Source: Acidimicrobiales bacterium
GTDB lineage: Bacteria; Actinomycetota; Acidimicrobiia; Acidimicrobiales; MedAcidi-G1
NCBI GenBank assembly: GCA_014240365.1
Contig: JAAZXC010000011.1
Coordinates: 1 to 38,633 of the forward strand
DNA: 38,633 nt
Reading direction: 5' to 3'
In this document: piece after piece, positions 1-38,633 of the stretch
How the letters are laid out: every line of letters begins with the position of its first letter
How positions within the stretch are numbered: position 1 is the first letter of the stretch
The notes under the pieces: generated by a model
Databases searched by the model: none
What the model saw: only the letters and a program-made list of their open reading frames with translations
Told to the model about the DNA's origin: nothing
Program-made: the position numbers and the translations under genes

Positions 1-70
1 AAACTCCTGATCAACCGCCCCGGCGGCCTGCTAGTAATTCATATGCAGCGCGGGCGCGCGACCGGTTGCA

Positions 71-703
71 GTGTGCGGCTGTATGTCGCCCCTCCTGGCC
101 CTGGCCCTGGTACCGGCATCGGTCGTGATCCTGTGGCGTACGAGCATCGGGCTCCGGATACGGGCAGCCGGCGAGCACCCGGTGGCCGCCGACAGCCTCG
201 GCGTGAACGTGTACCGCATGAAGTACCTGGCGGTCGTGGTGAGCGGCGGGCTGGCCGGCTTCGGTGGCGCCTTCATCGCCATCGAGCAGACCGGCATCTA
301 CAGGGAGGCCCAGACCCAGGGTCGGGGCTTCATAGGGCTGGCCACGGTCATCTTCGGCAACTGGCAGCCGGTCGGCGCCTTCGTCGGATCCCTGCTGTTC
401 GGATTCGCCGATGCGCTGCAACTCCGCGACCGGACCGCCGTCCACGCCCTGTTGCTCCTCGCCGGTGTGGTGCTGGCAGCCCTAGCCATCCGTGCGGTGT
501 GGCAACGCCGCTCCAGGGCCGCCCTCAGCCTGGCAGCGTGCGCCGCCCTGATGTTGTGGTGGTACTCGGTGACCGACAAGGTCATGGGCGAGCTGCCACC
601 GATCACGCCGCACCTAGCGACCCTCCTGGTCCTGGTGTTCGCAGGAAGCCGACTCCGTATGCCGGCCGCCGTCGGGCTCCGCTACCGGCGCGGCCAGGAG
701 TGA
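71..703 (+). CDS. ABC transporter permease, nucleoside-type (NupQ/YufQ-like), 5' end incomplete
   Basis: Inner-membrane permease subunit of a BMP-family nucleoside/simple-sugar ABC importer. The conserved core after the first hydrophobic stretch (RAAGEHPVAADSLGVNVYR, then a Gly-rich helix and the segment GFIGLATVIFGNWQP) is typical of the NupQ/YufQ branch, and the C-terminus (PAAVGLRYRR) also matches. There are about five hydrophobic segments. At 206-210 aa it is short: family members are near 300 aa, so the N-terminal helices are missing. The frame has stops at 8-10, 32-34 and 35-37, so the gene is truncated, frameshifted, or affected by the sequence end. Start is GTG 71 or ATG 83. It lies 8 bp before the oxygenase gene, with adenosine deaminase after that, which supports a nucleoside substrate. 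Family call is firm; substrate is inferred. Confidence 0.8.
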   Translation: MCGCMSPLLALALVPASVVILWRTSIGLRIRAAGEHPVAADSLGVNVYRMKYLAVVVSGGLAGFGGAFIAIEQTGIYREAQTQGRGFIGLATVIFGNWQPVGAFVGSLLFGFADALQLRDRTAVHALLLLAGVVLAALAIRAVWQRRSRAALSLAACAALMLWWYSVTDKVMGELPPITPHLATLLVLVFAGSRLRMPAAVGLRYRRGQE

Positions 704-711
704 CCCGGAGA

Positions 712-1569
712 GTGGAGAGCGTCCTCGACTCCGACCAGAGGCACCAGTTCGAGCACGATGGCTACGTTGTGCTCCCCGACTTCGTACCCGACAGCCTGCT
801 GGACACTCTGCGCATCCGGATCGACGAGTTGGTCTCCGACTACGCCGAGGGTGGCCTCCCCGAGGGCGCTGCCACAGTGTTTTCGACCACCGACCAGACC
901 CATGCCCAGGATGACTGGTTCCTGACGTCGGCCGACGCAGTGCGTCCGTTCTTCGAGAACGGTGCCTTCGACGACGATGGCACCCAGCTCGTGCCTATGG
1001 AGCGGGCACTCAACAAGTTGGGTCATGCCATGCACGACCTCGACCCGGTGTTCGACCGATTCTCAAGGACCCCGGACATGGCCCACCTCGCCACCGATCT
1101 GGGATTCGTGGAGCCCCTGCTCCTGCAGTCAATGGTGATCTTCAAGCCGCCCTGGATTGGCGGAGAGGTGACCTGTCACTGCGACCACTCGTTCCTGTGG
1201 ACCGAACCCCGGACGGTGGTCGGCTTCTGGTTCGCTCTGGACGACGCCACGGTCGCCAACGGCTGTATGTGGGCTATCCCCGGCGGCCATACCGGCGGGG
1301 CCCGTAGCCGCTTTCGGCGCGAGGGCGCCGGAACCACCACCGACGTGCTGGACCCCACCCCGTACGACATGGATTCCCTCGTGCCCCTTGAGGTGGCCGC
1401 CGGTACATGCATCGCCTTCCACGGCTGCCTCCCCCACTGGAGCGGCCCCAACACGTCGGACCACCCCAGGCTGGCCTACACGCTGCACATCATCGACGGC
1501 ACGGCCGACTACCGCTCCGACAACTGGCTCCAGAGGGGTCCTGACCTACCACTGCGCGGCTTCGCCTGA
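712..1569 (+). CDS. Phytanoyl-CoA dioxygenase family protein (PHYHD1-like Fe(II)/2-oxoglutarate oxygenase)
   Basis: Cytosolic non-haem iron oxygenase of 285 aa. The iron facial triad is visible as H156-x-D158 (HCDHSF) and the distal H242 (PHWSGPN), with R253 placed to bind 2-oxoglutarate. The whole length follows human PHYHD1: an N-terminal FxxDGYVVL-type segment, INKxGHAxH-like and GGEVxxHxDxSFLxTEP-like blocks, and the ENGCxWxIPGSH-like block. GTG 712 was chosen because the open frame upstream overlaps the permease and does not resemble the family, while CCGGAGA lies just before 712. The gene sits 8 bp behind a nucleoside-type permease and 65 bp before adenosine deaminase. This context suggests a nucleoside or nucleotide-like substrate rather than phytanoyl-CoA, which is an inference. 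Confidence 0.85.
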
Positions 1570-1623
1570 TCCACCCGGTGGAGCGTGGGCGGGGCCGCCC
1601 GAATCGAATTCACCGCCCACCGA

Positions 1624-1629
1624 TAGCCT
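1624..1629 (+). promoter_or_regulatory. -10 box (TAGCCT) for leaderless add transcript
   Basis: TAGCCT lies 5 nt before ATG 1635, and no Shine-Dalgarno sequence precedes that ATG. The same TAnnnT-to-start spacing recurs at many other starts in this window. It marks 1635 as the start and implies that add can be transcribed separately from the oxygenase gene. Confidence 0.45.
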
Positions 1630-1634
1630 GCGCC

Positions 1635-2705
1635 ATGGATCCCATGAACCCAGAGACCATCCGGTCGGCACCCAAGGTCGTGCTCCACGACCATCTCGAT
1701 GGCGGACTACGACCGTTGACGGTCATCGAGCTGGCCGATGAAACCGGCTACGAGGCTCTGCCCAGCACCGACGAGGTCCAGTTGGCCACCTGGTTCCACC
1801 GGGGCGCCGACCGCAGGGATCTCGGCCTCTACCTTGAGACCTTCGAGCACACGGTGGGTGTCATGCAGACGGCCGCTGCCTGCCACAGGGTGGCGTTCGA
1901 GTGCGCCGTGGACCTCGCCGCCGACGGCTGCGTGTACGCCGAGGTCCGCTTCGCCCCGGCCCTGCTCACCGCTGGAGGCCTGTCACTCGACGAGGTGGTC
2001 GAAGCGGTCCTGGCGGGTTTCGCCGATGGTGCAGCCGGAACGGGGCTGACGATTCGGACCCTGATCACGGCCATGCGCACGTCGACGGACTCGATGGCGG
2101 TGGCAGAGACCGCTATCCGGTACCGGGACCGCGGCGTCGTCGGGTTCGACATAGCCGGCCGGGAGGCCGGGTATCCACCCACCCTCCACCTGGATGCCTT
2201 CCAGTACCTGCAACGGGAGAACTTCCATTTCACGATCCACGCCGGCGAAGCATTCGGTCCAGCTTCGATCTGGGAAGCCATCCAGTTCTGCGGTGCCGAG
2301 CGACTCGGCCACGGTGTACGCATTGTCGACGACATCCAGATTTCGGAGGATGGCACGCCGCTGCTGGGCCGCCTCGCCTCCATAGTCAGGGACCGTCGCA
2401 TCCCCCTGGAACTGTGCCCCACCTCGAACGTCCACACGGGGGCGGTGGACGACATCGCCGCCCATCCGATCGGGCTGCTGCGGAGCCTGGGCTTCCGCAT
2501 CACTCTCAACACGGACAACCGCCTCATGAGCGATGTGTCGATGACTTCGGAGATGGCCGAGCTGAACCGGGCCTTTGGTTGGGGTCTTGAGGATTTTCGT
2601 TGGCTCACCATCAACGCCATGAAGAGCGCCTTCCTGCCGTTCGACGAGCGCCTCATGTTGATCGAGAACACCATCAAGCCCGGTTACGCCGCCCTTTCCA
2701 GCTGA
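1635..2705 (+). CDS. add: Adenosine deaminase
   Basis: Cytosolic zinc hydrolase converting (deoxy)adenosine to (deoxy)inosine in purine salvage; 356 aa, normal length. Metal and catalytic residues are in place: H18-D-H20 (LHDHLDG), H202 with the catalytic glutamate in HAGE, H226 in LGHGVR, and D294 in TLNTDN. The NTDNRLMS variant of the last motif is the form common in actinobacterial adenosine deaminases. ATG 1635 is preferred over the longer open frame from 1578, because the extra residues are Arg/Pro-rich and TAGCCT sits just upstream. Its neighbours (nucleoside permease upstream, adenosine-kinase-like gene at 8.5-9.5 kb) fit nucleoside scavenging. Confidence 0.93.
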
Positions 2706-2736
2706 GTAGGCCGCAGGGGCCCCATAGACCGTGCCC

Positions 2737-4125
2737 TCAGGCGGCGTGGTCCCCGGCTCCTCCCAGGGTGGCGAGCACCTCCTGCAGGTCACCAACGGTG
2801 GTCCGCGGGTTGACGATGCAGACACGCATGGCGGCCCCACCATCGAAGGTGGTCGGCGTCAGCAGCGCCGTACCAGCGGCCAGCAGGCGGTCGCACCAGG
2901 TCTGGTAGTCGGCCTGCCCCCAGCCCCGACGCCGGAAGGCCACCACCGAGAGCTCCGGTTCCACCAGCAACTCCAGGTGATCGGCCGCCACCACCATGTC
3001 CCTGGTGGCACGTGCCACCTCAAGGGTGTGCTCGATGGCCTCGGTGTAGGCGTCCGTGCCGTACACGGCCAACGAGAACCAGAACGGCATGCCGCGTGCC
3101 CTGCGCGTGAGCACGTTGGCGTAGTCGCAGGGGTTCCAGACGGAGTCGTCGATGATCGGCTCGAGGTAACCGGCGTGCTGCGTGTGCGCCACACGGGCCA
3201 GCGCCGGGTTCGCGTAGACCAGCGCCGCACAGTCGAAAGGCGAGAACAACCACTTGTGGGGGTCGACCACGAGGGAATCCACCCGGTGGATGCCGTCGAA
3301 CCGGTGGCGGACAGATGGGGCGGCCATCGCAGCGCCGCCGTAGGCACCATCCACGTGCAGCCACACACCGGATTCGGCGCATGCATCGGCGATGCCGTCA
3401 ATGTCATCCACGATGCCCAGGTTCGTCGTTCCGGCCGTCGCCACGACAGCGAAGACCTCGGTACCGGCCGGTCGTGCGGCGATTGCGGCGGCGACGGCAT
3501 CGCCGCGCAGCCGCTCTCCAGCATCCACCGCTGCGAGGAGCACATCGACACCCATCACTCCGGCCGCCGAGTCGATCGACGAGTGGGCACTCTCGGCAGC
3601 AACGACGGCCCACCGCTGTGGGTGGCCGGATCCCGCATCCATGCGTCTCCGGTCGGCGTCATGTCGGGCCGTGACCAGCGCAGAGAGGTTCCCCATCGTG
3701 CCGCCGGTGACGAAGCATCCGCCGGCGGAGTCCGGCATGTCGGCCAGGTCGGCTATCCAACGCAGGGCCTGGTTCTCGGCGAAGACCATGCCGGCGCCGT
3801 CGAGCCAGGTGGATCCACACAGTGACGAGGAGCCGACCACCAGATCGAAGGCCGAAGCCGCCATTGTCGGGGCACCGGCTACGAAGGCCAGGTACCGGGG
3901 ATGGTCCGTGGGCATGCAGGCCGGTGCGAGGTGATCGGCGAAGGTCCGAAGCGCCTCGGTCCCCCCCAACCCAGTGGGGGTGATCGTGTTACCCACCAGG
4001 GCCTGCAGTTCTTCGGCACTCGGGGGGCTACTCAGCGGGGAATCGCTGCCGAGTCGTTCCAACGCGTAGTCGATGACCTTCCGGACCAGGTCCTCGTTCT
4101 CGGCGTCCAGGTCATGCATTCCCAT
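2737..4125 (-). CDS. Pyridoxal-phosphate-dependent group II decarboxylase (aromatic-L-amino-acid decarboxylase family)
   Basis: PLP enzyme of the group II amino-acid decarboxylase family (DDC/TDC/GAD fold), 462 aa. The PLP lysine is K291 in VDPHKWLF. H181 (ESAHSS) would stack on the ring and D259 (HVDGAYGG) would bind the pyridine nitrogen. The segment TWLDGAGMVFAENQ and the TGGTMGNLSAL motif are typical. Substrate cannot be read from the sequence: aromatic amino acids are likely, but glutamate-, diaminobutyrate- or aspartate-specific members look similar. It is convergent with add (31 bp between the stops) and divergent from the acyl-CoA synthetase genes. Start ATG 4125 has TAGCCT 7 nt upstream on the same strand and no ribosome binding site. 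Confidence 0.88.
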   Translation of the reverse strand: MGMHDLDAENEDLVRKVIDYALERLGSDSPLSSPPSAEELQALVGNTITPTGLGGTEALRTFADHLAPACMPTDHPRYLAFVAGAPTMAASAFDLVVGSSSLCGSTWLDGAGMVFAENQALRWIADLADMPDSAGGCFVTGGTMGNLSALVTARHDADRRRMDAGSGHPQRWAVVAAESAHSSIDSAAGVMGVDVLLAAVDAGERLRGDAVAAAIAARPAGTEVFAVVATAGTTNLGIVDDIDGIADACAESGVWLHVDGAYGGAAMAAPSVRHRFDGIHRVDSLVVDPHKWLFSPFDCAALVYANPALARVAHTQHAGYLEPIIDDSVWNPCDYANVLTRRARGMPFWFSLAVYGTDAYTEAIEHTLEVARATRDMVVAADHLELLVEPELSVVAFRRRGWGQADYQTWCDRLLAAGTALLTPTTFDGGAAMRVCIVNPRTTVGDLQEVLATLGGAGDHAA

Positions 4126-4132
4126 CGACGCG

Positions 4133-4183
4133 AGGCTAGGGCCGGGCCGGCCTTGCCCTACCTCCGGGTCTTGTACCTATTCT
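4133..4183. promoter_or_regulatory. Divergent leaderless promoters (decarboxylase / acyl-CoA synthetase)
   Basis: In this 64-bp divergent spacer, AGGCTA at 4133-4138 reads TAGCCT on the minus strand, 7 nt from the decarboxylase ATG. TATTCT at 4178-4183 lies 6 nt from the ATG at 4190 on the plus strand, with a possible -35 TTGCCC at 4153-4158. Neither gene has a Shine-Dalgarno sequence. Both would give leaderless transcripts. Confidence 0.45.
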
Positions 4184-4189
4184 CTGCCG

Positions 4190-4885
4190 ATGAGCAGAGA
4201 CCTGGGTGGTCCCATGGGTGTTCCCGCCACCCGCACCCTCTCCGAGGCGGCCTCCCGGCGACTGGTCGCCGACGCCGGCGTGATCGTGTCCGACTGGGCA
4301 ACGGCCTCGGACCCGGATACCGCTGCAGAGGTTGCCGTGGCCATGGGGTTGCCGGTCGTGGCCAAGTTGTGCGGTGACGCGATAGCCCACAAGACGGAAC
4401 GTGGCCTGGTCCGGTTGTCGCTCGGCTCGGCGGCTGACGTGCATGCAGCGGCTACCGATCTGCTGGCGGCGGCCACCGAAGCCGACGGGCCGGTGGAGTT
4501 GCTGATCTCGACCATGCTCCGCGGCAACAGGGAGTTGATTGCCGGCATGGTCAGGGATCCGCAGTTCGGGCCCTGCGTGATGCTCGGTGTCGGCGGCGTT
4601 CTGGCCGAGGCGGTCGCTGACGTGGCATTCCGCCTTGCACCCCTCGAGGACATGGATGCCCGGGACCTCATGGGTGACCTGGGAACCCAGGCACTCCTGG
4701 GAGAGTTCCGTGGCGAACCGGCCGTGGACCGCGACGCCCTCGTTGAGACGTTGTGCGCTCTCGGTGCGCTGGCCGCCGACCCGGGGATCGTGTCGGTGGA
4801 CCTCAATCCGCTGATCGTCGTGGATGGCGTGGCCATAGCCGTGGACGCCCTCGTGGAGGTCGTGGACGACCGGGGAGACGCCTGA
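4190..4885 (+). CDS. ATP-grasp (beta-like) subunit of NDP-forming acyl-CoA synthetase
   Basis: A 231-aa ATP-grasp protein of the ATP-grasp_5 type, which forms the nucleotide-binding half of ADP-forming acyl-CoA synthetases (acetate/acyl + CoA + ATP giving acyl-CoA + ADP + Pi, reversible). Visible landmarks are the N-terminal Pro/Lys segment GLPVVAKLCG, then AIAHKTERGLVRL, the GNRELIAGMVRDPQFGPCVMLGVGG block and the C-terminal SVDLNPLIV metal-binding strand. ATG 4190 is chosen because a -10 box lies 6 nt before it. The stop overlaps the next start by one base (TGATG), so the two subunits are translationally coupled. The order here, ATP-grasp first, is the reverse of the alpha-then-beta order in fused enzymes. 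Confidence 0.85.
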   Translation: MSRDLGGPMGVPATRTLSEAASRRLVADAGVIVSDWATASDPDTAAEVAVAMGLPVVAKLCGDAIAHKTERGLVRLSLGSAADVHAAATDLLAAATEADGPVELLISTMLRGNRELIAGMVRDPQFGPCVMLGVGGVLAEAVADVAFRLAPLEDMDARDLMGDLGTQALLGEFRGEPAVDRDALVETLCALGALAADPGIVSVDLNPLIVVDGVAIAVDALVEVVDDRGDA

Positions 4886-6345
4886 TGGGCCGTGACCTGA
4901 GGCCGTTGTTCGAGCCCAGAGGAGTGGTGGTCACCGGGGTGTCCAGCCACCCGGGCAAGTTCGGGTTCGTGACCCTCCACAACCTGCTGTCCTGCGGCTA
5001 CGAGGGCGCTGTGTTCGCTGTGGGGCGCGAGGCCGGATCTGTGCTCGGCCAGCCCGTGCTCGCCTCCATCGAGTCGCTTCCCGATGGCGCCGCCGAACTC
5101 CTGGTGGTCTGTACGCCGGTCTCGGTGAACGAGGAGATCATCCGGACGGCCGCCGCCAGGGGTGTACGGGCCGTCTTCGTGGCCGCTGGCGGCTATTCGG
5201 AAACCGGCCCGGATGGCATCGAGGCCGAAGCCCGCCTGGTGGCCATGGCCGACGAACTGGGTCTCGTCCTGGCCGGTCCCAACGGTCAGGGCATCACGTC
5301 GCCGCCGGTGGGCCTGTGCGCTCAGATCGTGGCGCCCTATCCCCCGCGTGGACGCATCGGAGTCGCATCGCAGTCCGGCAACTTCGTCTCGGCCTTCCAG
5401 AACTACGCAGGCCAGACCGGGATCGGGCTGAGTCGATCAGTCTCGGCCGGCAACGCCGCCGCCACCTGCATTGCCGACTACCTGGAGTGGTTCGCCGACG
5501 ACCCGGAGACCGACGTGGGGCTCTGCTACGTGGAGGGCCTCACAGATGGGCGTGACTTCTTCGAACGCATGGCCACCGTCACGCGACGCATGCCGGTGGT
5601 CGTGGTGAAGGGCGGGGCCACCAGCGGTGGGCAGCGGGCCGCTGCATCGCACACCGGCTCCCTGGCATCCGATGACCGGGTGTTCGATGGCATGGCACGG
5701 CAGGCGGGAATGGTCCGGACGCCCACGATCGAGGCGGCCTTCGATGCCGCAGCCAGCTTCGCCACCCAGCCTCTTCCCGGAGGCGACGGTGTCCTGGTGC
5801 TCACCACAGCCGGCGGCTGGGGGGTGGTCACCGCCGATGCGGTCACATCACACCCGGACCTGACGCTCACAGCGCTGCCCGAAGACCTGCTGGTGGCCGT
5901 GGACGCCATGCTTCCGCCGCGCTGGAGCCGGAACAACCCCGTGGACCTCGCCGGAGGCGAGACCCGCGACACCATTCCCGAGCTGCTGGACCTAGTGGCC
6001 GCGCACCCCGGAATCGACTCCATCCTGCAGTTGGGCCTGGGAATCCAGGGGAACACCGCTGCGCTGACCCGCCGGGGGCCGTTCCACCCGGACCACGGGC
6101 TGGAACGCATCGTGGACTACCACGAGCGACAGGAGCGACGCTACGCCGAAGCCGCAGCCGCAGCCTCAGCCACCCACTCCAAGCCGATCCTGGTCGCCTC
6201 TGAACTTGCCGTTGCCCAGCCTGACAACCCGATGGTCACCGCCGTCCGGGAATCGGGTCGACTCTGCTATGCGTCAGCCGACCGTGCAGTAGCAGCCCTG
6301 GGCCACATGGCCTGGTACGCAGCCTGGCTACGGGCTCGCTCCTAG
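4885..6345 (+). CDS. CoA-binding (alpha-like) subunit of NDP-forming acyl-CoA synthetase
   Basis: A 486-aa protein with an N-terminal CoA-binding Rossmann domain (LFEPRGVVVTGVSSHPGK), a succinyl-CoA-ligase-like domain containing SQSGNFVSAF, and a ligase_CoA domain. The phospho-accepting histidine is H256 in AASHTGSLASDD, as in the acetyl-CoA synthetase (ADP-forming) alpha subunit and Acs/Pat proteins. Together with the ATP-grasp protein encoded directly upstream (1-bp overlap) it would make a complete acyl-CoA synthetase. The acyl substrate is unknown. It is convergent with the ycaQ-like gene, with 25 bp between the stops and no obvious terminator. Confidence 0.87.
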   Translation: MGRDLRPLFEPRGVVVTGVSSHPGKFGFVTLHNLLSCGYEGAVFAVGREAGSVLGQPVLASIESLPDGAAELLVVCTPVSVNEEIIRTAAARGVRAVFVAAGGYSETGPDGIEAEARLVAMADELGLVLAGPNGQGITSPPVGLCAQIVAPYPPRGRIGVASQSGNFVSAFQNYAGQTGIGLSRSVSAGNAAATCIADYLEWFADDPETDVGLCYVEGLTDGRDFFERMATVTRRMPVVVVKGGATSGGQRAAASHTGSLASDDRVFDGMARQAGMVRTPTIEAAFDAAASFATQPLPGGDGVLVLTTAGGWGVVTADAVTSHPDLTLTALPEDLLVAVDAMLPPRWSRNNPVDLAGGETRDTIPELLDLVAAHPGIDSILQLGLGIQGNTAALTRRGPFHPDHGLERIVDYHERQERRYAEAAAAASATHSKPILVASELAVAQPDNPMVTAVRESGRLCYASADRAVAALGHMAWYAAWLRARS

Positions 6346-6370
6346 GCGGCGATCCGGGAGCGGCGGGCGC

Positions 6371-7585
6371 TCACCGTCGCACCGAAAGAAGTGCCCCGGC
6401 GAGGTTGCCGCGGCTGGCGACCACGACGTCGGTGAGCCCAAGGAAGCCAGCCAGGCGATCCAGCTCGATCGAGAGTTCGAACGCCACGAAGTCCATATCG
6501 ACCCCCTCCTCGGCGAACACGCCACGGGCCAGCAACCGGCCATTGGCCCGGTCGGCCTTGAGGTCCACCCGACCCACCAGTTGGTCGCCCAGCAGGAACG
6601 GCAGCACGTAGTAGCCGTACACCCGCTTCGGCTCAGGGACGTAGATCTCGATCCTGTACCGGAAGCCGAAGAGCCGTTCAGCCCGTGGGCGGAACCACAC
6701 CACCGGAGCGAACGGCGAGAGCAGGGCCCTGGCCGAAACCGACCGTGGTCGGACGGCACCGGGATGCATGAAGGCCGGATCACTCCACCCGTCGACCTCG
6801 GCTGCGAGCAGGCGACCCTCCTCAACGAGCTCGGCAAGGCGGGGCCTGGCCTCCCGGATTCCTATGCGGAAGTAGTCGGCCAGGTCACCCGCTGTCCCTA
6901 TCCCGTGGCACCTGCCGGCGATCTCGAGCAGGTCACGTTGCGCCTCGTCGGCCCCGGGCGTGGGGAGGTCACGGATCCCGGACGGAACCACTCCGGTGAA
7001 CGCCTCGTAGGTTCGCTGGAAGTTCCCCACCCGTCGACTCCCGACGTCGCCGACCCTGAACAGCCAGTCCACCGCCCGCTTTGCATCCGACCGTCCGTCC
7101 CACCAGGTGCCTGTGCGGGGACGTGGATCACTCAGGTCGGCCGCCGTCACCGGGCCCCGCTGCTCCACCTCGCTCAGGACGGCGGCGACGTAGTCGGCAC
7201 CATTTTCCGCGATGGCCGCCAGGCCCGGCCAGGTGTCGCCCGATCGGGCCCGGTCCTTCAACCACCGGAGTCGCGGCTCAAGGTCGACCGGTACCAGCGA
7301 CGCCTCATGCGACCAGGCCTCGAACATCTCTCCCGACCGCCAGAGCCATCGGTCCAGATGGTCCCTGTCGTAGGGCCCCAGACGGCTGTAGACAGGCAGG
7401 TAGTGGGAACGGCAGACGGCCTGCACCGAGTCCAACTGCAGGAGGCCGATGCGGGCCAGGACCCTTCGGAAGTGCCGGACGTCAACCCGGTCGCCGGGTG
7501 CCGTGTCGTTGAATCCCTGTGCGGCGAGTGCGATGCGTCGAGCGATCGACGGATCGATCCGTACGGGTCCGCAATCTCGGGCCAC
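6371..7585 (-). CDS. YcaQ/AlkX-family winged-helix DNA glycosylase
   Basis: A 404-aa winged-helix (HTH_42, COG3214) protein. Bacterial YcaQ/AlkX enzymes remove alkylated purines and unhook interstrand crosslinks by base excision. The catalytic QxD motif is visible as Q50-L-D52 (LLQLDSVQ), followed by the conserved RSHYLPVYSRLG and the EAWSHEASLVP segment; the related AlkZ branch has QxQ instead. A C-terminal beta-rich region (VYGYYVLPFLLGDQLVGRVDLK) is typical. Start is GTG 7585; no clear ribosome binding site is seen. It lies 33 bp downstream of nothing on its own strand except the isomerase-like gene (stop 7619 lies upstream of its start), so it may be co-transcribed with that gene. Confidence 0.85.
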   Translation of the reverse strand: MARDCGPVRIDPSIARRIALAAQGFNDTAPGDRVDVRHFRRVLARIGLLQLDSVQAVCRSHYLPVYSRLGPYDRDHLDRWLWRSGEMFEAWSHEASLVPVDLEPRLRWLKDRARSGDTWPGLAAIAENGADYVAAVLSEVEQRGPVTAADLSDPRPRTGTWWDGRSDAKRAVDWLFRVGDVGSRRVGNFQRTYEAFTGVVPSGIRDLPTPGADEAQRDLLEIAGRCHGIGTAGDLADYFRIGIREARPRLAELVEEGRLLAAEVDGWSDPAFMHPGAVRPRSVSARALLSPFAPVVWFRPRAERLFGFRYRIEIYVPEPKRVYGYYVLPFLLGDQLVGRVDLKADRANGRLLARGVFAEEGVDMDFVAFELSIELDRLAGFLGLTDVVVASRGNLAGALLSVRR

Positions 7586-7618
7586 GACTGGTACCTGACC
7601 TGGAGCCAGTTCCGGAGA

Positions 7619-8476
7619 TCAGGCGAGTCCCTGGCCGACCCCACCCTCGAATGGCTCCAGGTCCTCGAACTCACCGTCGCGCTTCTCGGCGCGTGCGGTG
7701 AAGGACTCCAGCATCTCGCTGGGCTGGAACATTCCGGACTGCCAGGTTGCGATGTGGTTCAGCGAATCCACGGTGGAATGGTCACGGGTGTAGGTGATCA
7801 TCTCCTTGGATCCGTAGATGGCCAGTGGTGACTTCGAGGCGATGGTCCGAGCGATCCCGAGCACCCCGTCCAGGAGCGCCTCGTGGTCGGCGAACACCTC
7901 GTTGACCAGGCCGACGGCCTTCGCCTCGGCGGCCGGCATCCGGCGCCCGGTGTAGGCCAGCTCGCGGCAGACGCCCTCGGGTATCAGCTTGGGGAGCCGC
8001 TGGAGGGTGCCGACGTCGGCGGTCATGCCGATGTTGATCTCCTGGATGCAGAAGAACGCATCCTCGGTGGCGTACCGCATGTCACAGGCGGTGACCATGT
8101 CCACGGCCCCGCCGATGCAGCCACCCTGGATGGCCGCCAGGACTGGCATGCGTGCCTTCTCGAGAACGGAGAACGTCTCCTGGAGGTGCAACAGGTTGGC
8201 CCGCATGTTGGCCCGTAGGCGCCCGGGTCCGGCCTTGGAGTCACCGTCGGGTCGCTCGCCGAAGACCGCAAGGTCCATGCCGGCGCTGAAGTGACGTCCG
8301 GTGGAGGCCAGCACGATGACGCGCGTACTCCCGCTGGCGTCCAGCTCGCGGACCAGGGTCGGGAGCTCCTCCCAGAAGGCCGGGACCATGGTGTTCAGAT
8401 GTTCGCCACGGTTCATGGTGACCGTGGCGACGCCGTCGTCCAGTTGGATGTCGAAACAGGTGTATCCGTCGCTCAT
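7619..8476 (-). CDS. Enoyl-CoA hydratase/isomerase family, delta(3,5)-delta(2,4)-dienoyl-CoA isomerase-like
   Basis: Crotonase-fold protein of 285 aa. It carries the three acidic residues that define the dienoyl-CoA isomerase (ECH1) branch at the correct spacing: D126 (GGAVDMVTACD), E146 (IQEINIGM) and D154 (TADVGTLQRLPK). Their intervals of 20 and 8 residues match the rat enzyme. The oxyanion-hole segments are HFSAGMDL and GGCIGGAV. The likely role is shifting conjugated double bonds of polyunsaturated acyl-CoAs so they can enter beta-oxidation. ATG 8476 is preceded on its strand by TACCGT (8484-8489) with a 7-nt gap, giving a leaderless start. Function is assigned from motif geometry. Confidence 0.86.
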   Translation of the reverse strand: MSDGYTCFDIQLDDGVATVTMNRGEHLNTMVPAFWEELPTLVRELDASGSTRVIVLASTGRHFSAGMDLAVFGERPDGDSKAGPGRLRANMRANLLHLQETFSVLEKARMPVLAAIQGGCIGGAVDMVTACDMRYATEDAFFCIQEINIGMTADVGTLQRLPKLIPEGVCRELAYTGRRMPAAEAKAVGLVNEVFADHEALLDGVLGIARTIASKSPLAIYGSKEMITYTRDHSTVDSLNHIATWQSGMFQPSEMLESFTARAEKRDGEFEDLEPFEGGVGQGLA

Positions 8477-8541
8477 GGTCCGGACGGTACCGCCGGGGCC
8501 GGTAGGTCACCTGATCGGGGGCGACCCGATTACGCCGGGCG

Positions 8542-9534
8542 TCAACCCAGAATGGACTTCGCCACGGCGACGAGGTCCATCTTCGGGCGGGCCCCCAGAT
8601 GACTGATGACCTCCGCAGCGGCGATACTGCCGAGTCTGGCCGCATGGTCGGGGGTCGCTCCCCTGCTCAAACCGAATAGGACACCTGCGGCGTACAGGTC
8701 ACCGGCTCCGGTGGTATCCACGACGGCGTGCAGCTCGTCGGCGGCCACCGGAATCCGTTCGGAACCGCTGACCACCAGGGATCCCCGCGGCCCCAGCGTC
8801 ACGAAGGCAAGGTCCACCTCCGATGCCAGTGCCTCGACGGCCATGTCCACGTCGGTGACCTCGAACAGGGAGCAGACCTCTCCGGCATTGCCGAACACCA
8901 CGTCGACGCGGCCGGCCAGCAGCTCACGCCACTCGTCACGGTGCCGCTCCACGCAGAAGCCGTCCGAGAGGGTCAACGACACGGTCCGGCCAGCGGTGTG
9001 CGCCACGTCCATGGCATACCGGATGGCCTCCTTGGCCTCGGCAGTGTCCCACAGGTAACCCTCGCAGTAGAGGTGCGAAGCCGACGCCACAAGGTCAGCG
9101 TCCACGTCGGAGGATGAGAGGTGGGAGGAGGTTCCGAGGTGGGTGTTCATGGTTCGCTGGGCGTCCGGGGTCACCTGGATCAGGCAGCGGGCCGTCGGCT
9201 CGGCTCCCACCACCCCGGGCACGTCGAATGCGACACCGACCCGGCGAAGGTCACGTCTGAAGACCTCTCCCAGGAAGTCGTCGGCGACCCTGCCTATATA
9301 GGCGGCCCGACCCCCAAACGACGCCACGCCGACCATGGTGTTGGCCGCCGAGCCACCGGACTCCTCAAGCCCCGCCGGCATCGCCGCGTACAGCTCGACA
9401 GCGCGCTCCCGGTCGATGAGGGTCATTGCCCCCCTGGCCAGGTCGTGCTCACCAATGAAGTCGTCATCGACCTCGGCCAGCACATCGACGATGGCATTGC
9501 CGACGCCGACGACGTCGAGGGTTGCTGCTGGCAC
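8542..9534 (-). CDS. PfkB-family carbohydrate/nucleoside kinase, adenosine kinase-like
   Basis: Ribokinase-fold kinase of 330 aa. Visible are the N-terminal GVGNAIVDVLA motif, the GGSAANTMVGVASFGG substrate-binding segment and the C-terminal anion-hole/catalytic motif DTTGAGDLYAAGVLFG with catalytic base D279. The arrangement, with a bacterial NAxxD-like N-terminus and MNTHLGTSSHL, resembles the adenosine kinase/sugar kinase cluster found in actinobacteria and alphaproteobacteria. Adenosine or a related nucleoside is the likely substrate, supported by add and the permease earlier in the window; fructose or ribose kinases are alternatives. GTG 9534 has AAGGAG 6 nt upstream. It is divergent from the aminopeptidase gene. 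Confidence 0.83.
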   Translation of the reverse strand: MPAATLDVVGVGNAIVDVLAEVDDDFIGEHDLARGAMTLIDRERAVELYAAMPAGLEESGGSAANTMVGVASFGGRAAYIGRVADDFLGEVFRRDLRRVGVAFDVPGVVGAEPTARCLIQVTPDAQRTMNTHLGTSSHLSSSDVDADLVASASHLYCEGYLWDTAEAKEAIRYAMDVAHTAGRTVSLTLSDGFCVERHRDEWRELLAGRVDVVFGNAGEVCSLFEVTDVDMAVEALASEVDLAFVTLGPRGSLVVSGSERIPVAADELHAVVDTTGAGDLYAAGVLFGLSRGATPDHAARLGSIAAAEVISHLGARPKMDLVAVAKSILG

Positions 9535-9626
9535 TCTGCTCCTTCCGGGGTCCGTCCACCCATCGGCGGGGTAGGCGGCGGACCATCATGCCCCTTTCCG
9601 GCCTGCGACGGGCGCCGGCGGAACGG

Positions 9627-9632
9627 TACGCT
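9627..9632 (+). promoter_or_regulatory. -10 box (TACGCT) upstream of pepN
   Basis: TACGCT lies 8 nt before ATG 9641 in the 106-bp divergent spacer, without a Shine-Dalgarno sequence. It fits the recurring TAnnnT pattern of leaderless starts in this window. Confidence 0.35.
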
Positions 9633-9640
9633 CGCCAGCC

Positions 9641-12100
9641 ATGTCCGAGCACCGACTCCCGCGCCACGTCCTCCCCCGGCACTACACCCTCGAGCTGGTC
9701 CCCGACCTGGCCGACCACACCTTTGCCGGAACAGTGGCTATCGACCTGGATGTGGTGGAGGCCACCGATCGGATCGTCCTGAACGCCGCCGAACTCCTGA
9801 TCGGGGAGGCCTCGATCATCGTCGCCGGTGAGCGGTCAGCCATCCCGGTGTCGGTAGACGAGGCAGCCGAACGCCTGGTGCTGACCCCCGCCAACGGACT
9901 CCGACCGGGCCGGGCCCGACTGGAGATGGCCTTCACCGGCGAGCTGAACGACCGGCTGCGCGGCTTCTACCGCAGCACGCTGGTCGACGCCGATGGAACC
10001 GAGCGGACCATCGCCACGACGCAGTTCCAGTCCACCGATGCCCGACGTGCCTTCCCGTGCTTTGACGAACCTGACATGAAGGCTTCATTCGGCGTCACTC
10101 TGGTGGTACCCGAGGACCTCCTGGCGGTGTCCAACGGTGCGGAGGTCTCCCGTGCGTCGCTGGACAACGGCACGGACCGGGTGGTGTTCGCCGACACCAT
10201 CGCGCTGTCGACCTATCTGGTGGCATTCGTGGTCGGCCCACTGGAGGCCACCGATCCGATCGACGTGGATGGGGTGCCGGTGAGGATCATCCACCGGCCG
10301 GGGCGTGCGGACCAGACGGCCTTCGCCCTCGAGGTGGCCGCCCATTCCCTTCGTTGGCTCGCCGACTGGTACGGCATCGAGGTTCCCGGCGGCAAGGTCG
10401 ACCTGGTGGCGCTCCCCGACTTCGCCTTCGGAGCCATGGAGAACCTGGGCTGCATCACCTTCAGGGAGGTGCTCCTCCTGGTCGACCCCGCCTCGGCCGA
10501 CCAGCGCGAGCTGGAGAGCGTCGCTGCTGTGGTCAGCCACGAACTGGCACACCTCTGGTTCGGCGACCTGGTCACGATGCGCTGGTGGAACGGAATCTGG
10601 TTGAACGAGGCCTTCGCCACGTTCATGGAGATGAAGGCCGTGGAGGCCTGGCGCCCCGAATGGGACGTATGGGCAGGCTTCGGGGCGGCACGGGCGGCAG
10701 CGCTCGACATTGACGCCCTCGCCTCGACCCGCCCAATCGAGTATCCGGTGGTCACCCCTGCCGATGCCGAGTCCATGTTCGACCTCCTCACCTACGAGAA
10801 GGGCGCCGGTGTGGTTCGGATGCTGGAACAATTCCTGGGAGAGGAGGTGTTCCGAGATGGCGTCCGCCGTTACCTCTCGGCACACCTCGGCGGGAACACA
10901 GACAACGAGGACCTCTGGACCGCTCTGGAGGAGGCCTCCGACCAGCCCGTCGGGGACCTCATGCACGCCTGGATCTTCCAGGGAGGGTTTCCGGTGGTGG
11001 AGGGCACCGTCGAGGACGGCACCTGCACCCTCGTACAGCGGCGGTTCCGCTACGACGGCATGGACGACGACGGTCAGTGGCAGGTGCCGGTACGCATCAG
11101 GACCACCGCCGGCGAGCAGCGGGTCCTCCTGGGCAACAGCCCCATCGTGCTGGCCCTGGAGGGGACGCTGGTCACCCTGAATGCCGGAGCCGACGGCTTC
11201 TACCGCAGTGAGCTGGACGTGGCGCCGGACCCCGAGAGGCTCACGGCCATCGAGCGGGCCATGACAGTCGACGACAGGTGGGCCGCCACGTTGGGCGCCA
11301 CGCACGATCCGGCCTCCTTTGCGGGGTTCGCCAACGCATGGCGAAACGACCCGGACCTGGCCGTGTGGCAGGCCGTGCTGCGGGGTCTCTACACGATCGA
11401 CCTTGTGGCACCGCTGCGACACCCGACAACGGCCACCGAAGCAGCCGGCCTCCTGGGGGGCATGGTGGAGCGCCTCGGCTGGGAGCCCTCAGACGCCGAA
11501 AGCGATCGCACCAGGCAGCTCCGAGGCATCCTTCTGGTAGCCGCCGGCACCCTGGCCGACGACCCGGACATCATTGGCGAGGCCCGCCGTCGCTGGTCTT
11601 CCAGGACATCCACCGACCCGGCGGTGGATGGTGCCGTGGTCGCCATCGTCGCCAGCCACGGCGACGCAGCCGACAGGTCCGAGTGCCGGCACCGATTCGA
11701 GGACTCGGCGACCTCCCAGCAGGAACAGCGCCACCTTCGGGCCCTCGCACTGTTCCCCGGCATCACCGAGGTGGAGGTCCTTCTGGGCGAGATCCACCAG
11801 GGCACGATCCGCACTCAGGACGCCCCCTTCCTGATCCGCTCGCTGCTGGCCCACCCACGTCACAGGGCAACTGCATGGCGCAACCTGGTCGACCGCTGGG
11901 AGGACCTGAACGACCGGCTGCCGTCCAACAGCATTGCCCGGATGCTCGAAGGAATACGTGCCCTGGGAGCCGATGTGGACCCGGACGTGGACCGGTTCCT
12001 CGACGACCACCCGGTCCCCCAGGGAGCCTTGATGGTCGCCCAGCACCGCGAACGCCGTCATGTGAACATCGACCTGGCAGCGAGGCTGGACCAGGCCTGA
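9641..12100 (+). CDS. pepN: Aminopeptidase N (M1 family zinc metallopeptidase)
   Basis: An 819-aa cytosolic M1 metalloaminopeptidase that releases N-terminal residues from peptides. The exopeptidase motif GAMEN is at 264-268. The zinc site is H300-E301-x-x-H304 (HELAHLWFGD) with the third ligand E323 in GIWLNEAFATF, the canonical 18-residue spacing. A conserved Tyr region follows (LTYEKGAGVVRML). Residues from about 520 to the end form the helical ERAP1-like C-terminal domain. Length matches actinobacterial PepN. Signal peptide and membrane segments are absent. The gene is monocistronic as far as can be seen, convergent with the lipoprotein gene of the next operon. Confidence 0.94.
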   Translation: MSEHRLPRHVLPRHYTLELVPDLADHTFAGTVAIDLDVVEATDRIVLNAAELLIGEASIIVAGERSAIPVSVDEAAERLVLTPANGLRPGRARLEMAFTGELNDRLRGFYRSTLVDADGTERTIATTQFQSTDARRAFPCFDEPDMKASFGVTLVVPEDLLAVSNGAEVSRASLDNGTDRVVFADTIALSTYLVAFVVGPLEATDPIDVDGVPVRIIHRPGRADQTAFALEVAAHSLRWLADWYGIEVPGGKVDLVALPDFAFGAMENLGCITFREVLLLVDPASADQRELESVAAVVSHELAHLWFGDLVTMRWWNGIWLNEAFATFMEMKAVEAWRPEWDVWAGFGAARAAALDIDALASTRPIEYPVVTPADAESMFDLLTYEKGAGVVRMLEQFLGEEVFRDGVRRYLSAHLGGNTDNEDLWTALEEASDQPVGDLMHAWIFQGGFPVVEGTVEDGTCTLVQRRFRYDGMDDDGQWQVPVRIRTTAGEQRVLLGNSPIVLALEGTLVTLNAGADGFYRSELDVAPDPERLTAIERAMTVDDRWAATLGATHDPASFAGFANAWRNDPDLAVWQAVLRGLYTIDLVAPLRHPTTATEAAGLLGGMVERLGWEPSDAESDRTRQLRGILLVAAGTLADDPDIIGEARRRWSSRTSTDPAVDGAVVAIVASHGDAADRSECRHRFEDSATSQQEQRHLRALALFPGITEVEVLLGEIHQGTIRTQDAPFLIRSLLAHPRHRATAWRNLVDRWEDLNDRLPSNSIARMLEGIRALGADVDPDVDRFLDDHPVPQGALMVAQHRERRHVNIDLAARLDQA

Positions 12101-12104
12101 CGGT

Positions 12105-12135
12105 CCCCGACGGGCCGTTGACTCACCCGTCCGGG
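12105..12135. terminator. Possible bidirectional hairpin between convergent genes
   Basis: GACGGG at 12109-12114 pairs with CCCGTC at 12126-12131 over an 11-nt loop. After one C-C mismatch the stem continues with CCC 12105-12107 against GGG 12133-12135. It spans the 22-bp gap between pepN and the lipoprotein stop. There is no T tract, so function is uncertain. Confidence 0.35.
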
Positions 12136-12656
12136 TCGAAGTCCAGATCCAGGCGGAAGGCACCGTCGCCGTCCAGCAGGGTCGCCACCAGATGGTGGTC
12201 GCCTCCATCGGGGTCGGTGGCGGTACACGCGAAGGTCTGTCCCTCGCGTGCGACCCTCACCGCTGGACTGCAGACGAGCGAGTTGACCACCCCCAGATCG
12301 GACTCCAACCGAGCCGTCGCAGCGGCGGCCACGTCCACCGCTTCCACCAGGTCCACGCTGGACTCCACGCGGATCCGACCGTCGATGGAGGGCCTGTGGA
12401 CAAGGACCCGGACCTCCGCGCCCGCCAGGATCGCCGTGCATGCAACAGGGCCCAGGCCGTCGGGATCCGGGTCGCCACAGTCCACCTCGATCACGGCCCC
12501 CGGATACGCCGGCACGAGCAGGGTCGGCACCTCAGCCTCGATGGCCTCCAGATCAAACGTCGGCGCCGCGGCACCACCACAGCCGACCGCCAACACCGCA
12601 ACCATCAGGCCGCCGACCAGTCCTCCACCCACCCGGGAGGCGACCAGGCCGGTCAT
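12123..12656 (-). CDS. Putative lipoprotein with tandem DUF4333-like domains
   Basis: A 177-aa secreted lipoprotein. After a hydrophobic signal segment, the lipobox LAVGC places the lipidated cysteine at residue 26, followed by GGAA. The mature part contains two similar segments, each with a conserved Cys-containing strand pattern (VDCGDPDPDG...VACTAIL, and LVCSPAV...FACTATDPDGG). This resembles DUF4333, a domain common in actinobacterial cell-envelope proteins. Function is unknown. ATG 12656 is preferred over the ORF start at 12692 because it overlaps the TGA of the ferredoxin reductase as ATGA, indicating translational coupling, and gives a proper signal peptide. It is the last gene of the eight-gene minus-strand operon. 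Confidence 0.7.
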   Translation of the reverse strand: MTGLVASRVGGGLVGGLMVAVLAVGCGGAAAPTFDLEAIEAEVPTLLVPAYPGAVIEVDCGDPDPDGLGPVACTAILAGAEVRVLVHRPSIDGRIRVESSVDLVEAVDVAAAATARLESDLGVVNSLVCSPAVRVAREGQTFACTATDPDGGDHHLVATLLDGDGAFRLDLDFDPDG

Positions 12657-13861
12657 TCCCACTCGGAGGCGAACGCCAGGGCATCGTCCCACGATGCTCC
12701 CGCCTCCAGGAGGCCCTTGGACTGCATGACCTGGCGGGGTCGGTTCATTCCCAGCGCAGCGGTGAAGCGACCATCGCGACCGTAGAAGGCGGCGAACCGG
12801 TGCTCGGCGGTGGATCCGGCCACCACCCGCACCTCGTCATCCGGATGCGGGCGACCAGCCAACTGGATCTTCCGGTCGTACTGGTCGGACCAGAACCACG
12901 GCACCGGTGCGAACGGCGTCGCCTCCCCGTCGGAGAGCAGCAGCCGGCGGGCGGCGTGAACTCCCTGCTGGACAGCGTTGTCCCAGTGTTCCACCCGCAT
13001 CGATTCGCCGTAGCGCTCGTTGTACCAGCGGGCCACGTCGCCGGCGGCAACCACGCCGGGCGCCGCCAGACAGGTCTCGTCGCAGACCACGCCGTCGTCC
13101 AGCGCCAGGCCGGAACCCTCCAGCCAGTCCGTGTTGGGGATGACACCGATGCCCACGACCAGGAGATCCACGTCCAGCGTGATCCCGTCGGCGAGACGCA
13201 CACCCGTCACGTGGCCGTCACCCAGCACCTCGGCAACGCCGACGCCGGTTCGTAGGTCCACGCCATGGTGATGGTGCACGTCGGCCATCACGGCGCCCAT
13301 CTCGATGCCCAGCACCCGTCCGAACGGTGCATCCAACGCCTCCACCATGGTCACCTCGATGCCTCTGCCGATAGCCGTCGAGGCCACCTCCGCACCAATG
13401 AAACCGGCGCCCACCACCATCATCCGCCGGGCACCGTCCGCCATGGCGCCTCGTATGGCAGCCGCGTCGTCGCGGGTGCGCAGGGTGTGCACGCCGGCCA
13501 GCCCAGCGGTTCCCGGCAGGGTCCGACAACGGGCCCCCGTGGCGATCACCAGACCGTCGAACGGCTCGGCAACGCCGTCCACCTCGAGGGTCCGGTCGGC
13601 CATGTCGAGCCCCGTGGCGCTGCGTCCGAGACGCAGGTCCAACCCGAGGTCGGCCAGTTTCTCCGCCGTCGTGAGCGCCAACCGATCGTCGTCCAGGTCG
13701 CCGGCCAGATACTTCTTAGACAACGGCGGGCGGTCATACGGGGCGTGGGGCTCGTTGCCGATCAGGCTGATCCTGCCCTCGAAGCCGTCGCGACGAAGGG
13801 TCTCAGCTGCCCAGTAACCGGCCAGAGACGCCCCGACGATGGTGACGGCGCGACGCTCCAC
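12653..13861 (-). CDS. NAD(P)H-ferredoxin reductase, FAD-dependent (rhodocoxin/putidaredoxin reductase type)
   Basis: A 402-aa two-dinucleotide-fold flavoprotein that passes electrons from NAD(P)H to a small ferredoxin. Visible are the N-terminal FAD motif (VTIVGASLAGYWAAETLR), the conserved YDRPPLSKKYLAG segment, a second Rossmann motif for NAD(P)H (MMVVGAGFIGAEVAS), and the C-terminal GDVARW FAD-binding motif. GTG 13861 is supported by GGAGGAG directly upstream, placed across the ferredoxin stop codon. It is 3 bp behind the ferredoxin gene, so the two form a redox pair of the kind that feeds cytochrome P450s or Rieske-type oxygenases. No such oxygenase is in the window. Confidence 0.92.
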   Translation of the reverse strand: MERRAVTIVGASLAGYWAAETLRRDGFEGRISLIGNEPHAPYDRPPLSKKYLAGDLDDDRLALTTAEKLADLGLDLRLGRSATGLDMADRTLEVDGVAEPFDGLVIATGARCRTLPGTAGLAGVHTLRTRDDAAAIRGAMADGARRMMVVGAGFIGAEVASTAIGRGIEVTMVEALDAPFGRVLGIEMGAVMADVHHHHGVDLRTGVGVAEVLGDGHVTGVRLADGITLDVDLLVVGIGVIPNTDWLEGSGLALDDGVVCDETCLAAPGVVAAGDVARWYNERYGESMRVEHWDNAVQQGVHAARRLLLSDGEATPFAPVPWFWSDQYDRKIQLAGRPHPDDEVRVVAGSTAEHRFAAFYGRDGRFTAALGMNRPRQVMQSKGLLEAGASWDDALAFASEWE

Positions 13862-13864
13862 CGG

Positions 13865-14056
13865 TCACTCCTCCAGCGAGATGGCCTGCTTGGGGCAGCG
13901 CTGGATGGCCTGTTCCACCACAGCTCGGCGATCCTCGCCGGGGTTCTCCTCAAGAACGTAGAGGAAGTCGTCGTCGCGCACCTCAAATACGTCCGGAGCG
14001 ATCTGCATACAGATCGCGTTGCTCTCACAAAGGTCGAAGTCGACGACTACTCGCAT
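13865..14056 (-). CDS. [3Fe-4S] ferredoxin
   Basis: A 63-aa small acidic ferredoxin. Three cysteines, C10-x5-C16 and C54-Pro, match the single-cluster [3Fe-4S] ferredoxins associated with actinobacterial P450 systems (pattern CxxxxxC...CP). N-terminal VVVDFDLCESNAICMQIAPDVFEV and C-terminal AIQRCPKQAISLEE are typical. It is followed after 3 bp by its likely reductase. The upstream neighbour is the thiolase-fold gene, 81 bp away, so an internal promoter is possible but I do not see a clear one. Confidence 0.92.
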   Translation of the reverse strand: MRVVVDFDLCESNAICMQIAPDVFEVRDDDFLYVLEENPGEDRRAVVEQAIQRCPKQAISLEE

Positions 14057-14137
14057 GGCGTCCCTTCCCGGGTCCGTTGGTGGCTCGCCTCCGGGCGGCC
14101 GTGGCTGACTATCAGATCGTAGGCGCCTTCAGGGCCG

Positions 14138-15301
14138 TCAGGGCTTGTCCGCACCGACCACCCACATGGCGAAGTACTGGGCGCCGCCACCGTAGGCGTG
14201 GCCAAGGGCCACCCTGGCGCCGTCCACCTGGTGGTCGCCCGCCATGGCACGGACCTGCAGGGCAGCCTCGGCGAACCGGATCATCCCCGAGGCGCCGATC
14301 GGGTTTGACGACAGCACCCCACCTGAGCAGTTGACGGGCAGGTCTCCACCCTCAAGGCGCGTTGCCCCCTCCTCGACCATTCGCCAGCCCTGGTCACGTT
14401 CGGCGAAACCGAGGCTCTCCAACCAGATCGGTTCGAACCAGGAGAACGGCACGTACATCTCGACGACGTCGATCTCGCGCCGGGGATCGGTGATCCCCGC
14501 CTGCCTGAATACGTCGGCGGCGCAGTCCCGGCTGGCCTGCGGGCTGACCTCGTCGCGCCCCGGGAAGTTGTTGGCCTCGGATCGCATTGCGGTTCCATGC
14601 ACCCAGGCCACCGGTCTGGGTGAGGCGTCCCCGGCAGCCTCGTCGCCCAGCACCATTGCGCACGCCCCGTCAGACGATGGGCAGGTCTCCGAGAAGCGGA
14701 TCGGATCCCACAGCATCGGCGCCTCCACCACCTGTTCGAACGTCAGGTCGTGCTGGCGGAGGTGGGCATACGGGTTGGAGAGGGCGTGCTGGCGGTCCTT
14801 GAACGCGACCATGCACCCGACCAGTTCCGGGGCTCCGGAGCGGGCCATGTACTGGCGGATGATGGGCGAGAAGTAACCGCCAGCGCCGGCGTTGATCGAG
14901 ACCGAGAAGGGCTGCGGCAGCGAGAGGGCCCAGGTGGCGTTGGACTCCGACTGCTTCTCGAAGCCGAGGGTCAGGACCCGTCGGTGGATCCGGCCCTGGA
15001 TGAGCGACGTGGCGACCAGTGCCGTGGAACCACCCACCGACCCCGCCGTGTGGACCCGCAGGATCGGCTTGCCGACACACCCGAGGGCATCGGCCAGGTA
15101 CAACTCGGGCATCATGACGCCCTCGAAGAAATCGGGCGCCTTGCCGATCACCACGGCGTCGATGTCGGACCACTCCAGGCCTGCGTCGGCCAGTGCACGC
15201 ATGGCCGCCTCCCGGACCAGTCCGGCCATCGAGACGTCGCCGCGCGTCGAGCGGTAATGGGTCTGTCCCACCCCGAGGACCGCCGTGCGCTCTGAGCCCA
15301 C
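14138..15301 (-). CDS. Thiolase-fold lipid-transfer (Ltp-like) protein lacking the catalytic Cys
   Basis: A 387-aa protein of the SCP-x/Ltp thiolase-fold family. At the place of the nucleophilic cysteine (usual pattern CATGSTAL) it has SVGGSTAL, with Ser88. The C-terminal catalytic region is also changed (GHAYGGGAQYFAMWV). This argues against Claisen-type thiolysis. In steroid-degrading actinobacteria, Ltp2-type proteins lack this Cys and act as retro-aldolases together with an OB-fold (DUF35) partner; the two DUF35 genes upstream support the analogy. GTG 15301 was chosen over GTG 15325 because GGAGGGG lies 8 nt before it and the previous gene ends at 15304. Specific substrate is unknown. Confidence 0.82.
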   Translation of the reverse strand: MGSERTAVLGVGQTHYRSTRGDVSMAGLVREAAMRALADAGLEWSDIDAVVIGKAPDFFEGVMMPELYLADALGCVGKPILRVHTAGSVGGSTALVATSLIQGRIHRRVLTLGFEKQSESNATWALSLPQPFSVSINAGAGGYFSPIIRQYMARSGAPELVGCMVAFKDRQHALSNPYAHLRQHDLTFEQVVEAPMLWDPIRFSETCPSSDGACAMVLGDEAAGDASPRPVAWVHGTAMRSEANNFPGRDEVSPQASRDCAADVFRQAGITDPRREIDVVEMYVPFSWFEPIWLESLGFAERDQGWRMVEEGATRLEGGDLPVNCSGGVLSSNPIGASGMIRFAEAALQVRAMAGDHQVDGARVALGHAYGGGAQYFAMWVVGADKP

Positions 15302-15303
15302 CG

Positions 15304-16359
15304 CTACTGCCCCTCCATCACGCACACCAGGTTCTGCTGCAGACAGGGGCCCGAGGTGGCATGAGCCAGCGCCCTGTCCGCTTCACCGTTGGAGATCCGC
15401 CGGGCGGCCTCGGCAATGCGGACCAGACCCGCCGCCATGAGGGTGTCGGCGGCCAGCGCCCCACCCGACGGGTTGACCACGGTGTCGGGCCCCAGGCCCA
15501 GCTCGGTGGCCAGGATGTGTTCCTGGCTGGTGGTCGGCGAGTGCATCTCGGCAATGTCCAGGTGATCGTCTGGCGCTCCGGCCTTCAACGCCGCCAGTGC
15601 GGCCGACGGGGCCCGGGTGAGGTCCCGTACGCCCAGGGCATGGGCGTCGATTCGATGGTCGATACCGCGGATCCACGCCGGGCGTTCGCACAGCGAACGG
15701 GCCCGGTCCCCGGCAGCCAGGACCACCACGCAACCGCCGTCCGACTCGGCGGCGATGTCAGATGGCCGCAGCGGATCCGAGACCATTGCCTCAGACAGCA
15801 CGGAGACGACGGTGGCATCGGTAGATGCCCTAAGGGCATTGGGATTACCGACGGCGTGGTGCTGGCTCCGTACCGCTATCTCGGCCAACCGCTCGGCGCT
15901 GACGGCACCCGATTCCAGGAGCAGACGGGCCTGGATGGCGGCCACGGCATGGGCGTCGGGCCAGAGCGGCGCCACCGTGTAGGGATCCATCTGGACAGCC
16001 AGCACGTCACGTCGCGAGCCGGGAGAGGACTTTCCGTAGGAGTACACGAGTGCCGTGTCGATCTCGCCGATCTGGAGCTTCACCCAGGCCTCGTAGAGGG
16101 CGAACGCCCCGTCCATCTCCACGTGGCTCTCGCTGATCGGTGGGAACGCACCGACGGCGTCCAGTGTCTGGACGAACGAGAAACCCTGCCCGGCCAGGAA
16201 GTCGCTGCTTCCCGAACAGGTGAAACCGATGTCGGCCTGCGTCAGGCCGACAGCGCTTCGTGCCTCGTTGATGAGCGGCACCATCAACTGCACGTCGGTG
16301 GTGAAGGTGAGCGCCTCCACCTGGTGGATGGCCGACGAGACCACCGCCACCTCACGCAT
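15304..16359 (-). CDS. Second thiolase-fold (Ltp-like) protein lacking the catalytic Cys
   Basis: A 351-aa thiolase-fold protein, shorter and more divergent than its neighbour. The nucleophile position is occupied by Glu81 (VEMDGAFAL in place of the usual CATGSTAL), so it cannot be an ordinary thiolase. It retains family blocks such as EMHSPTTSQEH and NPSGGALAADTLMAAGLVRI. It may pair with the other Ltp-like protein as a heteromer or act as the partner of one DUF35 protein. ATG 16359 overlaps the end of the DUF35 gene by 8 bp; GTG 16368 is an alternative. Its stop lies 2 bp before the preferred start of the next gene, indicating coupling. Confidence 0.8.
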   Translation of the reverse strand: MREVAVVSSAIHQVEALTFTTDVQLMVPLINEARSAVGLTQADIGFTCSGSSDFLAGQGFSFVQTLDAVGAFPPISESHVEMDGAFALYEAWVKLQIGEIDTALVYSYGKSSPGSRRDVLAVQMDPYTVAPLWPDAHAVAAIQARLLLESGAVSAERLAEIAVRSQHHAVGNPNALRASTDATVVSVLSEAMVSDPLRPSDIAAESDGGCVVVLAAGDRARSLCERPAWIRGIDHRIDAHALGVRDLTRAPSAALAALKAGAPDDHLDIAEMHSPTTSQEHILATELGLGPDTVVNPSGGALAADTLMAAGLVRIAEAARRISNGEADRALAHATSGPCLQQNLVCVMEGQ

Positions 16360-16969
16360 CGTCGCCACCCCGCGTCGCCGCCTGCCTCAGCGCCCAGCCA
16401 CGGTTGCCGGCCTCGTCAACGGGCACGTCGGGCTCGCCGGTGGGCTCCCAGTGCAGGACGTTCTCGGCGGTGGCGGCCAGTTCGGCGTCGGGCTTCCAGA
16501 CCGCACGAACCCTCATTCCGATCCGTACGTCGGTCGCTGCACAACCGGCCACCAGGCCCAGGAAGCCGATATCGGCCCCATCCAGGTGGATCCAGGCGCT
16601 CACGTACGGAACCGGCAGGTCCCTACGGCCCGGAATGGGTAGATGGGTGATGCAGAAGCTGCCCACATGACCTCTATCGACCATGTCCACCATCTCGTCG
16701 GCCACAACGCCGTTGCGCGGGTCTACGCCGCGTGGCGGCACGAAGACTGCGCCGTCCACCGGTGACCGGTTGCCGAGGATCCTCTTGGAGGCGTACGCAC
16801 GCAGGTACTGCTGGGCCGCCGCGCTGGGTATGAAGTCGTACTCCAGACGTATGGGAGTGCGCACCGACAGCACCGGTTCGACATTGCTGATCGAGGGAGG
16901 CAGGTCGATGGGAGGACCCTCGGCGACCTGATCGGTGGGTACCCCGTCGGGAACCGGTGTGTTGGTCAC
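16352..16969 (-). CDS. OB-fold DUF35 protein (ChsH2 C-terminal-like), no zinc ribbon
   Basis: A 205-aa protein of the DUF35 OB-fold family, small partners of thiolase-fold or hydratase proteins in acyl-CoA and steroid catabolism. The N-terminal helical part and the fold segment GNRSPVDGAVFVPPRGVDPRNG are present, followed by the OB-fold strands (VGSFCITHLP, PYVSAWIHLDGADIGFLGLV, GMRVRAVWKP). The four cysteines of the usual rubredoxin-like zinc ribbon are absent. GTG 16969 has GGAGGG just upstream. It is co-transcribed with two Ltp-like genes and another DUF35 gene, suggesting that each pair forms a complex. Confidence 0.78.
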   Translation of the reverse strand: MTNTPVPDGVPTDQVAEGPPIDLPPSISNVEPVLSVRTPIRLEYDFIPSAAAQQYLRAYASKRILGNRSPVDGAVFVPPRGVDPRNGVVADEMVDMVDRGHVGSFCITHLPIPGRRDLPVPYVSAWIHLDGADIGFLGLVAGCAATDVRIGMRVRAVWKPDAELAATAENVLHWEPTGEPDVPVDEAGNRGWALRQAATRGGDDA

Positions 16970-17034
16970 GATCCCTCCGACGTGTCCCGAGCCACCGGAG
17001 CGAAGCCCACCAGGTCCGTGATGTGGCCGACGCG

Positions 17035-17445
17035 TTAGTCCCGCCAGACCGCCTCCACCCGGAGACCGGTGGCCAACTCGTCCGCGGAATCCACCAGGAC
17101 ACCGTGGAGCAGGGGCGTGTCAGCACCGTCCAGCAGGACCAGTGCCAGGCCGTGGGGTGTGTCCCACGGCGATCCCGGACGGGGCGGATCCACCCAGGTC
17201 CACGACACGATGGTGCCGGTCGACGACACCTCGACCACCTCAGTCAGGGATTCGCTGGTGACCGGGTCGTACTCCACGGGCGGCACCATCACCGTGCCGT
17301 CGACACGCCGGATGCCCACCAGCACCGCCTCGCGGAGACCCGTCAGGAATGCACCCACCACCGGTCCGGTGGTGCGGATGAACGGATACTCGATGACCAG
17401 GTCGGCCCGCAGCGGCACTGTGTCCGACACGTCGTGACCTGTCAT
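17035..17445 (-). CDS. Short OB-fold DUF35 protein, no zinc ribbon
   Basis: A 136-aa DUF35-type protein. The core VGIRRVDGTVMVPPVEYDPVT corresponds to the ribbon-to-OB linker of the family, and strands TGTIVSWTWVDPP, GLALVLLDGADTPLLHGVLV and GLRVEAVW form the OB fold. All zinc-ribbon cysteines are missing. It is likely a non-catalytic or substrate-binding partner of one of the thiolase-fold proteins encoded next to it. It starts 39 bp after the alcohol dehydrogenase stop and ends 65 bp before the larger DUF35 gene, in the same orientation. Confidence 0.75.
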   Translation of the reverse strand: MTGHDVSDTVPLRADLVIEYPFIRTTGPVVGAFLTGLREAVLVGIRRVDGTVMVPPVEYDPVTSESLTEVVEVSSTGTIVSWTWVDPPRPGSPWDTPHGLALVLLDGADTPLLHGVLVDSADELATGLRVEAVWRD

Positions 17446-17484
17446 GACCCGACCCGGACCATTGTCGAGCGGGCCGATACCGGA

Positions 17485-18567
17485 CTAGAAGTCGATGACC
17501 TGACGGATCACGTCAGCATCACCCATGCATGCCATGGCGTCGTTGATCTCGTCGATGCGGATACGACGGGTGATCATCCCGTCCAGGTCCAGACGACCGG
17601 CCTTGTAGAGGCGCAGGAAGCGGTTGAAGTCGGTTCGGACGTCGGCGCCCCCGTACATCGAGCCGATGAGGGTCTTTTCGGAGAAGAACATCTCGAAGGC
17701 CGACAGCTCGAAGGTCTCCTCGGCGCGGCCCACGCCCACGATGCAGCAGGTGCCTCCACGTCGGGTCATGTCGAAGGCCTGGCGCATGGTGGACGGCATG
17801 CCGATGCACTCCAAGGTGAAGTCGAAGCCCTCACCACCGGTCACCTCGGCAATGGCCGCCGGAAGGTCAGATGGAAGCACGCCGTGGGTGGCGCCGAAGG
17901 CCTTGGCCCGGTCCAGCTTTCCCTCGTGCAGGTCCACGGCCACGATGGCAGATGCCCCGGCGATCCTGGCGCCCTGGATCGCGGCGACACCGACGCCGCC
18001 GGCGCCGATCACCAGCACGGACGAACCGGGGGTGACCTTCGCCGTGTTGAGGGCGGCACCAACACCGGTCGTGACACCACAGCCGACGAGTGCGGCAACG
18101 TCCAACGGGACGTCCTTGTCGATCTTGATGGCAGCCATGCCGGGGACGATGGTCTCCTCTGCGAACGTGCCGCAGCCGGTCATGGCGCCGACGACCGTGT
18201 CGCCCCGCCTGAACTGCGGGTTGGAACCCATGGCGATGAGCCCGTTGATGCAGAGGTTGGGCTGGTGGCGGCCGGTGCAGAACGCACAGGTGCCGCACGG
18301 CGGGGAGAAGGCGATGATCACGTGGTCGCCGGGCACCACATGGGTCACGCCGTCGCCGACGTCGGTGACAACCCCTGCGCCCTCGTGTCCCAGGACGGCG
18401 GGAGGTGCCTGGGGAATCGTGCCGTTCATGGCCGACAGGTCGGAATGGCAGACGCCGCTGTGGGCGATCTTCACCTTCACGTCACCGGGAGCCATGTCCC
18501 TGAGGGTCACGTCGTCGGCTACCACCAACTCCTCGGTCGGACATTCCATGAGGATCGCTGCGAGCAT
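17485..18567 (-). CDS. Zinc-dependent alcohol dehydrogenase, class III/NDMA-dependent type
   Basis: A 360-aa medium-chain zinc alcohol dehydrogenase. Catalytic zinc ligands are C40 and H61 (with E62, GHEGAG) plus C163. Structural zinc is bound by C91, C94, C97 and C106 (PPCGTCAFCTGRHQPNLC). The Rossmann motif is G188-A-G-G-V-G193. The form is close to actinobacterial class III-like and NDMA-dependent enzymes that oxidise alcohols with tightly bound NAD. It is the first gene of the eight-gene operon and has a strong AAGGAGA ribosome binding site 5 nt before ATG 18567. In this context it probably oxidises an alcohol in the same catabolic route as the Ltp/DUF35 proteins. Confidence 0.9.
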   Translation of the reverse strand: MLAAILMECPTEELVVADDVTLRDMAPGDVKVKIAHSGVCHSDLSAMNGTIPQAPPAVLGHEGAGVVTDVGDGVTHVVPGDHVIIAFSPPCGTCAFCTGRHQPNLCINGLIAMGSNPQFRRGDTVVGAMTGCGTFAEETIVPGMAAIKIDKDVPLDVAALVGCGVTTGVGAALNTAKVTPGSSVLVIGAGGVGVAAIQGARIAGASAIVAVDLHEGKLDRAKAFGATHGVLPSDLPAAIAEVTGGEGFDFTLECIGMPSTMRQAFDMTRRGGTCCIVGVGRAEETFELSAFEMFFSEKTLIGSMYGGADVRTDFNRFLRLYKAGRLDLDGMITRRIRIDEINDAMACMGDADVIRQVIDF

Positions 18568-18681
18568 CGGGCTCTCCTTCGTCTTCTGGCATCGGGTTCA
18601 ATGCCAGCGTGGGCCAACGTACCGGTCGACGGCCACATAGGTGAAAGCGGAGGGCCTGTCGTCTGACGTGGGCCCCGGAGC

Positions 18682-18687
18682 TAGCGT
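18682..18687 (+). promoter_or_regulatory. -10 box (TAGCGT) for leaderless enoyl-CoA hydratase transcript
   Basis: TAGCGT lies 6 nt before GTG 18694 with no ribosome binding site. It supports GTG 18694 as the start. Confidence 0.4.
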
Positions 18688-18693
18688 CGCCGC

Positions 18694-19515
18694 GTGGACC
18701 TCAGGACGACCCGCTACGAGACCGTCGGCTCCACCGGCATCATCTTCCTGTCACGTCCCGAGCGTCGGAATGCCTGGACGGGACGGATGCACACCGAGTA
18801 CCGGTGGCTTCTGGCCGAGGCCGAGGCCGATCCGGCTGTCAGGGTCGTGGTGGTCACGGGCGACCCCGAGGGCGGCGCGTTCTGTGTGGGCGCCGATTCC
18901 GCAGCACTCGACGGCCACATCGCAAAGGGTGGCTACGACCCTGGGACCAGCGCCGACATCGCGAAGCCGGGCTACGGCGTGAACCCGGCGTTCGACGCCG
19001 ACTTCGCATACCACTTCGGCCTCGCCACCCCGGTGGTGGCGGCGATCAACGGGGCCGCCGCCGGGGTGGGCCTGGTGCTGGCCTGCTTCGCAGACCTCCG
19101 GTTCGCCGTGCCGGGAGCCAAGTTGACCACCGCCCACGGAAAGCTGGCCCTGCCGGCCGAGTACGGGCTGTCGTGGCTGCTGCCGCGCCTCATCGGGTTG
19201 GGACGCGCCAACGACATGTTGTTGACCAGCCGGGTGGTGACGACCGACGAGGCCCTGGGAATCGGCCTTGTGAACGGCCTGTCGGATGGCACCGACGTGC
19301 TGGCGCACACCCTCGACTGGATCGACGAGTTCCTATCGCCCGTGGCCCGCTCCAGCCTCGCCGCGACCCGCCGTCAGATCTACTCGGACCTCCACGGCGA
19401 CGTGGCTTCATCGGTCACCGAATCGCTCGCACTGCTCGACGAACACATGCGGACCGCCGACTACGCCGAGGGTGTCCGGGCGCTGACGGAGAAACGACCA
19501 CCTGACTTCGCCTGA
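18694..19515 (+). CDS. Enoyl-CoA hydratase/isomerase family protein
   Basis: A 273-aa crotonase-fold protein acting on a CoA thioester. Oxyanion-hole segments are GAFCVGADSAAL and NGAAAGVGLVLAC. Only one of the two catalytic glutamates of hydratases is evident, E156 (ALPAEYGLSWLLPRLIG); the other position, around residues 148-150, is HGK. This suggests an isomerase, hydrolase or unusual hydratase rather than classic crotonase. It is divergent from the alcohol dehydrogenase operon, and both may belong to the same catabolic programme. It is convergent with the RraA-like gene (29 bp between the stops). Confidence 0.85.
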   Translation: MDLRTTRYETVGSTGIIFLSRPERRNAWTGRMHTEYRWLLAEAEADPAVRVVVVTGDPEGGAFCVGADSAALDGHIAKGGYDPGTSADIAKPGYGVNPAFDADFAYHFGLATPVVAAINGAAAGVGLVLACFADLRFAVPGAKLTTAHGKLALPAEYGLSWLLPRLIGLGRANDMLLTSRVVTTDEALGIGLVNGLSDGTDVLAHTLDWIDEFLSPVARSSLAATRRQIYSDLHGDVASSVTESLALLDEHMRTADYAEGVRALTEKRPPDFA

Positions 19516-19544
19516 ACCGGTCGGGTCGGGGACCTACGGCGCCC

Positions 19545-20024
19545 TCACTCCTCCAGGTTCCGGTCGGCCACGACGATCCCGTCCTCGTCGGCCCACAACC
19601 ACATGCCGGGAGACACCTCTACTCCCCCGACGGTCACCCTCACGTCCCGCTCGCCGGCATCGCTCTTCACGCTCCGTCGGGGGCTGGTTCCCCTGGCACG
19701 GATCCCAATCGTCGTGCCGCGCAGTTCCCCGACGTCGCGGACGCAACCATCCACGAGGATTCCGGCCCATCCGTTGTCGTCGGCCAGCTGGCCGATGTTT
19801 CCCCCCACCAGGGCGCAGCGGGTCGAACCGCCCCCGGCGATCACCAGTACCCGGCCAGATCCGGCCTCCTCCAGGGCGTCGCGCACCTTCGAGTTGTCCT
19901 CGAATACCGCCAGGGTGCTGATCGGTCCCGAGAACGAGGTGGCGCCGCCGTAAGAGGCGAACGACCCTTCGAGGACCCTGACCTCGTCGCCGTATCCGTC
20001 ACAGATATCCGCTGTGGGGGTCAT
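19545..20024 (-). CDS. RraA-like protein (putative 4-hydroxy-4-methyl-2-oxoglutarate aldolase family)
   Basis: A 159-aa RraA-fold protein. The family includes the RNase E regulator RraA and metal-dependent class II HMG/CHA aldolases. Conserved blocks are TADICDGYGDEV, the glycine loop IAGGGSTRCALVGGNIG and GCVRDVGEL. R96-D97 in the last block corresponds to the catalytic/metal-binding Arg-Asp pair of the aldolases, so an aldolase or oxaloacetate decarboxylase activity is possible. The start ATG overlaps the TGA of the selenoprotein gene as ATGA, and GGAGGAG lies 8 nt before it, inside that gene. The two proteins should therefore be made together. Why an RraA-like protein is coupled to an ArsC-fold redox protein is unknown. 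Confidence 0.85.
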   Translation of the reverse strand: MTPTADICDGYGDEVRVLEGSFASYGGATSFSGPISTLAVFEDNSKVRDALEEAGSGRVLVIAGGGSTRCALVGGNIGQLADDNGWAGILVDGCVRDVGELRGTTIGIRARGTSPRRSVKSDAGERDVRVTVGGVEVSPGMWLWADEDGIVVADRNLEE

Positions 20025-20410
20025 GCCCCCGCTCCTCCGATGAACTCGTAGAGGCGCGCCTTCGGGCGCCCCACGCAGGCCACCAGCGGTCCGTCACCAG
20101 CAAGGTCGCCCATGACCAGGACCGGCCGCTGGAGGAGCGCCTTGCGACGGGCCAGCAACTCGACCACCGCTTTCGGGTCGCCGACGTAGTCGGCCTCGAC
20201 GAGCTCCAACTTCGAGAACTGCGAGTCCTTCCTGACCAGGTCCTCGACCGGGCCGTCCAACCCTGCGGCCATGCGGGTCAGGAGCGCCTCATCGGGCGGC
20301 TCCTTCATGTAGAGGACGACATCCACTTCCACCCCGAGCTCCTCGGCGACCGCCAAGGCGTTCTTGGAAGCGTGTCAATGGGGGTTGTGGAAGACAGTCA
20401 GTACGGCCAT
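20021..20410 (-). CDS. Predicted selenoprotein: ArsC/Spx-fold reductase with in-frame TGA (Sec12)
   Basis: A 129-aa protein if TGA at 20377-20375 is read as selenocysteine. It begins MAVLTVFHNPH-U-HASKNAL, which places U12 exactly at the redox cysteine of the ArsC family (Cys12 in E. coli ArsC, HNPxCxxS). The ArsC arginines are kept: R60 (LVRKD), R95 (LLQRPV) and R115 (VGRPK). GGAGG lies 7 nt before ATG 20410, so translation is set up to start before the TGA. A hairpin follows 18-33 nt after it. The open frame after the TGA, starting at TTG 20356, would lack the first strand and the active site, so it is not a sensible gene. The stop overlaps the RraA-like start (ATGA). Likely a thiol/selenol oxidoreductase; the substrate, arsenate or other, is unknown. 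The remaining alternative is a nonsense mutation. Confidence 0.85.
20342..20357 (-). promoter_or_regulatory. SECIS-like hairpin of the first ArsC-fold gene
   Basis: On the minus strand CTTGGC, loop GGTC, GCCGAG form a 6-bp stem (one G-T pair) with the loop starting 24 nt after the TGA. Bacterial SECIS elements lie within about 16-37 nt of the UGA with G near the start of the apical loop. The GGUC loop is similar to the GGUCU loop of E. coli fdhF. Coding constraint limits the weight of this evidence. Confidence 0.5.
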
Positions 20411-20435
20411 GGGTGGGCCTCCGTTCAGTGGTCGG

Positions 20436-20741
20436 TCAGCCCGGGTTCTCTACGTGGGCTCTCAGGTGGGTGCCGGCCTCGTCGGTCCAGCCCTTGGATC
20501 GTGCGTAGGAGACCATTCCGGCGAAGCTCTCCTCCCAGTCGTCGTCGGCCAGCCCGGACAACCAGTGCCGAATGGCCGACTCCGCTATCCAGAGGTACTC
20601 GCCGTCGGAGCGGGTCTGCTCACCCATGGTGGCTGCGAGGTCGGCAACGGCGAAGCCGGCCGGAGCCTCGACGTGAAAGTCGGTGAACACGGCGTGCTCG
20701 TCGACCCGTACGGCCCCTGCCTCATCCACCCGGATGATCAT
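20436..20741 (-). CDS. Conserved hypothetical protein, 101 aa
   Basis: Small acidic soluble protein without signal peptide, membrane segment or recognisable catalytic motif. The pattern VDEHAVFTDFHVEAPAGF near the start and WEESFAGMVSYARSKGWTD near the end look like those of uncharacterised actinobacterial proteins of the same length. It lies 14 bp after the enoyl-CoA hydratase and 25 bp before the selenoprotein gene, in one transcription unit. It could be an accessory factor of either. I cannot assign a function. Confidence 0.65.
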   Translation of the reverse strand: MIIRVDEAGAVRVDEHAVFTDFHVEAPAGFAVADLAATMGEQTRSDGEYLWIAESAIRHWLSGLADDDWEESFAGMVSYARSKGWTDEAGTHLRAHVENPG

Positions 20742-20755
20742 GCGGCCACCGCCTC

Positions 20756-21604
20756 CTAGAACCCGCGCCAGACGGGATCGCGGCGCTCGCGGAAGCTGGC
20801 AATGCCCTCCTGGGAGTCCAGCGTGCGCGAGTTGAGCTCGACAGCCCAGGCCTCGTTGTCCTCGAGCGTCCTGCGATCAACATCCAGGGAGCGATTCACC
20901 AGCCACTTGGTGAGCATCAGGCTCCTGGTCGGGCCAGAGGCCAGGCGTTCGGCCCACTCGGTGACTGCTCCCTCAAGGTCGTCACCCGGGACCACCTTGT
21001 TGCAGAGCCCTATGCGGAGGGCCTCGGCAGCGGGGATGTCCTCGGCGAAGAACATGAGCTCCCTGGCCTTCTGCAGGCCGACCAGGCGGGGCAGGATCCA
21101 GGCTCCAAGGCCATCGGGCACGAGGCCCCGGCGTGCGAAGACCTCGATGAACTTGGCGTGGTCGGCCATGACCACCAGATCGCAGCAGAGGGCGAGGTGG
21201 GCACCCACACCTGCGGCCGTGCCGTTGACCGCTGCGATGACCGGTAGGTCGCAGTCCAGGATGGCTGGCATCAACTTGAGTTGGCCGTCCAACATCATCC
21301 GTCGTGCCTCGCCGACAGCCGACTCGGGGGCCCCATCGGGCCGCTGAGCGGTCTCGCGCCCCACGCTGATGTCGGCCCCCGGGCAGAACAGCTTCCGGCC
21401 CGTTGCCGTTATGACAACGGCGCGTGCCTCGAAGCGGCCGTTCAATCCGTTCAGGATCGACGCCATGCGATCGCGCATGACGGGCGAGATGGCGTTTCCC
21501 TTCTCAGGGTTGTTGATGGTGATCCAGGCGACCTGGTTCCGGATCTCGAACCTGACCATTTCCTCCGGGCTGTCGCCCGCTGTCAGGTCCTCATCGGTGC
21601 TCAT
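20756..21604 (-). CDS. Enoyl-CoA hydratase/isomerase family protein (PaaG-like)
   Basis: A 282-aa crotonase-fold enzyme. Oxyanion-hole segments are KLFCPGADISVG and NGTAAGVGAHLALCCD. The active-site stretch IEVFARRGLVPDGLGAWILPRLVG matches the PaaG/PaaB branch, in which Asp in GLVPD replaces the second hydratase glutamate. It would hydrate or isomerise an enoyl-CoA. TACCGT at 21612-21617 (minus strand) lies 7 nt before ATG 21604, giving a leaderless start and a promoter for the downstream hypothetical, selenoprotein and RraA-like genes. Confidence 0.87.
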   Translation of the reverse strand: MSTDEDLTAGDSPEEMVRFEIRNQVAWITINNPEKGNAISPVMRDRMASILNGLNGRFEARAVVITATGRKLFCPGADISVGRETAQRPDGAPESAVGEARRMMLDGQLKLMPAILDCDLPVIAAVNGTAAGVGAHLALCCDLVVMADHAKFIEVFARRGLVPDGLGAWILPRLVGLQKARELMFFAEDIPAAEALRIGLCNKVVPGDDLEGAVTEWAERLASGPTRSLMLTKWLVNRSLDVDRRTLEDNEAWAVELNSRTLDSQEGIASFRERRDPVWRGF

Positions 21605-21611
21605 GGAACCG

Positions 21612-21617
21612 ACGGTA
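21612..21617 (-). promoter_or_regulatory. -10 box (TACCGT) for the hydratase-selenoprotein-RraA unit
   Basis: ACGGTA on the plus strand reads TACCGT on the minus strand, 7 nt before ATG 21604. It is the only promoter-like site I see in front of the four-gene unit that contains the first predicted selenoprotein. Confidence 0.4.
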
Positions 21618-21678
21618 GCCCGACCCGGTACCGCCCCTACGAGATGGGCAGTCGCCGGGTCGAAGTTCCGATCGGGGC

Positions 21679-22145
<467 letters not shown>

Positions 22146-22167
22146 ATACGATGGTCAATGTGTCGAC

Positions 22168-22173
22168 TAGGCT
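22168..22173 (+). promoter_or_regulatory. -10 box (TAGGCT) for leaderless gntR
   Basis: TAGGCT lies 7 nt before ATG 22181. This favours 22181 over the in-frame ATG 22151. The TGTATCA copy at 22139-22145 would then overlap the -35 region, as expected for autorepression. Confidence 0.45.
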
Positions 22174-22180
22174 CTCGGCA

Positions 22181-22648
22181 ATGCCGACACCGAGTATCGC
22201 CGAGTTCACAGATGCCTCGGGGCGTCGACGCCGACTGGTGGTACGGCTGGATCCGGCAGCCGTCGTTCCCCTCTACGAACAGCTTCGGGCCCAGCTATCG
22301 GTCATGGTCGCCGTCGGGCAGCTCGAACCGGGATGCAGGCTTCCCACGGTCCGTCACCTGGCGGGGACGCTGGGCCTCGCCCCGGGCACCGTGGCCAGGG
22401 CCTATGGCGAACTGGAACGAGACGGGACCCTGGTCGGACAGGGCCGACGCGGCACCTTCGTGTCCGCCGAACCACCCCACTCGGAACCACTACGCCAGCG
22501 CCGGGAACGGCTTTCCGGAGCTGCAGACAGGTTCGCCTTCGAACTCCGGCAACTCGGAGTGGACTCCGACGAATCGCACCGACTTCTGGACGAGGCCCTC
22601 ACCCGTACCGCCGCCGCCGAGACAGGACTCGCTGCACCTACGAACTGA
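22181..22648 (+). CDS. GntR-family transcriptional regulator (YtrA-like)
   Basis: A 155-aa DNA-binding regulator. The winged helix-turn-helix covers roughly residues 25-95, with the conserved VPLYEQLRAQLSVMVAVGQL, GCRLPTVRHLAGTLGLAPGTVARAY and LVGQGRRGTFV segments. The C-terminal part is short and helical, as in the YtrA subfamily, and has no FadR- or UTRA-type ligand domain. ATG 22181 is supported by a -10 box; ATG 22151 would add ten residues. It is divergent from glnB across a spacer with repeated TGTATCA motifs, and its stop lies in the stem of a hairpin shared with the convergent SDR gene. The ligand is unknown. Confidence 0.85.
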   Translation: MPTPSIAEFTDASGRRRRLVVRLDPAAVVPLYEQLRAQLSVMVAVGQLEPGCRLPTVRHLAGTLGLAPGTVARAYGELERDGTLVGQGRRGTFVSAEPPHSEPLRQRRERLSGAADRFAFELRQLGVDSDESHRLLDEALTRTAAAETGLAAPTN

Positions 22649-22714
22649 CCCCAGATGCCGGATGCCCGATCGGCCCGGTCCCGGGGGTGCTACCAGGGCA
22701 ATCCGGCCGGGTCA
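22646..22714. terminator. Bidirectional hairpin spanning both convergent stop codons
   Basis: TGACCC (22646-22651) pairs with GGGTCA (22709-22714), GCCGGAT (22657-22663) with ATCCGGC (22701-22707), and GCCC (22664-22667) with GGGC (22696-22699). The base of the stem contains the TGA of gntR and the reverse-strand stop of the SDR gene. No T tract follows. Confidence 0.5.
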
Positions 22715-23653
22715 GCCGCCGCTTCCGAACACCGGGGCCGGGTCCGGGGCCTCGCGGATGCAACGGTGTACCGCCTCTCCCACCTCGGATACCTCGAAGC
22801 GGCGATCCCCCACAGAGGCCACGGGACCGTGCTGCCACCCGTCACAGACATTCAGGCTTCCACCCGTTGCCTCGAACACACGACCGGTCACGTCACAGTC
22901 CGGGCTTCCCAACCAGACCATCAGCGGCGAGACATTGGCGGGGTCCTTCTCATCCCACCCGTCCGGCGCCTCCGATCCATAGAAGACGCCCTCGGTCATC
23001 CGGGTACGGGCATCAGGCGCCACGCCGTTCACGAGCACGCCGTAGCGCCCCCACTCGGCCGCCGCCTGAACCACCAGCAGGGCGATAGCCGCCTTGGCCG
23101 CTGCGTAGTTCCCCTGCCCGATGCTTCCCATCAGGCCGGCTCCGGAAGAGGTCATCACGACACGGGCGTTCACGTCGGCTCCGGCCTTGGCGAGGTCCCT
23201 CCAGTAGGCAATTGCATGGCGGGCAGGAGCGAAGTGCCCCTTCAGGTGCACACGCGTGACCGAGTCCCACTCCTCCTCACTCATGTTGGCCAGCATGCGA
23301 TCCCGCAGGAAGCCCGCATTGCAGACCAGCGTGTCCAGCCGTCCGAAGACTTCAACCGCCTGGGCCACCATGGCCTCAGCCTCTGCCCAGTCCGCCACGT
23401 CTGCGCCGTTCGCGACCGCTTCGCCACCCATCGACAAGATCTCAGCGACCACCTCGTGGGCCGGTCCTCCGGCAGGGCCCTCACCGTCACGCGAGACACA
23501 GAGGTCGTTCACCACGACCTTCGCCCCCTCTGCGGCGAACGCCAGAGCGTGCGATCTTCCCAGGCCCCGGCCCGCACCGGTCACGATTACGACCCGTCCC
23601 TCACAACTACCCATCGATCCGACCGCTCCCGTATCGCCCATCCGCAGATCCAC
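22712..23653 (-). CDS. Short-chain dehydrogenase/reductase, HSD17B4-like
   Basis: SDR-family oxidoreductase of about 313 aa. It has the cofactor motif TGAGRGLGRSHALAFAAEGAKVVVND, the NAG motif (CNAGFLRDRM) and the catalytic Ser-Tyr-Lys set (TSSGAG, GNYAAAK). The long loop after VVVND and the RDRML segment resemble the (3R)-hydroxyacyl-CoA dehydrogenase part of peroxisomal multifunctional enzyme type 2 (HSD17B4). A beta-oxidation step on 3-hydroxyacyl-CoA is therefore likely. GTG 23653 is chosen because TAGGGT (23659-23664, minus strand) lies 5 nt upstream; ATG 23641 and ATG 23614 are later in-frame options. Convergent with gntR. Confidence 0.85.
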   Translation of the reverse strand: MDLRMGDTGAVGSMGSCEGRVVIVTGAGRGLGRSHALAFAAEGAKVVVNDLCVSRDGEGPAGGPAHEVVAEILSMGGEAVANGADVADWAEAEAMVAQAVEVFGRLDTLVCNAGFLRDRMLANMSEEEWDSVTRVHLKGHFAPARHAIAYWRDLAKAGADVNARVVMTSSGAGLMGSIGQGNYAAAKAAIALLVVQAAAEWGRYGVLVNGVAPDARTRMTEGVFYGSEAPDGWDEKDPANVSPLMVWLGSPDCDVTGRVFEATGGSLNVCDGWQHGPVASVGDRRFEVSEVGEAVHRCIREAPDPAPVFGSGG

Positions 23654-23717
23654 CGCCAACCCTAGGGAGCGTCAGTATCCGGCCGGCCACCGGAGCACAG
23701 CGTCCTGACGTCACCGT

Positions 23718-24677
23718 TCAACCGGCGACGCGCACCTCGCCCACCTGCAGGCCTGCATGGTTCACCAGAGGCGATGGCATCGGATCCGGGAGACGGCCGC
23801 AGCGGGCCAGGATCCACTCGACCGCCGCCTCGGCGGCCCTACCGGCGCCGTCGCGGACCTTCAGCGCCAGCCCGTAGCCATCAGCCGGGAGCACGGCACA
23901 GAAGACCCCTTCGGCCCCCGTCTTGACCACCGTCCCGCCTGTGGCCGTTCTGATCAGGCGGGTGCAGGCCCGGGAGCTTCCCGCCACGAGGAACGGCTCA
24001 TTGCGCATTGCCGAGAGGAGACGCTGCGCCGGGGAGCCCTCGGGTTCTCCACCGATGGTCGCCCAACCCCGGGCCAGACGATCCAACGGCATCGACCAGA
24101 CCGGAATCCCGCAGCCGTCCACTCCCGGATGGGCGGCTGCCAGGTCCACACCACAGGTGCGCTCGATTGAGGGGGTGATGTGGTCAGCCTGGAGCGGATG
24201 GGTCGGGTCTACATAGCCGTCGAGCGCCAGGCCCAGGTGGCGGAGGACCGTCAGGAACCCCGTGTGCTTCCCGGAACAGTTGTTGTATGCGGCAGTGGCG
24301 TCGGTGCCGGCGGCAGCCACCGCCGCTGCGGCCGAAGCGTTCATGGGGACCTGGGCCCCACAGGCGAGGTCTGCTGCATCCAGTCCGAGGCGCTCCAACC
24401 ATCCGGCAACAGCGTCAACGTGGGCGGGCTCGCCTCCATGGCTGGCACACGCCAGTGCCAACTCCACATCGGTGAGGTGGAAGGCGTCGGCAGCGCCGGT
24501 GGAGAGAAGCGGCAGGGCCTGGATCGGCTTGATGGCCGATCGGGGCATGACCGGGCGCGAGGCATCACCCCATGCCTCCACGATCCGGCCGGACGTGTCG
24601 ACCACGACCGCGTCCACCTCGTGCAGGCTTTCGACCAGTCCAGCGCGGGTCACCTCGACGAGGAGCGGTCCGCTCAT
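23718..24677 (-). CDS. L-asparaginase, ReAV-type (AnsA/asparaginase II family)
   Basis: A 319-aa member of the thermolabile, serine-beta-lactamase-like asparaginase family. All residues described for the Rhizobium etli enzyme ReAV can be placed: S47 and K50 (PRSAIK), S79 (ACASHGGEP), C134 and K137 (YNNCSGKHTGF), D187 and C189 (VDGCGIPVW). It would hydrolyse asparagine to aspartate and ammonia in the cytosol. It follows the DUF6356 gene by 7 bp on the same strand, so the two are probably co-transcribed. An Lrp-family regulator is divergent from this pair and may control it. Confidence 0.9.
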   Translation of the reverse strand: MSGPLLVEVTRAGLVESLHEVDAVVVDTSGRIVEAWGDASRPVMPRSAIKPIQALPLLSTGAADAFHLTDVELALACASHGGEPAHVDAVAGWLERLGLDAADLACGAQVPMNASAAAAVAAAGTDATAAYNNCSGKHTGFLTVLRHLGLALDGYVDPTHPLQADHITPSIERTCGVDLAAAHPGVDGCGIPVWSMPLDRLARGWATIGGEPEGSPAQRLLSAMRNEPFLVAGSSRACTRLIRTATGGTVVKTGAEGVFCAVLPADGYGLALKVRDGAGRAAEAAVEWILARCGRLPDPMPSPLVNHAGLQVGEVRVAG

Positions 24678-24684
24678 GTCAGGT

Positions 24685-24936
24685 TCACGCTTCGATGGTC
24701 TCCACGGTGTCGATCATGGCACCACCGTCGGACCGGGATCCATGCACCATGGCATGCAACCGGTCGATGGTGCGGCTGGCCGTCGTCTCGCAGAGGCAAG
24801 GCACCACGGCGTGGATCGCTGCAGCCAGGGCCGCCCCGGCCAGCATGCCTGAGGTGGAGAGTGCGAAACGGGCGTGACCCGCCCAGCTCTCGCCAACGGT
24901 GGCCGGGTGTGCGGTGAAGACATTGGTGATCGCCAT
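24685..24936 (-). CDS. DUF6356 family small protein
   Basis: An 83-aa protein with the pattern AHPATVGESWAGHARFALSTSGMLAGAALAAAIHAVVP followed by a short tail with LHAMV. This fits the DUF6356 family: a histidine-containing amphipathic start, one hydrophobic segment (about residues 28-50) and a basic tail. It is probably membrane-associated; function is unknown. ATG 24936 is preferred over the longer frame from 25011, because the extension runs into the AT-rich promoter region and TACGAT (24943-24948, minus strand) lies 6 nt upstream. It is the first gene of a two-gene unit with asparaginase. Confidence 0.7.
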   Translation of the reverse strand: MAITNVFTAHPATVGESWAGHARFALSTSGMLAGAALAAAIHAVVPCLCETTASRTIDRLHAMVHGSRSDGGAMIDTVETIEA

Positions 24937-25000
24937 GGATGAATCGTAGACAGCGTCGGGCAACCACTTCCTGCGTTCTTGCCCCAGATCGGTTCCATTT

Positions 25001-25042
25001 TGCACTATCAATGTTCATTATTGACACTACATGCACTATTCT
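25001..25042. promoter_or_regulatory. AT-rich divergent control region of lrp / DUF6356-asparaginase
   Basis: TGCACTAT occurs at 25001-25008 and again at 25032-25039, 31 bp apart (about three helical turns), flanking an inverted repeat TCAAT-7-ATTGA at 25007-25023. TATTCT at 25037-25042 lies 6 nt before the lrp ATG at 25049 and would be its -10 box. Phased repeats of this kind suit an Lrp-type octamer; the link is inferred. Confidence 0.45.
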
Positions 25043-25048
25043 CTCTTC

Positions 25049-25516
25049 ATGGACGAAATCGATCGGAACCTCCTGCGTCTACTCCAGGAGGATGGGGCGC
25101 TCTCGGCCAGCGAACTGGGCGAGAGCGTAGGGCTGGCCGGCACCTCATGCTGGAGACGGGTACAGCGCCTTCAGCAGCTCGGAGTGATCACCAAGCGTGT
25201 GGCCCTGGTTGATCCGGCGGCGGTCAACCTCGGGGTGGCGGCCCTGGTCGAGATACGGACCAACGACCACTCGGAGGCCTGGCTGGATCGCTTCACGACC
25301 GGAATCGGCGAGTTCTCCGAGATCGTCGCGGCCTGGCGCACGAGCGGCGAAGTCGACTACATGCTGCGCGTGCTGGTTCCGGACATCACCGCCTACGACG
25401 CCTTCTACAAGCGGCTGATCCGACGGGTGGACCTGTCAGACGTCCGCACGATCTTCGTGATGGAGGAACTCAAGTCCACCACTGCGGTTCCGCTGGACTA
25501 CGCCTTCGGGGACTGA
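25049..25516 (+). CDS. Lrp/AsnC-family transcriptional regulator
   Basis: A 155-aa feast/famine regulator. The N-terminal AsnC-type helix-turn-helix is MDEIDRNLLRLLQEDGALS to VGLAGTSCWRRVQRLQQLGVI, joined to a RAM ligand-binding domain (ALVEIRTNDHSEAWLDRF, VAAWRTSGEVDYMLRVLVPDI, VRTIFVMEELK). Proteins of this family bind amino acids and usually regulate adjacent amino-acid genes. The divergent asparaginase unit is the obvious candidate target. ATG 25049 is preferred over ATG 25031 because TATTCT lies 6 nt before it. Convergent with the YbaK gene. Confidence 0.92.
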   Translation: MDEIDRNLLRLLQEDGALSASELGESVGLAGTSCWRRVQRLQQLGVITKRVALVDPAAVNLGVAALVEIRTNDHSEAWLDRFTTGIGEFSEIVAAWRTSGEVDYMLRVLVPDITAYDAFYKRLIRRVDLSDVRTIFVMEELKSTTAVPLDYAFGD

Positions 25517-25541
25517 GCCCCGGAAATCCGGTGGTGGCTCA
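25514..25541. terminator. Hairpin spanning both convergent stop codons (lrp / ybaK)
   Basis: TGAGCC (25514-25519) pairs with GGCTCA (25536-25541), and CCGG (25520-25523) with CCGG (25528-25531) around loop AAAT, leaving TGGT unpaired. The base includes the lrp TGA and the reverse-strand stop of the YbaK gene. There is no T tract. Confidence 0.45.
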
Positions 25542-26012
25542 GTGGGTGATGCCGACCACGGCGCCGGAGGTGGCCTGCACGAGGTCCTTAGGCTTCACAG
25601 GGAACACGGAATCAGGTGTCCCGGCGGCGGCCCACACCTCCTCGAAGTCCATCAGATGCGGATCGACCAAGGTCCGGAGCGGCACGGTATGGCCGAGCGG
25701 CGGGGTCCCGCCGATGGCGAACCCCGTAGCAGCCCGCACCTCGCTGGCGCCCGCGATCCTGATCTCGGCACCCAGGTATCTGGCGAGGCGCTCCTCGTCC
25801 ACCCGGCGACCCCCGGAACACAGAACCAGCACAGGCCTCACATCGGCCATGAACACCAGCGATTTGACGATCTGGTCGACGTGGCAGCCAACGGCCGCCG
25901 CTGCATCGGCAGCGGTCCGGGTGCCCTCGGGGTAGGTACGCACCTCGACCTGCAGGCCGGAAGCCTCAGCCTCCTCCGTGAACCTTGCGATGGCATCGGA
26001 ACGACGACCCAT
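25539..26012 (-). CDS. YbaK/ProX-type aminoacyl-tRNA deacylase
   Basis: A 157-aa YbaK-domain protein. Members hydrolyse mischarged aminoacyl-tRNAs (for example Cys- or Ala-tRNAPro) in trans. The conserved lysine is in HVDQIVKSLVFM, and the GFAIGGTPPLGH loop with the VFPVKPKDLVQATSGAVV C-terminus is typical of the stand-alone family. ATG 26012 fits the family start (MGRRSDAIARF); the open frame upstream to 26060 is Pro/Arg-rich. GAGGAG lies 11 nt upstream, a rather long spacing. It is divergent from the second ArsC-fold gene. Confidence 0.88.
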   Translation of the reverse strand: MGRRSDAIARFTEEAEASGLQVEVRTYPEGTRTAADAAAAVGCHVDQIVKSLVFMADVRPVLVLCSGGRRVDEERLARYLGAEIRIAGASEVRAATGFAIGGTPPLGHTVPLRTLVDPHLMDFEEVWAAAGTPDSVFPVKPKDLVQATSGAVVGITH

Positions 26013-26152
26013 GCTCAATCGACTCCTCGGTTCAGGGTGGACCCCGGCCCCGACGGTCAAACCGTCGCCCCGGCGAATAACTCGAACCGATCCTACGCTG
26101 CCACCCGCCGATCAGCCCAGTCCGGTGGCCGCCCCGGGGCCGGGCCACGTAC

Positions 26153-26158
26153 TACCGT
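26153..26158 (+). promoter_or_regulatory. -10 box (TACCGT) fixing the start of the second ArsC-fold gene
   Basis: TACCGT lies 7 nt before ATG 26166, the usual spacing for leaderless starts in this window. It supports translation starting 36 nt before the in-frame TGA. Confidence 0.45.
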
Positions 26159-26165
26159 CCCGCTC

Positions 26166-26525
26166 ATGTCCGACCGGCTCCTCCTTTACCACAACCCCGG
26201 TTGAGGGAAGTCCAGAGGCGCCCTCGGCATGCTCGAGGAGCGCGGCGTCGAGTTCGATGCCGTCGAGTACCTGAAAAACCCACTGGACCGGGAGACCCTC
26301 GAATCGATACTCCACATCCTGGACCGCCCGGCTGCCGATCTGATCCGACGTGACGCGACCTTCGAAGGGCTCGACGTGGACCCTGCACACCTGGCCGATG
26401 CCGGGACTGTCGTCGACCTTCTGATGCAACACCCGGCATTGATGCAGCGCCCCATCGGCGTCCGGGGCGAGCGGGCTGTCATTGCCCGACCGGCCGAGCT
26501 GATCCTCGATCTGCTTGACGGCTGA
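26166..26525 (+). CDS. Predicted selenoprotein: ArsC (arsenate reductase) family with in-frame TGA (Sec13)
   Basis: A 119-aa protein if TGA at 26202-26204 is read as selenocysteine. The start MSDRLLLYHNPG-U-GKSRGAL aligns with the E. coli ArsC active-site loop YHNPACGTSRNTL, with U13 exactly at the catalytic cysteine. The three arsenate-binding arginines are kept: R61 (LIRRD), R95 (LMQRPI) and R108 (ARPAEL). Length and order match glutaredoxin-linked ArsC/YfgD proteins. A conventional call from ATG 26229 would remove the first strand and the catalytic loop. A -10 box supports ATG 26166, and a hairpin lies 18-34 nt after the TGA. The next gene starts 19 bp after its stop. Probably a selenol-based reductase; the arsenate substrate is unproven. 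Confidence 0.87.
26222..26238 (+). promoter_or_regulatory. SECIS-like hairpin of the second ArsC-fold gene
   Basis: CCTCG, loop GCATGCT, CGAGG form a 5-bp GC-rich stem whose loop begins with G, 23 nt after the TGA. This is almost the same offset as in the first ArsC-fold gene (24 nt). A competing stem at 26212-26227 (CC-A-GAGG, loop CGC, CCTC-GG) is also possible, so the active form needs testing. Confidence 0.45.
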
Positions 26526-26544
26526 ACGCCAGCCCTACGCCCGA

Positions 26545-28050
26545 ATGCTGCCGCAGACCATCACGACGGCCGCCCGACGCTTCGGCGACCGGGCCGCCTT
26601 CAGACTGGCGTCGGGCGCGTCGGTCACCTATCTGGACCTCGACCGGGCCTCCGACGAGGTGGCTGCCGGTCTGGCGGCGCGCGGTCTGACCGAGGGGGAC
26701 GTCCTCCTCCTCTCGCTCCCGTCAGGGCCGGAGTATGCGGTGGCGTACCTCGCTGCCGCCAAGGTCGGAGCCGTCACCGCCGGTGCCAATCCGCGACTTC
26801 GGGCCCGTGAACGCGACCTTGTGGCCACCACCGTCGGACCGGCCCTGGTGCTGGCTACCGAGGCCCTTGCCGGGGGTCTGTCCAACGATCTGACGGTGGA
26901 ACTCGTCACGCCGACAGAGGACCCCGGTCGCATGCTGGGGGAAATCCGGTTGGCCGGTCAGGGCGTAGGAGATCTCGCAGACGACCCTGGGCGCGCCGTC
27001 TGCATCTGCTTCACATCAGGGTCCACCGGTGACCCGCGAGGCGCATGGTTTACCAACCGCCAGCTCGCCGCCATCGCGGAGATGGACACGGGAGGAGCCT
27101 GGGGTTCCGGCGGGAACCTGGTGGCGGGAACGGCCTTCGCCCACGTCGGCGTGATGACGAAGCTGCCATGGCAGCTGGCCTCTGGCGCCACCATCCACCT
27201 CATGGACCGATGGGATCCCGGTCACCTGCTCAGCCTCCTGGAACGCCACCGTCTGCCGGCCGTGAACGGGGTGGCGGCACAGATCGCCCTGCTTCTACGG
27301 CATCGGAACTTCGACGCGTACGACCTGTCGAGCATCCGGGCAATCGTCGTGGGCGGCGGCCCGTCACCGCCGGCACTTGTCCACGAGGCACGCCGCCGCT
27401 TCAACGCCCCGTACTCCATCCGCTACTCGTCAACTGAGTCCGGTGGAGTCGGGCTTGGCACCTCGCTGGATGCGGACGATGACGAGGCACTCCACACGGT
27501 CGGCAGGCCGCGCCCCGGCGTGGAGGCCGAGGTGAGGGGGGTCAACGGCGAGGTGCTGGATGTCGGCGCTGTCGGAGAGATGTGGCTCCGCACACCCAGC
27601 GCCATGTCGGGATACTGGGGCGACCCTGCGGGAACGGCCACCACCCTCGTCGACGGATGGCTCCGGACCGGCGACCTGGCCACGGTGGACCCGACCGGCT
27701 GCCACCGTCTGGCAGGCCGGGTCTCGGAGATGTTCATCCGGGGCGGCTACAACGTGTACCCGCTGGAGGTCGAGGCCGTCCTGGGAACCCACCCGGGCAT
27801 AGACCAGGTGGCCGTGGTCCCGCGCCCCGATGACGTGCTGGGAGAGGTGGGCGTTGCGGTCGTCGTGCCAACCAACCCCGACGAGGCGCCCACGCTGGAC
27901 CAGATCATCGCCCATGGTCGGGCCGACCTGTCGTCCTACAAGTTGCCGGCGGCAGTCCGGATCGTCGACCGGCTTCCCCTCAACTCCGGCGACAAGTTGG
28001 ATCGCAGGGCACTCGCAGCCGGGGAAGCAGGCCAGCAGGCCGACGGCTGA
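26545..28050 (+). CDS. AMP-forming acyl-CoA synthetase/ligase (AMP-binding superfamily)
   Basis: A 501-aa adenylate-forming enzyme activating a carboxylic acid to an acyl-AMP and then acyl-CoA. Core motifs are the P-loop CFTSGSTGDPRGAWF (Arg replaces the usual Lys), the A5 motif SIRYSSTESGG, A7 DGWLRTGDLATVD, A8 GRVSEMFIRGGYNVYPLEVE and the C-terminal NSGDKLDRRAL with the catalytic Lys. The acyl specificity cannot be read. Start is uncertain: ATG 26545 is taken because the family homology begins there, while TTG 26515 would overlap the selenoprotein gene by 11 bp. It is likely co-transcribed with that gene and convergent with rsgA (10 bp between the stops). Confidence 0.88.
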   Translation: MLPQTITTAARRFGDRAAFRLASGASVTYLDLDRASDEVAAGLAARGLTEGDVLLLSLPSGPEYAVAYLAAAKVGAVTAGANPRLRARERDLVATTVGPALVLATEALAGGLSNDLTVELVTPTEDPGRMLGEIRLAGQGVGDLADDPGRAVCICFTSGSTGDPRGAWFTNRQLAAIAEMDTGGAWGSGGNLVAGTAFAHVGVMTKLPWQLASGATIHLMDRWDPGHLLSLLERHRLPAVNGVAAQIALLLRHRNFDAYDLSSIRAIVVGGGPSPPALVHEARRRFNAPYSIRYSSTESGGVGLGTSLDADDDEALHTVGRPRPGVEAEVRGVNGEVLDVGAVGEMWLRTPSAMSGYWGDPAGTATTLVDGWLRTGDLATVDPTGCHRLAGRVSEMFIRGGYNVYPLEVEAVLGTHPGIDQVAVVPRPDDVLGEVGVAVVVPTNPDEAPTLDQIIAHGRADLSSYKLPAAVRIVDRLPLNSGDKLDRRALAAGEAGQQADG

Positions 28051-28060
28051 CCAGGCGGGA

Positions 28061-29071
28061 TCAGCGGCGGGGGCGGCGTCCCCCCGCCCGTCGCCGGTTC
28101 CTGTCCACCTCACGCTCCCGCTGGACTTCCAGTTCCGTACGCAGTGCCCGGTAGCGGACGACCCTCCGGACATCCACCCGGCCGGCCGCCACCTCGGCCA
28201 GGACCGCGCAGTCCGGCTCCGAGAGATGGGCGCAGTCGTTGAACCGGCAGCCGACGGCTCGTTCCTCGAGGTCCCCGAAGACCCGGGCGAGGGACTCCTC
28301 GGCATCCCAGATTCCAACTGCACGTATCCCCGGGGTGTCGATCAGGAGCCCCCCGGCTGGCCGGAGGAGGAGCTCGCGACTGACCGTCGTGTGGCGTCCC
28401 CTCGAGTCGCTGGAGCGGACCTCCCCTATCTCCAGGCGGTCCTCGCCGATCAGGGCATTGACGAGGGTCGACTTGCCGGCGCCCGACTCACCGAGCAGGG
28501 CCGCCGTCCGGCCGGGGGTCATCAGCGCCTCCACCTCGTGAAGCCCTTCGTGGGCACCGGACCCCATTCCCACGGTCAGCACCCGTACCTCCGGAGCCAG
28601 TGCCGAGACCACGGCCGCCACCTCCACAGCCGCTTCCCCGTTCCTGTCAGCCTTGGTCAACACGACGGCCACCTCAGCCCCGCTGTCCCAACCCACCACC
28701 AGGAAGCGTTCGAGTCGTCCGGGCGGCAGCGGTCGATCCAGGCCGTGCACGATGAGCACGAGGTCCACGTTGGCGACCAGCACCTGCTCGACCACGGCTT
28801 CGGAGGGGTCCCGGCGGGACACCGTGTTGGTCCGGTCCAGCACCCTCGCGACAACAGGCCCCAGCTCGAGGTCATCCACGACCATCACCCAGTCGCCGGT
28901 CGCCGGCGCCACCAGGTCCTGGGCCCGCTGCGAGTCCGAGATGACCCGGAGCCGACCCTCGACGGCAATGACGTCGCACTCGCCGCGATCCACGCGCACG
29001 ATGCGCCCCAGCCGGCCATCGGTGGGCGCTGCTCCGCCACTCCAGCCGTACTCGGAGAGGTCGATGTCCAT
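28061..29071 (-). CDS. rsgA: Ribosome small subunit-dependent GTPase A
   Basis: A 336-aa circularly permuted GTPase that assists 30S maturation. The G motifs occur in permuted order: G4 TKAD (139-142), then G1 GESGAGKS (194-201), then G3 DTPG (245-248). The zinc knuckle follows as C275, C280, H282 and C288 (CRFNDCAHLSEPDC). An N-terminal OB-fold segment and a very Arg-rich C-terminus (RNRRRAGGRRPRR) are present. ATG 29071 is preferred to GTG 29074 because TAGCAT (29079-29084, minus strand) then lies 7 nt upstream. It is convergent with the acyl ligase gene. Confidence 0.93.
   Translation of the reverse strand: MDIDLSEYGWSGGAAPTDGRLGRIVRVDRGECDVIAVEGRLRVISDSQRAQDLVAPATGDWVMVVDDLELGPVVARVLDRTNTVSRRDPSEAVVEQVLVANVDLVLIVHGLDRPLPPGRLERFLVVGWDSGAEVAVVLTKADRNGEAAVEVAAVVSALAPEVRVLTVGMGSGAHEGLHEVEALMTPGRTAALLGESGAGKSTLVNALIGEDRLEIGEVRSSDSRGRHTTVSRELLLRPAGGLLIDTPGIRAVGIWDAEESLARVFGDLEERAVGCRFNDCAHLSEPDCAVLAEVAAGRVDVRRVVRYRALRTELEVQREREVDRNRRRAGGRRPRR
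28066..28088. terminator. GC-rich hairpin at the rsgA / acyl ligase convergence
   Basis: GGCGGGGG (28066-28073) pairs perfectly with CCCCCGCC (28081-28088) over a 7-nt loop, just inside the end of rsgA and 16 bp after the ligase stop. It may act as a terminator for the ligase gene, but lacks a T tract and also encodes the Arg/Gly-rich RsgA tail. Confidence 0.3.
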
Positions 29072-29130
29072 CACTGGGATGCTAGGAGCACCGGGTTACG
29101 TCACCCGCAGGCGCCCCGGTTCCCCGGTTC

Positions 29131-30318
29131 TCAGCCAAGGCGCAGGGTCTCGAGGGGTTCCAGCCTGGCTGCCTTGGTGGACGGGTACAGACCGGCGACC
29201 ACGGCCACACCGACAGATACGAGGGCCCAGCCGGCCAATCCGACCACGGACAGGACCATCGTGTAGCCGCGTTGCTCCGCAACGCCCCAGACCACGCCGG
29301 CTCCCACGGCGGCCCCCACGATTCCACCAAGCACACCCACCACCAGGGCCTCGAACAGGAACTGGATCGCGATGGTGCCGCGGCTGTGTCCCAGGGCCCT
29401 GCGAATACCGATCTCCGACGAGCGTTGGATGACGGATATGGACATGACGTTGGCGATTCCCACGCCGCCGACTATCAGCGCCAGGCCACCCATCATCTTG
29501 GTCAGGTTGTTCAGGCTCTCGTCGACCTGTGACTGTGCGTCGAGGAGATCGGTGGGCACCGATGCGTTGGCACCGTCGGGGCCCCCGAGGCTCACCACTA
29601 TCGGAATCTCCTCAGCCACCAACCTGGTGTTATCGGGGGCACGCACATAGAGGCGGCTGGGATCCGGTTCGTCCAACCCCCAGTCGTCCATTGCGACGGT
29701 GAAGGTGAGGAACACAGCCGAGTCCATCGACGGTTCCAGCAGCACGTAGTCGAGGACCCCGATGACCCCGTAGGGGACGCCATTCAGCTCGATGGTCCGC
29801 GATTCACCCCGCAGGTAGCCGTACTCGTCGGCCAGGTCACGGCCGATAACCGCCACCCTGGCTCCGGAGGACTCGTCGAACCCGTTCAGGAAACGGCCGC
29901 TCACGAGCGGGACCTCGAGGGTCGTCGGCAGGTCCAGGCCGGTGGCGATGACAGGCACGGGGAACGCCCTGTAGTAGTCCTCCGCTCCGGCGAACGGCAC
30001 GGTGACGATGTCGGACATCTGGCGGGTCCCCGTGACGGCGACCACGTCCGGGAGTCGACTCACCCGGCCCACGGCGGCGGCCTCGATCACGGGATCCTGG
30101 CCGAAGCCGAAACCAGCCGATGCATTCACCACGATCAGGTCGGTTCCCAACTCCTGGAGCTTCGCCTTCAGGTGGCCCTTCGAACTCTCGTTGATGCCGA
30201 TGGCGGCCACGATGGCGGCCACGCCCAGCACCGGTCCGAGCATGATCAGCAGCGTGCGAACCTTGCGCGAGGTGAGACCGGAGACGGCCACGCCGATGAC
30301 CTCCCTGACGCGCCTCAC
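29131..30318 (-). CDS. MacB-like ABC transporter permease (FtsX domain)
   Basis: A 395-aa permease of the MacB/LolCE class. One membrane helix near residues 22-44 is followed by a large extracytoplasmic MacB_PCD domain (about 50-270) and the FtsX-type C-terminal part with three helices (about 273-297, 320-345 and 352-382). The conserved stretch MMGGLALIVGGVGIANVMSISV and SEIGIRRALGHSRGTI is diagnostic. Start GTG 30318 overlaps the ATPase stop as GTGA, indicating coupling. With the ATPase and adaptor it forms a tripartite mechanotransmission exporter of the MacAB type; in a Gram-positive there is no TolC, so the exported substrate and exit path are unclear. Confidence 0.92.
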   Translation of the reverse strand: MRRVREVIGVAVSGLTSRKVRTLLIMLGPVLGVAAIVAAIGINESSKGHLKAKLQELGTDLIVVNASAGFGFGQDPVIEAAAVGRVSRLPDVVAVTGTRQMSDIVTVPFAGAEDYYRAFPVPVIATGLDLPTTLEVPLVSGRFLNGFDESSGARVAVIGRDLADEYGYLRGESRTIELNGVPYGVIGVLDYVLLEPSMDSAVFLTFTVAMDDWGLDEPDPSRLYVRAPDNTRLVAEEIPIVVSLGGPDGANASVPTDLLDAQSQVDESLNNLTKMMGGLALIVGGVGIANVMSISVIQRSSEIGIRRALGHSRGTIAIQFLFEALVVGVLGGIVGAAVGAGVVWGVAEQRGYTMVLSVVGLAGWALVSVGVAVVAGLYPSTKAARLEPLETLRLG

Positions 30319-31031
30319 GACAGCACCAGCTGCTCGTCGGCCACGATGTGGCCGTCAAGCATCGAGATCTTGCGGCCGGCCGAGTCGGCCACGTGGAGGT
30401 CGTGGGTGACGATGCAGATGGCCCTGTCCGGCGTCTGCAGGTCGTTGAAGATCTGCATGACGTTCTCGGCATTCATGGAGTCCAGCGCACCGGTCGGCTC
30501 GTCGGCCAGGACGACACCCGGCTCGGTGGTGATGGCCCGGGCTATCGCCACACGTTGCTGTTCTCCGCCCGACATCTGGACCGGGCGATGGTCGTGTCGG
30601 TCTCCCAGACCCACCTGCTCGAGTGCCTCCATTGCCCGCCGGCGACGCTCCTTCGGGGAGAGGCCTCTGTAGAGCAGTGCCGTCTCGACGTTGCCGAGCG
30701 CCGTCAGGTGTGAAATGAGGTGGAACTGCTGGAACACGAAGCCGATGGCGTCTCCCCTCAACCGGGATCGTTCCGCATCGGACAATCTGGCCACGTCCAC
30801 CCCACGCACCCGTATGACGCCATGGGTCGGCAGGTCCAGGATGCCCAGTAGGCCGAGCATGGTCGACTTGCCGGACCCGGAGGGCCCGACGATGGAGACG
30901 AACTCGCCGGCCCGGATCTCCATCGAGACGCCGTCCAGGGCGCGTACCTGGACCTCTTCGCCGTAGATACGCGACACGCCCTCGAGGGAGAGGATCGCCT
31001 CTTCGGCCACGTCGGGCCCTGGCGGGTTCAC
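30315..31031 (-). CDS. MacB-type ABC transporter ATP-binding protein
   Basis: A 238-aa cytosolic ATPase of the LolD/MacB class. Walker A is GPSGSGKST (49-57), the Q-loop is in FVFQQFHLI, the signature is SGGEQ (154-158), Walker B is VVLADE (173-178) and the switch His is H210 (VTHD). GTG 31031 overlaps the stop of the adaptor gene (GTGA) and its own stop overlaps the permease start in the same way. The three genes are therefore translated as a coupled unit. Confidence 0.95.
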   Translation of the reverse strand: MNPPGPDVAEEAILSLEGVSRIYGEEVQVRALDGVSMEIRAGEFVSIVGPSGSGKSTMLGLLGILDLPTHGVIRVRGVDVARLSDAERSRLRGDAIGFVFQQFHLISHLTALGNVETALLYRGLSPKERRRRAMEALEQVGLGDRHDHRPVQMSGGEQQRVAIARAITTEPGVVLADEPTGALDSMNAENVMQIFNDLQTPDRAICIVTHDLHVADSAGRKISMLDGHIVADEQLVLS

Positions 31032-32212
31032 GAACGGTCGATCTCGAGAATCACATACTCGCCGGGAGCCACTCCCGTGACGACCTCTACGTAGGCGCCG
31101 TCGAGCATGCCGGTTTCGATCGCCCGCCTCTCGATGACGCCCTCAAGGGTGACCACGCGGACAGTCTCCTGGCCCCCGTCGGAGAGCACGGCTGCGATCG
31201 GAACCACCACTGCGTCCAGGGACTGCTCGACCACCACGTCGATCGTCACCACTGCCCCGTCCACCCCGACCAGCGACTCGGCGGTCTCCACCACGCCCTC
31301 GTAGGTCTCGCTGCCTCCGGACGTGGTAGCCGTGTCGTCCAGGTGGGTGATGATCCCCTCCACCTCCTGGTCTCCGGAAGCCAGGTTGACGGTCACCTCC
31401 TGGCCCTCGACCAGCTTCGACCGGTCGGTCGGGCTGGCGAAGAGGGTGATCGTGAACCCCGGATCGGTCAGGTTGAAGAGGGGCGTGGCGCGTTGCACGA
31501 GGTCCCCCTCCTCGACCTCCACGCTGCCCACCCGGGCAGGCCAGTCGGCCACGACCATGTCGCCCGGCATGAAGAACACGTCATCGAGGATCGTCCGGAT
31601 CGGAATGTCCACGGAGAGTTGGCCGGCGGGCAGCAGGGCGGTACCGGTGACCACCTCGTAGTCGACGCCGGCCTGGGCGCTACCGCTGACCGAGTAGTTG
31701 ACGCTGGTGTCCTTGTCCGGAGCCTGGTCGGCCTGGATGGTCACGATCACCGTCCCGCCCTCGGTCACCTCACCGCCGCCGGTCAGCGTGAGCTCCGGAA
31801 GGTCGGCGGACTTGATCTGGATGGTCGCCCGATCCCTGTCGCTCAACCTGTAGGCGCCGCTCGGTTCCACGATGAGCCGGACGGTCACCGACTCGTCGGC
31901 CTCGACGTCGTCGTCGGCCCGGATCGGAATCGACAGAGTCACCCTCTCCTGTCCCTTCCCCATGGTGACGTCGCCGTCCGGCGCGTTGAAGTCGACGTCG
32001 GGGGTGGCGGTTCCCTCGAGCACGTAGAAGACGTCGAGATCGTCGACCAGTTCGACGGTCGTCTCGATGGTGAACATCGCCATTCCCGACTCGGAGACCG
32101 TCTCGCTGTCGGCACGCAGGACCAGGATCGGAACGTCCGGAACGTCGGGATCATCGATGCTGACCGTCGCCTCGTTGGCGGCGGAGAGCACGTACCGGCC
32201 GGCCTGAGCCAC
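31028..32212 (-). CDS. Adaptor (HlyD/MacA-like) protein with Calx-beta domains, C-terminal part after a frameshift
   Basis: This 394-codon open frame continues the upstream adaptor in another frame. It starts inside a Calx-beta-like domain (ATVSIDDPDVPDVPILVL; ESGMAMFTIETTVELV; DVDFNAPDGDVTMGKGQ). A second Calx-beta-like domain follows (LPELTLTGGGEVTEGGTV; AGVDYEVVTGTALLPAGQLS). Next comes the beta-barrel and membrane-proximal part of an HlyD/MacA adaptor (EVEEGDLVQRATPLFNLTDPGF to VVTGVAPGEYVILEI). GTG 32212 is only the ORF start and is unlikely to be a true start: there is no signal, and the fold begins mid-domain. Its stop overlaps the ATPase start. Either a real mutation or a sequence error separates the two halves. 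Confidence 0.7.
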   Translation of the reverse strand: MAQAGRYVLSAANEATVSIDDPDVPDVPILVLRADSETVSESGMAMFTIETTVELVDDLDVFYVLEGTATPDVDFNAPDGDVTMGKGQERVTLSIPIRADDDVEADESVTVRLIVEPSGAYRLSDRDRATIQIKSADLPELTLTGGGEVTEGGTVIVTIQADQAPDKDTSVNYSVSGSAQAGVDYEVVTGTALLPAGQLSVDIPIRTILDDVFFMPGDMVVADWPARVGSVEVEEGDLVQRATPLFNLTDPGFTITLFASPTDRSKLVEGQEVTVNLASGDQEVEGIITHLDDTATTSGGSETYEGVVETAESLVGVDGAVVTIDVVVEQSLDAVVVPIAAVLSDGGQETVRVVTLEGVIERRAIETGMLDGAYVEVVTGVAPGEYVILEIDRS

Positions 32213-33876
32213 CCGGAGGGTCTCTCATGAAGGGTTTCGAGCAGGTAGGTCAACCTCTGCTGCTCATCGCGAAGGAGGGCCAGCGAGTCATCCTCGGCAG
32301 CGAGGGCGTCGGCGAGGCGATCCTCGGCATCCTCCATCCGGTAGCCAAGCCGATCCTGCTCCTCTCGGAGGAGGGCTAGGGCATCGGTCTCAGCCGTGAG
32401 GGCGTCACGTGCCGCCTCGAGCTCAGCCGACTCCTTCCCAGCGGCCTCCAGCGCGTCGTAGTAGGCATTGAAGGCCTTCCTCCATGCGGACACGGTGATG
32501 TCCTCGGCGTCAAGGTCGGAATTGGCATCTTCGAGTGCCACTTCCAAGGCCATCAACTGATCGGCCTCGGTCGGCGTGTAGTCAGCCTCGATGGCCTTGG
32601 CCATCGTGATGATGCCCTTGTCCATCAACTCCTGCTCAACGTCGGTCTTCAACTTCCGCAGCGTCTCGAGTGCATTCACCTCGGCCTGCTCCGTCTCGAC
32701 GTCGGCCACGGATTCGACGATGTCATCGAGGAGTTCCGCCCTCCGTTCCTCCAGATCGGCGATCTCTACCCGTATGTCGTACTCCCTGAGTCCCTGGACG
32801 GCGGTCGAGGCATCCACGAGCTCGTCCACGAGTTCCGTCCTGCGCTCCTCCTTGTCGTTGATCTCCGCTTGCAGGTCATAGACGATGAGGGTCCGGGGGG
32901 CCACGGCGGCCAGCGAGTCGAAGCCGCCACCGATCGACACCTTCAGGTCCTCGTACGGCTCGCGGTCCTCGTCCAGCAGCGTCACTATCTCCAGCGTCGC
33001 CGACAGCTGTCCTGCCGGCAGCACGATCGAACCGCCCGGATCCACGTAGTCGTCATCCACGGTGACGTCGCCGGAGATGGTGATCGGAATCTCCAGGGCG
33101 GCGGTCGGGGCCACGTCGGCGGTGACGGTGACGACTACGGGTCGGCCCTCCTCGACAACGACGGCCAAGGCACTCAACGAGATGGTTGGCACCGGCGCAT
33201 TCGCAGCAGATACCGCATCGACCACAAGCCCTGCGGTGGTCATTACAGCCGCCATCTGGCCTCCCTGGAGCCCGATCGTCGAGCCTTCGGCCGGGCCGAT
33301 ACGCACTGAAACGGCATTGACGGCCCCCACCGTGTAGCCGGCGGGATTGCCCTGGAGCGAAACGGTCACCACCTCGTTGACTTCAGCCGTGGTCCCTGCG
33401 TATCCGTGGTCGGCCTGCCATGCCGCCAGCCCCGACCTCGTCTCCTCGGTGTAGAGCCCGTCCACGTCGCCCACGTCGTATCCGGCACCATCCAGGATCG
33501 TCTCCAGTTGGAGGACGTCGTGTCCGTCCGAACCGACGTCCAACTGCCGGTAGAAGGCGAAGTCGCCGGTGACAGCAACCGTCTGACGTCCATCAATGGT
33601 GAAGAGCGCGTCACCCTCGGCCACCACCTCACCGGCCTCCACCCCGATGTCGCTGATTCGACCATCGGTCGACGAGTTGATGGACTGCAGCTCGTCGCGG
33701 CGCAGCTCACCTCGTACGGTCATCTCGTCGGTGAGGGTCCGGATGGTCACCGTTTCGGCGATTGCCCGGTCCACCCCCGGGGTGGTGGACCCGGCTTCGC
33801 CAGACCTCGTCAGCACGGTGGCCAACAGGGCCGCCAGCCCTCCGACGAGGAGGAGGATGATGAAAGTCTTCTTCAT
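32213..33876 (-). CDS. Adaptor (HlyD/MacA-like) with PG-binding, Calx-beta and coiled-coil domains, N-terminal part (frameshifted)
   Basis: About 554 in-frame codons, after which the frame continues out of register to 31939. Domains in order: N-terminal membrane anchor (5-22); lipoyl/biotinyl-like half motif (SSTDGRISDIGVEAGEVVAEGD, about 68-90); a peptidoglycan-binding-1-like domain (about 115-162, LQLETILDGAGYDVGDVDGLYTEET); a further adaptor strand region; a Calx-beta-like domain (about 230-335); and a long Glu/Leu/Arg-rich alpha-helical hairpin (about 335-550). This is the layout of a MacA adaptor with extra envelope-binding domains. The gene lies 55 bp after the lipoprotein gene, and CGGAG is 10 nt before ATG 33876. 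The frame breaks around 32212-32235. An exporter in which the adaptor itself binds the wall is the likely role. Confidence 0.75.
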
Positions 33877-33931
33877 GGTTGGAATCTCCGGGTCGGAAGG
33901 TCGGTTGCCCTTCGGGCAGTGCGGACGGGGG

Positions 33932-34777
33932 TCATTCGTTGGCGAGCAGGCTCAGTTCACTTATGCAGGACCGAATTCCATCCATGTCCACATCGCCGTC
34001 TGGTCCCCGGAAGTCATCACCGGGACCGAGCGAACCGTCGGCATCGGGCATCGGATCGCTGACCGTCCAACCCCTGGAGCGGAGGCACCCGGTCAGGGCT
34101 ATGAACTGTTCGTTGTCTTCCCTGATCTTCTCAGGGGTGCGGCCAACGCGCGACATCTGGAATTCCTGCATGGCGCTGATGATTCCGGACCTCGCGGCAC
34201 AGAGTGTGAGCGCTTCGATGTAGGCGGGTTGGTTCACCGGTGCGCCATCGCCGAGCGTGGTGTCGGGGCGACCGATGAACTCGAAGCCCTCCTCTCCGAG
34301 GCAGCCGTTGAACTCCTCGAGGGCGTCCATCATCTGGATACCAGGTGGGGCCTTCACCTCGACCAGCGGAATGGTGTCCTTCACCGGGGCGACAGTGGTC
34401 GTGGTCGTGGTCGATGTCGATGTCGATGTCGGTGGTTCGTCGGTCGACGCCGATTCGGTGGGTGCCTCCTGCCTCACGACCTCATCCGTGCCGGCATCCT
34501 CGTCTGCGTCACCAGTGGGCGCCCCCAGCGTCGTCTCCGAAGCGGTCGCCTCCGCCGTCGACACAAGCGCAGTGGTCGTAGGCGCATCGGAGGTTTCGGG
34601 AGCGGCGGCGACCGCAGTGGCGGACTCGCCGAATCCGGCTGGCACCACTATTCGAACGGCCTGATCAGCCGAAAGCACCACGACCGTCCTGATGCCATCG
34701 GAGGTCGTGGCGTCCGAGGAACAGGCGATCAGGGGCGCAAAAAGGCAGAGGGCCATCGGAAAGAGGCGTTTCTTCAT
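33932..34777 (-). CDS. Putative lipoprotein with Ser/Thr-rich linker and Cys-containing C-terminal domain
   Basis: A 281-aa lipoprotein. Lipobox LIAC puts the lipidated Cys at residue 19 (MKKRLFPMALCLFAPLIACSS). A low-complexity linker rich in Ala, Glu, Ser and Thr, including an STSTSTTTTTT run encoded by near-identical GTC/GTG repeats, covers about residues 60-140 and would span the cell wall. The C-terminal domain has four cysteines (FNGCLGEEGF, LTLCAARSG, TGCLRSRGW, SCISEL), suggesting two disulfides; this pattern occurs in small actinobacterial envelope proteins. ATG 34777 is preferred over 34813: it gives a proper signal peptide, and TAGCGT (34786-34791) lies 8 nt upstream. It heads the MacAB-like operon and may be its extracellular partner. 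Confidence 0.75.
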   Translation of the reverse strand: MKKRLFPMALCLFAPLIACSSDATTSDGIRTVVVLSADQAVRIVVPAGFGESATAVAAAPETSDAPTTTALVSTAEATASETTLGAPTGDADEDAGTDEVVRQEAPTESASTDEPPTSTSTSTTTTTTVAPVKDTIPLVEVKAPPGIQMMDALEEFNGCLGEEGFEFIGRPDTTLGDGAPVNQPAYIEALTLCAARSGIISAMQEFQMSRVGRTPEKIREDNEQFIALTGCLRSRGWTVSDPMPDADGSLGPGDDFRGPDGDVDMDGIRSCISELSLLANE

Positions 34778-34874
34778 CACCTCAAACGCTAACGGTGACA
34801 CCATGCACGTCACGTGTCGGAAAGGTTAGAAAACGATGATGTCGTCCGCCATGCTCCATCCGTATCCCAACTCC

Positions 34875-34880
34875 TAGCCT
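34875..34880 (+). promoter_or_regulatory. -10 box (TAGCCT) for leaderless gpgS-like gene
   Basis: TAGCCT lies 6 nt before GTG 34887 in the 109-bp divergent spacer. No Shine-Dalgarno sequence is present. It supports GTG as the start codon. Confidence 0.45.
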
Positions 34881-34886
34881 TGCTCC

Positions 34887-36116
34887 GTGGCCGACTTCTT
34901 CCAGAACGGTGTGATCGCCACCCTCCACGACCTCGGACGACGATCCACCGAGGATCTGGAGCGGGAGCTCAAGGAGTGGAGCAGCGAGACGCCCATGTCG
35001 TTGGTCATCCCATGCCTGGTGGCAGACCTGGATGCTCCCTCTCTGGAGAGGATCGTCCGCGAGCTGGCCGCCGTCCCCTACCTCGACGAGGTGGTCATCG
35101 GCCTGGACCGTGCCGATGCGTCCGACTTCGACCGGGCGCGTTCCATCTTCTCCCGCCTTCCCCAGCGCCACCGGATCCTCTGGAACGACGGACCCAGGCT
35201 GCAGTCCATCCGCGACGAGTTGGACGCCCACGACCTGTCCACCGGAGTGCCGGGCAAGGGACGCAACGTCTGGTTCTGCCTCGGCTACTTCCTGGCCGCT
35301 GGAACGGGCCGCATCGTGGCGCTCCACGATGCGGACATCCGCGACTATGACCGTTCCCTCCCCGCCCGGCTGCTGTATCCCATGGCGCACCCGTCCACCA
35401 GGTTCGGTTTCGCCAAGGGCTACTACCACCGGGCCTCGCGTGGGGCGCTCGACGGCGATCGCCTCTATGGACGGGTCACCCGGCTGTTCGTGACACCCCT
35501 CATCCGTGCAATGGCTGTCACCTTCGGCGGGCGCGACTACCTCGACTACCTGGACAGCTTCCGCTACCCGCTGGCAGGTGAGTGCGCCATGACCCTCGAG
35601 GTCGCCGAGTCGCTGCGTGTGCCGTCCGACTGGGGCTTCGAGATCGGCGTGCTGGCCGAGGTGCATCGGCACCTCCCCACCACCCGCATCTGCCAGGTGG
35701 ACATTGCCGACGCCTATGACCACAAGCACAGGGAGCTCTCGGCCGAGGACCCTGACAGCGGCCTCCACCGGATGAGCGCCGACATAGCCAGGGCGATCTA
35801 CCGCAGGTTGGCGATCTCCGGCGTGGTCCTCTCGACGGAGGGATTCCGGTCGCTGGAGGCCGCCTACGACCGCACGGCGCTGGACCTGATCGACCGCTAC
35901 GAGGCGGATGCGGCGTTCAACGGCCTGAACTACGACCGGCACGGCGAGGAGGCCGCCATCCAGGTGTTCGCCGGGGCCATTGTCCGTGCCGGGGCCGAGT
36001 TCCTGGAGGATCCACTGGAGTCGACCTTCATCCCCAGTTGGTCACGTGTCAGGTCCGAGATTCCCGACATGGCCGAGCGGCTGGTCGCTGCCGTGGAGGC
36101 CGACGCCGCCTCCTAG
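34887..36116 (+). CDS. gpgS: Glucosyl-3-phosphoglycerate synthase-like glycosyltransferase (GT81)
   Basis: A 409-aa GT-A glycosyltransferase. The N-terminus MADFFQNGVIATLHDLG and the metal motif D148-A-D150 (ALHDADIRDY) fit GpgS/GT81 enzymes, which join glucose from NDP-glucose to 3-phosphoglycerate as the first step to glucosylglycerate. The loop VPGKGRNVW (about 121-129) is placed like the phosphoglycerate-binding region. A mannosyl-3-phosphoglycerate synthase is a less likely alternative. Start GTG 34887 is supported by the -10 box upstream. The phosphatase partner (gpgP) is not in the window. Glucosylglycerate would serve as a compatible solute or polysaccharide primer. Confidence 0.85.
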   Translation: MADFFQNGVIATLHDLGRRSTEDLERELKEWSSETPMSLVIPCLVADLDAPSLERIVRELAAVPYLDEVVIGLDRADASDFDRARSIFSRLPQRHRILWNDGPRLQSIRDELDAHDLSTGVPGKGRNVWFCLGYFLAAGTGRIVALHDADIRDYDRSLPARLLYPMAHPSTRFGFAKGYYHRASRGALDGDRLYGRVTRLFVTPLIRAMAVTFGGRDYLDYLDSFRYPLAGECAMTLEVAESLRVPSDWGFEIGVLAEVHRHLPTTRICQVDIADAYDHKHRELSAEDPDSGLHRMSADIARAIYRRLAISGVVLSTEGFRSLEAAYDRTALDLIDRYEADAAFNGLNYDRHGEEAAIQVFAGAIVRAGAEFLEDPLESTFIPSWSRVRSEIPDMAERLVAAVEADAAS

Positions 36117-36547
36117 GGCCTCCCGGATCGACGAATCAGGCCCCGGGTGCGTCGGAGCGCCCATTCGGTGCTACGGCGGATGCGGTGGAGGTGATGACAC
36201 CTAAGGCCTAAGTGATCTTTCTTCCGTTACCCCTCGTTTCGCCTGCAATCACAGACATCTGCCGGGACGGGTAAGTCACGGTCGAAATCAGGGGGACTGC
36301 TTTGGGTACGGATTCGGCCCGGAATCGTGGTTCTCGAGCTCCTGGCAGCCGAAGCCACGAGAGACGCGACCCTCAGTGGATCAAGAGGGAATCGAACTCT
36401 CGACCTCTTCCGTGCCATGGCATGTCTACGAAGGTCCAGGCGGCAACTGTTCTTCGGTCCCACCCGAGTAGGCGGCCGAGGGGGGTTGTGAACTCCTGAC
36501 TGATAGATGGTTCATATACTGGCCTTAGAACTGAGAAGGAGAATCAG
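36117..36547. other. Intergenic region with compositional border and tRNA 3'-end-like fragment
   Basis: This stretch of 431 bp carries no convincing gene; the short open frames in it lack start signals and family likeness. G+C falls across it. On the minus strand at about 36377-36407 it holds a tRNA-like 3' end: variable-loop-like AGGTC, T-arm GAGAG-TTCGATT-CCCTC (one mismatch), then TTGATCC and a discriminator A. No matching 5' acceptor (GGATCAA) or D-arm is adjacent, and the anticodon arm does not fold well. It may be an attachment-site remnant. Near the end, AAGGAG lies 6 nt before the peroxiredoxin ATG. Confidence 0.5.
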
Positions 36548-37180
36548 ATGACTCTAAGACTGGGCGACCTTGCACCCGACTTCAACGCTGCCACAACCCA
36601 AGGGCTGATTGATTTCCACTCTTGGAAGACCGACTCCTGGGCCGTGCTGTTCTCGCATCCCAAAGACTTCACTCCTGTCTGTACCACTGAGCTGGGCTAT
36701 GCAGCCGGACTGGCTGAACAGTTCGCTGCCCGAAACGTAAAGGCCATCGGTCTATCTGTTGACTCGGTCACCGATCACCTGTCGTGGGCGGTAGATATCG
36801 CCGAGACGCAAGGCCACGCTGTGAACTTTCCGATGATCGGTGATCCTGATCGGGTGGTGGCTGACCTCTATGACATGATCCACCCCAACGCCAACGACAC
36901 ACTGACCGTGCGTTCAGTGTTTGTGATCGACCCTGCAAACAAGATCCGGCTGACCCTTACCTACCCAGCCTCAACGGGACGGAACTTTGATGAGATCTTG
37001 CGAGTTATTGACTCTTTGCAACTCACCGACACCTACAAGGTGGCGACCCCGGTGAACTGGACCAACGGGGACGACGTGATCATTATCCCTGCCATCGATA
37101 ACGATCAGGCTGCCCAGATGTTCCCTGATGGCTGGGACGAACAAAGGCCCTATCTCCGAGTGGTGCCCCAGCCCTCGTAA
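36548..37180 (+). CDS. 1-Cys peroxiredoxin (Prx6 family)
   Basis: A 210-aa thiol peroxidase reducing H2O2 and organic hydroperoxides. The peroxidatic cysteine is C45 in HPKDFTPVCTTELG. The C-terminal arm is long, as in Prx6 (YPASTGRNFDEILRVIDSLQLT, PVNWTNGDDVIIIP). No resolving cysteine is seen, so it is a 1-Cys enzyme that needs an external reductant. ATG 36548 has an excellent AAGGAG 6 nt upstream. Unlike most genes in the window it has a Shine-Dalgarno sequence, lower G+C and more AT-ending codons, consistent with a different origin. It is the first gene on the low-G+C side of the border. Confidence 0.93.
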   Translation: MTLRLGDLAPDFNAATTQGLIDFHSWKTDSWAVLFSHPKDFTPVCTTELGYAAGLAEQFAARNVKAIGLSVDSVTDHLSWAVDIAETQGHAVNFPMIGDPDRVVADLYDMIHPNANDTLTVRSVFVIDPANKIRLTLTYPASTGRNFDEILRVIDSLQLTDTYKVATPVNWTNGDDVIIIPAIDNDQAAQMFPDGWDEQRPYLRVVPQPS

Positions 37181-37395
37181 AGAAAGCTCTCTTCTCCTCA
37201 TAGTTGGCAGGCCCGCTCCCACGGGCAGCCTTCTGCAGACACTGACCATTCCTGCTCTATAGGTAGGAACTTCCGTTACGGACAAGCAACTCGAGCCATA
37301 TCTACAACTCGCACCGTCTATGCCTCTCTGCTGAGAAGTCGAGGCAGATCTTCAGTCAGGCCATTGATCCTGATGCACCAACTAGGTTGGCCGGC

Positions 37396-38022
37396 ATGGG
37401 AGATCTCGTCTGCATAGTCATGGGTGCAGGCAGTTCAAGGCGGCTCGGACGGCCAAAACAAACGCTTCCCTTCGGCGGTCAGAGCCTTCTTTCGCATGTT
37501 ATGGGAGACATCGAAGAAGCACATTCGCTAACACGCGTTTACCTGGTACTCGGAGGCAGTTGCGAGGAAGCTGAGGATTCCCTCTCCCTCCAGCGCTCCC
37601 AAACGGTATACAACGATGGCTACGGAGAGGGATGTGCGTCGTCTCTGCTGGCAGGTCTGGATGCCGCCGGCGAGTGCGACGCCGTCATGATGTTGCTCGG
37701 TGACATGCCAGGAGTTACCGCAGAAATCATCGACGCTGTTGTCGCGGCTTGGCGGCAATCTCCGTCTTGGGCTGCTGTAACCAACTACCGAGGCCAACTC
37801 GGTCATCCGTTCATATTTAGCGCCTCATCGTTCGATGAACTGCGTCAACTCCATGGGGACAAGGCAGTCTGGAAGATTGTGGATTCTGCGCCTGAGAGCC
37901 GTTTGACACGGGTACCAGTCGACAAACCCCTGCCTCGAGATATTGACACTTGGGACGATTATGAGACCGCATGTGCAATGTTCAACTTCCCGGTTATTGA
38001 CCAAGCGCATTCGTCGCGATAG
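37396..38022 (+). CDS. MobA/MocA-like nucleotidyltransferase (molybdenum cofactor cytidylyltransferase family)
   Basis: A 208-aa NTP-transferase-3 protein. The nucleotide-binding start GAGSSRRLGRPKQTLPF and the metal-binding GDMPGVT are those of MobA/MocA enzymes, which attach CMP or GMP to molybdopterin. MocA-type proteins prepare the cofactor for xanthine-dehydrogenase-family hydroxylases. The next gene downstream is XdhC-like, which supports this role. ATG 37396 is chosen because TAGGTT (37383-37388) lies 7 nt upstream; TTG 37387 is in frame but less likely. The gene shares the lower G+C of the right end. Confidence 0.85.
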   Translation: MGDLVCIVMGAGSSRRLGRPKQTLPFGGQSLLSHVMGDIEEAHSLTRVYLVLGGSCEEAEDSLSLQRSQTVYNDGYGEGCASSLLAGLDAAGECDAVMMLLGDMPGVTAEIIDAVVAAWRQSPSWAAVTNYRGQLGHPFIFSASSFDELRQLHGDKAVWKIVDSAPESRLTRVPVDKPLPRDIDTWDDYETACAMFNFPVIDQAHSSR

Positions 38023-38132
38023 CCATCCCCCTCGGCCAGAACGACTTCTCTGAGCCCGGCTGGCCGATTCGTTGAAAATCGTTCAGACCTCTAGCTGATC
38101 TGCCGACGGCCAAGCGCTGCAATAGCGATAGA

Positions 38133-38138
38133 TACGAT
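38133..38138 (+). promoter_or_regulatory. -10 box (TACGAT) before the XdhC-like gene
   Basis: TACGAT lies 6 nt before ATG 38145, with no Shine-Dalgarno sequence. It supports ATG 38145 as the start of the gene that runs off the window. Confidence 0.4.
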
Positions 38139-38144
38139 CTAGCC

Positions 38145-38633
38145 ATGTACAGCATCGCGATGAGTGTCATGGCGTGCATTCGGGCAGGAACTCGCGTAGA
38201 TCTGGCTTGGATCATCGACCAGCCTCAATCAATGGCCCCGGACCCAAGTAGGGCGATGGCCATAACCCCCGGAGGAGGGCGCCTTGGCTCACTCGGATCC
38301 GAAGCCCTCGAGGGTCAACTTGTCGAATTGGCCGGTCTCCAGAGCGGTGGGGGCCGGTTACTCAAACTCGAGATCGGATCTGCCAACGCTGAGGGCTTTG
38401 CCCATGGGTCGGGAGCAGAAGTAGAATGTGTACTGGTTCCAGGATCGGCGATGCCAGACAGCCTCTGGAAACGGCTCCTCGACCGAGATCCCGTGTGCCT
38501 CGTCAGCCACCTGGATGGCGACACGATCACTGACACCAAGCTTTACACCGCCAGCACAATCTCTGAATCAGAAGATCACGTTCATCGCCTATTTGATCGC
38601 AAGTCAAGCATCGCGGAGGTCGTCGGCGACACT
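38145..38633 (+). CDS. XdhC/CoxI-family protein, 3' end beyond the window
   Basis: An open frame of 163 codons from ATG 38145 to the window end, without a stop. It begins MYSIAMSVMACIRAGTRVDLAWII and continues with SRAMAITPGGGRLGSLGSEALEGQLVE, which corresponds to the XdhC N-terminal pattern (xxMLVTPDGRxxGSxxGGxxE). XdhC proteins bind and deliver molybdenum cofactor to xanthine-dehydrogenase-type enzymes. The usual GG-C signature is replaced by GSEALEG, so it is a divergent or variant member. It follows the MocA-like gene by 122 bp, suggesting a molybdenum-hydroxylase maturation cluster that continues past the window. The C-terminal Rossmann domain is not seen. Confidence 0.65.
   Translation, partial: MYSIAMSVMACIRAGTRVDLAWIIDQPQSMAPDPSRAMAITPGGGRLGSLGSEALEGQLVELAGLQSGGGRLLKLEIGSANAEGFAHGSGAEVECVLVPGSAMPDSLWKRLLDRDPVCLVSHLDGDTITDTKLYTASTISESEDHVHRLFDRKSSIAEVVGDT

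Follow-up and report, generated by a model that had tools for sequence, protein, structure and literature searches.

The gene at positions 20021..20410 on the reverse strand of the window (the whole 38,633-nt stretch of Acidimicrobiales DNA that was analysed) is very probably a selenoprotein gene of the ArsC family, with selenocysteine (Sec) predicted at residue 12. This gene, referred to as copy 1, starts at ATG 20410, 7 nt after a ribosome binding site (GGAGG, 20418..20422, reverse strand), encodes the N-terminus MAVLTVFHNPH, and then reaches an in-frame TGA (20375..20377, reverse strand) in the context HNPH-TGA-HASK. The terminal TGA follows 117 sense codons later, at 20023-20021, and shares bases with the start codon of an RraA-family gene (ATGA); the product is 129 aa long with U12. 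An initial annotation, made from the letters alone, had read the gene as a predicted selenoprotein; the ribosome binding site, the position of the TGA on the redox Cys codon and the 117 intact codons that it described were all recovered on rereading, and its overall interpretation is supported by the Sec machinery, codon alternation and hairpin selection reported below. The program-made list of open reading frames gives just the post-TGA part of copy 1. Against Pfam ArsC (PF03960) copy 1 scored 32.3 bits (gathering cut-off 24), which makes it a member of the family, and U12 was aligned by HMMER with the catalytic Cys12 of E. coli ArsC (PDB 1jzw/1i9d). The motif in the ArsC frame is UxxS, namely UHAS in copy 1 and UGKS in a second gene of the window (copy 2).

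Decoding of copy 1 would proceed through tRNA-Sec(UCA), delivered by SelB to the UGA of codon 12, with SelB recognising a hairpin 16 nt downstream of the UGA. The codon, tRNA and hairpin parts of this predicted decoding were demonstrated in the sequence and by comparing homologues, and the SelB step is established for bacterial Sec insertion. The initial annotation had named selA, selB, selC and selD as the genes to look for, and all are present in the genome (2.2-Mb assembly, 192 contigs, 95% complete). Profile searches returned selA (383.7 bits, cut-off 267.9), selB (267.8 bits, cut-off 242.25) and selD (359.6 bits, cut-off 125); selA and selB adjoin on contig C113, which also carries the tRNA-Sec gene (67.5 bits; called by ARAGORN as tRNA-SeC, anticodon TCA). 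The selD gene (L009:1486-2553, G000:C139) is a predicted selenoprotein gene too, with an in-frame TGA in HGAG-TGA-GCK.

An ArsC match was found in 45 of the 48 family genomes, 43 of these to copy 1, and at order level in 184 of 298 sampled genomes. A total of 169 loci, including the window's own, were scanned, and 167 rows with the HN motif were retained; L167 and L168, which lack that motif in any frame, were left out. Among the matches listed, and with the window included, the active codon is TGA in 148 of the 167 homologous rows and TGC in 19, such that Cys and TGA alternate at exactly the codon where the initial annotation had suggested that homologues be aligned. On a protein tree built with residue 12 masked, the Sec and Cys states need 6 changes, which suggests several Sec/Cys switches among these ArsC homologues; this quick tree, built from 118 columns, leaves 70 of its 164 inner branches open, it gives no direction for the switches, and one locus whose frame runs on (L184) was excluded from it. 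UAG-encoded Sec was considered for two homologues whose rows contain an inner TAG and was rejected, as the TAG is the terminal stop and the active codon is TGC. Presence of selA followed the codon: it was found in 97 of 98 TGA genomes vs. 5 of 19 TGC genomes (Fisher P = 3.6e-13, ignoring relatedness), and the single TGA genome without it is 83% complete. For this table, covering the 117 of 184 order genomes with a match in which the active codon was read, selA was scored as present where the match was better than E 1e-20, and six weaker matches were scored as absent. The TGA rows among the matches listed were all taken and the stop-free rows in part, so that the 19 Cys genomes represent a sample.

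Among the best 80 of 211 relatives, the closest named ArsC is that of isolate UWMA-0264 (90% identity), a metagenome-assembled member of the Acidimicrobiia, and marine MedAcidi-G2B and MedAcidi-G1 lie lower. One locus titled Verrucomicrobiales (L267) has an ArsC 59% identical to that of the window, and the rest of the best 80 are titled Acidimicrobiia, other actinobacteria and one plain bacterium; the title of L267 may reflect either a binning error or contamination, or a transfer.

The predicted bacterial SECIS of copy 1 (CCTTGGC-GGTC-GCCGAGG, 20341..20358, reverse strand) is a hairpin with a 7-bp stem and a GGUC loop (20351-20348), and it was assessed by folding, covariation and synonymous shuffles. 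The hairpin with the GGTC loop had been noted initially as starting 18 nt after the TGA; it is present, and it starts at the 17th nt, leaving a spacer of 16 nt. A G in a small apical loop is given as the criterion for a bacterial SECIS in the available part of the Sargasso Sea report (PMC1088965), and copy 1 has such a loop on a hairpin just 3' of the UGA. Across the family, the GGTC loop was found in 43/43 copies of copy 1 and the full 7-bp stem in 42/43, compared with a mean of 2.0 and a maximum of 9 in 500 synonymous shuffles, in which amino acids were fixed and codons redrawn from the usage of the same genes. At order level, 50 further Sec rows carry a GGTC loop, and 46 of them have the full stem (shuffles: mean 2.6, maximum 8); these 50 rows were chosen by the loop, and just the stem is tested there. 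None of the 19 Cys homologues has the full stem, the same as in shuffles.

In two stem pairs, both partners fall on third codon positions. One of these pairs is C-G in 36 of the 43 family copies, T-A in 6 and T-G in 1, and the other is G-C in 26, A-T in 14, G-T in 2 and A-C in 1, the last being L184, the sole family copy with a stem mismatch. Over 92 rows, the third-position pair 23-32 is G-C in 62, A-T in 25 and G-T in 5, and on the tree it requires 14 changes as a pair, as against 10 and 12 when each site is counted alone. The Leu codon of the stem (+7) is TTG or TTA in 42/43 family copies, although TTG and TTA account for 23% of the Leu codons that these genes use at positions 14-94. Against dinucleotide shuffles, neither hairpin of the window reached significance in MFE folding (z = -0.75 and 0.11), and an Rfam search of the window yielded 4 hits with E no higher than 5, each scoring under the gathering threshold and none of them a SECIS (Rfam may lack a bacterial SECIS family). 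Folding against synonymous shuffles over codons +1 to +16, with 25 rows sampled from the larger groups, gave mean z values of -1.33 in 24 of the 43 copy 1 rows, -1.38 in 25 of the 70 order rows and -1.04 in all 18 copy 2 rows, compared with -0.33 in 17 HNPG rows, -0.18 in 19 Cys homologues and -0.79 to +0.37 in other stretches of the same genes. The synonymous-codon tests, rather than MFE folding, were the informative ones for these hairpins. Judged from such codon choice and from the covariation, the copy 1 hairpin is selected as RNA, in line with a SECIS role.

Outside the family, the GGTC loop is missing from the copy 1 register in 37 of 87 order-level Sec rows. In 20 of those 37 rows the copy 1 stem was no better than in shuffles, and the other 17 had a z of -0.33, so the SECIS shape of these rows was not found. 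At the loop position, 16 of the 37 (rows among L050-L171) have CATT.

Copy 2 (26166..26525, forward strand) encodes 119 aa with U13, carries an in-frame TGA (26202..26204, forward strand) in HNPG-TGA-GKS, ends with a terminal TGA and was also matched in the homologue search, which bears out the earlier remark that a second gene in the window has the same pattern. It scored 39.7 bits against Pfam ArsC (cut-off 24, E = 6.3e-10), and the codon is TGA in the 18 family relatives read. Its predicted SECIS hairpin (26218..26243, forward strand; from folding) has 10 bp with a one-base bulge, with each pair retained in 16 to 18 of 18 family relatives and, over 17 order-level HNPG-TGA rows, in 8 to 17 of 17. 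The hairpin differs from that of copy 1, and copy 2 with its 18 family relatives forms one group (SH-aLRT 99, quick tree). A composition-based scan of the window for in-frame TGAs returned zero candidates, and a looser scan returned 15 frames and missed both known ArsC cases, making it uninformative on further selenoproteins in the window.

An AlphaFold model of copy 1 had a mean pLDDT of 90.8 (54-row alignment). In the PDB it is most similar to arsenate reductases (query-normalized TM 0.73-0.75; identity 24-27%), with Spx, YffB and further ArsC-family chains ranking next. H8, N9, R60, R95 and R115 are invariant in 167/167 rows (166 loci plus the window's second copy, with L184 excluded from the arginine count), and S15 is invariant in the 54 aligned rows. 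R60, R95 and R115 are the three conserved arginines of the initial annotation, and we take them to be the catalytic arginines from their roles in E. coli ArsC. In the family, copy 1 has an inserted loop around residues 101-112, before the third arginine, which is missing from the order-level homologues in the 54-row alignment.

The product of copy 1 would be an ArsC-fold thiol-type oxidoreductase, with Sec12 in place of the nucleophilic Cys12 of E. coli ArsC and the three arginines kept. No Cys beyond the Sec position occurs in 112 of 148 Sec rows (86/87 order-level, 13/43 copy 1 and 13/18 copy 2 family rows), and a general scheme should therefore need an external thiol. Copy 1 of the window is one of 30/43 family rows with one further Cys, Cys112, which was considered as a conserved resolving residue and dropped, since it is Cys in just 27/43 family copies and Thr, Ala or Ile in 15 (one unreadable). 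To complete the catalytic cycle, the enzyme could draw on a redoxin together with an external thiol, possible candidates being a protein resembling mycoredoxin and mycothiol, respectively. Genes matching the MshC model (454 bits, cut-off 485.1) and the mycoredoxin model (79.3 bits, cut-off 89.5) were found in the genome; as both fall below their cut-offs and the mycoredoxin model matches in 22/48 family genomes only, mycothiol is put forward as a suggestion. Two adjoining MshC/CysS-type genes (G000:C126:33718-34896 and 34967-36148) matched the MshC model at 454 and 300 bits, and similar adjacent pairs are found in many family genomes.

Arsenate is the natural first guess for the substrate, given the ArsC fold matches and the three invariant arginines; Sec12 most likely attacks arsenate, and we lean slightly towards arsenate as the substrate of the Sec enzyme. 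The alternative to be weighed most carefully is that the Sec enzyme is real and acts on something other than arsenate, such as low-molecular-weight thiol adducts, peroxides or protein disulfides, and this is a serious, if tentative, possibility. Against the arsenate reductase (glutaredoxin) model TIGR00014, the copies scored 64.6 and 93.4 bits, both below the curated equivalog cut-off of 106.05. No arsenite exporter gene (ArsB/ACR3) was found in the window's genome, and ArsB and ACR3 were each found in 0/48 family genomes by searches that were positive in 6/14 and 7/14 control genomes, respectively. Nor were ars genes among the scanned neighbours of copy 1. The RraA-family gene (19545..20024, reverse strand; Pfam RraA-like 147.6 bits; NCBIfam NF006875 208.4 bits, cut-off 136) often lies close downstream of copy 1 in relatives (match at 23/80 named loci), a 101-aa ORF (20436..20741, reverse strand), for which no family was assigned and no Pfam or NCBIfam match was found at E 0.001, frequently sits just upstream (homologous stretch at 22/80 named loci), and an enoyl-CoA hydratase gene, also near copy 1, recurs at 32/80 named loci, paralogues being included in all three counts. 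The missed TIGR00014 cut-off, the missing exporters and the non-ars neighbours argue against arsenate. On the other side stand the invariance of H8, N9 and the three arginines and the arsenate reductases that lead the fold matches; moreover, the exporter searches covered ArsB and ACR3, and other arsenite exits (aquaglyceroporins, methylation, ArsP, ArsJ) lie outside them.

The remaining alternatives concern the codon itself. One is that the UGA acts as a regulated stop, with low selenium leading to a restart at TTG 20356 and a 111-aa form without the active site; a TTG-started frame (20021-20356) does appear in the program-made list. This is very unlikely. The TTG belongs to the SECIS stem, which accounts for its conservation, and TTA stands there in 15/43 family copies; in addition, no ribosome binding site is shown for TTG 20356, and the product would be without the catalytic residue. 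A pseudogene or sequencing error, with a nonsense mutation at codon 12, would be conceivable from one genome alone, and such a chance event had already been called unlikely in the initial annotation; it is now highly implausible, decided by the recurrence of TGA at the same codon in 148/167 rows with no stop within the following 59 codons in any of the 167 and by the RNA-level selection on the hairpin, with the co-occurrence of selA and TGA genomes pointing the same way. Reassignment of UGA to an ordinary amino acid in this organism, which has nothing in its favour beyond the in-frame TGA, can be set aside with near certainty, because TGA is still a stop codon that terminates both ArsC genes, the Sec machinery is present, 19 homologues have Cys at the codon, and the selA and best selB matches are free of internal stops.

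Selenoproteins of this kind were described earlier, and the initial annotation, right in its selenoprotein reading, treated as a surprise a Sec-containing arsenate reductase that has been in print since 2005, and in the UxxS form since 2008. In the accessible parts of the sources, the Sargasso Sea selenoproteome of 2005 lists it among new families (14 sequences, COG1393), with bacterial SECIS elements reported for those families (PMC1088965), and the GOS analysis of 2008 lists ArsC 1 (pfam03960, UxxS, 77 sequences) next to a separate UxxC form (42 sequences) (PMC2398784). The present proteins resemble these, by description only, in COG1393/pfam03960 and in UxxS; the earlier ones are environmental sequences, whereas the present genes come from a single Acidimicrobiia lineage whose genomes also encode the Sec machinery, occur as two copies in part of the family, and had their SECIS covariation tested. 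According to the part available of a 2006 survey, ArsC-like selenoproteins occur in Desulfotalea psychrophila and Desulfuromonas acetoxidans (PMC1794560), which are likewise genome-encoded, but in Deltaproteobacteria, and are again likened by description only. The UxxS family also appears in two reviews, in the portions available (PMC9312934, among predicted families, and PMC13188914), the latter stating that bioinformatics is the source of nearly all selenoproteins of this type, whose functions are still largely uncharacterized. An arsenate reductase-like selenoprotein treated in that review (NF041106, PMC13188914, as far as the available text describes it) is ArsC-like with Sec in the motif, as here, but its motif is UxxC, in contrast to UxxS and the preponderance of Sec rows without another Cys. 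Compared with E. coli ArsC (1jzw, 1i9d), copy 1 has the same fold, and its residue 12 and first two arginines align with those of the E. coli protein, but it differs in Sec for Cys, in the low sequence identity and in the absence of an arsenite exporter gene from the searches of its genome. Among paper titles in the open literature, with subscription journals outside the scope, none was found on Sec-containing ArsC in the Acidimicrobiia/MedAcidi lineage. The Sec-containing ArsC kind is thus already known from seawater DNA, and what is added here is comparative support from many related genomes.

Standard gene prediction truncates genes of this sort at the TGA. A kind of selenoprotein previously seen in environmental reads can now be assigned to a particular bacterial lineage in which its machinery is present and its SECIS has been tested, and this raises a testable question, namely what leads a bacterium with a small genome to invest selenium in an ArsC enzyme, given that neither ArsB nor ACR3 was found in the family. 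We tentatively propose that small-genome, largely marine Acidimicrobiia retain Sec-dependent enzymes of the ArsC fold, one or two per genome, in genomes that lack a classical arsenite exporter, that these enzymes work through a single selenol and an external thiol, and that this may represent either a way of detoxifying arsenate without an exporter, fitted to seawater poor in phosphate, or a new role for Sec in the ArsC fold that does not involve arsenate.
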